DNA from: Candidatus Poribacteria bacterium
Lineage (GTDB): Bacteria > Poribacteria > WGA-4E > WGA-3G
Assembly (NCBI GenBank): GCA_022827225.1
Contig: JAJDTJ010000138.1
Location: 1 to 64,000, forward strand
Reading direction: 5' to 3'
DNA length: 64,000 nucleotides
A model generated the notes under the pieces. The model was given only the letters and a program-made list of their open reading frames with translations, had not been told where the DNA came from and searched no databases. This document shows positions 1-64,000 of this stretch, piece after piece. The first letter of the stretch is position 1; each line of letters opens with the position of its first letter. Made by a program: the position numbers and the translations under genes.

Positions 1-117
1 AAATCCGATAGAATATCTCCTAAGCAGAGAAGGAGGTCCATTTTTTACGTTCCTTTCAAAACTTTTGTCTGTTTATGAAAGGATACCTCTTTTTCTGCTT
101 TAAAACACCTTAATTCT

Positions 118-236
118 TAAAATTGTCCAAACTTTAGTGTATATAGGCATTTAAATTTAATTTGATTAATAATAGAATTATGTCATATCATAACTTAATT
201 ATACTAAAGTTTGGAACTAAAGTTTGGACAATTTTA
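118..236. repeat. 21-bp perfect inverted repeat (118-138 / 216-236)
   Basis: The arm at 118-138 is exactly reverse-complementary to 216-236. The sequence ACTAAAGTTTGGA is also partly duplicated in tandem at 203-215. The same end sequence recurs at 1031-1048 and 1099-1116, so these are ends of a repeated mobile element, probably a transposase-less one. The 77 bases between the arms are AT-rich and non-coding. Confidence 0.7.
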
Positions 237-669
237 GAAAATCCGAGCGTGAGAGTTGATGTAGGTTGGGTTGAGCGGTAAATACGCAGATACCTCTCGT
301 TTCTACCGAAAAGGTACACGACTAAAGTCCTGTTTTAACAACCAGTGACAGCGAAACCCAACAAGCATACGATACACTTATACTTGCGTTTTTTTTACGA
401 GTCCACCGCCTCTCAAAACTCATAGAAAAATAGAACGGTTTCCCTTGAAAACACGACACGAAACAGGCAGAAACTGTCCAAATTATTGTTTACTATAGTT
501 GACAAAGCATTAGGTTTTCATACAAGCAGACCGCACGCTGATTTAACTGGCAGGTATCCTCCAGAGGTCATCTTGACTCTGTTAGCCTGTCAGCCAAGCG
601 GCACGTCGGGTACTCACTGAACCTGCTTTTGTAGGTTGTGCAGGGATATTATAAACAACCTACTTTTAT

Positions 670-796
670 TTTAACTTAAGCACGTCTCTCTGCAGGCGGG
701 GTTTGATGAAGATTAATTTATTTTATTTTTTAAACTTCATTAGCCCCGTCTGTAAAGTTTATTATATCAGGATTCATAAAAAATGCGTAAGTCCTA
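670..796. repeat. Degenerate relative of the 26981-27092 element
   Basis: The right end TGCGTAAGTCCT (784-795) matches the end of the 112-bp element near 27 kb. The left end (about 671-680) is a worn match. The internal 15-mer CTGCAGGCGGGGTTT at 690-704 is identical to 27023-27037. No target duplication is visible. Confidence 0.4.
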
Positions 797-1030
797 AACT
801 AAATATTTCGGTAATTTTGGCAGGAATAGTATTAGATTATCTATCGCAACAGAAATCAGCAAAAGGAGTTCATGATGAAATCGCTATTTGGAAATGGAAC
901 CTGAAGTTCCTGAGCCCCCTATAGTAATCTTCTTTTTCTAATAAATTTTGATGTTCATTTCGGTATTCATCGGGTTTTGCTTGGGAGTTCTTCAAGGTCC
1001 TCCCCCTCACTCTGTCATTCATGATTTGTA

Positions 1031-1116
1031 CTATAGTTTGGACAATTTGTATCCCATCAACCCAACCTACAGGATCAATGATAAATGATTGCTACAAGAA
1101 ATTGTCCAAAGTTTAG
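1031..1116. mobile_element. MITE-like element with TA flanks (IS630/Tc1-type ends)
   Basis: Terminal inverted repeats of 18 bp (1031-1048 and 1099-1116) match at 16 of 18 positions. The dinucleotide TA flanks both sides (1029-1030 and 1117-1118), as expected for IS630/Tc1/mariner-type insertion. The 86-bp element has no coding capacity. It shares its ends with the inverted repeat at 118-236. Confidence 0.5.
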
Positions 1117-1330
1117 TATTGTGTATAGAATCGGAGTTATTTTTACTTGTTTAGGCTCACGATAGCAAGTATAATAGTGTGTTCAATGGGCATATTGAGA
1201 TGAACAATATCACACAGTTTCTTTTGTATTCCTCTATCTATAAGGTGGATAATCCACTTGTATGACGTGAAGGAACAAATGTATCCGGCAAAGGCAATCG
1301 GGCAATAGAAAAGAATGAAAAGGAGACATT

Positions 1331-4300
1331 ATGAAAATGCTAATCCTGAACCGAAAAATTATGCTGTCAATCGCCACAGCAATGTTATTAATATACGGAA
1401 TACAAGGAACAAACTACGCGCAGGCGCAAAACAACGCCCCTGAATTGACACCCGTCAGCGACCGGACGCAGCAGGTCCGCGACACGATTGTTGCCCTGGT
1501 GCCGGGTGTAGATTCTGCCAACGATGTAACCTCTGCCCATCTCGCTTTAATTAACAGTCTTAATCTGAGCGATCAGAGCATTACCACCCTGAAAGCTGGC
1601 GATTTTGATGGTTTATCTTCGTTACGTTCGCTCTCCTTAGCGAAAAACACACTGCGTACTCTGCCTGCCGACATCTTTTCAGGTTTACCCGCGTTGGTCC
1701 AACTTGACTTAGGCAGCAACCAACTCAGCAGCCTACCAGCGAATATCTTTTCTGGACTCTCTGCCATGACCAGACTCAACTTGTCTTACAACAATTTGGA
1801 CAGTTTATCCGAAAATATATTTTCCGAAATGTCTGCATTGACGGGACTTGATTTAGGGAACAACCAACTCAGCAGCCTACCAGCGAATATCTTTTCTGGA
1901 CTCTCTGCGTTGAATTGGCTCAGTCTGTCTTCCAATCAGCTCAGCAGTCTACCGGATGGTCTTTTTTCTGGTCTATCTTCACTAAATTCGCTCTATCTGG
2001 GTGACAACACCGTCGGTTTATCCATCACTGTGTCTCTGGAGCAGGTTGGAGGCAACCAGTTCAAGGCAACGACAGCCACTGGTGCGCCTTTCAATATCGT
2101 GCTGCCAGTTACCGTTACGAATGGGAGCATTGATGGCGGGGCAACCACCATCACGATTCCCACTGGTAACATAGAAAGCGAACCTCTCACGGTGATTCGC
2201 ACCCCCGGTACATCGGATACAATTACCGCGGTGATTGAAACGCTGCCTGAGCTGCCGACAAGTCATTACGGTTATAGTCTTGTGAAACCGAGCAGCAATG
2301 ATAACACTCTCAGTTTTGCTCTCGGTATCCCCAAACCTACCGGCGATTCAAACGTGAACCATGCCCCGATTTTCACGGAGGGCAGTAGCACGACACGCTC
2401 TATAGCGGAGAACACGCCTGCTGGAACAAACATCGGCAGTCCTGTCACAGCTACCGATGAAGATGAAGATGTCTTGGCCTATAGTCTGAGTGGTGCAGAT
2501 GCAGTGTCCTTCAGCATCGTCAGCACGACCGGACAATTACAAACGCATGCACCGCTTGACTATGAAGAAAAGAACACCTATGCCGTTACTCTCACCGTCT
2601 CCGATGGCAGGGCCACTGATACCATCAGTGTCACGATTGATGTCACGGACGTAAAAGAAAACAACGCGCCCGTTTTTGTAGAAGGTAGCAGCACAACGCG
2701 ATCCGTACCAGAGAACACACCCGCCGGTAGCGACATTGGTACTCCTGTCACGGCTACCGATGAAGACGAGGAGGATGTCTTAACATACAGTCTGAGCGGT
2801 GCAGATGCAGCGTCCTTCGGCATCGTCAGCACAACTGGGCAGCTGCAAACACGGGACCCGCTCGACTATGAAGAGAAGAACACTTACGCTGTCACTGTTC
2901 ACGTTTCTGATGGCAATGGCGGAACAGATACTATTGCGGTCGCTATCAACGTCACGGATGTAAATGAGAACAATGCTCCCGTTTTCGTAGAAGGTAGCAG
3001 CACAACACGATCCGTACCTGAGAATACACCCGCTGGACAAAACATCGGCGGGCCTATTACAGCCAGAGATGAAGATGAAGATACTCTAACTTACGCCCTC
3101 GGTGGCACGGATGCAGCCTCCTTTGGTATCGTCAGCACAACTGGGCAGCTGCAAACACGGGACCCGCTCGACTATGAAGAGAAGAACACTTACGCTGTCA
3201 CTGTTCACGTTTCTGATGGCAAGGGTGGAACAGATACCATCAGCGTCGCTATCAACGTCACGGATGTAAATGAGAACAACGCGCCTGTTTTCGTAGAAGG
3301 TAGCAACACAACGCGATCTGTAGCAGAGAACACACCCTCTGGAAAAAATATCGGCAGCCCTGTTATAGCCAGAGATGAAGATGAAGATACTCTAACTTAC
3401 GCCCTCGGTGGCATGGATGCAGCCTCCTTTGGTATCGTCAGTGCCACTGGACAGTTAAGAACCCGTGCACCGCTTGACTATGAACAGAAGAACGCTTACG
3501 CTGTCACTGTCCACGTTTCTGATGGCAATGGCGGAACGGATACTATTGCGGTCGCTATCAACGTCACGGATGTAAATGAGAACAATGCTCCCGTTTTCGT
3601 AGAAGGTAGCAGCACAACGCGATCCATAGCAGAAAACACGCCTGCTGGAAAAAACATCGGCGGTCCGGTCACAGCTACCGATGAAGATGAAGATGTCTTA
3701 ACCTATAGGCTGAGTGGTGCAGATGCAGCGTCCTTCGGCATCGTCAGCAACACTGGACAGTTAAGAACCCGTGCACCGCTCGACTATGAACAGAGGAACG
3801 TCTATTCGGTGGCAGTTATCGTCTCCGATGGCAATGGTGGAACGGATACCATCGGTGTCGCTATCAACGTTACGGACATAGATGAAACACCCACGGCACA
3901 TGCGCCGGTTTTCGTAGAGGGGGGTGCTACGGAACGCTCTATCCCTGAGAACACACCCGCTGGAAAAAATATCGGCGGGCCAGTCATCGCTACGGATGAG
4001 GATGAAGATGTCTTGACTTACAGCCTTGCTGGTGTAGACGCACCCTCCTTTGGCATCGTCAGCACGACTGGACAGTTGAGAACGCTTGCACCGCTCGACT
4101 ATGAACAGAAGAACGTCTATTCGGTGGCGGTTATCGTCTCCGATGGCACACTCACAGATACTATCAGTGTTACTATCAATGTCACAGATGTCGCGGAGAA
4201 CCGTGCACCTGTGTTCGTTGAAGGGAGTCGCACGACACGCACAATCGCAGAGAACACACCCGCTGGGGAAAACATCGGCAGTCCTGTTGCAGCTAGAGAT

Positions 4301-6787
4301 GCAGATGAAGATACTTTAACTTATACCCTCGGTGGCACGGATGCAGCCTCCTTTGGTATCGTTACTACGACTGGGCAGTTGCAGACGCGCGCACCGCTCG
4401 ACTATGAACAGAAGAATACCTATGCTGTGGCGGTTATTGTCTCTGATGGCAACGGTGGAACGGATACCATTGCGGTTGCTATCAACGTCACGGATGTAAA
4501 TGAGAACAATGCTCCCGTTTTCGTAGAAGGTAGTAACACAACGCGATCCGTAGCGGAGAACACACCCGCCGGAACAAACATCGGCACCCCCGTCACCGCC
4601 ACAGATGAAGATGAAGATATCCTGATATACGGTCTCAGCGGTGTAGATGCAGCGTCGTTTAGTATCGTCGGTACCACCGGGCAGTTAAAAACCAAGGCAC
4701 CCCTTGACTATGAACAGAAGAATACCTACGCAGTGACCGTCATTACCTCTGATGGCAAAGGTGAAACAGACACCATCAGCGTCGCTATCAACGTCAAGGA
4801 CGTAAATGAGAACCGCGCCCCTGTGTTCGTTGAAGGGAGTAGCACGACACGCACTATTGCAGAGAACACACCGGCTGGGGAAAACATCGGCAGTCCTGTT
4901 ACCGCTACAGACCTTGATGAAGATACTTTAACTTACGCCCTCGGTGGCACGGATGCAGCCTCCTTCGGTATCGTTAGCACAACTGGGCAGCTGCAAACAC
5001 AGGACCCGCTTGACTATGAACAGAAGAACGCTTACGCTGTCACTGTCCACGTTTCCGATGGCAATGGTGGAACAGATACCATTGCCGTTACTATCAATGT
5101 CACGGATGTAAATGAGAACACCCCACCCGTTTTCGCTAGCAGTAATACAACGCGAACTATCGCGGAAAACACACTTGCTGGAAAAGACATCGGCAGCCCC
5201 ATCACCGCTACCGATGCGGATGGTGATACCCTGACATATACCCTCGGCGGTATAGATGCGGCAGCCTTTAGCATCGTCAGCACGACCGGACAGTTGCAAA
5301 CGCTGGCACCGCTGGATTATGAAACGAAGAAGGCTTATGCGGTAACGGTCACCGTCTCTGATGGCAAGGGTGGGACAGACACCATTAGCGTGGCTATCAA
5401 TGTCACTGACTTAAACGAAGCACCGCCGACTGTGGAGGAAGCGCCGGTGACTGTAGAAGAAACGCCAGTGACTGTAGAGGAACCGCCGCCGACTGTGGAG
5501 GAAACGCCGCAACCCGCGCAGATACAGAGCGCCGTCAGCATTAGTGAAATTATGTTCGGTTCGGAACACTGGTTTACGCCAGTCCAATGGATAGAATTAC
5601 ACAATGCCGGGCCAGACATCATCAATATGGCAGGATGGCAACTGGTAATCCAGAATGTAAAATCACCAGACTTGACTGGAAAGGTAAATGCAACAGTCAC
5701 CTTTAAGGATGGTTTTTGGAGCGATGCACCGAGGATTTGGCCAAATGATGTTGTTCTCGTGGTAGGATCAACTGATTCAAACTCAAAGAACCTCGCTGAG
5801 GATCAGATTTATGACCTTAGTTGGCTAACATCAGTGTCAGGTTTTTGGACGGTATGGCTGAGTGCAGAAGGATTCCATGTAAAACTGATCGATGATAAAG
5901 GGAACTTGGTGGACGAGGTTGGGAATCTTAAAGATAGCACCGTGCAATGGCAATTACCCTATGGTCAAAACAGAGGTAGAACCAGAGCGGGGCACCGGAC
6001 CTCAATGATCCGCCGCTATGTTGATAGCATCCCACTTGACGGCACCCAAGCAGGCGGATGGGTCTCTGCTGCGGACGTGAATCTAACAGAGGATCAACGC
6101 ACCTATTATGGAGATAGAGACGACATCAGTACCCCCGGTATCGGGATCGTCATCAACAACATTTCGCCGCAGTACACAGAATATGATGTTAATCAAGACG
6201 GAGTCGTGAATATCTCCGATCTCGTGCTCGTTGCTGGACGGATCGGTCAATCCGGGCCCAATATCGCAGATGTTAACGGTGATGGCGCTGTCAATATCCA
6301 AGATTTGATACTCGTGGCGGGGGCAATCGGTGAAGCACAAGCGGCACCCTCACTGTATCCGGCATCACTCGCAATGTTTACCGCTGCCGATATTCGCGGG
6401 TGGCTCACCCAAGCACACGGATTAGATTTCAGGGATCCGAAACTCCAAAGCGGCATCCATTTCTTAGAGCAACTCCTGTTAGTTTTAGTCCCGAAAGAGA
6501 CAGAACTGCTGCCGAACTATCCAAATCCGTTCAACCCGGAGACGTGGATACCGTATCGGTTGGCAGAAGATGCTTTCGTCGCGGTGACGATCTACGATCC
6601 GCGCGGGCGTGTCGTCCGTAGACTCAACGTCGGACACCGGATCGCTGCAGTTTACGAGAGCCGGTCAAAAGCGATCTATTGGGACGGCAGAAATGCGGTC
6701 GGTGACAAGGTCGCCAGTGGAATTTATTTCTACACCCTCACCGCAGGCGATTTTTCTGCTACGCGGAAGATGCTTATCCTCAAGTAA
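1331..6787 (+). CDS. Giant surface protein: LRR, 10 cadherin repeats, lamin-tail domain, dockerin, FlgD-like sorting tail
   Basis: This 1818-residue exported protein starts with a signal peptide (about 1-33, ending NYAQAQ). Leucine-rich repeats follow at about 68-225 (repeats of the NQLSSLPANIFSGLSAL type), then ten ~100-residue cadherin-type repeats at about 342-1361, recognisable by APVFVEGS, ENTPAG, LDYE and INVTDVNEN. A Pro/Glu/Thr-Val linker (about 1362-1400) leads to a lamin-tail domain (about 1402-1597), a type I dockerin with two calcium loops (VNQDGVVNISDL and VNGDGAVNIQDL, about 1617-1670), and the PNPFNPETWIPY tail (about 1723-1818). AGGAG at 1320-1324 supports the start. The likely role is adhesion or surface-matrix assembly; the exact ligand is unknown. 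The cadherin units are very similar in DNA sequence, which suggests recent amplification. Confidence 0.85.
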   Translation: MKMLILNRKIMLSIATAMLLIYGIQGTNYAQAQNNAPELTPVSDRTQQVRDTIVALVPGVDSANDVTSAHLALINSLNLSDQSITTLKAGDFDGLSSLRSLSLAKNTLRTLPADIFSGLPALVQLDLGSNQLSSLPANIFSGLSAMTRLNLSYNNLDSLSENIFSEMSALTGLDLGNNQLSSLPANIFSGLSALNWLSLSSNQLSSLPDGLFSGLSSLNSLYLGDNTVGLSITVSLEQVGGNQFKATTATGAPFNIVLPVTVTNGSIDGGATTITIPTGNIESEPLTVIRTPGTSDTITAVIETLPELPTSHYGYSLVKPSSNDNTLSFALGIPKPTGDSNVNHAPIFTEGSSTTRSIAENTPAGTNIGSPVTATDEDEDVLAYSLSGADAVSFSIVSTTGQLQTHAPLDYEEKNTYAVTLTVSDGRATDTISVTIDVTDVKENNAPVFVEGSSTTRSVPENTPAGSDIGTPVTATDEDEEDVLTYSLSGADAASFGIVSTTGQLQTRDPLDYEEKNTYAVTVHVSDGNGGTDTIAVAINVTDVNENNAPVFVEGSSTTRSVPENTPAGQNIGGPITARDEDEDTLTYALGGTDAASFGIVSTTGQLQTRDPLDYEEKNTYAVTVHVSDGKGGTDTISVAINVTDVNENNAPVFVEGSNTTRSVAENTPSGKNIGSPVIARDEDEDTLTYALGGMDAASFGIVSATGQLRTRAPLDYEQKNAYAVTVHVSDGNGGTDTIAVAINVTDVNENNAPVFVEGSSTTRSIAENTPAGKNIGGPVTATDEDEDVLTYRLSGADAASFGIVSNTGQLRTRAPLDYEQRNVYSVAVIVSDGNGGTDTIGVAINVTDIDETPTAHAPVFVEGGATERSIPENTPAGKNIGGPVIATDEDEDVLTYSLAGVDAPSFGIVSTTGQLRTLAPLDYEQKNVYSVAVIVSDGTLTDTISVTINVTDVAENRAPVFVEGSRTTRTIAENTPAGENIGSPVAARDADEDTLTYTLGGTDAASFGIVTTTGQLQTRAPLDYEQKNTYAVAVIVSDGNGGTDTIAVAINVTDVNENNAPVFVEGSNTTRSVAENTPAGTNIGTPVTATDEDEDILIYGLSGVDAASFSIVGTTGQLKTKAPLDYEQKNTYAVTVITSDGKGETDTISVAINVKDVNENRAPVFVEGSSTTRTIAENTPAGENIGSPVTATDLDEDTLTYALGGTDAASFGIVSTTGQLQTQDPLDYEQKNAYAVTVHVSDGNGGTDTIAVTINVTDVNENTPPVFASSNTTRTIAENTLAGKDIGSPITATDADGDTLTYTLGGIDAAAFSIVSTTGQLQTLAPLDYETKKAYAVTVTVSDGKGGTDTISVAINVTDLNEAPPTVEEAPVTVEETPVTVEEPPPTVEETPQPAQIQSAVSISEIMFGSEHWFTPVQWIELHNAGPDIINMAGWQLVIQNVKSPDLTGKVNATVTFKDGFWSDAPRIWPNDVVLVVGSTDSNSKNLAEDQIYDLSWLTSVSGFWTVWLSAEGFHVKLIDDKGNLVDEVGNLKDSTVQWQLPYGQNRGRTRAGHRTSMIRRYVDSIPLDGTQAGGWVSAADVNLTEDQRTYYGDRDDISTPGIGIVINNISPQYTEYDVNQDGVVNISDLVLVAGRIGQSGPNIADVNGDGAVNIQDLILVAGAIGEAQAAPSLYPASLAMFTAADIRGWLTQAHGLDFRDPKLQSGIHFLEQLLLVLVPKETELLPNYPNPFNPETWIPYRLAEDAFVAVTIYDPRGRVVRRLNVGHRIAAVYESRSKAIYWDGRNAVGDKVASGIYFYTLTAGDFSATRKMLILK

Positions 6788-7093
6788 CACAAGAAGGAGC
6801 AACATGTTCCTAATAGAGTAGGTTCGGTTTATAGTAGATTTTGGTATTACTTACACACTTGTAGGGCTCACACACTTGTAGGGGCTGGGTAACCCAGCCC
6901 CTACGCCCATCGCGTGTGCAAGTAATTATGAACTTTACTATAAAACCGAATCATGTGGGTCAATTGCGTGTGTAGGTTAGGTTCAATAGCAAAAAGCAGA
7001 TATACCAGATATCATCTCATGGTTTCTTATGAAAAAACTTTGCCAACCCAATTTGCCGAGCTTTCCAAAAACTAACAAAGGATTACGGTTGCT
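6788..7093. other. Intergenic region with inverted-repeat element
   Basis: This 306-base gap between two surface-protein genes contains no gene. Most of it is one inverted-repeat element (6822-6951) carrying an internal hairpin (6878-6904). The remaining 140 bases before the next start show only a weak purine-rich AAAGGA at about 7076-7081 as a possible ribosome-binding site. Confidence 0.6.
6822..6951. repeat. Inverted-repeat element, MITE-like
   Basis: Arms GTTCGGTTTATAGTA (from 6822) and TACTATAAAACCGAAT (to 6951) are reverse complements apart from one missing T. Between them lies a near-perfect 27-nt palindrome at 6878-6904 (GTAGGGGCTGGGT, one base, ACCCAGCCCCTAC). A hairpin of similar form occurs at 21695-21721. 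The element may also act as a transcription barrier after the upstream gene. Confidence 0.5.
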
Positions 7094-10000
7094 ATGAAAT
7101 CAGCGAAAGTCTTATTTACAATTTTTCTTTCGATATACATCCTGATTGGACTAACCCCGCGCACCATGAGCCGAAACGCTATTCTAGGAAAACGGTCAGG
7201 AACGTCTGAGGATCCGTCAACAGCAACCCCAAGGCCCCGAGACAAAACACTGAAGGGGATGAGCATTTTATATGGAACCAATGAAAACGCGAATACAAGC
7301 ATCCCACCACCCCCAACACTGAAACTATCCCAACACGGCAATTATCTGGCGACCGAAGATCCCCAATTTATCGTAACCTACGACGGCTTTACGGACGAAG
7401 CGCGGGCAGCATTCCAATACGCGGTCGATATTTGGAATTCGCTCATTCGATCCCCGGTGCCTATTCGGATTGACGCATCTTTTACAGATTTGGGTGGATT
7501 CGAGGGTGAAACTATTATTTTAGGCGGGGCACGACCGGCAGACTGGAAATCGCCCGGATCATTGGATTTGTGGTTCCCAGAGGCACTCGCTGATATGAGA
7601 GCCGATAGAGACCTCGCAGCTGGCGAACCCGATATCATCACAAGATTCAATAACCACGAAGAAGCAAATTGGTACTTCGGCACAGATAGGAACACACCTG
7701 CGGGGAAAACGGACTTCGTTAGTATTGTGCTGCATGAGATTGCTCACGGTCTCGGTTTTTTCAGTTTTGCAAGAGTAGAACAAGGTTCCTTTTCCAGATC
7801 CACTTTGTCCGGTGGAACAACAGGTCGGCTGAGGGGTGGTAATCCTGATTTGCCTTATATTTACGATTTTTTTGTTGAAAATGGTGCCAAGAAAACGATT
7901 ATATCTTTTCCAGATCGCTCCTTTGCTCTTGAAAATCAATTCACGAGCAACGACCTCTTCTGGAACGGAAAAAAAGGCGTTGAAGCGAATGCCGGTATCG
8001 CCCCGCACCTCTATACCCCCAGTTCATGGGAACAAGGTTCAAGCTACACCCACTTGGATGAGATTACTTTTCCCGCTGGCAACGCGAACTCCTTAATGAC
8101 CCCATATTACGATAACCAAGAAGCCGTTCACGACCCGGGGCCCATTGCACTCGGCATGCTTGAAGATATCGGATGGACAATCAATAAAGCACCCGTGTTT
8201 ATCGACGGCTCCAGCACCACACGCACAATCGTAAACAGGAGTATCAGGAATCCAGTAGCGGCAGTAGATGCGGATAATGACGCGCTCACCTATTATCTCA
8301 GCGGCACGGATGCAGCAGCTTTTGATGTTGATAGCACAACGGGACAATTGAAAACCAAAGCGTCACACAACTACAATAACAAAGCAGCCTATACGGTAAC
8401 TATCACTGTTTCCGATGGTAACCTGATAGATGAAATCGCTGTCACTATCAATGTCGCTAGCAGAGAAACTGAAACACCCACAAATAGCAGCCCGAGCTTC
8501 GTGGACGGCAATCACACCACTCGCACTGTGGCCGAGAATACCGCAAAAGGCGTAAACATCGGTCCCCCCATCACAGCAACAGATGCGGATAATGACGCGC
8601 TCACTTACACCGTCAGTGGTCCAGACGCGGCATCTTTTGACATTGATGATACCACCGGACAACTGAAGACCGATGCCGATCTGGATTATGAAACAAAGAA
8701 CTCCTACACCGTAACGGTTACTGTCTCCGATGGGAACACCGCGATTAGCATTACGGTCATTGTTATTATCATCGATCTGGACGATCAGAAAAGTCCAACA
8801 CTAACATTAACTTCGCAACCACTAACAGAAACAACGCTGAACGGAAGCGTTGTGACACTGACTTTGAACAACCGAATCTATGAAAACTGGCTCAGCGATC
8901 CTGTAACAGTCTCTGGTATTCCTGGCGTAACTATCAGACCGTTTGATGTAATCCGTTTGACGGATACGCAACTGTCAGTCCAATTGACCTTCTACGGGGC
9001 AGACCTCAACACCGCCGCGACTCTCACCTTCACAGTAAAAGCGGATGCTATAGCGAACTACGATGGACCCGCACTCACTGCGACAGCAGAGGTCACTGCG
9101 AATGCGGAATCAGTGACCGCATCAACGATAACATCTGTAAGGGAAGATACCCTAAATGGAAGTGTCGTCACATTAACCTTAAACGACGGTATTTATGAAT
9201 CTCAGTATACTGTCGGAAACAGTGTGACGGTATCTGGTATTCCCGGTGCCACCGTTAACGGATTTAACGTGGAACGCCTTAGCGATACGCAGGTGAACGT
9301 TGGACTGATATTTGATGGTACAGACTTTGACACGGATGCTACACTTACTTTCACAATTGGACCGAATGCAATCGTAGGATACAACGGCACGGCACTCACC
9401 GCGCAATTACCTGTCAGCGCGGTCGTAGAGGCAAACCCAAGCGTAACCGCCTTTGCGACACAACCTTTGACAGAAACAACCCTCAACGAAAGTATCGTTA
9501 CACTCACATTGTCGACCGGCGTGTATACGCAATTGCATACCGACCTTAGTAATGCGGTGCAAGTCTCTGGTATCGCAGGCGTTACATTTCTCCAGTCGGA
9601 TGTAGTGCGCGTCAGTGATACGAAAGTGACTGTTAAACTGACATTCGACGGTACAGACTTTGACACCGATGCCACGCTCATCTTCACAGTTGGATCGGAT
9701 GCTATCACGAACTATGACGGACCCGCACGCAGCGCGACGATCCGCGTCACCGCCGTGGTTGAAGAAAGCCCTACAATAACGGCTTTTGCGTCCCAAGACT
9801 TGATGGAGGCAACCCTCAATGGCAGTATCATCCGCCTAACACTCAACAACGGCACTTACGTCCGATCTAACTTCGATATTGATAGTGCTGTGACAGTCTC
9901 CGGTATCGCAGGCGTTACTATTGGATTCTTTGGGGTGGAACGTGTGAACGACACAGTCATTACCTTTGAACTTGAATTCAATGGTAACCTTGACACCAAC

Positions 10001-11659
10001 GCCACGCTCATTTTCACAGTGGACGCGGATGCTATTGTCGACTACGACGGTACTACACTCATCGCACAAATAATTGTTAATGGCGGACAGGAATCGGTCA
10101 TTGCATCAACGGAGACGTTGTTGACAGAAACAACGTTGAACGGAAGTGTGGTAACGCTGACACTCAACGGTGCAATTTATGAACGGTCTACCTTTGATCT
10201 CAGGGATGCTGTTGAGGTATCTGGCATTGACGGTGTCACTTTTCACTGGTTTGATTTGGACCGCGTCAGTGATACGGAACTGACGGTTGAATTAACCTTT
10301 AGAGGCAACATTGACACGGATGCTACGCTCATTTTTACTGTTGGTGCGGATGCTATCGCCGACTACGCCGGTCCCGCACTTACGACGCAACTCATTGTCA
10401 CCGGAGGTAAGGAGTCGGTGACTGCTTCAACAGAAGCAGCGTTGACGGAAGCGACATTGGATGGTAGTGTCGTCACACTTACGCTTAGCGGTAGGAAATA
10501 CGTGCGCTCTACCTTTGCCATCAGAGATGCCGTGACGGTCTCTGGTATTGATGGTGTAACAATCCCTTGGCACCAACCTGAGAGAAAAAACGATACACAG
10601 ATCACCCTCGAACTTGAATTCAACGGCGACTTTGACGCTGATGCGGTGCTAACCTTTACGGTCAAGGCGGAGGCACTGTTGAGATATAACGGGCCCGCAC
10701 TCACCGCGCAAGTCAGTGTCACTGGTGAACAAGAGTCAATAGTCGCATCAACAGAAGCACCCTTGACAGAAGCAACACTCGATGGCAGCGTCGTCACCTT
10801 GACACTCAGCGGGCGTGACTATGTGGGATCTTCTTATGATATCGAGCGTGCTTTAACAATAACCGGCATAGATGGTGTGACCGTAGACGATGTAGACCGA
10901 AACAGCAATACGGAAATCGCTGTTAAACTGGGATTCAATGGAGACTTTGATACGGATGCAACACTCACACTTAATGTTGGATCGGGTGCTATAGCGAACT
11001 ACAACGGCCCTGCATTCGCCGCACAACTCCCCGTTACTGGAAGACAGGAATCAATAGTTGCATCAACAGAAGCACCCTTGACAGAAGAAACACTTCATGG
11101 CAGCGTCGTCACCTTAACACTCAGCGGTAGAAAATACGCACGTTCTATTTGGGACATCAGAGATGCCGTGACAGTCTCTGGTATTGAGGGTGTAACAATC
11201 CCTTGGCATGATCCCGACCGAAAAAACGACACACAGATCACCATCGAACTTGAATTTGATGGTGATTTTGATGCCGATGCAATCCTCACTTTTACCGTCG
11301 GCGCAGGTGCTATCGCAAATTACAATGGTCCCGCACTCACCGTGCAAATAACTGTTACCGCTGATAGAGAGAACGCGCTTCTCGCAAACTTCCCCAATCC
11401 GTTCAACCCGGAAACGTGGATACCCTATCAACTCGCGAAATCCGCAGATGTTAGCATCTCCATCCATGCTATAGACGGCAAGTTGGTACGCGCTTTGGAT
11501 TTAGGACATCAACCCGCGGGTGTGTATCAGACCCGCAGCCGTGCGGCGTATTGGGATGGTAAAAACGCATTCGGTGAACCCGTCGCGAGTGGTGTCTATT
11601 TCTACACACTTACAGCAGGCGATTTCACCGCAACACGCAAAATGTTAATACGAAAATAG
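7094..11659 (+). CDS. Exported zinc protease with cadherin and beta-repeat stalk and sorting tail
   Basis: This 1521-residue protein has an N-terminal signal/anchor (about 1-26). A protease domain follows with HEIAHGLGF (His214, Glu215, His218 as zinc ligands and catalytic Glu). The eleventh residue is Ser rather than the His of classical metzincins, so the third ligand is elsewhere and the family is not certain. Two cadherin-type repeats (about 365-565) lead to eight ~100-residue beta-rich repeats (about 568-1424) of a family I do not recognise, marked by LTEATL.GSVVTLTL, VSGI.GVT and DTDATLTFTVGA. The PNPFNPETWIPY tail is at about 1427-1521. The same repeat family fills the next gene, which points to a shared surface structure. 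The substrate is unknown. Confidence 0.75.
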   Translation: MKSAKVLFTIFLSIYILIGLTPRTMSRNAILGKRSGTSEDPSTATPRPRDKTLKGMSILYGTNENANTSIPPPPTLKLSQHGNYLATEDPQFIVTYDGFTDEARAAFQYAVDIWNSLIRSPVPIRIDASFTDLGGFEGETIILGGARPADWKSPGSLDLWFPEALADMRADRDLAAGEPDIITRFNNHEEANWYFGTDRNTPAGKTDFVSIVLHEIAHGLGFFSFARVEQGSFSRSTLSGGTTGRLRGGNPDLPYIYDFFVENGAKKTIISFPDRSFALENQFTSNDLFWNGKKGVEANAGIAPHLYTPSSWEQGSSYTHLDEITFPAGNANSLMTPYYDNQEAVHDPGPIALGMLEDIGWTINKAPVFIDGSSTTRTIVNRSIRNPVAAVDADNDALTYYLSGTDAAAFDVDSTTGQLKTKASHNYNNKAAYTVTITVSDGNLIDEIAVTINVASRETETPTNSSPSFVDGNHTTRTVAENTAKGVNIGPPITATDADNDALTYTVSGPDAASFDIDDTTGQLKTDADLDYETKNSYTVTVTVSDGNTAISITVIVIIIDLDDQKSPTLTLTSQPLTETTLNGSVVTLTLNNRIYENWLSDPVTVSGIPGVTIRPFDVIRLTDTQLSVQLTFYGADLNTAATLTFTVKADAIANYDGPALTATAEVTANAESVTASTITSVREDTLNGSVVTLTLNDGIYESQYTVGNSVTVSGIPGATVNGFNVERLSDTQVNVGLIFDGTDFDTDATLTFTIGPNAIVGYNGTALTAQLPVSAVVEANPSVTAFATQPLTETTLNESIVTLTLSTGVYTQLHTDLSNAVQVSGIAGVTFLQSDVVRVSDTKVTVKLTFDGTDFDTDATLIFTVGSDAITNYDGPARSATIRVTAVVEESPTITAFASQDLMEATLNGSIIRLTLNNGTYVRSNFDIDSAVTVSGIAGVTIGFFGVERVNDTVITFELEFNGNLDTNATLIFTVDADAIVDYDGTTLIAQIIVNGGQESVIASTETLLTETTLNGSVVTLTLNGAIYERSTFDLRDAVEVSGIDGVTFHWFDLDRVSDTELTVELTFRGNIDTDATLIFTVGADAIADYAGPALTTQLIVTGGKESVTASTEAALTEATLDGSVVTLTLSGRKYVRSTFAIRDAVTVSGIDGVTIPWHQPERKNDTQITLELEFNGDFDADAVLTFTVKAEALLRYNGPALTAQVSVTGEQESIVASTEAPLTEATLDGSVVTLTLSGRDYVGSSYDIERALTITGIDGVTVDDVDRNSNTEIAVKLGFNGDFDTDATLTLNVGSGAIANYNGPAFAAQLPVTGRQESIVASTEAPLTEETLHGSVVTLTLSGRKYARSIWDIRDAVTVSGIEGVTIPWHDPDRKNDTQITIELEFDGDFDADAILTFTVGAGAIANYNGPALTVQITVTADRENALLANFPNPFNPETWIPYQLAKSADVSISIHAIDGKLVRALDLGHQPAGVYQTRSRAAYWDGKNAFGEPVASGVYFYTLTAGDFTATRKMLIRK

Positions 11660-11697
11660 TCGTCAGTCAGTAGAAAAACCGTACTGAAAACTGACAT
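11659..11697. repeat. Dispersed palindromic repeat (intergenic copy)
   Basis: GTCGTCAGTCAGT followed by ACCGTACTGAAAACTGAC. The right arm is shared with copies at 41190-41280, 46151-46187 and 61450-61517. It sits immediately after a stop codon and may form a hairpin. Confidence 0.5.
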
Positions 11698-11719
11698 CCA
11701 TTATAATAAGGAATTCATT

Positions 11720-14700
11720 ATGAAAACCCTAATCATGAAGCAGAAATACCTTGTGTCCATATTAGTTACCATCTTCACAATCTTGGGAATACAAAGCAGT
11801 TACGCACAGACGATAACCGCTTCAACGCCACAACCCTTGACAGAGGCAAACCTACACGGAAGTGTGGTCACCCTCACGCTCAGCGGGCGTAGTTTTACTG
11901 GGTGGTCATCAGACATCGGAGAGGCAATGACGATATCCGGCATTGACGGTGTCACTTTTGATGATTATTGGGATGTGGATCGTATAAGCGACACAAAAGT
12001 GATAGTAGAACTCACATTCGCTGGCAACATTGATACGGATACTTCCCTGACCTTTACGGTGGGAGCAGGCGGAATAGCTGATTATGACGGTGATGCACTT
12101 ACCGCCCAACTCCCTGTGACTGCTGTTGAAGAGTCGTTAGTCGCAACAACAGAAGCACCTTTGACAGAGGCGACACTGAACGGCAGCGTTGTAACACTTA
12201 CACTCAGTGGACGTATTTTCAACGATGAATACGATGTTTATAATGCTTTGACGGTCTCCGGCATTGAAGGAGCATCATTTTACAGGTTTGATGTAGAGCG
12301 CATAAGTAATACGAAGGTAACCGTGCCACTGACATTCGCTGGCAACATTGACGCAGACAGTACACTCACAATCACCGTCGGTGCGGATGCTATCATAGGC
12401 TATAATGAGGCGTTCACTCTCCAGTTACCTGTTACTGCCCTTGAGGAAACGCTTGTCGCAACAACAGAAACGCCTCTGACAGAGGCAACGCTGAACGGAA
12501 GCGTTGTGACTCTTACACTCAGTGGGCGGTCTTTTAACGATGAATACGATGTCTATAATGCTTTGACGGTCTCCGGCATTGAAGGAGCATCATTTTACAG
12601 GTTTGGTGTAGAGCGCATAAGTAATACGAAGGTAACCGTGCCACTGACATTCGCTGGCAACATTGATGCAGATGGCACACTCACTATTACCGTGGGGGCG
12701 GGTGCAATAGTGAACTACAATGAGGCGTTCACTCTTCAAGTTCCTGTCACAGCAGTAGAAGAGACGTTAGTCGCAACTACGGCGGCACCTCTAACAGAGG
12801 CAACGCTGAGCGGCAGCGTTGTGACACTCACACTCGACGGGCGTGTTCTCAATACCTCTGGCACTGTGTCTGTATCTGGCATTGAGGGTGTAACCATAAG
12901 TAGGATCAGCCGCGTCAGTAACACACAGATGACGGTGTCACTTACTTTCTCCGGGAATATTGACGCGGATAGTACGCTTACAATCACCGTAAGTGCAGCT
13001 CGTATAGCCAGCTACAATGAGGGATTCACTATTCAAGTTCCTGTCACGGCAGTAACGGAGACACTTGTCGCAACAACAGAAGCACCTCTGACAGAGGCAA
13101 CACTTAGCGGCAGCGTTGTGACACTTACGCTCAGCGGGCGTAGTTTTACTCGCTGGGGATCGGACATTAGAGATGCGTTGTCAGTTACCGGTATTGAGGG
13201 CGTATCATTTTACAGGTTTGGTGTAGAGCGCATAAATAATACGAAAGTAACCGTGCCACTGACATTCGCTGGCAACATTGACGCAAATACGACACTCACT
13301 GTCACCGTGGGTGCGGATGCTATCGTAGGCTATAATCAGGGGTTTACCCTTCAACTGCCTGTCACTGCTGTTGAGGAGTCATTGGTTGCAACAACAGAGA
13401 CACCTCTGACAGAGACAACGCTGAGCGGCAGTGTTGTGACACTTACGCTCAGTGGACGTAACTTTACCAGTTCGGAATCGGATATTAGAGATGCGTTGTC
13501 AGTTACCGGTATTGAAGGCGTTTCTGTCAGCAGATATGGTGTGGATCGTGCAAGCCACACGGAAGTGACTGTCGTGCTGATTTCTACCGAAGATTTTGAT
13601 ACAGATAGTGTGCTGACTCTTACTGTGGGTGCGGATGCGATAGTTGGCTACAATGAAGGATTTACCTTTGAATTCCCTGTCACTGCTGTGGAAGAGTCGC
13701 TTATTGCAACAACAGAAACTCCTTTGACAGAAGCGAACTTTACTGGCAGCGTGGTGACACTTACGCTCAGCGGGCGGCATTTTACAGATGAATGGGACAT
13801 TGAGCGTGCTTTGACGTTCTCTGGTATTGAGGGTGTTTCTATTCCAAGCTACGACGGTGTAGAACGTGTAAGTAACACGGAAGCAAAGGTTACCTTGTTA
13901 TACTCCGGCAACATAGACACAGATAGCACGTTTACTTTGGAAGTAGGCGCGGGTGCTATAACCAGCTACAATGAAGGATTTACCTTTGAATTTCCCGTCA
14001 CTGCTGTTGAAGAGAGGTTGGAAGTCTCAACAGAATCTCCTTTGACAGAAGCAGCACTGAATGGTGGCACTATCACACTCACGCTCATCGGACGTCAATT
14101 CACATGGTGGCGACGCGATATTGAAGAGGCGGTGACATTAACTGGCATTGAAGGTCTGAGCATCGGCAGATTCAGTGTCGATCGTGAAACTGGAGATGTG
14201 GTGCTAATTCCGCTTGTCTTTGATGGCAATATAGACACAGATGCTACACTTACCATTGAGGTTGGAGCAGGTGCAATCGCAGGCTATAACGAAGCATTCA
14301 CCGCACAAATACCTGTTACGTCGGTAGAGGAGTCACTGGATATATCATCGAAGTTTAACTTGAATGAGGCAACGCTTAACGGAACTGAGGTTATATTGAA
14401 ACTGAATGGCCGTTCTTATGTGTCGTCATTCTTTGACATCCGCGATGAAGTGTCAGTTACTGGTATTGAAGGTGTCACTTTCGATGATTTCTTTGATGTG
14501 GACCGTGTCAATGACAATGAGGTGGCGGTTGAACTGAGTTTTGACGGAACAGATTTTGATATTGACAGCACGCTCACCTTTACTGTCGGTGCAGAGGCAA
14601 TTTCTGGTTACGGTGAAGCATTGACTGCCCAACTTCCTGTTACTGCCATAAAGCAATCCGGTGCAACAATTAGCATCTCGCCGAACCCAGTCGTATCTCC

Positions 14701-15697
14701 ACCACTTTTTGAACAGTTGACTGTCCGTCTAAATATTACAGGTGGCGAGAATGTTGCTGGGTTTCAAGCTATCGTTCGGTATGATGATGACACACTCAGA
14801 TATGTGGAGAGTGCTAAAGGCAATTATCTGCCAGCGGATGTGTACTTTGTGGCTCCAATCGTTCCAGAGGATGAGTATTATTGGTCTACGTATGTACCAG
14901 TTGCTGCAACCGCTCTTGACGGCGTAAGTAACGGTAACGGCACACTCGCCACCTTCACCTTTGAAGTTTATGATGATATTAAAGAATCTGAGATAACCTT
15001 GACGAATGTCTACATTGTAGACCGTGAGGGTATCCGATGGGAAGTTGAGATTGAAGGCGCTGAGGTGACTGAACCCGCGCACGATGTCGTTGGAGATATT
15101 AACCGTGATGGTGTAGTGAACATCCGCGATTTGGTGCTTGTGAGTTGGCGTTTTGGTTTGCGTGGCGAAAATCGCGCGGATATTAACGGAGACGGCATTG
15201 TTGATATAGCTGACCTTGTTCTCGCTGCAAATGCGTTGGGTGCGGATGCAGCTGCGCCATCCTTAAATCCACAGATATTGGAACAACTCACCGCCGCAGA
15301 TGTAAAAGAATGGCTGACCCAAGCGCAGAAAATCACACTGACCGACCCCGATTATAAGCGCGGAATTAGTGTGCTGGAGCAACTCCATAAGGCGCTGACC
15401 CCTAAAGCGACAGTACTTTTGGCAAACTTTCCCAATCCGTTCAACCCGGAAACGTGGATACCCTACCACTTATCAAAGGATGCAGATGTCACACTGCATA
15501 TCTATGCTATAAACGGCACATTGGTACGGACGTTGGCACTTGGGCATCAAGCTGCGGGTATGTATCAGAGTCGTTCCCGTGCGGCGTATTGGGATGGTAG
15601 AAATGAGTTCGGTGAACCCGTCGCAAGCGGTGTTTACTTCTACACACTCACAGCAGGCGATTTCACTGCTACACGTAAGATGTTGATACGGAAGTAG
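11720..15697 (+). CDS. Surface fibre protein: nine beta repeats, cohesin-like domain, dockerin, sorting tail
   Basis: This 1325-residue exported protein has a signal peptide ending near SSYAQ (about residue 30). Nine ~100-residue beta repeats (about 31-977) are homologous to those of the preceding gene; neighbouring units around 12150-12760 are almost identical in DNA. A cohesin-like domain follows (about 981-1117; ISPNPVV ... GFQAIVRYDDDTLRYV ... LATFTFEVYDD). Then come a dockerin (about 1122-1177; loops INRDGVVNIRDL and INGDGIVDIADL) and the PNPFNPETWIPY tail (about 1232-1325). Cohesin and dockerin in one chain would allow head-to-tail polymerisation or binding of the dockerin-bearing first gene product. 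That is an inference; binding specificity cannot be read from sequence. Confidence 0.8.
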   Translation: MKTLIMKQKYLVSILVTIFTILGIQSSYAQTITASTPQPLTEANLHGSVVTLTLSGRSFTGWSSDIGEAMTISGIDGVTFDDYWDVDRISDTKVIVELTFAGNIDTDTSLTFTVGAGGIADYDGDALTAQLPVTAVEESLVATTEAPLTEATLNGSVVTLTLSGRIFNDEYDVYNALTVSGIEGASFYRFDVERISNTKVTVPLTFAGNIDADSTLTITVGADAIIGYNEAFTLQLPVTALEETLVATTETPLTEATLNGSVVTLTLSGRSFNDEYDVYNALTVSGIEGASFYRFGVERISNTKVTVPLTFAGNIDADGTLTITVGAGAIVNYNEAFTLQVPVTAVEETLVATTAAPLTEATLSGSVVTLTLDGRVLNTSGTVSVSGIEGVTISRISRVSNTQMTVSLTFSGNIDADSTLTITVSAARIASYNEGFTIQVPVTAVTETLVATTEAPLTEATLSGSVVTLTLSGRSFTRWGSDIRDALSVTGIEGVSFYRFGVERINNTKVTVPLTFAGNIDANTTLTVTVGADAIVGYNQGFTLQLPVTAVEESLVATTETPLTETTLSGSVVTLTLSGRNFTSSESDIRDALSVTGIEGVSVSRYGVDRASHTEVTVVLISTEDFDTDSVLTLTVGADAIVGYNEGFTFEFPVTAVEESLIATTETPLTEANFTGSVVTLTLSGRHFTDEWDIERALTFSGIEGVSIPSYDGVERVSNTEAKVTLLYSGNIDTDSTFTLEVGAGAITSYNEGFTFEFPVTAVEERLEVSTESPLTEAALNGGTITLTLIGRQFTWWRRDIEEAVTLTGIEGLSIGRFSVDRETGDVVLIPLVFDGNIDTDATLTIEVGAGAIAGYNEAFTAQIPVTSVEESLDISSKFNLNEATLNGTEVILKLNGRSYVSSFFDIRDEVSVTGIEGVTFDDFFDVDRVNDNEVAVELSFDGTDFDIDSTLTFTVGAEAISGYGEALTAQLPVTAIKQSGATISISPNPVVSPPLFEQLTVRLNITGGENVAGFQAIVRYDDDTLRYVESAKGNYLPADVYFVAPIVPEDEYYWSTYVPVAATALDGVSNGNGTLATFTFEVYDDIKESEITLTNVYIVDREGIRWEVEIEGAEVTEPAHDVVGDINRDGVVNIRDLVLVSWRFGLRGENRADINGDGIVDIADLVLAANALGADAAAPSLNPQILEQLTAADVKEWLTQAQKITLTDPDYKRGISVLEQLHKALTPKATVLLANFPNPFNPETWIPYHLSKDADVTLHIYAINGTLVRTLALGHQAAGMYQSRSRAAYWDGRNEFGEPVASGVYFYTLTAGDFTATRKMLIRK

Positions 15698-15703
15698 GAC
15701 CGG

Positions 15704-15782
15704 TAGGTGCGGTTTTGCGGTGTACTTGAAGAAACGCCCCAGCAAAAACCCCATAAGCGATCTGCATTCCTAACCGCACCTA
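15704..15782. repeat. 79-bp inverted-repeat element with shared core
   Basis: TAGGTGCGGTT (15704-15714) and AACCGCACCTA (15772-15782) are perfect inverted arms. The interior carries GAAACGCCCCAGCAAAAACCCC at 15731-15752, the same core found in the 112-bp MITE (27049-27069), in the propeller gene (19512-19534) and reversed at 972-997. Confidence 0.6.
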
Positions 15783-15935
15783 ACCCCATCTAAAAAGGGA
15801 TATTTATTCTGACAACAACACATTCCTAATACCATTTCTAAATAGACGCCTGTCATTAATCAAAAACTGGAAACCCGTAGTAGGGCAATTCATTGCCCGT
15901 CTTACATGCGGATCTCCCATAGCGTTTCAAAATCT

Positions 15936-16000
15936 CTATAATGCAGCTTTATTTTTTAGATTTGGTATAAGATCAATTTTCGGGGAAAACTGCATTATAG
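15936..16000. repeat. 65-bp inverted-repeat element
   Basis: Arms CTATAATGCAG (15936-15946) and CTGCATTATAG (15990-16000) are perfect reverse complements. It has no coding capacity and could be a small MITE. Confidence 0.45.
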
Positions 16001-16018
16001 TAGATCCGGTAATTTACT

Positions 16019-17044
16019 TCATACATCTATCCGATACACGCGAACAGCAGTATCGTGGAACAGCGCATCACGTTCATCAGCCGAGTATCCTGATGACAAC
16101 CGTTTGAAGGCGTTATACATCACGTTGTAGGAAAACGAGACCTTGTCGACGGGGAAATTGCTTTCAAACATACAGCGTTCTGGACTGAACTGCTCGATGC
16201 AATAATTCATAAAGGGTGCTATAGATTCCGCCAACTCTTCAGAACCGATCGGTTTTTCGCGTTCGTGCCAATCAAAACCGGTGCGCGGCATCCCAATGCC
16301 ACCGAGTTTGATGTTAACATTCGGGCATGCTGCTACAGCAGCGATACCGCTTCGCCAAGTCGCTAACACTTCATCATCCCTTCCACCGTAAGGACCGACC
16401 CGCAGCAACCCACCAATATGATTAAGAATAATCGTCAAATCCGGTACAGTTTTCGCAAAATCGGCGAGTTCCGGGAGTTGAGGGAAGAACAACCACGCCT
16501 CAAAAGACATCCCCATACCTTCCAGCACGCGCGCACCGGCACGGAAATCATCGCGCGCCAATTGTCCGGCTGTCTTGTATGCAGAAGTACCTCCGATCTC
16601 TGGGTACGGATCCGAGGTGACAGAGTGCCGGATACCGCGAAACCGATTCGGACTTGCCGCCTGCAAGGCTTCCAGTACAGGCTCTACGTGTTCACCTAAG
16701 TTCAGGTTGGCGTGTCCAACAATCGCAGCGGCAGCGCGGCTCGTGCCGTATAGACCGCTTGCACTCGCAGCGGCTAACCCTTGCACAAATTCCACTTCAC
16801 CGACAGGACGCATCTCTTTCGGTCCGTCAGCGCGATACATCGCTCGCGCCTCAACAAACACAGTAGAGCGCACATTGTGCCCGCTATCAATGTCTGCAAT
16901 TAACTCATGGAGCAGATAGCGTTGGTAAGGAATACGCTCGGTTCGGAAATCCCAAAAATGGTGGTGCGGATCGCAGATTGGGATGTCTGGTTCCAGCGTC
17001 GGTTCTTCGGTTAAAGCGAGCCAGTCGTTGCCTCCATAAGGCAT
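16019..17044 (-). CDS. Amidohydrolase-family metal-dependent hydrolase
   Basis: A 341-residue cytoplasmic protein of the Amidohydrolase_2 (TIM-barrel) family. The N-terminal DPHHHFWD motif supplies metal-binding histidines. Later segments such as RFRGIRHSV, LILNHIGGLL-like and CMFESNFPVDK fit the lactonase/decarboxylase branch that includes 2-pyrone-4,6-dicarboxylate lactonase-like enzymes. The substrate cannot be deduced. I placed the start at 17044 because GGAGG lies at ideal spacing before that ATG; a longer frame to 17125 lacks such a site. It stands alone, convergent with the surface-protein gene on its left and divergent from the propeller lipoprotein gene on its right. Confidence 0.8.
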   Translation of the reverse strand: MPYGGNDWLALTEEPTLEPDIPICDPHHHFWDFRTERIPYQRYLLHELIADIDSGHNVRSTVFVEARAMYRADGPKEMRPVGEVEFVQGLAAASASGLYGTSRAAAAIVGHANLNLGEHVEPVLEALQAASPNRFRGIRHSVTSDPYPEIGGTSAYKTAGQLARDDFRAGARVLEGMGMSFEAWLFFPQLPELADFAKTVPDLTIILNHIGGLLRVGPYGGRDDEVLATWRSGIAAVAACPNVNIKLGGIGMPRTGFDWHEREKPIGSEELAESIAPFMNYCIEQFSPERCMFESNFPVDKVSFSYNVMYNAFKRLSSGYSADERDALFHDTAVRVYRIDV

Positions 17045-17241
17045 TATGAATACCTCCATATCTATAGTTACTCGATTTGTTCCATTTCGCAAGTACACTG
17101 TAGGGCATCTGTGCCTTTTTGTCAAACAAGTTTTGATTCTTTAATTCTGCTTTTCTTGCTTATGAAATGCATTTGTGCCATAATAGTCGTCAAATACCGA
17201 AAAACGCTTGGATTAACTCCGATGAAGGGGTAACTTTAGAA

Positions 17242-20200
17242 ATGATAAACCGATTAGATGACAACGATCCTCCGATTATGCTTGAAAGTGTAGGATTCAA
17301 GTGCAAACGCTCGTCCATCGTTCTGGTTGTATGTCTTTTATTTTTTTCTCCTCTTTTTGTAATTACGAGTTGTGGTCCACTGGTAACCACCGATCCGCAA
17401 TCTGGCGTTCCGCTTAAGGATTCTGATACAAACTCGCGTCCTAAAAAGATGTGGCCCGTGAAACGGACGCTCGTCAGCAACGAAGTCAACTGTGTTGCAG
17501 CAGATTCGGAGAACGTATGGATTGCAACAGCACACGGGATTTCGCGTTGGGAACGCACCAAAGATAAATGGCTGCACTACACGATGGAAGACGGATTGGC
17601 GAACGATAGGGTGAACGCCGTTGCGATTGATGGGCAGTGGGTCTGGTTCGCTACGGATGAAGGCGTGAGTCGCTACGATATACAAACGGATACCTTTGCG
17701 ACCTTCCGAACTATTGACGGCTTAGCGAGCGACCAGGTCTCCTCTATTGCTATTGATGGAAATTATGTCTGGTTCGGAACGTCTAACGGACTCAACCGCT
17801 ATGACAAAACAATTGACAGTTGGGCGGTACGTACCCGGAAAGACGGGTTGGTCAGCAAAATAATTACAACTATCGCTGTTGAGCCGGAGTACGTCTGGGT
17901 CGGCACCGATAGGGAAATCAACCCCGATCCGCATGGATGGGATCAGGATCCGAGGTTCAGCAAAGGTGGTGTGAGCCGCTACCATCGAGATACGGATTCA
18001 TGGAATAATTATACAAAATCAGATGGTTTGATAGGCAGCGAAATCGCTACGATTGCCGTGGACGATGACAGCGTTTGGTTTGGGACAGAAAAAGAAGGGG
18101 TCAGTCAATACAATCAGGTCGATCAGACCTTCATTAAGACGTATACGAAAACCGACCTGTTGAAAAGCAATATGATGACCTGTATCCGTACAGATGGCTT
18201 CCAAGTCTGGTTCGGGACCGCCAACGCCGGTGTGCACCGATTCATCAAACCCGTCAATACCTGGGTGCATTACACCAAAGCAGACGGACTGTCAAGCAAT
18301 CATGTGAGTTGGATTACCACACACGGTAATGATGTCTGGTTTGCGAGTAAAGAGGATGGGGTGAGCCGCTTCGATAAAGTAACCGGTGAATGGATAATTT
18401 ACAAACAAGCCGATTTTCTTGCAGATAACGATGTCCGAGCGATAACACGTGATACCGATGGGAATCTCTGGGTGGCAACAGTCGGCGGAATCTCGGTTCA
18501 CGCGCCTCAAACGCGGAGTTGGGAAATTATCTCCAAAGAAGATGGACTGCCAACGCCATACATCACGTCAATACTTATTAGTCGTCAGCCATCAGTTATC
18601 AATCGTCAGTTAAGAGATGTTAAATCAGATGCCTCTTTAACTGATAACCGAAAACCGAAAACCGAAAACTATTCTCGCATTTGGATCGGCAGCGATCGAG
18701 GGCTTGGGACAACGACAGATATAAGCACCGAATGGACTTTTCATACGCCGCGAAATAGCAATCGGCAGTCCGCCGACAGCCGACAGCAAGAGGCTGTCGG
18801 AGCATCGAAAACATCTTCGCCGACAGCCATTCACGGTGAAGCGTTTGTGACCGCCCTTGATACCGATGCGGCACGAGCAAACTCTGTTATCTGGCTCGGT
18901 ACCAGTTTAGGACCCGCCATGTATGATCCAACATCTCAAAAATGGACCCAGCTTGACGTGCCGGATGCCCCCAAAAATCCGCTTATATTATCTGTGCTTG
19001 TTCGCGATGGAAGTGTTTGGTTCGGGGGTGCTGAGGGGGTTTGGCGATATTTGATCGCCGATAAGCAGATGCACCCTGCTACCGATGAGCTTCCCGATCC
19101 GTATGTTAATGTCCTCTTCTCCACGGGTGAAAAAGGGAAAGAGGAGACACTTTGGGCAGGAACACGCCGTGGGGTTGCAAGGTATGACATCAACCGCCAG
19201 CGTTGGGTCCCATTGTCCTTTAACGCACAATTACCCTCCCCCAATGTCACTGCGCTCGCTTTTCGAGATGGCACGCTCTGGATTGGCACACCACAGGGAC
19301 TCGGAAGCTACACGATTGCTTCCGATTCTTGGAATCCGCTCTCAAACGTACCGTATAGCATTCGGGACATACTGTGTGCGGAAACTGATAAAATACTTTG
19401 GCTGGCGACGGACATCGGTCTCGTTGAATATCATAGTCGTGAAAAAACCGAAAACGTAGTCCGTAATGTAATGAAGGACGGGTCTACGGAGAAGCATTTG
19501 AAAACACAGGGGAAACACCCAAGCAAAAACACCCGCCTCACCGAACCGCAAGGGAATATAAAAATACATCAATCCCGTCCCGTGCGGGAACCGTTCTTTG
19601 AGACCAGAGTTTCACACATCAAATTTGATGGCGATTACATCTGGTTCAATAACTGGAGAGCTTCGCCGAACGGTAGTATCGTGCGTTTTCATCGCCCAAC
19701 AGCAACGTGGCGACGTTTCACTCGTTTAGATATTTTGCAGTCCACGCAGAAGAGATCCATGACCTTTATCCGTTGGACCTACGTCGATACTGATGCCGTC
19801 TGGTTCACCACGGACTACGGGGTTCTCCGTTATAATAAAACTGCGGATACGTGGCAGCATTTTACGATAGAAGATGGACTCTCTACAGACGATGTGGGTA
19901 AAATTGCTGTCAGTGAGCAGAGCGTCTGGGTTATTCCGATGATAGGTTTGGAATTAAACCGTTATGATAAAGCAACTGGAACGTGGGAAGTGGTTGAAGA
20001 AGAGGGGCACCGTGAGATTGAGAGTATAAAATCACTCGGGGTTGATGGCCCGAACGTCTGGTTCGCGTCTGGGCGCGGACTCACGCGTTACAATGAGGTC
20101 ACCGGTGAATGGAAAAATTTCGGACCCAGGGACGGATTGGCAGGTAGAGGCGCAGAATGGATTACTGTGGATGATGATTTTATTTGGGTTGCGCGTTCGG

Positions 20201-21684
20201 AATGGGACAGAGGCAGCAACCGTCCACTTTCACGATACGATAAGAAAACAAAAAAGTGGACAACTTTCTCAACGAATGACGTACTTGCTGCCAGGACCAT
20301 TAGACGCATTATCGCTACAGAGAACGATGTCTGGATACTCTACAGACCCTGGGATGACGCCGGTGTCACCCGATACGATCGGCGTACAAAAGAGTGGACG
20401 ACAATCCGATCTGGCCGCGGAACGCTCGAACTCGCAGCCGATGACGATTATCTCTGGTTAGCTGCACCCAACGAAGGGCTTCGACGATTTCATTTCGCCT
20501 CCGGCACCTGGACAACGTTCAAAGATATCGAGGGGCTGCTCCATAATCACGTCGGTGAGTACGGGCTTGCAGTCGATCAAGACTATGTATGGGTCGGAAC
20601 CTTACGAGGGCTTTCGCGTTATGACAAGCGGAAGGAATCCTGGACACCTCTGACATCACTGCCAACCCTTTTGGGACGCACCATCCGGACGGTAGATACA
20701 GATGAACGTTTCGTCTGGATCGGTTCCGATAAAGGGATGTCCCGCTACGACAAGGCTTTAGGTACCTGGAAAAATTATCGACAGAAGGGTGGGTCTGAAA
20801 ACATAGAAACCCACGGCGGTCATTGGCACCGACATGGCAGGAAAAAGAGGGACTCCCTCTCCGATAACGTTGTGAGTTCTATCGTCGTTGATGAACAATA
20901 CGTCTGGATCGGGACACGCGATGGCGCGAACCGTTTTGATAAGATAGCATTGCGCTGGGACCAATACAAAACTGAGCATGGGTTGCCTGCGAATAATATA
21001 ACTTCTGTTAGTAGCGATGGCAGTAGCATCTGGGTGGGAACTAATTCCGGGATTGGGAAGTATCCGCGCACAGCGGATGACCTCAACGCATGGATTACTT
21101 ACACATCTGGCACTGAAATCCAACCGTCTGCCGTATCTAAAGAGTTCGCAGAATCATTGGTTACCGATCAAATCTGGTGTATCACGGCGAGTAAGAGACA
21201 CGTCTGGGTCGGCACACGCCGAGGGGTGAGCAAATACGATGTGGGTAAAGACATCTGGAAAACAATCACAGTGGAAGATGGACTCGCAAGCGATGAAGTC
21301 AGTTGTATTGCTATTGATGGCGATCGCGTCTGGTTTGGCAGTGATCGTGGTGTAACGCTCTATAATGAAAAGGCAGATGTTTGGGCTGCCTATACAACAG
21401 AAGATGGACTCGCAAGCAACAAGGTTACTACCATCGGTGTTGATGGCACAGAAGTCTGGATCGGTACTTACAATGCCGGGGTCAGCCGGTTCGATCAGTT
21501 GACGAATACCTGGACAACTTACACACGAGATGATGGTTTGGCACATAATGGTATCCTTTCCATGGCTATTGATAGTAACTATGTCTGGTTCGGCACCTAT
21601 CGCGGGTTGAGCCGCTTTGATAAACGCACAAGCATCTGGACGGTCTTCACAGAGGTCTATGGACCAGAAGACATTTTGAGGTAG
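17242..21684 (+). CDS. Giant Reg_prop beta-propeller lipoprotein
   Basis: About 1480 residues. An N-terminal hydrophobic stretch ends in the lipobox-like VITSCG, so the mature protein is probably a lipoprotein facing the periplasm or surface. The rest is a long run of two-component-regulator-propeller repeats (VWFGT..GVSRYD, DGLAS..V..IA.D), enough for several propellers. Unlike hybrid two-component sensors, no kinase domain is attached. The start at 17242 is preferred over 17167 because GAAGGGG precedes it, although the spacing is long. The repeats are interrupted by low-complexity inserts at about residues 447-477, 505-531 and near 757. At the DNA level these inserts are copies of dispersed palindromic or mobile repeats. 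Possible roles are sensing or a binding scaffold. Confidence 0.75.
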   Translation: MINRLDDNDPPIMLESVGFKCKRSSIVLVVCLLFFSPLFVITSCGPLVTTDPQSGVPLKDSDTNSRPKKMWPVKRTLVSNEVNCVAADSENVWIATAHGISRWERTKDKWLHYTMEDGLANDRVNAVAIDGQWVWFATDEGVSRYDIQTDTFATFRTIDGLASDQVSSIAIDGNYVWFGTSNGLNRYDKTIDSWAVRTRKDGLVSKIITTIAVEPEYVWVGTDREINPDPHGWDQDPRFSKGGVSRYHRDTDSWNNYTKSDGLIGSEIATIAVDDDSVWFGTEKEGVSQYNQVDQTFIKTYTKTDLLKSNMMTCIRTDGFQVWFGTANAGVHRFIKPVNTWVHYTKADGLSSNHVSWITTHGNDVWFASKEDGVSRFDKVTGEWIIYKQADFLADNDVRAITRDTDGNLWVATVGGISVHAPQTRSWEIISKEDGLPTPYITSILISRQPSVINRQLRDVKSDASLTDNRKPKTENYSRIWIGSDRGLGTTTDISTEWTFHTPRNSNRQSADSRQQEAVGASKTSSPTAIHGEAFVTALDTDAARANSVIWLGTSLGPAMYDPTSQKWTQLDVPDAPKNPLILSVLVRDGSVWFGGAEGVWRYLIADKQMHPATDELPDPYVNVLFSTGEKGKEETLWAGTRRGVARYDINRQRWVPLSFNAQLPSPNVTALAFRDGTLWIGTPQGLGSYTIASDSWNPLSNVPYSIRDILCAETDKILWLATDIGLVEYHSREKTENVVRNVMKDGSTEKHLKTQGKHPSKNTRLTEPQGNIKIHQSRPVREPFFETRVSHIKFDGDYIWFNNWRASPNGSIVRFHRPTATWRRFTRLDILQSTQKRSMTFIRWTYVDTDAVWFTTDYGVLRYNKTADTWQHFTIEDGLSTDDVGKIAVSEQSVWVIPMIGLELNRYDKATGTWEVVEEEGHREIESIKSLGVDGPNVWFASGRGLTRYNEVTGEWKNFGPRDGLAGRGAEWITVDDDFIWVARSEWDRGSNRPLSRYDKKTKKWTTFSTNDVLAARTIRRIIATENDVWILYRPWDDAGVTRYDRRTKEWTTIRSGRGTLELAADDDYLWLAAPNEGLRRFHFASGTWTTFKDIEGLLHNHVGEYGLAVDQDYVWVGTLRGLSRYDKRKESWTPLTSLPTLLGRTIRTVDTDERFVWIGSDKGMSRYDKALGTWKNYRQKGGSENIETHGGHWHRHGRKKRDSLSDNVVSSIVVDEQYVWIGTRDGANRFDKIALRWDQYKTEHGLPANNITSVSSDGSSIWVGTNSGIGKYPRTADDLNAWITYTSGTEIQPSAVSKEFAESLVTDQIWCITASKRHVWVGTRRGVSKYDVGKDIWKTITVEDGLASDEVSCIAIDGDRVWFGSDRGVTLYNEKADVWAAYTTEDGLASNKVTTIGVDGTEVWIGTYNAGVSRFDQLTNTWTTYTRDDGLAHNGILSMAIDSNYVWFGTYRGLSRFDKRTSIWTVFTEVYGPEDILR
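18581..18670. repeat. Dispersed palindromic repeat inserted in-frame in the propeller gene
   Basis: ATCAGTTATC ... CAGTTAAGAG and CCTCTTTAACTGATAACCG form inverted arms. The right arm matches the reverse complement of the left arm of the intergenic repeat at 61450-61517. It encodes about 30 residues (RQPSVINRQL... KTENYS) placed between two strands of a propeller repeat that otherwise follows the pattern ITSI ... RIWIGSDRGLG. The reading frame is kept. Confidence 0.6.
18754..18833. repeat. Second palindromic repeat in-frame in the propeller gene
   Basis: CCGACAGC (18780-18787) and GCTGTCGG (18793-18800) form a perfect stem with a five-base loop, flanked by further GACAGC copies. The style matches the GACAGCAGACAGC part of the intergenic repeat between gyrB and gyrA. 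It encodes low-complexity Ser/Gln/Arg-rich sequence between propeller motifs. Confidence 0.5.
19512..19534 (+). repeat. MITE core sequence inside the propeller gene
   Basis: GAAACACCCAAGCAAAAAC matches the MITE core GAAACGCCCAAGCAAAAAC (27049-27067) at all but one position. It encodes GKHPSKN within a low-complexity stretch that interrupts the propeller repeats, so an element of this family appears to have been domesticated in-frame. Confidence 0.5.
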
Positions 21685-21694
21685 TTGTCAGCAT

Positions 21695-21721
21695 GTAGAG
21701 ACGAGGTCCCCTCGCCCCTAC
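21695..21721. repeat. Intergenic hairpin
   Basis: GTAGAGACGAGG, two bases, then CCCTCGCCCCTAC forms an imperfect long stem in the 49-base gap after the propeller gene. It has the same form as the 6878-6904 hairpin. It may attenuate read-through into the next gene or be a REP-like repeat. Confidence 0.5.
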
Positions 21722-21733
21722 GACTCATAAAAT

Positions 21734-23686
21734 ATGAAGATAAAAACAGATGCACGAAAGTACCTGATCCTTGGCTCGTTCCTCTTGTTGTTCAACGGTT
21801 CTCTGGTGTTCTATGCTGAGGCAGAGGACGTTTACAGTCTATTTGGCAAGTTGTTCTTGTCCGGACGGGTCGAATACGATTTCACAAACCGACGCAACTT
21901 CCTCGCTGGCACAGAAGAGGAACAAGTTAGGCAAGATAATTTTGATTTTGATCGCCTTTTTCGACGCGGTTTCCACAGCGTTATGGTGATTGAAGAGACA
22001 GCAGGGAGCGTCAAAAATATCCTGAGTCTAGGAGAAGTTCCGACAACCTTCACCAAATTTACCTTCGATCAGATTGACTTAAGCGGCGTCCGCTGGGAGG
22101 TCCGCTCCAACCGCACCGATTGGACAATTCTAATGGTACCCGGTTTGCTGAACCGACTGAACGGTCAAGAGGAGCAGACTGAAGGTTCGGGGATCGGTTT
22201 GCGCGAAGTAACAAAGTTCGGTAGGTCGCAGCTGGGGCTTTCTTGGTATTTCCGTGAAGTCCCCGTATGGGCAGTAGACTTGGAAACCAATTTCACCAAC
22301 TACGGTGTGAAAGCGGAGCTGGCTATCACCCCGAAAAATGCATTGCAAAAGAACTTGGGCTCACGGTTCGATGCAATGACGACAGTTTTCAAAGCCTTCC
22401 AAACCGTTGGTGATACCATTTTTCAGGCAGAAGCGTTTCGCGTCGGTCCACGATTTGATGCCTCCCGATCCGTCGGTGATAACGATGACCAAGATCGCTA
22501 CTCCGATAACACGTTTCCTGACCCACCATCTCTGATTATTCCTGGCGACCTTGATAAAAATAACAACGGTATCTTCGACTATGAGGATGACATCCTCCTT
22601 TTCGATGTCGATGAGGATTTCCTTGACGAAAGTGATCGGAATAACAACGGTATTCGGGATGAGGAAGAAAATGATAAGGACCCCAATTACGAATTTGATG
22701 TCGGACTCCGAGGCATTCGGCTTTTTATGAACCGTAAGATAAGTCAACAGGCGAGCGTTGTTGACCTTGATCTCGGATTACAGATAGAAGAAAACCTCAG
22801 ACTCAGAAATACGCCCACCTCAACGAAAGCACTCGCTAACCTCGTTTACCAGAGACAACTTGCACAAGCTTCCTCGCTCATTTTCGAGAACGAACTCAAA
22901 TTGGTGAAGGATCGGATTCCCGACGAAACGTGGTATTACGCCGGATTTTTGGGGAGACAGGATGAACGGCTCTATCGATCGCAACCAGAAATCCAGAAAA
23001 TGGTGAGAGAGGGAGACCTGCAATTCTTTTATGTTGATGGGGGTGTCGAAGTCGAAAAAAGACGCAGGGATCCCCGATTGATGCAGAACGATCTCATTAA
23101 CACGGCTAAAGTCACATGGGAATATCGCGGAATTGAACGAATGGTTACGACCGCTCGTGCCAAAATTCAGTACGACTATGATTTCGACAAAGATAACGAA
23201 CATTACGAAGTCGGCATTTTCAAGACGCTGTACCGCCTACGTCCTTCCAAATCTCTGGAGATCAGTCCCATGTTCAAGTATACTATTCGGAACGGTTTTC
23301 GGATGGCAGAGGACCGAGTCGAATATCTTCCGCTAAGTGCGGAAATTGACGGCGAAGAGGTATCGCGCGGGCTTCGATTGCGTGAGATTGAACACACGCA
23401 CGTACGCGATATGACACTGGCACTTATCCTTAAGGTCGTCTATCAGTTCACGAAAACCATCAAGCTCACCGGTGGTGGTCAAATCCTTTTGTTCAACGAT
23501 ATGCGTGATGATGCTAACGATTTTGTCCGTCAAGCACTTTTAGTAGAGATGGAGAAGAGTTTTGTCGCTTACGAGAAGCAGCTTTTTCTGCATATCGGCG
23601 CACGGTACATAGACCAACGCGCAATCGGAGATGTTAACGATCAGAATTATATGGAAACTTTTGTCAGAGTTTTTGGGAAATTCTAA
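21734..23686 (+). CDS. Exported envelope protein with Asp/Asn-rich calcium-binding-like segment
   Basis: 650 residues with an N-terminal signal peptide (about 1-31, hydrophobic LILGSFLLLF). I do not recognise the family. Residues about 270-320 contain DLDKNNNGIFDYEDD and DRNNNGIRDEEE, which look like calcium-binding loops of the dockerin or thrombospondin type-3 kind. The C-terminal half alternates polar and hydrophobic residues and ends in Phe (VFGKF), which is compatible with an outer-membrane beta-barrel. It lies 49 bases after the propeller lipoprotein in the same direction, so the two may act together at the envelope. Function is unknown. Confidence 0.65.
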   Translation: MKIKTDARKYLILGSFLLLFNGSLVFYAEAEDVYSLFGKLFLSGRVEYDFTNRRNFLAGTEEEQVRQDNFDFDRLFRRGFHSVMVIEETAGSVKNILSLGEVPTTFTKFTFDQIDLSGVRWEVRSNRTDWTILMVPGLLNRLNGQEEQTEGSGIGLREVTKFGRSQLGLSWYFREVPVWAVDLETNFTNYGVKAELAITPKNALQKNLGSRFDAMTTVFKAFQTVGDTIFQAEAFRVGPRFDASRSVGDNDDQDRYSDNTFPDPPSLIIPGDLDKNNNGIFDYEDDILLFDVDEDFLDESDRNNNGIRDEEENDKDPNYEFDVGLRGIRLFMNRKISQQASVVDLDLGLQIEENLRLRNTPTSTKALANLVYQRQLAQASSLIFENELKLVKDRIPDETWYYAGFLGRQDERLYRSQPEIQKMVREGDLQFFYVDGGVEVEKRRRDPRLMQNDLINTAKVTWEYRGIERMVTTARAKIQYDYDFDKDNEHYEVGIFKTLYRLRPSKSLEISPMFKYTIRNGFRMAEDRVEYLPLSAEIDGEEVSRGLRLREIEHTHVRDMTLALILKVVYQFTKTIKLTGGGQILLFNDMRDDANDFVRQALLVEMEKSFVAYEKQLFLHIGARYIDQRAIGDVNDQNYMETFVRVFGKF

Positions 23687-23735
23687 AAAAAAATAGTGAA
23701 ATTGTAGAGAATTATGCATTTTTTTCTAAATTAAC

Positions 23736-23764
23736 TTGACAAACAGTTTTATAGGGTGTATAAT
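23736..23764 (+). promoter_or_regulatory. Consensus sigma70 promoter of the blaI-blaR1 pair
   Basis: TTGACA (23736-23741), a 17-base spacer and TATAAT (23759-23764) match the housekeeping consensus at every position. It lies about 100 bases before the BlaI-type gene. Such a strong promoter is what a repressor-controlled, self-regulated operon would be expected to have. Confidence 0.8.
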
Positions 23765-23805
23765 ACTATTATTACGTATTCAGTATTAGTATTTACAGGT
23801 CGTAA
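23761..23805. promoter_or_regulatory. Candidate BlaI-type operator region
   Basis: Overlapping and just after the -10 box are inverted sequences: AATACTA (23762-23768) with TAGTATT (23787-23793), and TTACAGGTCGTAA (23793-23805). BlaI/MecI repressors bind dyads of this size at their own promoters. The motif is not the classical TACA-TGTA form, so this is a position-based guess. Confidence 0.4.
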
Positions 23806-23866
23806 TTCGCAACATGAACATTAACCTTCTGGTTCATGAGTCAAAGTATATAAAGGAGCATATCCG

Positions 23867-24253
23867 ATGAAAACCAAAAGATTACACCCATTAGAACTTG
23901 AAGTGATGAAAGTGGTATGGAAACTGACGCGTGCCACGGTCAACGATGTCCTTGATAATATTAACCGTAAGCTCGCCTATACTACTGTCGCTACAACGAT
24001 GAAAAGTCTCGAAAAGAAGGGTTTTTTGTCGCATCAAGTGGATGGTAGGACGTTCGTTTACCAGCCTTTGGTCAAAGAGGCAGAGATTACGCATTCCATG
24101 CTCAGCGATTTACTGGAACGCCTTTTTGACAACTCTGCCGAAAAACTGGTGAACACACTTCTTGAAGTGCGACAAACCAGCGCAGATGAACACAATCGCT
24201 TACAAGCGTTGATTAACAACTACCAGCCTGAAGGAGAAGAAACCGATGACTAA
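23867..24253 (+). CDS. BlaI/MecI/CopY-family transcriptional repressor
   Basis: 128 residues, the usual length for this family. A winged-helix DNA-binding domain occupies about 1-75: HPLELEVMKVVWKL, then TVNDVL, and the recognition-helix region YTTVATTMKSLEKKGFL. A C-terminal dimerisation helix bundle follows. In the family, the partner M56 membrane protease triggers cleavage of the repressor and derepression. Here the partner gene overlaps by 8 bases (stop 24253, start 24246), so the two are translationally coupled. AAGGAG precedes the start. The regulated signal is unknown; in these organisms such pairs are often not linked to beta-lactams. Confidence 0.9.
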   Translation: MKTKRLHPLELEVMKVVWKLTRATVNDVLDNINRKLAYTTVATTMKSLEKKGFLSHQVDGRTFVYQPLVKEAEITHSMLSDLLERLFDNSAEKLVNTLLEVRQTSADEHNRLQALINNYQPEGEETDD

Positions 24254-26879
24254 GCAAATTTTTCTTTCTTTACTAAATTGCTCGTGGCAGTGGGTGCTAT
24301 TGGGTGGTTTGACATGGTTCATCACCGGTGCTGTGTTCCGCAAAAAGCGTCGTTCTAACACCACTGTTCACCTGTTATGGTTGTTGTCTTTACTCAGTTT
24401 ACCGATCCTGTTCGGTTTAAATCAGTTTGTGCCAGCACTCTCTATAGGCGGAAACCCGGTGTCAGAATTAACACAGGTGGAATTAACACAGGTGGAGCCG
24501 GTAAACATGTCGGGTTTAGCTGTGCCAGCTACAGACCTACCGCAGGTTTCATCCGTGGGCAGCGACACGCAAACCGGAAATCAACGCCTTACAGCGGATA
24601 AGTCCTTTTTCAGTTGGGAAACCAAGACGGAACTGCTCTTGAGCATCTGGGCAATCGGGGCGTTCACCATGCTCGTCCGTTTCGTGTTCGGCTTGTGCCG
24701 AATCTATCAACTCCGACGTAATGCCGTAGTCGCTGATGATTCATATCAGGCAATCTGTCGAGGCTTGGCGCGACAGCTGGACATAAAACGGACGGTCACC
24801 GTGTGCATCTCGGATCGGATAGCATCACCGATCTCATTTGGTTGGTTATCACCGTCCATCCTGATTCCACGAAAGCTGAATTTGGAGCAGTTTGAGTTGG
24901 TAGCGGCCCATGAATTAGCACATCTACAACGACTTGATTGGTTAACGACCCTCTTTTCGCACGTGGTTGGGGTTGTTTTCTTTTTTCATCCAATTTACTA
25001 TTTCCTCAATCGCGAACTCGTCCGCCTACGGGAACGTATCTGTGACGATTGGGTTATCCGATTGACAGGTGCCAGAAAAAACTACGCGCAGTGTCTATTG
25101 GATCTGGTTCGCCACAGAGATAGAGCGATTCCACTCGCTTTGTCCCTCAATCAGCCGTCTCAGTTGGAATCTCGGATTGACGCTATTTTGAAAGACAATC
25201 GGCAGTTAGACCTACAATTGAAGCCGCGCTTGCGACTGATAGCAGTAACCTTGCTCTTTACCTGTCTGCCTTTATTGGCGATGGCACAACTGGTTCCGCT
25301 GAAAACTTTCCAAGTTTCACTGTTCGCTCAGACACCTGAGAAGTCAGAAGAAGCGGTCGAAAAGCAGCACGGACAAGAAGCGAAAGTTGAGAAAATCGGT
25401 GAGAAAGCGGACACCGAGGATTCGGACATTAAAGTGGAAGACGAAGACCCGACGCTATTTGGCAGGTCTGAGGAAAACGGAATCGTCTCTGGACCGCAGC
25501 CCGGGGAAAAACTGCCGCCGTTGAAAGTAACTGGCATTCGTGGCGGCCTCAACGGTGAAACGTTTGATATCACCGCTAAAGCAGATGGAAAACCGATCAT
25601 CTTATTCTTGCAAGACACCGATGAAGCCGGCATAAAGGGGCTTGTTCAGGTGTTCGAGTGGCTTAAAAAAGTTGGTGATTTCGAGAAAAAACAGAACAAC
25701 GCGTCTGGTCTCGAATTTCAGATAGGCGTTGTGTTACTTACGGATGATGCGGATGCGTTGCCTGAATCGGCTCGGGATGTTTTTGAAAAGCACCTTCCAG
25801 ACGAGATCATAGTAGGGATCTCTCCCGATGGGCGTGAAGGGCCAAGCAGCTACCGGTTGAATCGGGATGTTCCACAGACCGTTCTTATCGCTAAGGATGG
25901 GCAAGTGCTGCACAACTTCGCGTTCACAGAACCGATGCGCTCTCTCGGTTCACACTTCGTTGGTACTATCGCCGATACGATCGGCATAGTGTTTGTGCCG
26001 AAGTCTGTCATCGAGATTGAGATCGATAACGCTCCTGATCTTCCTGAGTGGGTGGAACTCCGCAACCTAAGCGATAGCGAACTGAACTTGAAAGGTTGGA
26101 CGCTGGGCTCTTCCACCACGATATTGGATGGCGGGAAGTGGACTATCCAATTTGATGAAGATGAATTTGATGAAGATGAAGTTTGGACGCTGGGCTCTGC
26201 CTCCACAATATTGGATGGCGGGAAGTGGGCTATCCAATTCGATGAAGATGTTAGAATCCCGGTTGCCGGTCATCTGCTCCTTGACGCGGAATCGCTGAAA
26301 AAATTAGGCATTACTGGGGACGAATATGTGGTACTCCTTAAAAGAAAAGGGGAACGCAGTCCAACAACGGAGAAGGGTGATGCTCACAATCGGGACCAAG
26401 AGCTCTCGCTGGGAGAAACCCTCAAAGAGTTGGAGGAGTTGGAGGAAAACATGCTATTGATCCAACGACTCTTCCTCGAGCAGCTGAAGGAAGGTGAAGG
26501 GGCGCGCAAGCGTTTGCAAGAGCTCCCGCTGGAAGAGACCATCGAAAAGTTGACGGAAGACGCAGAATTGATCCAGCAACTCCTCCTTGAGCAGATGAAG
26601 GAACAGCCGAAGGAAGGTGAGGGTGCGCGCAAGCGTGTGCAGGATCTCTCGCTGGAAGAGACTCTCAAAGAGTTGACAAAAGAGTTGACAGAAGACGCAG
26701 CGTTGATCCAACAACTCCTTGAGCAGCTGAAGGAAGGTGAAGGGGCGCGCAAGCGTGTGCAGGATCTTTCGCTGGAAGAAACCATCAAAGGGTTAAAGGA
26801 AGACATCGCACAATTCAAAGAACGCCTCAAGCAACTGGAGGAAAAACACAAGCGAGTTTTTTCACCAAAAGAGGACTAA
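24246..26879 (+). CDS. BlaR1-like M56 membrane protease fused to thioredoxin-like, lamin-tail and coiled-coil domains
   Basis: 877 residues. The N-terminal third is a BlaR1/MecR1-type M56 metallopeptidase with hydrophobic segments at about 10-30, 42-60, 125-148 and 318-340, and zinc motif HELAH (His222-His226). The expected penicillin-binding sensor domain is missing. In its place are an acidic linker, a thioredoxin/peroxiredoxin-like fold (about 415-585; GKPIILFLQD, VPQTVLIAKDGQVLHNF) without a single cysteine, and a lamin-tail-like domain with an internal 29-residue duplication. Four charged coiled-coil repeats end the protein (about 715-877; KEGEGARKR, LSLEETLKEL). The C-terminal part is predicted to be extracytoplasmic. 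It probably senses an envelope signal and triggers cleavage of the BlaI-type repressor. Confidence 0.8.
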   Translation: MTKQIFLSLLNCSWQWVLLGGLTWFITGAVFRKKRRSNTTVHLLWLLSLLSLPILFGLNQFVPALSIGGNPVSELTQVELTQVEPVNMSGLAVPATDLPQVSSVGSDTQTGNQRLTADKSFFSWETKTELLLSIWAIGAFTMLVRFVFGLCRIYQLRRNAVVADDSYQAICRGLARQLDIKRTVTVCISDRIASPISFGWLSPSILIPRKLNLEQFELVAAHELAHLQRLDWLTTLFSHVVGVVFFFHPIYYFLNRELVRLRERICDDWVIRLTGARKNYAQCLLDLVRHRDRAIPLALSLNQPSQLESRIDAILKDNRQLDLQLKPRLRLIAVTLLFTCLPLLAMAQLVPLKTFQVSLFAQTPEKSEEAVEKQHGQEAKVEKIGEKADTEDSDIKVEDEDPTLFGRSEENGIVSGPQPGEKLPPLKVTGIRGGLNGETFDITAKADGKPIILFLQDTDEAGIKGLVQVFEWLKKVGDFEKKQNNASGLEFQIGVVLLTDDADALPESARDVFEKHLPDEIIVGISPDGREGPSSYRLNRDVPQTVLIAKDGQVLHNFAFTEPMRSLGSHFVGTIADTIGIVFVPKSVIEIEIDNAPDLPEWVELRNLSDSELNLKGWTLGSSTTILDGGKWTIQFDEDEFDEDEVWTLGSASTILDGGKWAIQFDEDVRIPVAGHLLLDAESLKKLGITGDEYVVLLKRKGERSPTTEKGDAHNRDQELSLGETLKELEELEENMLLIQRLFLEQLKEGEGARKRLQELPLEETIEKLTEDAELIQQLLLEQMKEQPKEGEGARKRVQDLSLEETLKELTKELTEDAALIQQLLEQLKEGEGARKRVQDLSLEETIKGLKEDIAQFKERLKQLEEKHKRVFSPKED
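26097..26270 (+). repeat. 87-bp tandem duplication inside the M56 fusion gene
   Basis: Two in-frame copies begin at 26097 and 26184. Each encodes WTLGS..TILDGGKW.IQFDED. The copies differ at only a few bases, so the duplication is recent. It repeats the GWTLGS strand-turn unit of a lamin-tail-like domain. Confidence 0.75.
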
Positions 26880-26980
26880 ATTATAACCCAAGCTGCCACT
26901 TTGTGACGCGACAAAGTCAACGATATGGCACATCTCTGAGAACCGAAACAAAATTAACTGGCACAAGCCGTAAATTTTGT

Positions 26981-27092
26981 CAGGACTTACGCATTTTTCC
27001 GTGATAACGGACATCCGATACACTGCAGGCGGGGTTTCAAACCCTGAAGAAACGCCCAAGCAAAAACCCTGCAGTGGGCTGCGTAAGTCCTG
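26981..27092. mobile_element. 112-bp MITE with 13-bp inverted ends and 6-bp target duplication
   Basis: CAGGACTTACGCA (26981-26993) and TGCGTAAGTCCTG (27080-27092) are perfect terminal inverted repeats. The hexamer TTTTGT flanks both ends (26975-26980 and 27093-27098). Inside, CACTGCAG/CTGCAGTG and GGGGTTTC/GAAACGCCC can pair. There is no coding capacity, so a transposase in trans is needed. The rest of the 26880-27280 gap holds only a short ACTTTGT/ACAAAGT hairpin and the blaI-blaR1 remnant. Confidence 0.8.
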
Positions 27093-27110
27093 TTTTGTAT
27101 TTTTTGTAAA

Positions 27111-27269
27111 TTAATTTGACAAACGTTTCAGAATGTATGATATTATCAATATGTGTGCGGAGTATGTCACAAACTTTGATTAACAACTATCAGCCTGAAG
27201 GAGAAAGAATCGATGGATAAACAGTCCGTACTTTCATTATTTGCTGCAGTCTTGCCTCACAAACTGTAG
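27111..27269 (+). pseudogene. Deletion remnant of a second blaI-blaR1 operon
   Basis: TTAATTTGACAAAC at 27111-27124 matches the blaI promoter (TTAACTTGACAAAC) and is followed by a similar -10 region. At 27177-27221 the frame reads LINNYQPEGERIDG and stops, nearly identical to the last residues of the intact repressor (LINNYQPEGEETDD). The ATG at 27213 opens an 18-codon frame (MDKQSVLSLFAAVLP...) matching the first residues of the intact protease (MTKQIFLSLL). Promoter, tail of blaI and head of blaR1 are thus present, while both gene bodies are deleted. The next gene may use this promoter. Confidence 0.75.
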
Positions 27270-27280
27270 GAGGAGGAACC

Positions 27281-28141
27281 ATGTTTTTAGCAAAACGATA
27301 TCTGAATTACATACTCACAACAAGCACTATTATCGTGGTGAGTTTCGCGATAATAGGGACAAGTGATGCAAAGATTGATAAAGATACGATTCAAGGGATG
27401 TGGACATTTGAGGAGGGCAAAGGTGAAACCGTTACAGATCTTTCTGGAAACGGTAGCGACGGTGTATTTGTTGGCGATGTCAAATGGGCAAAAGCCAGAT
27501 TCGGTGGTGGTATAGAATTCAGCGGCGTTGACGCACAAAACCATGTTCGTATCGGGACGAAAGGGGATGCCGATAGTTTAGCAGCCTTGAATTTCAAGGA
27601 CTCCGAGGGTTTCGCGATCCATGCATGGATATACGCAACGGTACCGCCCAACGGAAAATGCGTTATATGGAAAGGGCAGGGATGCTCAACCTGGTCGCAG
27701 TATCTACTTGGAACCGGTGCCCATGAAAATGTCGGTGGCAGAATTAACCAAGCTTCGTTTCACTATCGTATCAAGAGCGCGCCGGAAAGATTTGAAGCAC
27801 TCGGAGATCCACTCCCGGTAAATGAGTGGGTTCACCTCGTCGGGGTGTGGGATGGAGCGAAAATCCATATCTACGTTAATGGTGAACTACAGAACAGTGC
27901 AGACGCTGTAGGCCAACCTTGGGATTCTCCTGAAGCGGTTTACATCGGCGCAGATGAGGGGTGTAATGCGGGTAAGGGAAGGTGTCATTTCGGTGGAATC
28001 ATTGACGAAATTGTCATCTTTAATGTACCCCTCTCCAAAGATGAAATTAAGGCACTCGGCAATGGAATTGAAGGTGTTTTTGCGGTCGATGCCGCAGGCA
28101 AAGTCACTACCACCTGGGGTAAACTTAAATCAAGCAAATAA
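27281..28141 (+). CDS. Exported LamG/concanavalin-like domain protein
   Basis: 286 residues with a signal peptide (about 1-30, ending TSDA). The rest is a single LamG-like jelly-roll fold of the three-dimensional lectin type: GMWTFEEGKGETVTDLSGN, FAIHAWIYA, WVHLVGVWDGAKIHIYVNGEL and the closing GIIDEIVIFNVPLS. Such domains bind glycans or act as adhesion modules. GGAGGAGG lies just before the start. It is directly downstream of the promoter left over from the deleted blaI-blaR1 copy, so it may have been captured by that control region. Confidence 0.8.
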   Translation: MFLAKRYLNYILTTSTIIVVSFAIIGTSDAKIDKDTIQGMWTFEEGKGETVTDLSGNGSDGVFVGDVKWAKARFGGGIEFSGVDAQNHVRIGTKGDADSLAALNFKDSEGFAIHAWIYATVPPNGKCVIWKGQGCSTWSQYLLGTGAHENVGGRINQASFHYRIKSAPERFEALGDPLPVNEWVHLVGVWDGAKIHIYVNGELQNSADAVGQPWDSPEAVYIGADEGCNAGKGRCHFGGIIDEIVIFNVPLSKDEIKALGNGIEGVFAVDAAGKVTTTWGKLKSSK

Positions 28142-28152
28142 GATCCTCTTAA

Positions 28153-28274
28153 TGGGGACCTACTATGCTGATGATCTGATGTTCATGGTTAACGAGGGTG
28201 GTGTGGTTTCTTGTGTGGAGGCAAAAAACGGAAACCGGGTATGGAGAGGTCGTATTATTGCGTTTTTTGGATAG
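28153..28274 (+). pseudogene. Fragment of a PQQ-type beta-propeller gene
   Basis: The frame from 28153 reads MGTYYADDLMFMVNEGGV, then VSCVEAKNGNRVWRGRI, and stops at 28274. The pattern (display strand, 'GG..SC.EAK.G..VW') is that of a quinoprotein/BamB-like propeller blade, but there is only one blade and no signal peptide. It is best read as a surviving piece of a larger gene. Confidence 0.55.
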
Positions 28275-28357
28275 AATTATGCACCCGTTCCATCCATAAG
28301 TAGCGTCACCAGAAATGAAAGCACAATTATGCAACCATCTATTTGTGGAGGCGACTC

Positions 28358-31300
28358 ATGAAAAACAACGATGCCGAACTCATCCAACGCGTCCTTGAAG
28401 GCGACGATGATGCCTTCTCTGTGCTGGTGCGGAAATACCAGAAACAGGTCCACGCACTTGCATGGCGGAAAATCGGGGATTTCCATATCGCTGAGGAAAT
28501 TACGCAGGACACTTTTCTGAAAGCATACAAACGGCTTTCCACACTAAAGAAACCCCAGCGCTTCGCAAGTTGGCTTTATGTCATCGCAGCGAACTGTTGC
28601 AGCTCTTGGTTTAGGAAAAAACGGTTGTGGACGCAACCACTTGAGCAACTTGAGGAAACAGACGACAAACAGCTACAACAATCGACGTATTCCAGACACG
28701 TCGCTGCCGAAAACGAACGCACAACCGCAGAGGCACAACGCGATGTCGTTAAAAAGCTGCTTGCGAAACTACAGGAAAGTGAACGAACTATCATGACACT
28801 ACACTACTTCGGTGAAATGTCCTGCACAGAGATCGGCACCTTTTTGGGGGTATCCAAAAATACTATCAAGAGCCGCCTCCGCCGCGCACAGCAGCGCTTA
28901 AAGAAGGAGGAACCTATGATTCAAGAGGCTTTAGAAAATTTTCAGATCACGCCGAATCTCACGGAGAATATTATGCAAGAGGTTGCTCGCATTAAACCGG
29001 CTGCACCGTCGGGGAGTAAGCCGTTCATGCCGTGGGCAGTCGCAGCTTCCACGGTTGTGGTGGTGTTACTAATGCTGGGCATCGGAAACCAACAACACGC
29101 ACTCCGTTTCCAGAAACCCTATAACCTTGATGCCGCATCGGAGATGACGGTTGAACTTATTGAAGCACCTGTTGTGCTGAACGTTGTTTCAAAACCGGAT
29201 ACGCGAACACAGATAGGAAGCACCAATGCACCGGGTAGAAGCAGTAAATCCGAACAACCACCGGATGATACGCCTGCACTCGTCGCAGAAGCACACGCTG
29301 ATGAAATTATCAATGATTATACAAAATGGCATCTCCCAGAAGAAGCGAAAGCACGGTTTGGAAAGGGAGGCATTAATGTCCTTCAGTTTTCACCGGATGG
29401 TACACAAATCGCTGTCGGAAGCAGCATCGGTGTGTGGCTATATGACCTAAATACTGGAAAAGAGATTACTATGTTCCCGGGAATGTGTGAATCTATCGCT
29501 TTTTCACCTAATGGGCAATTTATCGCAAGCGGTGGCGGGAAATATACATTTCAGGCAGGATTCAGACTGTGGGAGATTGCGACTGGTCAAAAAGTGGCAC
29601 TTATTGATGGCCCTCCTGCTGTCTCAGCACTGCAATTTTCTGAAGATGGCGAAACACTACTCGGTTTGGGGAACTGGGGAGATTCAATCAGCAAGTTAAA
29701 CGTTGAAACTGGAGAGGGAAATGTGAAAAATATTGAAGACCGTTCTTGGGAAAAAATACCAAGGAGAAGTATGCCGGAACCGTATGCCCTCACGGACGAT
29801 AAATTTGCCGTTGGTGGCGAGAACGGAAAAATTCAGTTGTGGGGCACAACGATTGGTGAACAACTATCTACCCTCAGCGGACATGGAGAGGATTTAAAGA
29901 ATCCGTTAATTGAGAAGCTTCAAGAGATGATTCAGGGTCAGCCGCCTGTTCCAGAGGGAAATAACCATGTTTTAGTCTTGGAATTTTCGCCTGATGGCAC
30001 TAAACTCGCCAGCGGAAGCAAAGACAAAACAGTGCGATTATGGAACACTACTACCGGCGACGAATTGGCTATTCTACGAAAACACACAGGATGGACAAAC
30101 GTGTTAGCATTCTCTCCAAACGGGGAAAGGCTCGCAAGTGGAGGCACCGATAAAACAGTGCATTTGTGGGATACTGACACAGGTAAACTGATCACGACAC
30201 TCAACAAACATCTCAGTAGTATTGCTGCACTCTCGTTTTCGCCTGATGGTAGAACACTTGCAAGTGGAAGCGCGGATGGCACTATTCGGTTCTGGAACAC
30301 AGAAACCGGAGATTTACTACCCCTCAATATTACGGAACACACGGAGTGGGTGAAAGCAGCCTCTTTCGTTAAAGATAGTTCTACACTTGCAAGCATCGCT
30401 TTTAATGGCGTAATTACTTTTTGGGATCTGCAGACATCTCAAAAAACCGATGTTCAGATGACAGGACATCGAGATTTCTTACCGGCTTTGGCGTTTTCAT
30501 CGGATGGGATTAAACTCGCAAACGTTAGCGCAAAAGCCACTATGTTCTTTGATCAAAGTTCCGGTTTTTCAACATGGAGTGCAGACCATCTGGTTCGGCT
30601 GACGGATGTGACGACAGGGCGTGAGTTAGGGACATTAAATGAGACAAATGCTGGTGTTAATCTAGGCGCAAGTATGACTTTTTCGCCTGACAAAAAAACG
30701 GTGGCATTCGGAGAACAAGGCAAAATTCATTTATGGAATACGGAGACTGGTGCCAGCTTTGAAATCCCTCTTGTAGATAAACACAATGCTGATGGAAATG
30801 ACGAGTTGGCACCTCCACCAGATATGATGATGCTTCTCCCAGCCCCTCAAATCGGTGCCCTGGTGTTCTCACCAGATGGGAAAAAACTTGTCAGTGGAAC
30901 CATGGGCGGAAAGGTCCAGATGTGGGACGCTGAAACTGGCGTTGAATTAGCCCCTTTCTTTGACGATGAAACCCAAAAAGAACCCGGTAAACTGAAGGCT
31001 ACGGTCTCGTATCAGGATGGTATCACAGCGTTGGCATTCTCTCCAAATGGTGCCTTGCTTGCTGTCGGAAGTTATAAACGTATCCGTTTACTCGGAAGCC
31101 ATAAACAGAGTCGTCTTAAGGAAGTCCCCCACGGCGTCGAAACGTTAGTGTTTTCACCTGATAGTACTATGTTTGTTACTGGGCTCAGAAACGGAGGGAT
31201 TGAATTATGGGATTTGCCAACCGGAGATAAACTCACAATACTTGATGGGCATTCAGAACCAGTAGGAACCTTGGTATTTTCACCCGATGGAAAAACACTC

Positions 31301-31384
31301 GTCAGCACGGGACAAGACGGAACTATCCTCGTTTGGGATTGGAACGAAGTGCTCAAAAACTCGACTGTACAGGAAAAAGAGTGA
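28358..31384 (+). CDS. ECF sigma factor fused by a membrane segment to a WD40 propeller
   Basis: 1008 residues. The N-terminus is an ECF sigma factor: region 2 at about 20-88 (DAFSVLVRKYQKQVHALAWR, EEITQDTFLKAYKRL) and region 4 at about 128-185 (ERTIMTLHYFGEMSCTEIG, LGVSKNTIKSRLRRA). One transmembrane segment follows (about 218-240, PWAVAASTVVVVLLMLGIG), then WD40 repeats to the end (FSPDGTKLASGSKDKTVRLW and relatives). If the sigma part is cytoplasmic, the propeller is outside. No anti-sigma gene is adjacent. The start at 28358 follows GGAGG at ideal spacing. The downstream gene is a paralogue of the WD40 part. Release of the sigma domain by proteolysis is a possible mechanism, but it is only an inference. 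Confidence 0.85.
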   Translation: MKNNDAELIQRVLEGDDDAFSVLVRKYQKQVHALAWRKIGDFHIAEEITQDTFLKAYKRLSTLKKPQRFASWLYVIAANCCSSWFRKKRLWTQPLEQLEETDDKQLQQSTYSRHVAAENERTTAEAQRDVVKKLLAKLQESERTIMTLHYFGEMSCTEIGTFLGVSKNTIKSRLRRAQQRLKKEEPMIQEALENFQITPNLTENIMQEVARIKPAAPSGSKPFMPWAVAASTVVVVLLMLGIGNQQHALRFQKPYNLDAASEMTVELIEAPVVLNVVSKPDTRTQIGSTNAPGRSSKSEQPPDDTPALVAEAHADEIINDYTKWHLPEEAKARFGKGGINVLQFSPDGTQIAVGSSIGVWLYDLNTGKEITMFPGMCESIAFSPNGQFIASGGGKYTFQAGFRLWEIATGQKVALIDGPPAVSALQFSEDGETLLGLGNWGDSISKLNVETGEGNVKNIEDRSWEKIPRRSMPEPYALTDDKFAVGGENGKIQLWGTTIGEQLSTLSGHGEDLKNPLIEKLQEMIQGQPPVPEGNNHVLVLEFSPDGTKLASGSKDKTVRLWNTTTGDELAILRKHTGWTNVLAFSPNGERLASGGTDKTVHLWDTDTGKLITTLNKHLSSIAALSFSPDGRTLASGSADGTIRFWNTETGDLLPLNITEHTEWVKAASFVKDSSTLASIAFNGVITFWDLQTSQKTDVQMTGHRDFLPALAFSSDGIKLANVSAKATMFFDQSSGFSTWSADHLVRLTDVTTGRELGTLNETNAGVNLGASMTFSPDKKTVAFGEQGKIHLWNTETGASFEIPLVDKHNADGNDELAPPPDMMMLLPAPQIGALVFSPDGKKLVSGTMGGKVQMWDAETGVELAPFFDDETQKEPGKLKATVSYQDGITALAFSPNGALLAVGSYKRIRLLGSHKQSRLKEVPHGVETLVFSPDSTMFVTGLRNGGIELWDLPTGDKLTILDGHSEPVGTLVFSPDGKTLVSTGQDGTILVWDWNEVLKNSTVQEKE

Positions 31385-31398
31385 CCAACCCTATCTGC

Positions 31399-31429
31399 TT
31401 GGCAATCCTCCGCTCTAATGGTGTATAAT
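31399..31429 (+). promoter_or_regulatory. Possible promoter of the secreted WD40 gene
   Basis: TATAAT at 31424-31429 is a perfect -10 box; TTGGCA at 31399-31404 is a fair -35, although the spacer is 19 bases. It lies about 90 bases before the start of the next gene. Confidence 0.4.
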
Positions 31430-31520
31430 TAATTGAACGAAAATTTACAGCTAATGTGATTTGAAAATAAGCGTGTGTCTTCTACAATAGCTCTGATTCA
31501 AAAACGTGAGCGGAGGAATA

Positions 31521-33704
31521 ATGAACAGGTTTTATAGGGTTCTACTTATATCTACACTGCTAATCGGTTCGGTTGTATTCGCAATCGAAGCACAAAAGGA
31601 CGAAGCAACCGAAAATTATACAAAATGGGAACTTCCAAAAGCAGCGAAAGCACGATTCGGAAAAGGTGGGATTAATGCCATTCAATTCTCACCAGATGGC
31701 ACACAAATCGCTGTCGCAAGTAGCATCGGTATATGGATTTACGACCTAAAAACTGGAAAAGAGATAGACATACTACCGGGAAGATCTCAATCCATCGCTT
31801 TTTCACCGGATGGCAGATTTATCGCAAGTGGCGGCGGAAAATTCGCATTTCGTGGCGGCGGACTTCAATTGTGGGAAACAGCCACCGGTCAGAAAATGCA
31901 ACTTATTGATGGGCATCGCTCGGCATCAGAACTGCACTTCTCTGAAGATGGAAAAACACTTGTCACTTTAGAAGGCTGGGGAGATGCAATCGGTAGATTA
32001 GATGTTGAAACTGGAGAAGGGGATGTCAAAAATATTGAAGACCGTTCTTGGGAAAAGATGACGCGGCGGAGCAGTCCTGAACCTTATGCACTCACGCACG
32101 ACAAATTTGCGATCGGAGGTCAGGTCGGGAAGATTGAATTGTGGGATACAACGACGGGCGAAAAACTGTCTACGCTCAGTGGTCACGGCGGACCTTTACC
32201 GGCAGTAGATAGAGAGATCGTAATTCCGGAGGGGGTTCGTGAAGAGATGTTTTTCCCAGACGCGGGTGTTCACGTGTTAGTCTTGAAATTTTCGCCGGAC
32301 GGAACAAAACTCGCAAGCGGAAGTAAAGATAAAACCGTCCGATTATGGGATACAAACACTAACGAAGAATTGGCTATCCTACAAAAACATACTGGATGGA
32401 TAAATGCATTAGCATTCTCCTCCGATGGTAAACAACTCGCTAGTGGCTGTACCGACAAAACAGTGAATATATGGGATACCGATACGGGTGAACTCATCGC
32501 AACATTCACCGGACATCTAAACGGTATTGTCGCACTATCGTTTTCACCCGACGGTAGCATGCTCGCAAGTGGTAGCACGGATGGAACGATAAAATTCTGG
32601 AACACCCAAACAAAAGATTTGCTACCTATCAGCATTACAGAACATACGAAGTGGGTCAAAACGGTGTCCTTCTCTGAAGATAATTCCGCGCTCGTAAGTG
32701 TCGCATTTAACGGCATCACTGACTTTTGGAACCTGAAGACATGGCAAAAAACCGGTTCTCAAAATGCTGTACATGGGGATTTATTGCGCGGCTCAGTACT
32801 TTCACCCGACGGAACAAAACTCGCAAGTGCTGGCGCAAAAGCCACTATGTTTTTTGAGGCAGGCAGTTCAGGTGCAACCCTCTCCTCTCAAATGGCGGAT
32901 CGACGGGTTCAGCTAACGGAGGTGGGGACAGGACATGAATTAGCAGCCCTAAATGAGACAGATGGTGTAATGGATCCAGGCAACAGTATGGCTTTTTCGC
33001 CGGATGGAAAAACAGTAGCCTTTGATGGCTCGGGCAAAATTTATGTGTGGAATACAGAGACAGGGAACAGCGTTAACATCTCGCTTATAGATGAAGAAAA
33101 TGTGCCAGAAAATCCAAACAATGCCGATGGAAACGGTGATTTCGAGTTTCCACCCGGCCTGATGCAGCGTCATATTATACCTTCCATCAGCGCCTTGGTG
33201 TTCTCGTCTGACGGAAAGAAACTTATTAGTGGAAATATGGGCGGGAAGGTACAGATGTGGGACGCTGAAACCGGTGTCGCGTTAGCTCCTTTTCTCGCGG
33301 GACAGGATATGGAGGAAGCTGTAAAAGGCGGCCCTGGTAATTTTACTGTTACATATAGTGATATTGTTAGGGCACTTGCGTTCTCTTCAAACGGCACGTT
33401 GCTCGCTGTCGGAAGTAACCAAAAAATCCGTTTGTTGGGGAACAGCAAGCAGCCTCCTCTTAAAGATGCACCACGCGGTGCTGAATCGTTAGTGTTTTCT
33501 CCTGATGATACCATCCTCGTTGTGGGACTTAGAATGGGCGGAATCGAATTATTCGATTTGACAACGGGTAAGAAAATTACCACGCTCAATGGACACACAG
33601 CAACAGTAGAGACGTTAGTCTTTTCACCCGATGGCAAGACACTCGTCAGCACGGGACAAGACGGAACTATCCTTGCGTGGGATTGGAACGAAGCCGTTAA
33701 ATAG
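31521..33704 (+). CDS. Exported WD40-repeat protein, paralogue of the sigma-factor propeller
   Basis: 727 residues. A signal peptide (about 1-25, MNRFYRVLLISTLLIGSVVF) precedes WD40 repeats. From TKWELPKAAKARFGKGGIN onward it aligns residue for residue with the propeller part of the upstream sigma fusion (TKWHLPEEAKARFGKGGIN). The two genes therefore arose by tandem duplication, with either gain of the sigma and membrane part in one or its loss in the other. GGAGG before 31521 supports the start. The protein probably acts in the periplasm or on the cell surface, and could compete with or partner the sigma-linked propeller. Confidence 0.85.
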   Translation: MNRFYRVLLISTLLIGSVVFAIEAQKDEATENYTKWELPKAAKARFGKGGINAIQFSPDGTQIAVASSIGIWIYDLKTGKEIDILPGRSQSIAFSPDGRFIASGGGKFAFRGGGLQLWETATGQKMQLIDGHRSASELHFSEDGKTLVTLEGWGDAIGRLDVETGEGDVKNIEDRSWEKMTRRSSPEPYALTHDKFAIGGQVGKIELWDTTTGEKLSTLSGHGGPLPAVDREIVIPEGVREEMFFPDAGVHVLVLKFSPDGTKLASGSKDKTVRLWDTNTNEELAILQKHTGWINALAFSSDGKQLASGCTDKTVNIWDTDTGELIATFTGHLNGIVALSFSPDGSMLASGSTDGTIKFWNTQTKDLLPISITEHTKWVKTVSFSEDNSALVSVAFNGITDFWNLKTWQKTGSQNAVHGDLLRGSVLSPDGTKLASAGAKATMFFEAGSSGATLSSQMADRRVQLTEVGTGHELAALNETDGVMDPGNSMAFSPDGKTVAFDGSGKIYVWNTETGNSVNISLIDEENVPENPNNADGNGDFEFPPGLMQRHIIPSISALVFSSDGKKLISGNMGGKVQMWDAETGVALAPFLAGQDMEEAVKGGPGNFTVTYSDIVRALAFSSNGTLLAVGSNQKIRLLGNSKQPPLKDAPRGAESLVFSPDDTILVVGLRMGGIELFDLTTGKKITTLNGHTATVETLVFSPDGKTLVSTGQDGTILAWDWNEAVK

Positions 33705-33705
33705 T

Positions 33706-33795
33706 TATAAGTTAAGAACTTGTGTCTGGTACATTTTCTATTACTGCCACAATAATACTCTTAACCTACCACTTATAACTTACCACTTATAACTA
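33706..33795. repeat. Inverted repeat between convergent genes
   Basis: TTATAAGTTAAGA near 33707 pairs with the later TCTTAACCTACCACTTATAAC, and ACTTATAACTTACC is partly repeated. It separates the convergent WD40 and PorV-like genes and may end transcription from both sides. Its sequence differs from the ACCGTACTGAAAACTG family. Confidence 0.45.
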
Positions 33796-34824
33796 TTAAA
33801 ACCTAATCCTAAGAGACATGCGGTGGCTGCCGCCTAATGCGGGGTGATTCGCGAACGCGTAGTCTAACCCAGCACCGGCACCAGTAACGAAGCTTAGGTT
33901 CAATCCTGCACCTGCTGTCAAACGTCGGATGCTTTCGATACCCTTGCGTTCATCAAAACCGATGCGCAGCGAAAGCAGATCGAAGAGTGTCCATTCAGCA
34001 CCGCCATGCAACTCAACACCCTCCTGAATATAGGTATCCAAAGCGAAAATGAGTGTGCTTTGAAAAATAGCGAGTGCATGTGTCGTCGCAATGCCGATTT
34101 TCAGATTCGGCGATATTGTCTCGGTGTGCGAGGCCAAGTCTGCTGATGGCGGAGGCGTGTTCCAATAAATTTTTGTTTGAAATGCGTCGCTCGCTTGCAA
34201 TCCGAGCGTTAGGCGATGCGGTCTCTCGGCAGATGTCGTTGCAACGAAACCGATATCAGCACCCCCACCGATAGCGTTTGTGGTCCGATAGCCGCTCATG
34301 TAGAGAAGTTTAAGGGTACCGCCGAGATGGAAATTGACACCACTGAAGGAAGGGATCGTCCAACCAGAGGAGAGCAGGAACGCGTTGTCTGTATTGTTGA
34401 AAGTTCCGGTTACCTGTGGACGGTTCGTCGGTCCGACAGGACGACTCACGACTGGCAGGCTGGTGATCGGAATATCGTTAACACCGACACGTAGCCAACT
34501 GACACCAATCGCGCCACGATTTTTCAAGGGATGGACGTAACTCACAAAATCGTAAGCATCCTGTCCGTTGAGTGTGGAATGCATGAAACTGACCTCATAT
34601 CGGGTAAGTTGCCCCAACCCAGCAGGATTCCAATAAGCCGCGTAAGCGTTATCACTTAACGCAGTACCCGCGCCTCCCATAGCGAGCGCGCGCGCACCGA
34701 CACCAAGCGTCAGGAAGTCCGCCGTATATCTTGCATCCACAGATTGGATGGTCCCCGCAAAGAAAGTTATTATGGTCACAAAGAAGTAGACAATATTTTT
34801 TTTAAGATGTTTCATTTTTTTCAT
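33796..34824 (-). CDS. PorV/PorQ-like outer-membrane protein
   Basis: 342 residues. A signal peptide (about 1-32, ending SVDA) precedes a FadL-like beta-barrel. The N-terminal signature of PorV/PorQ proteins is clear: FLTLGVGARALAMGGAGTAL followed by YWNPAGLG. In type IX secretion, PorV receives cargo after translocation and hands it to the PorU sortase. Here the gene lies directly downstream of a PorU-like gene on the same strand, the same neighbourhood as in Porphyromonas. The start at 34824 follows GAGGTG at good spacing; a frame to 34854 is less likely. The C-terminus ends in Phe (SLRIRF), as outer-membrane barrels often do. Confidence 0.8.
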   Translation of the reverse strand: MKKMKHLKKNIVYFFVTIITFFAGTIQSVDARYTADFLTLGVGARALAMGGAGTALSDNAYAAYWNPAGLGQLTRYEVSFMHSTLNGQDAYDFVSYVHPLKNRGAIGVSWLRVGVNDIPITSLPVVSRPVGPTNRPQVTGTFNNTDNAFLLSSGWTIPSFSGVNFHLGGTLKLLYMSGYRTTNAIGGGADIGFVATTSAERPHRLTLGLQASDAFQTKIYWNTPPPSADLASHTETISPNLKIGIATTHALAIFQSTLIFALDTYIQEGVELHGGAEWTLFDLLSLRIGFDERKGIESIRRLTAGAGLNLSFVTGAGAGLDYAFANHPALGGSHRMSLRIRF

Positions 34825-34974
34825 GATTAACACCTCAGTACTGATCCATTTCATTACACGGTGGTTTCCAACGTGTTCAAACCCCTTCGGATGCTTCTAA
34901 ACCAGCTGGAACTGACCAAAAACCATCGTGAAACGTAGTGGAACGATGCGCGAGGGCTGATCATTTAAAAATTA

Positions 34975-37900
34975 TTAACGCAATTTCATCATTTTGAGTA
35001 TCTCGGTAATATCTTTTTCACCTTCACGTTTGATTTTGAGTTTAGCGTAGTAAACGCCATTTGCCACCTCAACGCCATCCGTATCCCTACCATCCCACTC
35101 CACCATCAAGAATCCAGGAGTCGCTGGCATAGAGAGTTCCCGAATCATCCGTCCGCTTAACGTATAAATCTTTACCACGAGTGAATCCGCCGGTGCCGTT
35201 AATTCACATGTGAGGGTAGTTTTACGCGAGAACGGATTCGGATAATTCAGAAACGATAGCAGCTGCAAGTTGTCGTGAACCCGGAATGTGATGCGTTTTG
35301 TGTCAGTATTCCCGTGTACATCGCTTGCTGTCAGTCGAAGTTCGTACTCCCGCGGCTCCAGCTCTGGAGACGGATACGTCAAAACGAGTTGATTAGAGCC
35401 GGGTTGGTGTGTCAATTGATACGCCTCTGGCGCGATATGCTCATATTCACCAGATACCCTTCCAAGTTCCAATAACAGGGGTCGGGTGAGATAATTGAGT
35501 CCACTCGGGTCGGTTATTGTTGCACCAATAAGCGGTTCAGGGTCTGTCGCATCTCCTGGAACGAAGTGCTGTTGGTTACCGATAGTGAGTTGAATATCCG
35601 GCGGCACGGTATCGTCGCTGTAAATGAACGTGATTGGCCCGAGTCTATCAGTAGTCGCCCGAATAGTTCCGACAGGTCGGGTTTCAAATCGGAATCTATC
35701 CCCCGGTGTAAACGGATTTTCGCCTTGTGTCAGTTGCAGACGTAAGCCGTAGGGTTCATAGAAGAACGGTTGCCCAACTGTCCCGCGGAGTGGCGTACCA
35801 TTAGTTGCGGACCGCAAGACCCCGGTTCTTTCGCCTTCAATCTGAAATTCGGTATCTGTCAGGAAAAAGACAATCCAATGATCTTCAGGCATATTCGTGT
35901 CCGGTGGTAGTTCAATATAACTGATAGTGCCAGCACCTCGATTGGTATCTCTGAATCCCGCCACGTACCAATGTAATTCTTGCTGCAACGGCTCCTCAAG
36001 GTTCGTCCCGGCTTCCAGTGTTTGGTTGAGCGCGGTTACGTTAAAGGTCCAGACATCGCCGAATACGAATGGATTTTCAAAGCGTTGTTCCATATCAAGG
36101 GCGAATCCGTGCGTCCAGTTCGGATAGTTTATACTGAAACTTGAGAGCTGCTCTGCCAACGAAATCACTTCTAATTCACCAAGATTCTCTCGATCATCTG
36201 CCCCATTCACAAAAGGTGCGTGGAAGACACGGTACGTGCTCGGTCCTGTAAAAAAGAGAACGTATTTGCCGATTCGCGCGCCTTCAGGTTGAATGTGGAC
36301 ATCTCGGAGTTGTCCATCACCGATATTCTCCGCATTTACGTTTGTTATATGTGTACGCCGCCTTAATGTTCCCGAAGCATCGGTCAGGTGTTGAGAAGGG
36401 AGTCGTGTCCAATATCCAAGTGTTGAATTAAACATGTAGACTCCCATTTCACGTGTGCGCGCGACAACTGCTGTATCAAGTGTGCCTGTAACATCTAAGC
36501 CACCGGCCGCCTCCTCCGAACTTCCTAAGACCTCTTCGGCAAGCTGCGTTCTCAGGATTCCATAATCGAAATTCAAATCAATCGCAAGATGGCTATCAGT
36601 AACAAGGGGTTTCTGATTAACAGAAAACCCTCTTTGCTGATTGCTGACTGCCAATTCATATCCGTATACGGAAATGCCGGGCAGCGGTGCACGTTTAGGT
36701 TGTTCGTTTCCGTTAACGCCTGCGATCGTGTTCACAGTAATAGGTTGCGTGGATCCGGCACTTGAAGTTTCCGATCCGATAGCAGCAAATCGCTGGGCAT
36801 CTAAAGAACGTACTGCAAGTACTGTCATATCCTGGAATGCCCCCGGTGGCACCGTAACAACACAATTTCCGTCCACGCTGATAATTTGAGCTGAAGCGGC
36901 AGCATCAACTGTACCCATATCAACAGAAATACGTTGGTAGCCGATATTATCTTCTTCGTCATTTTCAACGACTTCACCAGGACGATCCGCTTCCGTTTCT
37001 GTTGCATCAATATAAACGAAGATGTCGTGTATGCCCGGACGCAACGGATCCGTTAGATTCAAAGTTCCTGTCGCAATCGGTAATGTGTTCAAGGGATCGG
37101 GTTCATAGACCTGTTTCCGATCAGATGCGTCTCCCGAATTCACCAATGGTGTGCGTTGCAGCCAGTCGCTGGGTGGTATCCGCGCGCTACCGAGGAGCTT
37201 GGCATCGCTATCAACAAGCATGTCCTCGTCAACATCTGGATTACCGTAAAAAAAACTGATTTCGACTGGAGTTTCTATATCAGCTCCTTCTACCTGAACA
37301 TCCGCCGCCAAGAACCACCGCTTCCGCTCAAGATTGTAGCCGTAACGAATCATATCAGACCTTCGCACTTGCACAACGGATAGGTTTGGATAGACGTAAG
37401 GATAATATTCCAACCTATTGCTTTTGACGATGTTACGGTCGGAATCCGTGACCTGAATCTCGTATCGGATAGCGGAACCGTCTGTAGGTGCGTCTAACAG
37501 CTCAGGCGTTGTCCACCACCCGTCCTCGCCCTGTTGAATGAGGCGTACAGTTTCCGACTCACGAGTCGCCAAATTCCGCCACTCCAAAACCACCAAGAGC
37601 GACTGATCATTTTCATCTGAAACCTTAACAGAGATACGAAACTTATCATCACCGACCAATTCGGGACGTATATCAAGAATCTTAGGAACGTTGACAGTAA
37701 ATCCATCGCCACCGACAGCGACTGTTGCATCACTTTGTGCGTAATACTCAACATGCGCGTCGCCACTGGCAATATTCTGCGGGACTGTGAAAGTGACAGC
37801 CGGATATGCCCCACGGCTAATAGAAAGCGTCTGCGTCAAGACAACATCGCCTGTATAGTATTCAACTGGCCCGGCGACCCCTTGAGAAACAGCTGTCTTG

Positions 37901-40900
37901 CCGGGAAATACAGCCTTGACAGTGAGCGTTCCATCAAAATCGGTATTTTTAGCAAAGCGTTTCGTTTGACTTGAGGCATCGTAATTGGCATCCAGAATGT
38001 GTCCAGGCGATATTCGGAGGGTATCTCCTGGTGTGACCGTCTTCGTCTCAATAGTAGGCTGAATCTCGCCGTTAGCCATAGCCATCTGTAAAGCTGGATC
38101 CCCAAATAGGGTGTACTCTAACATAACATCAATCTGCCCAGTCCCCTCTGTGATCAAAAGTTCGGTTTTTGAGTCGAAGCTCAAGGGTCCGAGTTGTCGG
38201 ACGTTCCGTTTAAAGAGCATGTCAAAGATAATACGGTTGAGTGCGTCGTTCCCGCTGGCGTAAGTGAGGCGTGTCGCACTCAACATCCCGATGATACCGC
38301 CCCTCTCTTTACGCAACAACTGCTCCGCCATGCTCGGTTGACCTGGTTCGTCAAAATAGCCGTTGTAGCAACTGAGCACCAACATGAAAGGTATCTTATC
38401 CGTCTCTGCGACCTGATCAACAGATAGGTTGTCAAAGATGATTTCATGTGCCCAGACGATTCGCCCGCCGTGTCCGGCGTACTGAGCGAGTACAGCACCC
38501 TCTCCAAGAGCTTCGATTATCATATCTTTCGCGAGGCGTTGTGGGTGGACGCTAAATTCATCAGGTTTCGCCTCGACTTCATCTGTAATATCTTCAAGGA
38601 AAATTTCGACGGTCTCGTATCCCAATCGGGTGTGATCCTTCGCGATCTCGTCGAGGCTCTTCTTAAATATGAAATCCCCGGAATTGCTAACTTCGTCGTC
38701 AGCCACGGAGATGATCCTTCTCCGCCAGTCGCCGTTCGGTGGTGCCTGCTCGTAAGCCAAGATTTTACTGACAACACCCTCAGCTTCACTCACAGTTTCG
38801 ACACTTAGCCTACCGATATAAAAATCTGTGAATTCATCGTGTCCGGAGACGGTCGCATACCAGTGATCTGCGGCTGTGCGTCCAAAGGAATCAGTTCGGA
38901 TGTAGTGCGTCGGGATATAACCGTCAAGTTCAGGCGGTTCAACATGAATTTTCGTATCAACACCCCGAAAATCAAAGGTGCCATCACCTAGGAGGACAAC
39001 ATAACTCAGTGCGGGTGGTGTCCACGATTGATATGCGTGTGTCAGAAAACTTTTGATTGCTTTCGGGCTGACGGCACCATTACCGTAAATGTTATAAATA
39101 TCGTCAGTTGTGACAACCTTTGTTCGGTATCCGCCGCCGCCAGATGTAGCACGCCATGCTGCTAACCGTTCCGCTGCAGATAGGAATTTCGGATGTGTCA
39201 CAACCAAATAATCAACACCGTGCGTTGCAGTTGCTAAATCCGATGGCGCAACAATTTCAACACGCTGCGGTTGTCGAAATGCGGTGGCAGAAACTGCAAC
39301 AAACTGCGCACTTCGGGTATCAAGTGTTTGGAATAGCGCGTTATATAAATCTGGGCGTGCGGGATCCGGTTCTACGGTAACGCCCTGCATCCGAGCCGTC
39401 AGGTATGTCCCATCTGTTTCAAAGATGTGAACGTCTGGATCGCGGAACGCCTCAATTTTGTATTGGAGTTTACGGCCGCCAGCAGACTCCGTGCGTGAAG
39501 CCTTATCTTCGGTAGGTGATCTGAACCACAACTCGTCGGCAACAGCGCGGAAGAGACGAGTATATTCAAGAGAAAAACGATTGAGATAAACATGATATGG
39601 ATACCGCTGGGTGTCCTCATCAACATTATAATCTACGCGGGCAAGAGACAAAACATTCTGTTCACCGTCTTCACTGCTGTTTTTAAACGTATCCCATGTA
39701 CGCAAGGTCTGTTCGATGGTGATTGCCTCTTGTGAGTCCCACTCGGCGACATCAATTCGGACACCGTTGATGGCAACTAAAATTTTGTGCTCCACCGGTG
39801 TTCCACCTTGTAAATCGACAGAAATGTGTGACGGATCAAAACTTTTTGCGACATCATAAAGCGGAAACTCAAGACGCATTTCAGCCCCGTCACCGCCGTT
39901 TTTGATGCCGTCCCAGTACCAAAAGTCGAGCGAAGCAAACCAGTCGTGTTTATCGCCATCAATATAAGCGAATTCGAGGTTATTTGTCAGGTAATCCTCT
40001 TCAAAATGGATTTTAGAGCGGAAAGTCGGAACTTGTGTCGCTGTTGGATCCGTCGGGCTGGCAGTAACCTGCGGCACACGATTTAAGATACGTTGACTGT
40101 TGTCAACTGTGAGCCAATAGATGTTCCAACGGCTATACGGATTTTTCGGTTTATGCCCCAAGAAAAAGATGGCATCCTCCGGGTCAAATCTTTTGTCTGC
40201 TGCACCGCTGACGTAGATCGGTACATCTCTGCCTCCGTGCGTGAGTCGAAGTCTTGCAGGATTACTCCCTGTAAGTTCCACTCCCCAGTCGCGCGTAAGC
40301 GACGCTGCAGTTATAGCATAAATACCTGTATCTTCAACGAACAGTTTGTAGCGCGTGGTATTGCCTACATCGGAAAAGAGCGGTGGTGCTGCAGGCACTA
40401 GAGGGCGGACTGCCCGAAAATGCGCTGCTTGTTCAGCATTGAGGAGTTGGCGCGAGAATGCCCGCTCAAAGACCTCCGGTTCGGAAACTGTAAGTGTTCG
40501 TGGGTTACCTATTACATCACTCCCACTAATGACCGACGACAATTGATGGTTTCCGTTAGAAAAACGGATGTTCACAGTGAAACGTGAATATAAGCGTAAC
40601 TGCCGAGTTTTCGGGAAATACTGCACCGGGTATAGTGCTAAACCGATGACGCGCTGACTCCGAATATAACCTTCCCGGACGACGCGAGCAAGCGGCAGCC
40701 CTGGATACGACGCATCTTCAACGCTTGACTTGTAGGCACTTCCACTCTCTTCCCAACGCTGCGATGCCGCATGTTGTGAGTCGAGTCGATGCACATCGTA
40801 AATCGGGACAGGCACCAAACGTATACCGCTGCGCGTTTCATAAGGCGCGGCTGAAACGTCAACACCTTCAATATTAGCCGTCGCCGGTATACCGAGCAGA

Positions 40901-41160
40901 AAACGTGTAACTGGAACCTTCGGATTGCCAGGTTCACTTGTAAAATGGGAATCGGTATAGTGCACTTCGTTGTAGCGGACGTTGTCGCGGGTAACTTCAG
41001 AAACAGTCAGGTCAGATAAGGTAAACTGAACGGTGATACCGTCGGTTGATGGCACTTGCGTGACGCGCGCAGACACACCAAAAACCGGTAAGAAAAGAAA
41101 GAGTACGGAAATACTTACGCAGAGATTAATCTGCCGTTGCAGCTTTAAAAATAATTGCAT
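34975..41160 (-). CDS. PorU-like gingipain-family (C25) protein
   Basis: 2061 residues. It has a signal peptide (about 1-31) and an N-terminal propeptide-like part (GNPKVPVTRFLLGIP, YPVQYFPKTRQLRLYSRF). A C25 peptidase domain spans about 640-1040 with catalytic His897 (AQYAGHGG) and Cys931 (LSCYNGYF). Several Ig/CARDB-like domains follow, and a FlgD-like C-terminal domain (about 1965-2061, LNYPNPFSRKT ... WDGRDTDG). PorU is the type IX sortase that removes C-terminal signals and attaches cargo to the surface. The length is well above that of Bacteroidetes PorU (about 1150), so a C25 surface protease is an alternative. The adjacent PorV-like gene favours the PorU reading. A palindromic repeat is inserted in-frame at about 36595-36652. 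Confidence 0.75.
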   Translation of the reverse strand: MQLFLKLQRQINLCVSISVLFLFLPVFGVSARVTQVPSTDGITVQFTLSDLTVSEVTRDNVRYNEVHYTDSHFTSEPGNPKVPVTRFLLGIPATANIEGVDVSAAPYETRSGIRLVPVPIYDVHRLDSQHAASQRWEESGSAYKSSVEDASYPGLPLARVVREGYIRSQRVIGLALYPVQYFPKTRQLRLYSRFTVNIRFSNGNHQLSSVISGSDVIGNPRTLTVSEPEVFERAFSRQLLNAEQAAHFRAVRPLVPAAPPLFSDVGNTTRYKLFVEDTGIYAITAASLTRDWGVELTGSNPARLRLTHGGRDVPIYVSGAADKRFDPEDAIFFLGHKPKNPYSRWNIYWLTVDNSQRILNRVPQVTASPTDPTATQVPTFRSKIHFEEDYLTNNLEFAYIDGDKHDWFASLDFWYWDGIKNGGDGAEMRLEFPLYDVAKSFDPSHISVDLQGGTPVEHKILVAINGVRIDVAEWDSQEAITIEQTLRTWDTFKNSSEDGEQNVLSLARVDYNVDEDTQRYPYHVYLNRFSLEYTRLFRAVADELWFRSPTEDKASRTESAGGRKLQYKIEAFRDPDVHIFETDGTYLTARMQGVTVEPDPARPDLYNALFQTLDTRSAQFVAVSATAFRQPQRVEIVAPSDLATATHGVDYLVVTHPKFLSAAERLAAWRATSGGGGYRTKVVTTDDIYNIYGNGAVSPKAIKSFLTHAYQSWTPPALSYVVLLGDGTFDFRGVDTKIHVEPPELDGYIPTHYIRTDSFGRTAADHWYATVSGHDEFTDFYIGRLSVETVSEAEGVVSKILAYEQAPPNGDWRRRIISVADDEVSNSGDFIFKKSLDEIAKDHTRLGYETVEIFLEDITDEVEAKPDEFSVHPQRLAKDMIIEALGEGAVLAQYAGHGGRIVWAHEIIFDNLSVDQVAETDKIPFMLVLSCYNGYFDEPGQPSMAEQLLRKERGGIIGMLSATRLTYASGNDALNRIIFDMLFKRNVRQLGPLSFDSKTELLITEGTGQIDVMLEYTLFGDPALQMAMANGEIQPTIETKTVTPGDTLRISPGHILDANYDASSQTKRFAKNTDFDGTLTVKAVFPGKTAVSQGVAGPVEYYTGDVVLTQTLSISRGAYPAVTFTVPQNIASGDAHVEYYAQSDATVAVGGDGFTVNVPKILDIRPELVGDDKFRISVKVSDENDQSLLVVLEWRNLATRESETVRLIQQGEDGWWTTPELLDAPTDGSAIRYEIQVTDSDRNIVKSNRLEYYPYVYPNLSVVQVRRSDMIRYGYNLERKRWFLAADVQVEGADIETPVEISFFYGNPDVDEDMLVDSDAKLLGSARIPPSDWLQRTPLVNSGDASDRKQVYEPDPLNTLPIATGTLNLTDPLRPGIHDIFVYIDATETEADRPGEVVENDEEDNIGYQRISVDMGTVDAAASAQIISVDGNCVVTVPPGAFQDMTVLAVRSLDAQRFAAIGSETSSAGSTQPITVNTIAGVNGNEQPKRAPLPGISVYGYELAVSNQQRGFSVNQKPLVTDSHLAIDLNFDYGILRTQLAEEVLGSSEEAAGGLDVTGTLDTAVVARTREMGVYMFNSTLGYWTRLPSQHLTDASGTLRRRTHITNVNAENIGDGQLRDVHIQPEGARIGKYVLFFTGPSTYRVFHAPFVNGADDRENLGELEVISLAEQLSSFSINYPNWTHGFALDMEQRFENPFVFGDVWTFNVTALNQTLEAGTNLEEPLQQELHWYVAGFRDTNRGAGTISYIELPPDTNMPEDHWIVFFLTDTEFQIEGERTGVLRSATNGTPLRGTVGQPFFYEPYGLRLQLTQGENPFTPGDRFRFETRPVGTIRATTDRLGPITFIYSDDTVPPDIQLTIGNQQHFVPGDATDPEPLIGATITDPSGLNYLTRPLLLELGRVSGEYEHIAPEAYQLTHQPGSNQLVLTYPSPELEPREYELRLTASDVHGNTDTKRITFRVHDNLQLLSFLNYPNPFSRKTTLTCELTAPADSLVVKIYTLSGRMIRELSMPATPGFLMVEWDGRDTDGVEVANGVYYAKLKIKREGEKDITEILKMMKLR
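36595..36652 (-). repeat. Palindromic repeat inserted in-frame in the PorU-like gene
   Basis: On the coding strand AGCAAAGAGGGTTTTCTG, TTAAT and CAGAAACCCCTT form a hairpin. The segment AGCAAAGA..GT.TTCTGTTAATC.GAAA is shared with the intergenic repeat between gyrB and gyrA (52001-52034). It encodes SNQQRGFSVNQKPLVTDS, a polar stretch in a C-terminal Ig-like region. Confidence 0.65.
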
Positions 41161-41189
41161 TTTTTTGATGATTTACATTTCTTGCTTAA

Positions 41190-41280
41190 GAGTTGTTATC
41201 ACAGAGGGCCCTTAACTGATAACTGAAATAACTGACAACTGAAAGGTTTTCGCAGAAAACCGTCCTGAAAACTGTTAACT
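41190..41280. repeat. Dispersed palindromic repeat (intergenic copy)
   Basis: Contains TTAACTGATAACTG, AACTGACAACTG, the hairpin GGTTTTCGCAGAAAACC and the family arm ACCGTCCTGAAAACTGTTAAC. It fills the gap between the quinone oxidoreductase stop and the start of the PorU-like gene. Confidence 0.6.
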
Positions 41281-41283
41281 ATA

Positions 41284-42264
41284 TTATCTTACTTTCAAGA
41301 TAATTTTACCGAAATTGCGATTCGCTTCCATATACGTGTGTGCCTGTCTCACTTCTGCTAATGGAAAAACGCTGTCGATGACAGGCTTGAGTGCGCCACG
41401 TTTGAATTCTGGCAACCACCGATCAACAAAACGTTGCGTGATCGCAATTTTTTCGTCAATAGATTGCGGTCGCATGACCGATCCAATAATCTTTAGCCGG
41501 TTGCGCATCAGGGTGCCGAGATCGATTTCTGCAGTTGCACCGCCGATCAGTCCGACTTGCAACAACCTACCTTTTGTTTTAAGGACAGAAAGATTCCGTT
41601 CGAGGTAAGGCGCACCGATAAAATCCAAGACGACATCAACGCCTTCTCCATCTGTTAAGTGCTCAATTTCAGCAACGAAGTCGGTTGTTTTGTAGTTGAT
41701 ACCCTCTATTGCGCCGAGTATTTTGCATTTATGAATCTTTTCGGGTGTGCCAGCAGTGACAAAGACATTAGCACCAGCACGATGAGAAATTTGGATGCCG
41801 GCAGTGCCAACACCGCTTCCACCGGCGTGAATTAGAATTGTTTCACCCGCTGCTAATTCTCCGAGCGTAAAAATGTTCTCATTAGCAGTAAAGAATACTT
41901 CAGGAACCGCAGCGGCTTCTTCAAAGCTCCACTCATCGGGTATAGGCATCGCCATGCGGTAGTCGATGACCGCCTGTTCTGCATATCCGCCGCCGCTGAC
42001 GAGTCCAAAGACGCGATCGCCTTCAGAAACGCCTTCCACAGCGTGTCCGACTGCTGCGACAGTTCCAGCAATTTCTAAACCGAGTATCTCAGATTCACCC
42101 GGTGGCGGTGGATAGCCGCCTCGCCGTTGGATCAGGTCGGCACGATTTAACGCAGTGGCATGGACATTTACTAAAAGTTGTGTCGCTGTCGGTATCGGTG
42201 CCGGGATTTCGTTTACCTGCAGCACCCTCGGTCCGCCATCATCTGTTCTAATAATTGCCTTCAC
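41284..42264 (-). CDS. Zinc-free NAD(P)H:quinone oxidoreductase, PIG3/zeta-crystallin type
   Basis: 326 residues, the full family length. A GroES-like N-terminal domain (TALNRADLIQRRGGYPPPPG) is followed by a Rossmann domain with GGSGVGTAGIQ. The ALNRADLIQR.G.YP.PP.. segment is typical of the PIG3 (TP53I3) subgroup, and the zinc ligands of alcohol dehydrogenases are absent. It reduces quinones or enals with NADPH in the cytoplasm. No operon partner is evident; the PorU-like gene lies downstream across a repeat. Confidence 0.85.
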   Translation of the reverse strand: MKAIIRTDDGGPRVLQVNEIPAPIPTATQLLVNVHATALNRADLIQRRGGYPPPPGESEILGLEIAGTVAAVGHAVEGVSEGDRVFGLVSGGGYAEQAVIDYRMAMPIPDEWSFEEAAAVPEVFFTANENIFTLGELAAGETILIHAGGSGVGTAGIQISHRAGANVFVTAGTPEKIHKCKILGAIEGINYKTTDFVAEIEHLTDGEGVDVVLDFIGAPYLERNLSVLKTKGRLLQVGLIGGATAEIDLGTLMRNRLKIIGSVMRPQSIDEKIAITQRFVDRWLPEFKRGALKPVIDSVFPLAEVRQAHTYMEANRNFGKIILKVR

Positions 42265-42532
42265 TCAGTTGCCTCACTTCTTCAGCTAAATTTTAACACA
42301 TTCAGGGTACCATATCCAATTGATAGATTGCTGGTCTGTCGAACTTTTGGTTGTATAAAACCATTTTATTTGTTGCAAATAGACCTCGTTTTTCTTCAAA
42401 AAATCGTCTCTATCAGATGCACAATCATCTATCAGGAAACAGAACTAAATCTCTTACGGCTTTTGAGTTTTGCCCTGCGCTTCGCAGCCGCCGCATTAAA
42501 ATGCTCAAGCAGAGCAATTATCAGAGACGGTT

Positions 42533-43285
42533 TCATCGGTTATCCTCTAACATTCTGCGATGCCTCACTTCATCGTAGATGCGATCCAAGTGTTCTTGGT
42601 TTTTCGGTGGCCAGGGGACATCCTCTGGCATCCCGAGATCTTCACGACTGATAGGAGCCGGTTTCTCATCAAGAATATTATCAGCCGCATCAACGTAGAT
42701 AACTTTCCAACCCCACGGGTGTTTTCCTTTAAACAAAAGGTCAAATTTCTGTTGATCAGAGAGCCTGCTACCTGTAAAAGAAGCACCTCCCCGGCTTCGG
42801 TGCACAACAAGGTGTTTACCAGAAATAGGAATAATAGTATCCGCGTTTGGTCCTAGAAAAAGAACGTGATGCACTTGCGGATCTGTTTGCCTTGCAGCTT
42901 CGAGTTGTTGGCGTTCCCATATTTTTCTATCAATATAAGCATTTTTGTAGGTTTCCCAATCGTCAGTAGGTGGAACGCCGAGTTGTCCAGATACCCATTT
43001 CTCTGGTTGATTTTCAAGACGGGCTAAATTCCAACGATCCGACATATAAACAGAATAATCGCCGAAATGTTCAATAGTGGCACCCTTCTCAAGGAGCATC
43101 TGAAGCCATTCAGCCTGAGGGTACTTCTCATCTATCTCAGGGTTTGTTCCTACCTTTTCTCCAAAAGTTTCAAGAAGTGCTTCAACGGTTTGGGGGCCTT
43201 CATATTTACGCGGAGGTACTACTTTTATGCAGGACACAACCATGAATAAACAAAGCGTTACCAGCGTCATTAGAGAGACCTTCAT
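42533..43285 (-). CDS. Putative lipoprotein of unknown family
   Basis: 250 residues from the ATG at 43285, chosen because AGGAGG lies 8 bases before it. The N-terminus is a lipoprotein signal with lipobox-like MVVSC (Cys about 19). The mature part is polar, with repeated Trp and acidic residues, and has no domain that I recognise. The same frame continues upstream for 47 codons (KQNFINRLKDNDTEIAEQFEQII...). That extension may be the end of a separate small gene that runs into this one or of a frame-shifted longer protein. Confidence 0.6.
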   Translation of the reverse strand: MKVSLMTLVTLCLFMVVSCIKVVPPRKYEGPQTVEALLETFGEKVGTNPEIDEKYPQAEWLQMLLEKGATIEHFGDYSVYMSDRWNLARLENQPEKWVSGQLGVPPTDDWETYKNAYIDRKIWERQQLEAARQTDPQVHHVLFLGPNADTIIPISGKHLVVHRSRGGASFTGSRLSDQQKFDLLFKGKHPWGWKVIYVDAADNILDEKPAPISREDLGMPEDVPWPPKNQEHLDRIYDEVRHRRMLEDNR

Positions 43286-43635
43286 CCAATCCTCCTGTGG
43301 TGATTTTTCTCTCAAGTTTTCGTGTTCTGTTGGGCGCAGCGATTTCTGGCGACGAATAATTTGCTCAAACTGTTCCGCAATTTCAGTATCATTATCTTTG
43401 AGTCTGTTTATGAAGTTTTGCTTCAATTTTTTCGTCAGTAGGGACCCCTGATATCGACGGTTTTGATTTCTGCCTCAAGTTCACTGTCGCTCTTTGACAT
43501 TTCTGATCTCTGTCAGAACCTTATCCTGTCGAGAAAAAACAAAAAAAGAAGCGGATTACAACTTTTTAGGCTTAACAACGTCTAAAGAATAGAGATCCTT
43601 AAAAAACGCAAATTAACCAGAGAGAGGTATACCCA

Positions 43636-44115
43636 ATGGAAAAGAGAAATAGGAGGACTTCAAAGAGGTCAGCATCTCGGAAAATCAACCCTGTGAAAGC
43701 CAAATTAGCATCTATGAACGAATGTTTCGATCAATTGCGTAATGGGCTGCCTGAAACACAGGAAGCATACATCAACGGCGACAGGATCACGCATTCTTAC
43801 GTTAAGAGCTGCTTTCTTATGATTATTCAACGCACTGTAGACATCAATAACGCCATTATCGAATTTAAGGGGCAGATTCCACATCAGCAAAAGCACCACA
43901 GTTTTCAGACCTTACATCAAAACAGTGCCATTAATAAAGAGACACTTGATTTTTTCATGAAAGCTTTAGAGTGCTACGAAAGCATTATCAATCCTTATCA
44001 AGAATTTGCTCCCGCTGAGCTTTACGATGTCTCTTGCGATTTGTTGGAATATGGAGAAGCGTACACACGCCAACTTGAAAATTACTTCGCGCGTTTCTCA
44101 CGGACAGAAAAATAG
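43636..44115 (+). CDS. Small helical protein, distantly HepT-like
   Basis: 159 residues. A basic N-terminus (KRNRRTSKRSASRK) precedes a predicted all-helical domain. The order VDINNAIIEF, then SFQTL, NKETLDFFMKALECYESI, and LYDVSCDLLEYGEAY.RQLENYF resembles the HepT (DUF86) fold. The R-x4-6-H catalytic motif of HepT nucleases is not present at the expected place (ECYESIINPY), and no MntA-type partner gene is next to it. If it is HepT-related, it has probably lost nuclease activity. GAGAGAGG precedes the start. Assignment is tentative. Confidence 0.55.
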   Translation: MEKRNRRTSKRSASRKINPVKAKLASMNECFDQLRNGLPETQEAYINGDRITHSYVKSCFLMIIQRTVDINNAIIEFKGQIPHQQKHHSFQTLHQNSAINKETLDFFMKALECYESIINPYQEFAPAELYDVSCDLLEYGEAYTRQLENYFARFSRTEK

Positions 44116-44140
44116 GCGCGGCTACTCACCGCGCCCATTT
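44115..44140. terminator. Rho-independent-type terminator between convergent genes
   Basis: GGCGCGG (44115-44121) and CCGCGCC (44129-44135) make a seven-base GC stem with a seven-base loop, followed by ATTTTC. It begins on the stop codon of the small helical gene and lies before the end of the convergent lipoprotein gene, so it may serve both. Confidence 0.65.
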
Positions 44141-44181
44141 TCACTATGCGCCAGTTCAGTTGCAGACCGCACCTACATACT

Positions 44182-44961
44182 CTAATTAAATTCGACGATA
44201 CCACCCGTACCCTTCAGATCAATATCTGGTTTAAGTAGAATCTGCTCTTCTTCTTCTAACCGTAATCCAGTTGGATGGAGAACATAAGCGATCCTGAGCG
44301 GGAGATATTTCCCCAAATCGGCGTATCTCTCTTCATCAGTCTTATAAATCTGCATTTCGCTCATTTGGGTCTGATAAGCATACCAATATTTCAGGTATGA
44401 CTGGATTCGATTGTTATAAACAAGTTCACCGGAGTTTGCGTCAACAACTTTGACTCGGGTACGACCGATAGCGGTAAGGCGCGTCCGGATATAGGTGGAT
44501 GTCCCTGAAATTCCGCTCTGGCTGCCTTGCTTCATAAGATGTTGGTTGTAATCATCCCGATCTAAATTCGGTTTTTCAACCATCCCAATGATTACCAGGT
44601 CTGCGTTGAGTGCCTGTCCGAGTTTCGCTGCCAAAGCGGGGTCTTCATAGACCTGCCCGAGTGTTAATCCGAGTTCCGAGAGTTTATCGTCAACAGGTTT
44701 AACCTTGTTTGAAATATCGTAAGTCCACTCTGCGTCCTTTAATATAAGTCTTAAACGCTCTCCGAGGTTAACGCTGATTCTTTTGCCCAATTTGCTTACT
44801 TCTTCTGTTGCATTTGCATCCGTATAAAATTGGGTAACGACAACGCTCTTCGCTTTGTCAATTTCCGGTGGTGTGGTAATGTTAACCACGCCTCCACCAA
44901 GGCAACCCGCGATTGTTAGGCAGAAGAGTGGTATAAACAGAATTGCAAAAAAACGTATCAC
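44182..44961 (-). CDS. Putative lipoprotein, CsgG-like
   Basis: 259 residues starting at a GTG (44961) with a strong GGAGGG before it. A lipoprotein signal with LTIAGC gives a lipid-modified Cys at about 20. The core (KAKSVVVTQFYTDANATEEV ... ALNADLVIIGMVEK ... RTRVKVVDANSGELVYNNR) has the fold pattern of CsgG/TolB-type N-terminal lipoproteins, which compute a summed activity over variants such as 'DLVI.G.V'. It is likely anchored in the outer membrane. The specific function is not known. Confidence 0.6.
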   Translation of the reverse strand: MIRFFAILFIPLFCLTIAGCLGGGVVNITTPPEIDKAKSVVVTQFYTDANATEEVSKLGKRISVNLGERLRLILKDAEWTYDISNKVKPVDDKLSELGLTLGQVYEDPALAAKLGQALNADLVIIGMVEKPNLDRDDYNQHLMKQGSQSGISGTSTYIRTRLTAIGRTRVKVVDANSGELVYNNRIQSYLKYWYAYQTQMSEMQIYKTDEERYADLGKYLPLRIAYVLHPTGLRLEEEEQILLKPDIDLKGTGGIVEFN

Positions 44962-45169
44962 TGAAGTGTCCCTCCTATAAATTTCGACGTAACTTGAAAG
45001 CCGAATTTTCTGTTATTGGAAAATTTGCGCAAGTCTTACTTTAAGCTTCCTACACGCGGTTTAGTATTTCCATCAGCAGCGGCGAAATCCGAAAATTGTG
45101 CCATCAAAAACCGTATTCGGAAACCAAATTACCTACAGCATACCACAAAATGCAGAAATAAGTCAACAC

Positions 45170-46132
45170 CTATCCGACAGCTAATGCGCGGACTTCTCCA
45201 AATTCGTGTGTAAGTTTCGTCCAGGAATTACCAGCATCTGTGCTACGATAGAGCTGCCCGCTCACACTACAAGCGATTATCAGGTCGTTAACCTTCGGAT
45301 TGTGGGCAAAGGTCCAGATTGTGCTGTTCGCAGTTCTGCCGATATCGGCGCGATCCCATGTTTTTCCGACATCGCCCGTCGAGAAGATACCGCCTTGGTC
45401 CCCTGGTGGACCGTTCCCTGCACCGATGAATACCTTACCGGCATCGCCGTTAAGAAAGAACGCCGCACGGCAATAGGGCCATGGATAATGCGCCTTGACG
45501 TTCAACGGTGTCCACTGTTGTCCCATGTCCGTCGTTAGACAAACATCGTTATTCGTTGCTGCGATGATCGTTTTTGGGGAACCCGGAACGACACAAAGAC
45601 CGTGAATATCCAAACTGCTGAGTCCATCACTGCGCTCTGTCCATGTTTCGCCACCGTCGGTGCTAAGACGCATGCCATCAATCTCAATACCAGCATAGAG
45701 GGTTTGTGAATCTTCCGGATCAACCACAAAAGTCGTGACGCGCGGGATAATCGGAACGCCTTCGCATTCTTGTGCCAAAGGGACATCAAGTTGCTTCCAG
45801 GTGTCGCCGCCATCGGTGGATTTAAAAAGCGCGGACGGGCACGTCCCGGCGTAAATTGTATCTGGAGACTTCGGATCAATCGCTATTGCCCATACCTCCC
45901 GTCCATCCATTGGGCTTGGAAGGTGGTGCCACGATTCAGCAGCGTTGTTTGTACGGAAAATACCGTTTTCAGTACCTGCGTAGACAATATTTCCATCACT
46001 TGGATTGACAGCTATTGCGCGTACATCAGCTTCAGGAAAAAGTCCGTTACTGACTCTGCGCCATGTATCCCCGTTGTCGGTACTGTGCCAGACACTTTGT
46101 CCAATAGTTCCTGCGTAGAGTGTAGCTTGCAT
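45170..46132 (-). CDS. BNR/Asp-box beta-propeller protein
   Basis: 320 residues, no signal peptide. About seven Asp-box motifs (S.DNGDTW, STDGGDTW, STDGGETW, TTDMGQQW, STDAGNSW) mark the blades of a sialidase-like or VPS10-like propeller. Catalytic residues of sialidases are not evident, so it is probably a structural or binding propeller. AGGAG precedes the start. It is the last gene of the long minus-strand series that begins with recF. Confidence 0.75.
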   Translation of the reverse strand: MQATLYAGTIGQSVWHSTDNGDTWRRVSNGLFPEADVRAIAVNPSDGNIVYAGTENGIFRTNNAAESWHHLPSPMDGREVWAIAIDPKSPDTIYAGTCPSALFKSTDGGDTWKQLDVPLAQECEGVPIIPRVTTFVVDPEDSQTLYAGIEIDGMRLSTDGGETWTERSDGLSSLDIHGLCVVPGSPKTIIAATNNDVCLTTDMGQQWTPLNVKAHYPWPYCRAAFFLNGDAGKVFIGAGNGPPGDQGGIFSTGDVGKTWDRADIGRTANSTIWTFAHNPKVNDLIIACSVSGQLYRSTDAGNSWTKLTHEFGEVRALAVG

Positions 46133-46150
46133 CTTTTCTCCTTTTTAATG

Positions 46151-46187
46151 GTTGTCAGTTATCAACCGTACTAAAAACTGATAACTA
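46151..46187. repeat. Dispersed palindromic repeat (intergenic copy)
   Basis: GTTGTCAGTTATCA and ACCGTACTAAAAACTGATAACT are inverted arms of the family seen at 11659, 41190 and 61450. It lies between the M30-like gene and the BNR propeller gene and slightly overlaps the stop codon of the former. Confidence 0.6.
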
Positions 46188-47885
46188 TTCCAGCGATCTT
46201 GTGTCAACAATTCTTGAATCCAGTGAAATTTGATATGTTACGGACTCCGGTGCTATCTCTGGATCAAGGCGAAACGAAAACCGGTACATCCTGTTGTTTG
46301 GCGAGTCCGGCGTTACAGGGTACATTGCTTGCGACTCTTGATGGAGACGTTCAATGTTGTTCGCAACACGTATCAATGTCACAGAAGGGACTAACCCAAC
46401 AAGCGGTTCATTCGGCACGGCAACGATGTCCCAGTACTGTGGATGCACCGGATTCGGAAGCGCAACAGTAACGAAAGTGATGTGTGCTCCCCGTGTTGCG
46501 TTATATTGATACTGTGTATTTTGCGTCTGGGCATTGCTCACTTCCGATTGTAGGCTCGGAATTAGGATAGCTCTTGTGACAGTATCCGCTAAAACTATAG
46601 AACCCGAACCGTTGGTGGACAACACTATTTCACGTTTACGGACATCGCCGGTGTTATGAAATTCAATTGCGTGTGCGGTGCTGCTCTCGCGAGCGCGACT
46701 TGAAAATCCGAGGGTCAATCCACCGGCATCTTCAAATCCTACATAGTTTGCTGAAAAGTTACGCAACTGCCCATCTTGTGTACCGCTTGGATAGGAACGA
46801 TGCCACCGATCCGGTTCAAGAGCGAGTCTGATAGTACGATAATCAGATAGATAGTTCGCGAGTTTCCAATTGTTAAAAATATCAGAAATCTTCTGCGTAG
46901 TGCCGTTTGATGCGAGTGCATCCGCAACGCCAGTGAGCGACGTGCCTCGATTCTGAACGATTCCAGTTAATGTGTCCAAACCGCCGTGCTGTTCATGTAA
47001 ATACAACATCCATAAAAAGGTCCCACCATAGTGTGGAAGGGCATCTATATCCGTTTCCGGCCAGGTTATGAGTGAAATAGAGGGGTTCTTCTCAAACGCC
47101 GTGACATGCTCTAAAACGGAATAACCACAGAGGAACGAAGCATATCCCGCACAGCCTTCATCGACCCAAGTCGCTTCGTGCGGATCGTGTCCCCAATGGA
47201 TAAGATGTAGAAGTTCGTGTGCGACGACATTGTGAGCTGTCTCGCTATTCGGATTAAGCGGTTGTGTGTCTACATACAACATATCGGCTTCGTTACTACG
47301 AATCGGAAACCTACGAAACCCAGGATTCCTAAGCACACCGAGACTTTGATCCGCTGGATTGAAAAAACCTGCCGTGTACTGATTGGTATGATTCGCATCT
47401 CGAATATTGAGTAGCAATAAAATAATCTTACCATTTCCGTCAATATCAGGGGGCGCGCCAAAAGACTGTGTTAGTGTTTGATAAATGCCGCGTTGTGGAT
47501 GCGCCGGTGTCGCGGTGTCAAAAGCACGTACTATTGACTGAACTGTTTCGGTGGTAACCCGTGTGTTCCATTCTGATGCCTCAACAAAAACATAACAGAA
47601 GTTACCAACACCGCGAAGGACAGCAGAGACGGTGTACTGCTGCATACTCCTAAAGTCTGGAGCAAAAAACGTCCGCTCTGCTCCGATCGGTAGTGTTGGT
47701 GCACTTGGAACCAGCGGTCTTGCCACATTTTCATCCGGAAAGGCTCCTGTCGAACCGCGAAGCATTTCTTTCATAAATGACAACTTCGGTGTTCCACAGA
47801 GATGGATTTCCGAACTTTGACACGGTAACCACCCAGACAACAGCAGCATGAAGATGGAGACGAAAACCGTTATATTTTTCATCAC
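46185..47885 (-). CDS. Exported metalloprotease, M30 (hyicolysin)-like
   Basis: 566 residues with a signal peptide (about 1-25). The zinc-binding motif HELLH (His223-His227) is followed about 15 residues later by WVDEG, whose Glu243 is the likely third ligand. This spacing and the AHNVVAHELLHLIHWG context fit peptidase family M30. The C-terminal half is beta-rich and may form domains that bind substrate. It lies 8 bases downstream of the TPR gene, so it is cotranscribed with it. The target is unknown. Confidence 0.7.
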   Translation of the reverse strand: MMKNITVFVSIFMLLLSGWLPCQSSEIHLCGTPKLSFMKEMLRGSTGAFPDENVARPLVPSAPTLPIGAERTFFAPDFRSMQQYTVSAVLRGVGNFCYVFVEASEWNTRVTTETVQSIVRAFDTATPAHPQRGIYQTLTQSFGAPPDIDGNGKIILLLLNIRDANHTNQYTAGFFNPADQSLGVLRNPGFRRFPIRSNEADMLYVDTQPLNPNSETAHNVVAHELLHLIHWGHDPHEATWVDEGCAGYASFLCGYSVLEHVTAFEKNPSISLITWPETDIDALPHYGGTFLWMLYLHEQHGGLDTLTGIVQNRGTSLTGVADALASNGTTQKISDIFNNWKLANYLSDYRTIRLALEPDRWHRSYPSGTQDGQLRNFSANYVGFEDAGGLTLGFSSRARESSTAHAIEFHNTGDVRKREIVLSTNGSGSIVLADTVTRAILIPSLQSEVSNAQTQNTQYQYNATRGAHITFVTVALPNPVHPQYWDIVAVPNEPLVGLVPSVTLIRVANNIERLHQESQAMYPVTPDSPNNRMYRFSFRLDPEIAPESVTYQISLDSRIVDTRSLE

Positions 47886-47893
47886 TGTCCAAA

Positions 47894-49372
47894 CTATTTG
47901 CCTAATTTAATGATAGCAAGTTTCTGACGAAGTTCGTCGTTCTCCGGTTCAATCTGCACGGCGTGCTCCAAAGTTTGCAACGCCTTTTGTTCTAAGCCTT
48001 TTTTTAGGTAGGCATCAGCGAGATGTTCGAGAATCTCTGGTTCATCTGGTAGGTAACGAACTGCCTGTTCTAAATTCTCTATAGCGGCATCCAACTTCCC
48101 TTGTTTAAGGTAGATAAGCCCTAAACTATCCAAATATGCCCCCGATGTCGGCGTGCTTTTGAGTGCCCGGCGAACGAGTGTTTCCGCTTCATCCAATCTA
48201 ATTCCCTGCTCAGCGTAGAGATACCCTAATGCGTTATATGCATCAGGTACCTCTTCTGTAGACGAGAGTTCTATTGCTTTGCGCAAGTAATTTTCTGATC
48301 GTTGAACATCGTCGAGCATCTGGTAGGCTATTCCGATACCTATGAGTGCGGGAACATCGTTACCGTCACCGGTCAAAATCTTTTCAAAGTTCTGGACGGC
48401 TTTCTGTGGTACATTGAATTTCAGGTAAACCTGCGCGAGTTGATATCGGGAGTTTCGGAGTTCTCGAGCTAACATCTCACGATCTCTCCTCCGACTGCGT
48501 TCCCTGCGCATTGCGCTGGCGTGTTCCTCTAATAATGTGACTGCGCGCTTAATATGGTGTTCGGCTTTTTGAAAGTTGTTTTTTGCTTGATACGCGACAC
48601 CGACGCTGTAATGAGCATTAATGTTGTCCGGGGAGATGGTTAAAACCCTCTCATAAGAATGCAACGCTTCCTCTTGTCGGTTCTGTGCCTCGTAAAGTTC
48701 CGCGAGTTCCTGATGGTACAACGCCCTAAAGGGCATGATACGGGTCAATGCCTTAAATGACGTAATTGCGAGTTCAGGACGGTTGAATTCGCGACCCATT
48801 CTGCCCATGTAGGAATGCGCATCACTGTGGTCTGGATCCAATTCAACAACACGCTTTAATGCCGTAAACATCTCATCTTCCTTGTTTCTATCGCGTTCCA
48901 TATTAGAAATATATCTGGCATAATATCGGTTCGTTAGCATTTTGCCAAGGATCCACGCTGCGTGGACACTTTCGGGGTCCAGTTCAACAGATTTTTTGTA
49001 ATCTTCTTTTGCTCCGTTGGGATTTTGCCATACTGAAAACCTAAGTTCAGCACGCTGCGCGTAGATAAAACTGATGTCCGCCTTAGATAATACATTATTT
49101 GTGGAGAAGGCATCGTCAGTTTCTAATTTTTTAATTAAAGCGTCGTAAGCGTTTTTGCTTTTATGGCTGTTAGGGTTACGGGTACTGCAATAGGCAGCCC
49201 ACATCAGATCGGTATAGATTTCCGCTGCGCGCGCCATATCTGCATCTAATGACGTACCATCATCGGTGAGCGGGACTAATTCGGGTGTTTCACCCGCTGG
49301 TATGTCAGTTTCGGCATAAACACAGTTGACTATAATAAACGCGAACATTATGAAAATGCTGAGGTATTTCAT
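47894..49372 (-). CDS. Exported TPR-repeat protein
   Basis: 492 residues. A signal peptide (about 1-20, ending VYA) precedes tetratricopeptide repeats from about residue 100 to the C-terminus (YMGRMGREFNRPELAITSF, GLIYLKQGKLDAAIENLEQA). The repeats form a superhelical protein-binding scaffold in the periplasm. It follows gyrA by 20 bases on the same strand, which is an unusual operon neighbour for gyrA and probably reflects read-through rather than shared function. Confidence 0.85.
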   Translation of the reverse strand: MKYLSIFIMFAFIIVNCVYAETDIPAGETPELVPLTDDGTSLDADMARAAEIYTDLMWAAYCSTRNPNSHKSKNAYDALIKKLETDDAFSTNNVLSKADISFIYAQRAELRFSVWQNPNGAKEDYKKSVELDPESVHAAWILGKMLTNRYYARYISNMERDRNKEDEMFTALKRVVELDPDHSDAHSYMGRMGREFNRPELAITSFKALTRIMPFRALYHQELAELYEAQNRQEEALHSYERVLTISPDNINAHYSVGVAYQAKNNFQKAEHHIKRAVTLLEEHASAMRRERSRRRDREMLARELRNSRYQLAQVYLKFNVPQKAVQNFEKILTGDGNDVPALIGIGIAYQMLDDVQRSENYLRKAIELSSTEEVPDAYNALGYLYAEQGIRLDEAETLVRRALKSTPTSGAYLDSLGLIYLKQGKLDAAIENLEQAVRYLPDEPEILEHLADAYLKKGLEQKALQTLEHAVQIEPENDELRQKLAIIKLGK

Positions 49373-49392
49373 CAGTTTCTCCGTTCAGTGTC

Positions 49393-51939
49393 TTAATCAT
49401 CTTCGACCAAAGAAGACGAAAGTTCAATTTTAGCAGCGTCAACAAGTTTTTCATCGGTTTGGAGTGCCATGATACGTACGCCTTGCGTGTTTCGTCCGAT
49501 ACGTCGAATGTCGCTGACAGCCATTCGGGTAACATAACCGTTTGAACTGATCAGAACGAGTTCATCGGTATCTGCCACACGTTTTGCGGCGACGACGGCT
49601 CCGTTTCGGTCAGATTTACCGATAGCGATAATACCTTTACCGCCGCGTCTCTGTGAACGATACGCAGAGATAGATGTACGTTTACCATACCCATTCTCTG
49701 TGACAATCAGCAGGGTGTCATCCTTTCGACTTACAGAACCTTGTGCTTTTTCTTCCGCATCAGCAGCCTCGCTGTTGACAATAACCATTTGAGCGACGAA
49801 GTCCTCAGCACCGAGTTCTATACCGCGTACACCGCGCGTATTACGTCCAAGGGGTCTGACATTTTCCTCGCTGAACCGAATAGCAGTTCCGTTGTGTGTA
49901 ACAAGGACGACATCTGATGTGCCTGTTGTTACTTGCGCGCCAATCAGTTTATCGCCATCGTCAAGATTCACTGCGATGATACCGCTTGATAACGTATTTT
50001 CAAAGCTGGAGAGCTCTGTCTTTTTAACGATCCCGTTTTGTGTCGCCATGAAAACAAATTCGTCCGCGACGGATTCGCCAGCATCAGCTTCCGCCTCAGT
50101 TTCCGGCTTTGGGCTGCCAGTTTTAGGACGGACTGGAACATAAGCGGTGATGTTCTCCTCTGCTGCTAACTTAAGCAAATTAACAACGGCTCGTCCAGCG
50201 GATTGGCGACTCGCTTCAGGGATCTGGTGGACTTTCAAGGTATAACATTTGCCCATATCTGTGAAAAATAAAATGTTCTGATGGGCAGTTGCGACGAAAA
50301 TATGCTCCAAAAAATCACCATCTTTCGGGGGGGCTCCCTTAATACCGACACCGCCGCGGTGCTGCTTCCGATAGGTATCCATAGGCAACCGTTTGATATA
50401 ACCGCTGTGCGAAAGCGTGACGACCATATCTTCGTCGGCAATGAGATCCTCTACTTTGAATTCTTTAACTTCATCGGTAATTTCCGTTCGACGTTCATCA
50501 CCATACTTTTCTTTCAGGGTTTCGAGTTCTGTGTGGATAATATCTGTTACCAATGCTTCATTGGCAAGGATTGCACGGAGTTCGGCGATACGATCTAAAA
50601 TGTCGGTATATTCATCGTGGATACGCTGGCGTTCAAGTCCAGTTAGTTGACGAAGTGTCATCGTGAGGATTTCCCTCGCCTGCACCTCGCTGAGTTGATA
50701 TGTCTCCCGAAGTTCTTGTTCTGCTGCTTGCGGGGATTCAGCAGTTTGAACAAGTTCTATAATCGCCTCAAGGTTTTGAAGTGCTAAAAGGTACCCCTCA
50801 AGAATATGATTTCTGCGTTCAGCACGAGCAAGTTCAAATTGAGTGCGCCGGCGAATCACATCGCGGCGATGCTCAAGGTAGTAGGACAGAATTTCCGAAA
50901 GCGTTAGCACTTTCGGGAGACCCTCTACAAGGCAGAGAAGGTTCGCACTAAAAGTTGTCTGCATCTGTGTATGCTTGTACAACTGGTTCAAAATAACTTG
51001 AGCGATCTCGCCACGTTTGAGAATTATGACGATGCGGATCTCTTTGTCCGACTCATCCCGGATATCCCGAATACCAGTGATAGTTTTGTCAACAACTAAC
51101 TGATGCATCCGCTCTAATAATTGGTTTTTCTTTACCTGATACGGAATCTCAGTTATGATGATCTGTTCCTGTTCAGCTCCGCCTCTACTCCGTTCAGGGG
51201 CTCTCTCTATGATCGCTTTCGCACGGACAGTGGCACTCCCTCTGCCTGTGGTGTACATATCCTTAATTCCGTTAGTGCCAACGATAATTCCGGCTGTCGG
51301 GAAATCGGGACCGATGATGTGTTCCATCAAGGTTTCTGAATCAGCAGCTGGATTTGAGAGTTTGTAAAGCAGCGCGTCAACAACTTCATTCAGATTGTGA
51401 GGCGGTATGCGCGTGAGGTAACCGACACCGATCCCTGTCGTCCCGTTTACAAGCAAGTTCGGAAGGAGCCCCGGAAGAACCGTCGGTTCTTCAAGCGATT
51501 CCTTATAGTTAGGTTGAAAGTCAACTACTTGCTTGTCAATGTCGGTAAGCATCTCCTCCGCGATCAGGGTCAAACGACATTCTGTGTAGCGCATCGCCCC
51601 CGGCGGATCGTCGTCAATGCTGCCGAAGTTCCCTTGACCGTCTATAAGTGGGTAGCGTATGCTAAACGGTTGCGCTAAGCCGACAAGCGTACCATAAATC
51701 GGACCATCACCGTGTGGATGGAAGTTTTTCATCACTTCACCGACAACCGCTGCGCATTTATCATATGGGCGGCTTGCAGTGAGATTTATCTCTCCCATCG
51801 CATAGATAATCCGACGGGTACCGGGTTTGAGACCATCTCGGACATCCGGGATCGCGCGATTGGTGTTGACGCTCATCGCGTAGGCGAGATAGGACGTTTT
51901 CAGTTCATTTTCTATGTTGGTTTCTAAAATATTTTCCAT
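49393..51939 (-). CDS. gyrA: DNA gyrase subunit A
   Basis: 848 residues, full length. The catalytic tyrosine is Tyr118 (AMRYTECRL). The six-bladed C-terminal wrapping domain is recognisable, with a GyrA-box-like QRRGGKG near residue 760. GyrA cuts and rejoins the gate DNA segment while GyrB supplies ATP. The helix-4 segment that reads HPHGDSAVYD in E. coli is HPHGDGPIYG here, so both positions that anchor quinolones (Ser83 and Asp87) are Gly. The gene follows gyrB after 118 bases that hold a palindromic repeat. Confidence 0.95.
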   Translation of the reverse strand: MENILETNIENELKTSYLAYAMSVNTNRAIPDVRDGLKPGTRRIIYAMGEINLTASRPYDKCAAVVGEVMKNFHPHGDGPIYGTLVGLAQPFSIRYPLIDGQGNFGSIDDDPPGAMRYTECRLTLIAEEMLTDIDKQVVDFQPNYKESLEEPTVLPGLLPNLLVNGTTGIGVGYLTRIPPHNLNEVVDALLYKLSNPAADSETLMEHIIGPDFPTAGIIVGTNGIKDMYTTGRGSATVRAKAIIERAPERSRGGAEQEQIIITEIPYQVKKNQLLERMHQLVVDKTITGIRDIRDESDKEIRIVIILKRGEIAQVILNQLYKHTQMQTTFSANLLCLVEGLPKVLTLSEILSYYLEHRRDVIRRRTQFELARAERRNHILEGYLLALQNLEAIIELVQTAESPQAAEQELRETYQLSEVQAREILTMTLRQLTGLERQRIHDEYTDILDRIAELRAILANEALVTDIIHTELETLKEKYGDERRTEITDEVKEFKVEDLIADEDMVVTLSHSGYIKRLPMDTYRKQHRGGVGIKGAPPKDGDFLEHIFVATAHQNILFFTDMGKCYTLKVHQIPEASRQSAGRAVVNLLKLAAEENITAYVPVRPKTGSPKPETEAEADAGESVADEFVFMATQNGIVKKTELSSFENTLSSGIIAVNLDDGDKLIGAQVTTGTSDVVLVTHNGTAIRFSEENVRPLGRNTRGVRGIELGAEDFVAQMVIVNSEAADAEEKAQGSVSRKDDTLLIVTENGYGKRTSISAYRSQRRGGKGIIAIGKSDRNGAVVAAKRVADTDELVLISSNGYVTRMAVSDIRRIGRNTQGVRIMALQTDEKLVDAAKIELSSSLVEDD

Positions 51940-51950
51940 ATTCGATTGTC

Positions 51951-52057
51951 AGTTATCAGTTGTCGGAGGAATAGTCATCAGCAGACAGCAGACAGCTGTC
52001 AGCAAAGAAAGTATTCTGTTAATCGGAAATCTTTTGTGGCTGATAGCCGATAGCCAT
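51951..52057. repeat. Dispersed palindromic repeat between gyrB and gyrA
   Basis: TTGTCAGTTATCAG near 51953, GACAGCAGACAGCTGTC, and AGCAAAGAAAGTATTCTG followed by TTAATC and GGAAATCTTTTGTGGCTGATAGCC. Its right half is closely related to the repeat inside the PorU-like gene. It lies in the gyrB-gyrA spacer, where it may affect relative expression. Confidence 0.65.
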
Positions 52058-54697
<2,640 letters not shown>

Positions 54698-55180
54698 TCA
54701 AGACTTATTCGTGCTCTGAGAGACAAATAATTGATGCAGAGAAATTTTTAGATCGGTATCCGTTACACCAGCAACCGTCTGCTCAATTTTTTCCAACGTT
54801 TCAGGTTTAGGGACCTGGCTGGTACTAACAGGAGATGTTTTGGGAATTGGTTTCGGTGGTTTTGCACCAGTTGGTGGGGTTTTTGAGGATTGGCGCACGT
54901 CTATCCGGATGTCTTTGAGAATAGGTTGCCCTAAGGCGGCGTTCAAATCTGCTATGATTTTCTCTTTGAGGAGTGACATTTCTTTTTTGTACGACGGATA
55001 TTCTGTGTAGACTTTCAAGATACCGCCTGAAATTGATACTGGTGTCGTGTTTGTACCAAGGGGTGTCCCCAGATATTGTCGCCACAGAGAAAAAACCTTC
55101 TGCTCGAGCATTTTGGGTTCAAAGTTGCGGGTACGCACAAGTTCTGTAATAAGATCGCGTGAGTTTTGAGTCTTGGGCAT
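54698..55180 (-). CDS. dciA: DciA-family (DUF721) replicative helicase loader
   Basis: 160 residues. The N-terminal half matches DUF721/DciA (LWRQYLGTPLGTNTTPVSISGGILKVYTEYPSYKKEMSLLKEKI ..., read in short pieces), and the C-terminal half is Pro/Lys-rich and probably disordered. DciA is the widespread non-DnaC/DnaI helicase loader that interacts with DnaB. Its place between recF and gyrB next to oriC is typical. It follows recF by 25 bases on the same strand. Confidence 0.85.
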   Translation of the reverse strand: MPKTQNSRDLITELVRTRNFEPKMLEQKVFSLWRQYLGTPLGTNTTPVSISGGILKVYTEYPSYKKEMSLLKEKIIADLNAALGQPILKDIRIDVRQSSKTPPTGAKPPKPIPKTSPVSTSQVPKPETLEKIEQTVAGVTDTDLKISLHQLFVSQSTNKS

Positions 55181-55205
55181 CCTGGTTCACTCCTTCAGTT
55201 TCCCG

Positions 55206-56486
55206 TTACTGCTCAGGGGCCTTATGAGTTTGGATGGTGTAACTTACGTTAGCGTTTTCTACTGTTAGGACATTCGGTTCTTTAAGGTAGTGGACAAGAG
55301 GTTCGGCATCCGTAGTCGTAATGAAGGTTTGTGTACTTAAATCTTGGAGAACCTCTAACAGATATTTTGTCCGTTTATCGTCTAACTCCGAAGTAACGTC
55401 ATCCAACAAGACTATTGGATCCCTGCCTGTTAGGTACCGGATTAATTCTAATTCTGCTAACTTCAGTGCTAATGCAATAGTCCGCTGTTGCCCTTGCGAG
55501 CCATAAGCTCGTGCTCCTTCTCGGAACGTTTGGGTCCCTTGTGGGTCGCCTTCATTGTGCTCGTTATCACTGTCAGCTACACCGTGAACCGCACCCGTCT
55601 TCGCTTCACTCTCTAACTCAATCAGAAAATCGTCTCGGTGGGGACCGACTGACGTTGTACCTCTCTGCAAATCTGCCTCGCGGGATGTGTTCAGTGATAC
55701 GTTAAAATGCTTGGCGATCTTGTCCATATCCGAAATCTCCGTTACCGGATTTGTGACAGCGGTTTCCGAGTTGGGTATTAACATATCGTCTGGTATCACT
55801 GCCGAACGGTATGTTAATGCAAGGCTCTCTTGAGCACCAGCGAGTTTTAGGTAGTTTTCAATCGCGTAACCTTTCAGTTGAGAGAAAATTTCCAAACGCT
55901 TTATGATAACGGCAGTTCCATGCATGATTAGCAATTTGTTCCAAGCGTCTAACTGCGTGATACTTGTAGACGTTGCACGAATCTGTTTTAGCAATTCATT
56001 TCGTTGCTTGAGGACAAGATTGTATTTTTGCAAATTTTTTAAATATTCACTGTTAATCTGCGAGATCAAAAGGTCTAAAAACCGTCGTCGCTCCGATGGT
56101 CCTCCCTTTACTAATGTCAATGACTCTGGTGAGAAGAACACTGCGTTAAATTGTCCGATCCACTCGGAACGTTTTGTCTGTAGGATACCATTTTTCTTCA
56201 ATCTGAACTGTCCGCGTATTTGCTTTATCGCTTCAAGCGACACGACATCGTTACTGCCGTTTCTGAGTGTCCCTTTTAGGTAGAATCCCGACTCATGGTG
56301 CCGAATCAATTCAGCATCATGAGTCGCACGATGTGATTCGGCGGTGCATAGAAAATAGATTGCTTCAAGCAGACTGGTTTTCCCTTGAGCGTTCCCGCCG
56401 ACAATCAGGTTAACAGATTGCGGGAAGTCTACTTCACAATCGCTGTAATTACGAAAATTGCGCAGGATGATACGGTTTAATAACAT
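55206..56486 (-). CDS. recF: DNA replication and repair protein RecF
   Basis: 426 residues, slightly longer than usual (about 360-380). Walker A is GGNAQGKTS (residues 30-38), the ABC-type signature region is SPESLTLVKGGPSERRRFLD, and Walker B/D-loop is LLDDVTSELDDKR. RecF binds ssDNA/dsDNA junctions and helps load RecA at gaps. It begins just downstream of oriC, where dnaN would normally intervene. The additional residues lie in a Glu/Asp-rich segment near 280-320. Confidence 0.93.
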   Translation of the reverse strand: MLLNRIILRNFRNYSDCEVDFPQSVNLIVGGNAQGKTSLLEAIYFLCTAESHRATHDAELIRHHESGFYLKGTLRNGSNDVVSLEAIKQIRGQFRLKKNGILQTKRSEWIGQFNAVFFSPESLTLVKGGPSERRRFLDLLISQINSEYLKNLQKYNLVLKQRNELLKQIRATSTSITQLDAWNKLLIMHGTAVIIKRLEIFSQLKGYAIENYLKLAGAQESLALTYRSAVIPDDMLIPNSETAVTNPVTEISDMDKIAKHFNVSLNTSREADLQRGTTSVGPHRDDFLIELESEAKTGAVHGVADSDNEHNEGDPQGTQTFREGARAYGSQGQQRTIALALKLAELELIRYLTGRDPIVLLDDVTSELDDKRTKYLLEVLQDLSTQTFITTTDAEPLVHYLKEPNVLTVENANVSYTIQTHKAPEQ

Positions 56487-56711
56487 CTGTTTGAGTCTGA
56501 AAGTTTAAAAGTATGCGTGTAAAGATAGATATAGTAATTTTGGGCGAGCGGAAATAGCTAACCCACATGAAAACTGAATTTGATTTTTCGCCCTATTTTC
56601 TGCGGGCGGGCTGAACCTAAAATTTATCGATTTCTTTACAAAACAATTCTTGCAATTTTCTATCTATTTTTAAAACTTGAGTGACTATTTTTCGAGATTT
56701 ATTTTTTCAAC

Positions 56712-56958
56712 TTATCAACACTCCCTACTATTTGTACTAATTGCTATATAAATTTATATAATTCTTAGTAGTAGTAGTAGGGGCTGTTGATAAGTTGATA
56801 ACTCACCTGAACGCTTGTCACCATTGACAAGTACCCTGTTGATAACTTGTTGATAAGTTACCGAGTTATCAACAAGTTATCAACATAGGGGTACAGTACA
56901 TGGGTTATCAACAAGTTATCAACATAATATTAACAGGGTTATCAACAAGTTATCAACA
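56712..56958. other. oriC: Chromosomal replication origin oriC
   Basis: Between dnaA and recF. Ten perfect DnaA boxes TTATCAACA: forward at 56712, 56866, 56877, 56905, 56916, 56939 and 56950, reverse at 56785, 56837 and 56848 (left ends). Between 56719 and 56765 is an AT-rich stretch (likely unwinding element), then five TAG trios (56766-56780), GGGC (56781-56784) and the reverse box at 56785-56793. This order (AT-rich, trios, GC patch, box) matches the basal unwinding system described in Bacillus subtilis. Four pairs of boxes are spaced 11 bases apart, one helical turn. The remainder of 56487-57020 is AT-rich with no gene. Confidence 0.9.
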
Positions 56959-57020
56959 GGTTTTTGGATGAATATGGATTAAAAAATCGAACGTATCGCC
57001 GATGAAAATGTAAGATTTGA

Positions 57021-58421
57021 CTATCGGAATTGATCAAGTAAAAGTACAATTGTTTGACGTTCTTCATCACTTTTTTCCATCATGGATTCTATCTGTTTGC
57101 AAGCATGGATGACAGTTGTATGATTTTCTCTATTAAATGCTTGTGCGATATTTGAATACGACATCTGTGTCAATTCGCGGCACATGTACATAGCGATTTG
57201 ACGTGGCTGTACTAATTCTCTTGTCCGTTTCATAGACACAAGGTCTGCTATTTCGATACCAAAGTATTCAGCGACGACGGTTTGTATACCTTTTGATGTA
57301 GCGACTCTTCTGTCTCGCATCGGTGATGAGACAACGACATCGCTCAGTACCTGTCTGGCAAAATCGAGCGTTAGATTTTCTCTGAGTATTGTTGCTTGCG
57401 TGACCACTCGGACGAGGGTGCCTTCCAATTCCCGGATGTTAGTTTCAACGACCTCAGCAACGTAGCTGAGTACATCGTCGGGTACGTTCTCAAAGCCTTG
57501 GTCTCGGCATTTTTGCCGCAGGATTGCGATACGCATCTCATACTGTGGCATACCGATTTCGGCTACCATACCTGATTGGAACCGAGATCGGAGGCGTATT
57601 TCCAGGTTTTCGAGGTTGTTTGGTGTCCGGTCACTGGTCATGACAATTTGGTTTGAGTTCATGTGGAGTTCGTTAAAGGTGTTAAAGAATTCTTCTTGCG
57701 TCCCCTCCTTGCGTTGTAGGAATTGTATGTCATCAATCAAGAGCATATCAGCTGTTCGGTATTTTGTGCGAAATCTCTGTGCCGATCCACTGTTAAGGAT
57801 AGACTCGACATACTCATTCATAAAGGTTTCTGAGGTAACGTATAGGACTTTCTTATCGGGTTGTGTTGCTGAGAGTCTATTGCCGATTGCGTGCAGGAGG
57901 TGCGTTTTTCCCAATCCGACACCACCATAGATGAAGAGTGGGTTATAATCGCGTCCTGGATTTTCTGAAACGGCTAAGGCTGTAGCGTGACAAATCCGGT
58001 TAGGGGTATCAACAACGAACGTATCAAACCGATAGTTTGAATTCAATCCGGTCTGATTTCTTGGGAGTGGAGGGGTAGATGAGGCAACCGATGTTCCCTT
58101 CTGACCGAGTGCTTGCTCGGGGAAATCTCCGCTATCCATTTCATGAGGATCACTGCCTCCGAGGGGTCCATGAGATATAGATTCGTCTATGATGAGTGTA
58201 AGTGCACACTGCGTACCGATCAGTGTTGTTAATACTCGTTGAATGTCAGCACGGAACCGTTCCTCAATTCGCGTCCGTGTGTACGCAGACGGAACAGCTA
58301 GCTTCAGTGTTTCGGCTGTAACAGATAGCGGAACCGCTTGATGAAGATAGACATCTTGGTGTACTATATCTTTGAGTTCTTCGAGTATTTCCGACCAGAT
58401 TTCGTTGGGGGAGTGCCGCAT
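57021..58421 (-). CDS. dnaA: Chromosomal replication initiator DnaA
   Basis: 466 residues, normal length. Domain I (about 1-85) and a disordered linker (about 86-128) precede the AAA+ domain with Walker A GGVGLGKT (166-173) and Walker B LLIDD (227-231). The DNA-binding helix-turn-helix at the C-terminus carries the signature NHTTVIHACKQI. DnaA binds the boxes immediately downstream and melts oriC. It is transcribed away from rpmH; its own control region may hold a DnaA-box-like TGTGGATAT at 58444-58452. Confidence 0.97.
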   Translation of the reverse strand: MRHSPNEIWSEILEELKDIVHQDVYLHQAVPLSVTAETLKLAVPSAYTRTRIEERFRADIQRVLTTLIGTQCALTLIIDESISHGPLGGSDPHEMDSGDFPEQALGQKGTSVASSTPPLPRNQTGLNSNYRFDTFVVDTPNRICHATALAVSENPGRDYNPLFIYGGVGLGKTHLLHAIGNRLSATQPDKKVLYVTSETFMNEYVESILNSGSAQRFRTKYRTADMLLIDDIQFLQRKEGTQEEFFNTFNELHMNSNQIVMTSDRTPNNLENLEIRLRSRFQSGMVAEIGMPQYEMRIAILRQKCRDQGFENVPDDVLSYVAEVVETNIRELEGTLVRVVTQATILRENLTLDFARQVLSDVVVSSPMRDRRVATSKGIQTVVAEYFGIEIADLVSMKRTRELVQPRQIAMYMCRELTQMSYSNIAQAFNRENHTTVIHACKQIESMMEKSDEERQTIVLLLDQFR

Positions 58422-58911
58422 GAGCGTAGGTCCTAACCTAAATTGTGGATATGCCTTCGGTCCTGGTGCTGGCTTTCAGGCGCACTTTTATGATGATTTA
58501 ATATAGGGCAATGAATCTAAATTTGAAAAATTTCAAACTATACCAATCGAGCAAAACTCTAAATAAAATCGTATCATTTTCTTATAGAAATGTCAATATT
58601 TTTATGGAGCAATGTTTTCACGAGTTTCAAAATTGTATCAGTTATGCTACAAATTGATGAATCCGTTGACATAGACATTTTAGTTAAAATTAAAATTTTA
58701 TCAACCATTTTTTTTAATCAGCAAAAGATAAAAATTGTAACAACCGCAAAAAATTTGACAAACCGCAAAAAATAGCGTATTATTTTAACGGATTACGTGA
58801 AAATCACACCCGTTCTGGCGAGTAGAATATCTATTTTGCAAAGGCAGAATCGAAAATAACAGTCCCTGCCTTCTGCTCGCTTAACATTGACAGGGAAGGG
58901 AGGAATGCATA
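58422..58911. other. Intergenic region between divergent dnaA and rpmH
   Basis: 490 bases, very AT-rich, no gene. It holds two single-mismatch DnaA-box-like sequences (TGTGGATAT at 58444-58452 and TTATCAACC at 58698-58706), which could serve dnaA autoregulation. The rpmH promoter is at 58755-58783. Confidence 0.6.
58755..58783 (+). promoter_or_regulatory. Sigma70 promoter of rpmH
   Basis: TTGACA (58755-58760), 17 bases, TATTAT (58778-58783): five of six at the -10 and a perfect -35. About 130 bases before the rpmH start. The leader is long enough for a regulatory element, but I see no known structure. Confidence 0.7.
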
Positions 58912-59046
58912 ATGAAGCGCACATATCAACCGCATCGACGGAAACGAAAAAATAAGATGGGGTTCCGCAAACGGATGTCCACCCGGCATGGTAGACAGAC
59001 CATTGCGCGCCGCCGCGCCAAAGGTCGGAAAGTTCTGAGTGCCTAA
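58912..59046 (+). CDS. rpmH: 50S ribosomal protein L34
   Basis: 44 residues, too short for usual length cut-offs but unmistakable: [20 protein letters not shown], then [20 protein letters not shown], ending VLSA. GGGAGGA precedes the ATG at good spacing. In most bacteria rpmH is followed by rnpA and yidC; here ispH follows after 38 bases. Confidence 0.97.
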
Positions 59047-59084
59047 ACGGTTCACCGGAGTATAACACGGGACAAAAAACGCGA

Positions 59085-60335
59085 ATGCCTCGAACATTTA
59101 AACTGCCTCACTTCTATCATAGCCCGATTATCTCTGTTGTTAAACAAGCACGCCGAGACACCGATGCCAGGAAGCGAGACCTCTCTCCAAGCGTATTGGA
59201 TTTTGGGCCTGTCCGATTCAAAATTGCGCGTCACTTCGGTTTCTGTTATGGCGTGGAGAATGCTATTGAAATCGCCTATCAGGCACTGGCGGAAAATCCA
59301 GACAAACGCATTTTCTTGTTGTCTGAGATGATTCACAACCCACGCGTTAACGAAAACCTAAGCCAGCGCGGCGTGCAGTTCTTAATGGATACTGCCGGTA
59401 CGTCCCGGATCCCCTTTGATGTTCTAACCCCGGATGATGTTGTTATCGTACCCGCTTTCGGTACAACGCTTGAAGTGGAGCAGACTCTCAAAGAACGAGG
59501 CGTTATCCTTACCTCTTACAACACGACTTGTCCATTTGTTGAAAAAGTTTGGCGGCGGAGTGAAGAGATCGGCAAGCAGAATTATACCGTTGTTATCCAC
59601 GGAAAGCACTACCACGAAGAAACCCGAGCGACCTTTTCACATGCTCAAGCGGGGGCCCCTGTTGTCGTGGTCCGCGATATCGCGGAAGCACAGGATTTAG
59701 CAAAAGTCATCTCCGGCGAGGCCGATGCCGAATTTTTCTTTCAAAGGTTCAAAGATCGATTTTCTCCAGGATTCGATCCGACGCTCCATCTAAAACGGAT
59801 CGGCGTTGTCAACCAGACAACGATGCTCGCTACAGAAACAGAGGAAATCGCGAATTTGCTACGTGACACTATCACGGATACATACGGTGAGGCTCAACTA
59901 TCCGCACATTTTGCCGATACGCGAGATACCCTCTGTTATGCCACAAAGGAAAATCAAGATGCAACCCTTGCTCTTATTGCCGATGGCGGCGATGTAGCTG
60001 TTGTCGTCGGAGGCTATAACTCTTCAAATACCAGTCACCTTGTCGCGCTCTGTCAGCAACACCTTCCGACCTATTTCATTCGTGACGCAAACGAAATACT
60101 GAGTCCAAAACGCATTCGCCATCTTGAATTGGAAACTAAACAGGTACAGACCACAGAGGATTGGCTTTTTGCGTTAAACGGAGCAGACGAGAAAAATCCC
60201 ACCGATATCGTTCTCACGGCTGGCGCGTCTTGCCCGGATGTTCTTCTGGACGAAGTCTTGCAAAAGATTGTTGGCTGGTTTCCAGACACGCGTCCGGTAG
60301 CGCAAGTTTTAGAACCGTTCCAACATATCTTCTAA
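59085..60335 (+). CDS. ispH: 4-hydroxy-3-methylbut-2-enyl diphosphate reductase
   Basis: 416 residues, the long plant/cyanobacterial-type form. Iron-sulfur ligands are Cys54 (GFCYGVENA), Cys149 (NTTCPFVEK) and Cys284 (DTLCYATKENQ). HGKHYHEET matches the substrate-binding histidine region. It performs the last step of the MEP isoprenoid pathway, making IPP and DMAPP. No clear ribosome-binding site precedes this ATG, so the start is not certain. It probably shares the rpmH transcript. It ends three bases before the end of the convergent hisC. Confidence 0.93.
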   Translation: MPRTFKLPHFYHSPIISVVKQARRDTDARKRDLSPSVLDFGPVRFKIARHFGFCYGVENAIEIAYQALAENPDKRIFLLSEMIHNPRVNENLSQRGVQFLMDTAGTSRIPFDVLTPDDVVIVPAFGTTLEVEQTLKERGVILTSYNTTCPFVEKVWRRSEEIGKQNYTVVIHGKHYHEETRATFSHAQAGAPVVVVRDIAEAQDLAKVISGEADAEFFFQRFKDRFSPGFDPTLHLKRIGVVNQTTMLATETEEIANLLRDTITDTYGEAQLSAHFADTRDTLCYATKENQDATLALIADGGDVAVVVGGYNSSNTSHLVALCQQHLPTYFIRDANEILSPKRIRHLELETKQVQTTEDWLFALNGADEKNPTDIVLTAGASCPDVLLDEVLQKIVGWFPDTRPVAQVLEPFQHIF

Positions 60336-60338
60336 CCG

Positions 60339-61439
60339 CTATTCTATCCTTGACAGTACCTCTAAAAGCACAGATGTTTGCACCGGTGTACCAACACTCA
60401 TGCGGATATGGTCCCGTAAACCTGCCGTGTCGAAGTATCGGATGAGAATCCCACGTTTGGCTAACGCTGCTTTCAATTCTGCTGCATCTTTTCCGATAAC
60501 ACGAGATAAAATAAAATTTGCCTCGCTCGGATACGGTTTCAAAAAGTCAAACGCTTTCAAAGCGCGATAAAGTCTTTCGCGCTCTGCCACAATTTTCCGC
60601 ACGTTCTCTTTTAAGTGATGCACATCCGACAATGAAGCCAACGCTGCGGTTGTTCCTGCAACATTTACATTGTAAGGCTGCTTAATCTTCAACAGATGTG
60701 AGAGGATCCAATGTGGAAAAATCCCATATCCGACCCTTAACCCTGCCAGTCCTGCCCATTTGCTGAACGTCCGAAGCACAATCAAATTCTCATGTTCCGA
60801 GACCCAGCTCGCGCGACTGCCACCAGCAAATTCAATATAGGCTTCATCCAGCACAACAATTAATGGAAGTTGAAGCAGCTGCCGAAGGCACGCATCACCA
60901 AGTGTCCCGCCGTCGGGATTGTTAGGATTTGTAAGAAAAATAAGTTTGATGTTGCTATCCTTGTTTGCCAGCGAGATTATAGATTCGGTATCTAACGAAA
61001 AATCCTCGTTCCGTGCAATGTCAATTATTTTGCCGCCGTTAAGTTCCGTGTCAAAACGGTACATCCCGAACGTCGGTGGACAATTAATGACGGCATCGCC
61101 TGGGAGAATAAATAGCCGAATTATAAGATCTATCAACTCGTCCGCGCCGTGTCCCGCAACGATATGGGTTGCATCAACGCCTAGGTAATCGCTCAAGGCA
61201 TTGCGAAGCGCCGTACTGTCAGGGTCTGGATATATGTGGTAATAGGTTTCGTTTGCTAATGCCTGATGCACGCGCGGTGAGGGACCGTACGGATTCTCAT
61301 TAGCGTCAAGTTTAATGATATCCTCGGGAGCTATGTTCAGACGTTGGCTGAGCACATCGAACGGCACGATAGGCGTGTAAGGTGCCATGTCCGCGATGTC
61401 CGATCGAATGAGGGTTGAATATAGTTTTTCGGTTGGCAT
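60339..61439 (-). CDS. hisC: Histidinol-phosphate aminotransferase
   Basis: 366 residues. Fold-type I PLP enzyme with the motif KLDANENPYGPSP, NPNNPDGG, LDEAY and the PLP lysine Lys227 (TFSKWAGLAGLRVGYG). HisC transfers an amino group from glutamate to imidazole-acetol phosphate in histidine synthesis. There are no other his genes beside it. It is convergent with ispH and follows the hydroxyacid dehydrogenase gene after a repeat-filled gap. Other aminotransferases of the same branch may act on aromatic substrates, so the exact substrate is likely but not certain. Confidence 0.85.
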   Translation of the reverse strand: MPTEKLYSTLIRSDIADMAPYTPIVPFDVLSQRLNIAPEDIIKLDANENPYGPSPRVHQALANETYYHIYPDPDSTALRNALSDYLGVDATHIVAGHGADELIDLIIRLFILPGDAVINCPPTFGMYRFDTELNGGKIIDIARNEDFSLDTESIISLANKDSNIKLIFLTNPNNPDGGTLGDACLRQLLQLPLIVVLDEAYIEFAGGSRASWVSEHENLIVLRTFSKWAGLAGLRVGYGIFPHWILSHLLKIKQPYNVNVAGTTAALASLSDVHHLKENVRKIVAERERLYRALKAFDFLKPYPSEANFILSRVIGKDAAELKAALAKRGILIRYFDTAGLRDHIRMSVGTPVQTSVLLEVLSRIE

Positions 61440-61449
61440 TTTTTTAGGG

Positions 61450-61517
61450 GTGTCAGTTATCGGTTATCAGTCATCAGAGAGGTCGCGCAGCAACCGTACT
61501 GATGACTGACAACTGTT
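61450..61517. repeat. Dispersed palindromic repeat (intergenic copy)
   Basis: TGTCAGTTATCGGTTATCAG, TCATCAGAGAGG and the family arm ACCGTACTGATGACTGACAACTG. It fills the gap between hisC and the hydroxyacid dehydrogenase gene. The left arm is the reverse complement of the right arm of the copy inside the propeller gene. Confidence 0.65.
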
Positions 61518-61522
61518 CATTA

Positions 61523-62602
61523 TTAAAGACTCGGGTTTGGTGAGGTTCGTACCTCGACTGCTTTCGGTGTCAATGCGCCGATAGGGGCTTCACCTTTCAG
61601 GACCCGTTCAAAATCGTCTATTGTCATATCTGCCACGCGTAGGTTGGCGTCTTTCGTTCTACCGGCGATATGCGGTGTGTGGACGACGTTATCCCGATTC
61701 CGCAATTCGTCATCAACGTGTACAGGTTCAATATCGTAAACATCGAATGCACCTGCGAGTTCATCGTTCACGATCCGTTCTCTTAACGCTTCCATATCAA
61801 CAGCGTGGGCGCGCGTGATGATGACAACTAAACTTCCTTTCCGCAGATGATAAATCCGTTCTCGATTCAACAGATGCCGCGCCGAGGGTGTTGGCGGAAC
61901 CGCCACAAACACAATATCGGAGCTATCAGCAAGCCTATCCATATCAACGCGCTGCACATCCCATTCCTGAAGCAGCGCATCCGGAACAAACGGATCATAA
62001 CCTGTCACCGTTGCGCCGAAAACTCGGCACCACTTTGCGATTTTCCCGCCAATCTGACCGAGACCGATGACGCCTATCCGTTTAGTACCGAGGTCGCCGT
62101 TCACGAAGTCGGGATCGTCACAGAATTGATGGGCAACCGGAAGTTTACTGCTGCCCCATATTGGATTCTCCCAATCCCATAACGTTTCACCGTTTGCCAT
62201 CTTCAAGTGCCATTGTGCTGTCCGGCGTAGCGAAGACAACGCCAGACCGAAGGCACACTCCGCCACAGATTGGGACCATGCACGCGTTGACTCAATAACG
62301 GGAATATTTCGTTCTTGAAGTGCCTGGTAGGGGATACCGTGTCCAGAATTATCGGTCATCGCCCCAAACACTTTCAGTTTTGGGGCTGCTGCGATACACG
62401 CTTCGGTTAGGTTGCCGCCGAAATGCGATATGCCGACAGTTTCGCTGAGATCAACTTGTTCGTGAATCGGGTCTCGGCTTCGGGTGTTGAGAACAAGCGT
62501 TATACCGAGTTCTTCCAATCGATGCACCATTTGTTCGTGCACGAAGGGCCAAGAAACTTCTAAGTTCGGATGACGTGTGAATACAAATTCGGGGCTTGCC
62601 AT
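61523..62602 (-). CDS. D-isomer-specific 2-hydroxyacid dehydrogenase
   Basis: 359 residues. NAD-binding GLGQIG (180-185). The catalytic triad of the family is visible: Arg264 (TRAHAVD), Glu292 (DIEPV) and His311 (HTPHIAG). It would reduce a 2-keto acid or oxidise a D-2-hydroxyacid with NAD(P). It is closest in layout to phosphoglycerate-dehydrogenase-like enzymes, but no ACT domain follows, so the substrate is open. It stands upstream of hisC on the same strand. Confidence 0.85.
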   Translation of the reverse strand: MASPEFVFTRHPNLEVSWPFVHEQMVHRLEELGITLVLNTRSRDPIHEQVDLSETVGISHFGGNLTEACIAAAPKLKVFGAMTDNSGHGIPYQALQERNIPVIESTRAWSQSVAECAFGLALSSLRRTAQWHLKMANGETLWDWENPIWGSSKLPVAHQFCDDPDFVNGDLGTKRIGVIGLGQIGGKIAKWCRVFGATVTGYDPFVPDALLQEWDVQRVDMDRLADSSDIVFVAVPPTPSARHLLNRERIYHLRKGSLVVIITRAHAVDMEALRERIVNDELAGAFDVYDIEPVHVDDELRNRDNVVHTPHIAGRTKDANLRVADMTIDDFERVLKGEAPIGALTPKAVEVRTSPNPSL

Positions 62603-62776
62603 TTTTTTGATTTTCCTTGCGGTTCGGTTAGGTGCGCTGAGACCTTCAAATATCTTTGGCGTTAACCGCTAGGGACGTTGTCTCTGGCTACGCGCACTGA
62701 ACTGAATTTTTTACAAGATGGAAGGAACGAGGTGTCCTACCTCAATTTTGCCTAAACCTTGTAAATTTCACAACCA

Positions 62777-64000
62777 CTAACTAATTTTTTTAATAAGCAG
62801 ATACGGTCCAGTCGGGTATCTACCTATGCGGGCACCGTAAAGTGCGAATCCGCCTTTCGCTTTAGCGTCCGCTTTCACTTCGTAACGGATTGTTAATGTC
62901 TCCGCCTTTAGAACGCTTGATGGGTCTACCTTGACCTTGTGTAGGTATCCGTAGATACCGGGGTGTCCATTGATGTAAGAGAGTGCACCGCGAGCATCCG
63001 CAGGACAGTCAGAAATCCGGATGGTCTCAATCTCAACACCGTTGATGGAGATTGTCACATCGGATGGGTATTTCTCTGGTTCTGTTTGACGGGCGCTCCC
63101 ATAAAAACTGGATGCTTCAAAAACGAGTGCCATCTCCGCGACATCTGCTGTGCTAAGACCCTCTGGTAACGGGATCTCGTATTCGACATAACTACTCCCG
63201 ACTGCAGCAAAAAGATGGTCACTGGTTGTCGGTTCGTCCCACAAGGATCCAGATATGTTTTCAGGTGTCCAGTTGAGGCGTATCGTTTCTGAGTCGTCCG
63301 ATTCAACCGGTTGCGGCAGCGCTACGAAATGCTCAAAGTTGATAAAGTTGCGAGCGACAACGGTTCCTGTTTGATCCGTTACCCAGACATGAAGCGTGCC
63401 GACGGCGGGATGAACATCGGGAATTTGCAGTTCGAGTTGATGGACGTGTTGGACCTGATATTGTGGGAACGGAATATTGATACTACCAGAGACATTCGCA
63501 CGCGTAACTTCTCCAGTCGCTGACATCGTATCAAGTTGCCAGTGGAGCGTTGTACCGGTGATGGTCTTGTGGGAGAAGTGGCTTGCGTAGATGTCCGCTT
63601 TTATTTTCTCCCCCGGTGCGACTGTTGTCCCTGGTGGATAATCAATAGCGATGAAGTCAAGCGTATTGATGTCCAGATAGTCGTATCCGAACGCTTTCAC
63701 AGACCTATCGTAGTTCATGAATCCGTTATGTTCCCACTCGATGTCCTGCAACTCGGTATAGATGTAACCACAGATTTTTGGATGGAGTCGGAGTTCATTC
63801 GTTAGATATTTAAAGCACCATGAAACATCTTTATCGCCTGCACCTGCGGAGATACCGCCGTATTCGCTGTTAATCAACGGTGCGTCGCTTTGCACATTGT
63901 CGCCGGTGTAATTGAACGCTGAGCCCGGGTATGTCTCTGCGACAACGTTGGCGATATGTTCTTTCGCACGGTGGTAATCGTTGATATAGAAGTGCCACGA
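62777..64000 (-). CDS. Family-2 glycoside hydrolase, C-terminal part (cut by window edge)
   Basis: The minus-strand frame is open from 64000 to the stop at 62777, giving the last 407 residues. GYIYTELQDIEWEHNG and NYDRSVKAFGYD are typical of the end of the GH2 catalytic barrel, and PLINSEYGGI carries the likely nucleophile Glu. After the barrel comes a C-terminal beta domain. Members include beta-galactosidases and related enzymes that degrade polysaccharides or glycans; the substrate cannot be told from this part. The catalytic acid/base and the sugar-binding N-terminal domain lie outside the window. Confidence 0.8.
   Translation of the reverse strand, partial: SWHFYINDYHRAKEHIANVVAETYPGSAFNYTGDNVQSDAPLINSEYGGISAGAGDKDVSWCFKYLTNELRLHPKICGYIYTELQDIEWEHNGFMNYDRSVKAFGYDYLDINTLDFIAIDYPPGTTVAPGEKIKADIYASHFSHKTITGTTLHWQLDTMSATGEVTRANVSGSINIPFPQYQVQHVHQLELQIPDVHPAVGTLHVWVTDQTGTVVARNFINFEHFVALPQPVESDDSETIRLNWTPENISGSLWDEPTTSDHLFAAVGSSYVEYEIPLPEGLSTADVAEMALVFEASSFYGSARQTEPEKYPSDVTISINGVEIETIRISDCPADARGALSYINGHPGIYGYLHKVKVDPSSVLKAETLTIRYEVKADAKAKGGFALYGARIGRYPTGPYLLIKKIS

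Follow-up and report, generated by a model that had tools for sequence, protein, structure and literature searches.

Rickettsia and Wolbachia supply the best-known examples of short palindromic repeats that lie in frame within genes; both are intracellular and have reduced genomes, so that weak selection offers a ready explanation. The palindromic elements of these genera (RPE in Rickettsia; Ogata et al. 2000; PMC2229807) are dispersed, occur in intergenic DNA as well as in frame within conserved protein genes, keep a stop-free frame and have a mobiliser that is still unidentified. RPE proper measure 105-146 bp and end in inverted repeats of ~12 bp (PMC2229807), and RPE-4 and RPE-6 carry a CGTC tag at one end (PMC3733652). 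Other repeats behave in related ways. The GTAG and CGTC families of REPs are short, mostly intergenic palindromes, some of which encode 20-30 amino acids within known genes (PMC3733652); the enterobacterial RU and Neisseria Correia elements are MITE-like repeats that can be fused in frame to ORFs (PMC2229807); and the TAACTGA repeats of Beggiatoaceae, Cyanobacteria and Bacteroidetes are tandem heptamers often placed just upstream of start codons (PMC4679880).

Poribacteria are a phylum known from marine sponges. Here we describe a comparable phenomenon in this uncultured phylum, whose genomes measure 5-6 Mb. No such system has been described for the lineage in the open-access literature that we searched, although subscription journals were largely not covered.

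Results

An in-frame element in a C25 peptidase gene

We analysed a stretch of 64,000 nucleotides (the window) from a 5.62-Mb draft genome. A minus-strand open frame at 34975..41160 encodes a PorU-like C25 peptidase of 2061 amino acids (PF01364, E 3.8e-84; PF08126; PF13860), which Pfam finds to contain Propeptide_C25 and FlgD_ig domains and whose orthologues are known across the genus and order. Within this gene, at 36583..36653 on the same strand, lies a palindromic element with heptamer arms (coding strand TGGCAGTCAGCAATCAGCAAAGAGGGTTTTCTGTTAATCAGAAACCCCTTGTTACTGATAGCCATCTTGCG) that encodes AVSNQQRGFSVNQKPLVTDSH.

An earlier note, made from sequence alone, had proposed that the PorU-like gene and the gyrB-gyrA spacer have a sequence in common, and that the gene reads it in frame as a polar stretch without stops. 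Both claims held, with the correction that the span given there, 36595-36652, was slightly short. The host frame is uninterrupted throughout and the element's frame is stop-free (SNQQRGFSVNQKPLVTDSH). A repeat search of the window paired 36591-36651 with 51988-52048 (61 nt, 80%), and a covariance model of the family, built from 19 copies, matched the peptidase gene at 36583-36653 (E 1.5e-13). When the gene copy was compared with its own genome, BLAST returned 50 matches, the best being 90-91% identical over 55-60 bp with E-values down to 9e-16, and the core is therefore abundant elsewhere. Since the 19 copies from which the model was built include those of the peptidase gene and the gyr spacer, it is BLAST that provides independent evidence for them. 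The spacer copy occupies 51986..52055 (+; model E 8e-17), with gyrA downstream (49393..51939, -; N-terminus 89-98% identical in congeners) and gyrB upstream (52058..54658, -), the C-terminus of which, NFDMYGA*, adjoins the spacer.

Anatomy and fold

Aligned copies consist of a ~45-bp hairpin core (CAGCAAAGAGG...TTAATCA.AAACCTCTT..TTGCTGA) between arms of degenerate tandem heptamers, variable in number, with AGCCGTC, AGCAATC and AGCAGTC on one side and TAGCCGA, AAGCCGA and TGGCTGA on the other; copies within genes are ~60-100 bp long. In a 1.18-Mb sample of the genome, exact tandem duplications of 7-mers numbered 192, against 38 for 8-mers, and many of the top 7-mer units are of the element's type. 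As single-stranded DNA the peptidase copy folds better than its shuffles (z -3.4; 0/200 as good), as do the gyr-spacer copy (z -3.8) and a copy in a propeller gene, site B (z -4.0). Folding was not significantly better than in shuffled sequence for propeller site A (z -0.3), a BatA gene copy (-0.4) and a CtaA gene copy (-1.1); by these scores, some copies within genes have lost hairpin strength. One copy of the window's genome (L016/L088, C136:18372-18483) contains a nested ~40-bp hairpin (GTGTTTTTGCTTAGAAGAAACACCCAAGCAAAAACG) in its loop, and a similar motif, GGAAACACCCAAGCAAAAACAC, was seen in the propeller gene of a congener (L188).

A family nearly confined to one genus

All genomes surveyed are metagenome assemblies, and the covariance-model E-values are rough. 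Within the window's own genome we read 1.18 Mb (21%), on contigs picked because they were known to carry matches, so densities are not genome averages. With both strands counted, the model gave 115 matches at E<=0.1. The heptamer-arm pattern formed 45 clusters in the 1.18 Mb and none in a 200-kb Markov-shuffled control, and is therefore far beyond chance. The family was present in 38/38 genomes of the genus, with 19 to at least 73 matches each (73 being the ceiling of the count); three other genera of the family gave 0, 0 and 9 matches, and there were almost none further out. Among the relatives searched, the element is thus nearly confined to one genus of sponge-associated Poribacteria. Neither Rfam (in the window) nor phage and plasmid collections (at the DNA level) gave any match to it.

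Copies lie mostly between genes. Long open frames (>=200 codons) hold only 5/45 clusters though they cover 84% of bases (P~1e-26), and a ribosome-binding site opening an ORF was found within 30 bp of 12/44 copies, compared with 6% of random intergenic positions. Two copies that overlap ORFs (L076 and L095) were discounted, being at the extreme ends of open frames and probably outside the gene. A weak relative with GTTATCAG-type arms was also seen in the window at 61455-61515 (model E 2e-4), outside long open frames.

Copies within genes and their reading frame

Four copies in the sample of the window's genome lie inside three conserved genes: the C25 peptidase, a propeller gene (two copies) and a BatA/VWA protein. 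In congeners, 5/40 sampled strong matches were genic. With Pfam, their host genes were assigned to NuoL, CtaA, a GHMP kinase (with the match at its C-terminus) and an orthologue of the propeller gene, and the fifth is unnamed. Counting one representative per site, 7/8 copies within genes are read in one orientation and in one frame with respect to the core (CAG CAA AGA or variants), CtaA being the one that differs, and this frame encodes a polar peptide (S-N-Q-Q...T-D-S). The bias exceeds what open-frame availability would give (P 0.001 against open-frame weights). Stop avoidance by itself was considered as an explanation and is insufficient: intergenic copies are open 20 times in the used frame and 48 times in the other five. 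Other frames are thus open in many intergenic copies, so it is likely that the content of the polar peptide also contributes to the choice of frame.

Replacement in the peptidase linker

The earlier note had suggested comparing orthologues, which would lack the segment if it had been inserted. The segment is not simply missing from them; other sequences stand at its position, and the same residues are not carried. In the orthologue alignment, the linker measures 42-48 amino acids in outgroup families. Two congeners have 45, the window's peptidase has 51 and other members of the genus have up to 67; several congeners hold a different version of the element there, likewise in frame. Our copy codes for nearly the whole linker, and native residues must therefore have been replaced. 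We infer from this alignment that the element has largely replaced a hypervariable linker, with a net gain of ~6 amino acids, rather than simply adding to it, which is a caveat to simple insertion. AlphaFold gave a poor model of a 301-amino-acid region (mean pLDDT 47.7), in which the element's residues (~124-145) fall between two predicted strands in a segment without secondary structure; this is only suggestive.

The closest relatives of the peptidase copy are at other loci. It shares 58/61 positions (95%) with a copy that G005, another species, carries in a different gene, and 54/59 with an intergenic copy of its own genome; the orthologous peptidase linkers of sister species give only short matches. 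We consider it likely that the peptidase copy is translated and tolerated, an inference from intact frames and conserved flanks made without expression or protein data.

Empty and filled sites

The cleanest comparison of an empty with a filled site comes from CtaA. The aligned stretch is 35-39 amino acids long in outgroups and nearly all congeners; one congener has 46, and three with the element have 66, 78 and 65. The flanks of these three are up to ~96% identical to those of their closest empty relatives. The pair is near-clean at +31 amino acids, with a few native residues beside the insert also changed, and tblastn with the filled CtaA matched even intergenic copies of the window's genome. 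In one of these CtaA genes (G009, L347), a further short in-frame insertion beside the element (AGCAAGTTTTGGCTTGCAAGCTGCGCC) looks like another type of repeat.

The gyr spacer, filled in the window, is empty in a close relative (G002; GyrA 98%), where ~30 bp remain with an AGGAGG ribosome-binding site; in G025 and G019 it is occupied by other elements. No clear target duplication could be discerned in either the gyr-spacer or the CtaA pairs.

The propeller gene (17137..21681, +) is an open frame of 1515 codons (Reg_prop PF07494, E 4e-33; PorZ N-terminal propeller PF21544, E 4e-10) and holds two copies, both supported by orthologue alignment. Site A, at 18580..18675 (+; model match 18593-18656, E 1e-7), has GTTATCAG-type arms. 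Site B, at 18757..18831 (+; model match 18777-18828, E 0.001), is also marked by a heptamer cluster; many congeners and outgroups have PQAETQ or similar there, and the window's genome has ~28 residues encoded by the element. In this gene too, the alignment shows native linker residues lost and replaced rather than only added to.

Some further features of these genes were observed. The two genes of the window that hold elements are similar to parts of type IX secretion, namely a PorZ-type propeller (PF21544) and a C25 PorU-like peptidase. A second type of dispersed repeat, CCTCACCGAACCGCAAGGGAATATAAAAATACATCAATCCC with an inverted relative (76%), occurs at 19536-19576 and 62592-62632, and it too lies in frame in the propeller gene (LTEPQGNIKIHQSR).

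Discussion

Dispersal of the element, its location in frame within genes, the existence of empty and filled sites and the similarity of copies across loci are all shown directly by these data. The best explanation, and a likely one, is that it is a non-autonomous mobile palindrome specific to the genus, whose copies within genes are read as flexible linker peptides; translation, tolerance, the flexibility of the linkers and transposition by an enzyme are inferred. The palindrome would multiply chiefly in intergenic DNA, frequently a short way ahead of a ribosome-binding site. Occasionally it would land in a gene and survive in a flexible linker, nearly always oriented and framed so that the encoded peptide is polar and free of stops. 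By this route it would have come to form nearly all of a hypervariable linker in the C25 peptidase. In the peptidase and propeller genes, insertion would have been accompanied or followed by deletion, because native linker residues have been lost from both. Copying between sites has occurred, and the data are compatible with transposition as well as with gene conversion. Several points count against the explanation: no mobilising transposase was identified among the Y1 genes considered below (the flanks of Y1 genes in congeners were outside the scope of this work), no clear target duplication was seen, native linker residues were lost, and some copies within genes have weakened hairpins.

The strongest alternative is spread without a transposase, in which heptamer arrays drive gene conversion, template switching or slippage, and linkers are continually overwritten by other copies. 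Several observations favour it. The two propeller sites are alike within a genome (96% identical in G013, 98% in G010 and 89% in G025) and mostly unlike between species (generally 48-79%, with one pair at 86%). The propeller gene of G009 (L197) repeats a 36-bp, 12-amino-acid unit (DSNQPSAVSRQQ) made of element heptamers about five times, in frame and almost unchanged, which reads as a recent in-frame tandem expansion. Moreover, sister species have different versions of the element in the same linkers, native residues were replaced and not only added to, and element numbers do not correlate with those of a transposase. However, the element has arrived in CtaA and the gyr spacer at sites that lack its sequence in close relatives, which conversion between existing copies fails to explain, and on balance we lean slightly against this account. 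A bolder form of it remains conceivable, in which copying independent of a transposase (heptamer-guided gene conversion or template switching) is still active and rewrites linkers of secreted and membrane proteins throughout the genus; if so, species would differ in the length and sequence of their linkers by exchanging mobile palindromes.

A less likely possibility is that the elements have a regulatory function as RNA or DNA sites, acting in translation control, mRNA stability or protein binding, with the copies within genes as by-products. Their excess within 30 bp of ribosome-binding sites (12/44, with 6% expected) and the similar placement of TAACTGA heptamers in Beggiatoaceae (PMC4679880) speak for this possibility. 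Against it, both the content and the presence of the gyr-spacer element vary between close relatives, Rfam gave no match, and the bias in placement may only mirror where insertion does least harm.

We regard it as very unlikely that these are REP-type elements whose mobility depends on a RAYT (REP-associated tyrosine transposase). The size of the hairpin and its intergenic placement are REP-like, and Y1 transposases are found in 37/38 genomes of the genus. Yet no fixed GTAG end is seen in aligned copies, the only Y1 gene of the window's genome is IS200-like and has no elements in its flanks, and across the genus the number of Y1 genes is unrelated to that of elements (rho 0.02, with element counts limited by the ceiling of 73), one genome (89% complete) having 61 element matches and no Y1 match. 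For the window's genome, RAYT mobilisation is rejected on the grounds of that single element-free Y1 gene and the lack of correlation.

Finally, convergence of a hypervariable, low-complexity polar linker on the intergenic repeats, which would suit the wide variation in linker length and sequence among congeners and the unrelated residues of outgroups, is all but excluded by the 95% identity over 61 bp with a copy in another gene, the ~90% identity with intergenic copies of the same genome and the DNA-level palindromicity that the peptidase copy retains.

In the 38 congeneric genomes one and the same site can be seen filled, empty or rewritten, and therefore the choice of frame, the preference for linkers, the rate of turnover and the cost to the protein can all be tested by comparison. 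The findings also carry a warning that the hypervariable linkers of these proteins are partly mobile DNA.

How, then, does the element compare with the systems already described? Most RU and Correia elements have well-defined inverted repeats at their termini and target duplications; neither feature was clearly seen in the Poribacteria element, though it resembles them as a MITE-like repeat in frame with ORFs. With the GTAG and CGTC REPs it has in common short, mostly intergenic palindromes that sometimes encode protein, but it differs in lacking a fixed terminal tag, in having no element-flanked RAYT that we could find and in its long heptamer arms. The TAACTGA repeats have tandem heptamers of a related type, GTTATCAG-type arms occurring in the Poribacteria element too, and both often lie shortly upstream of start codons or ribosome-binding sites; they are, however, direct repeats of one exact unit that lack a palindromic core and within ORFs occur chiefly at the ends of proteins, whereas the Poribacteria element has degenerate units and a conserved palindromic core and is protein-internal. 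The earlier note had likened the element to those of Rickettsia, and this is supported in behaviour, since several conserved genes carry it in frame and some of them have orthologues whose site is empty, but not in lineage or anatomy. Two general marks of a protein-coding palindrome are seen, one family lying both between genes and in frame, and CtaA and propeller site B having orthologues with an empty site; translation into a working host protein is inferred. The marks of RPE proper are lacking, as a core of ~45 bp with variable heptamer arms fits neither their size nor their terminal repeats, and CGTC is confined to the interior of some heptamers of the arms and is absent from the peptidase copy. 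We therefore call the element RPE-like in behaviour without claiming membership in RPE proper, any sequence homology to RPE families being outside our evidence. Compared with RPE, it belongs to a different phylum, has arms of tandem degenerate heptamers in place of short terminal inverted repeats, is enriched beside ribosome-binding sites and sits in linkers that have been rewritten repeatedly among congeners.
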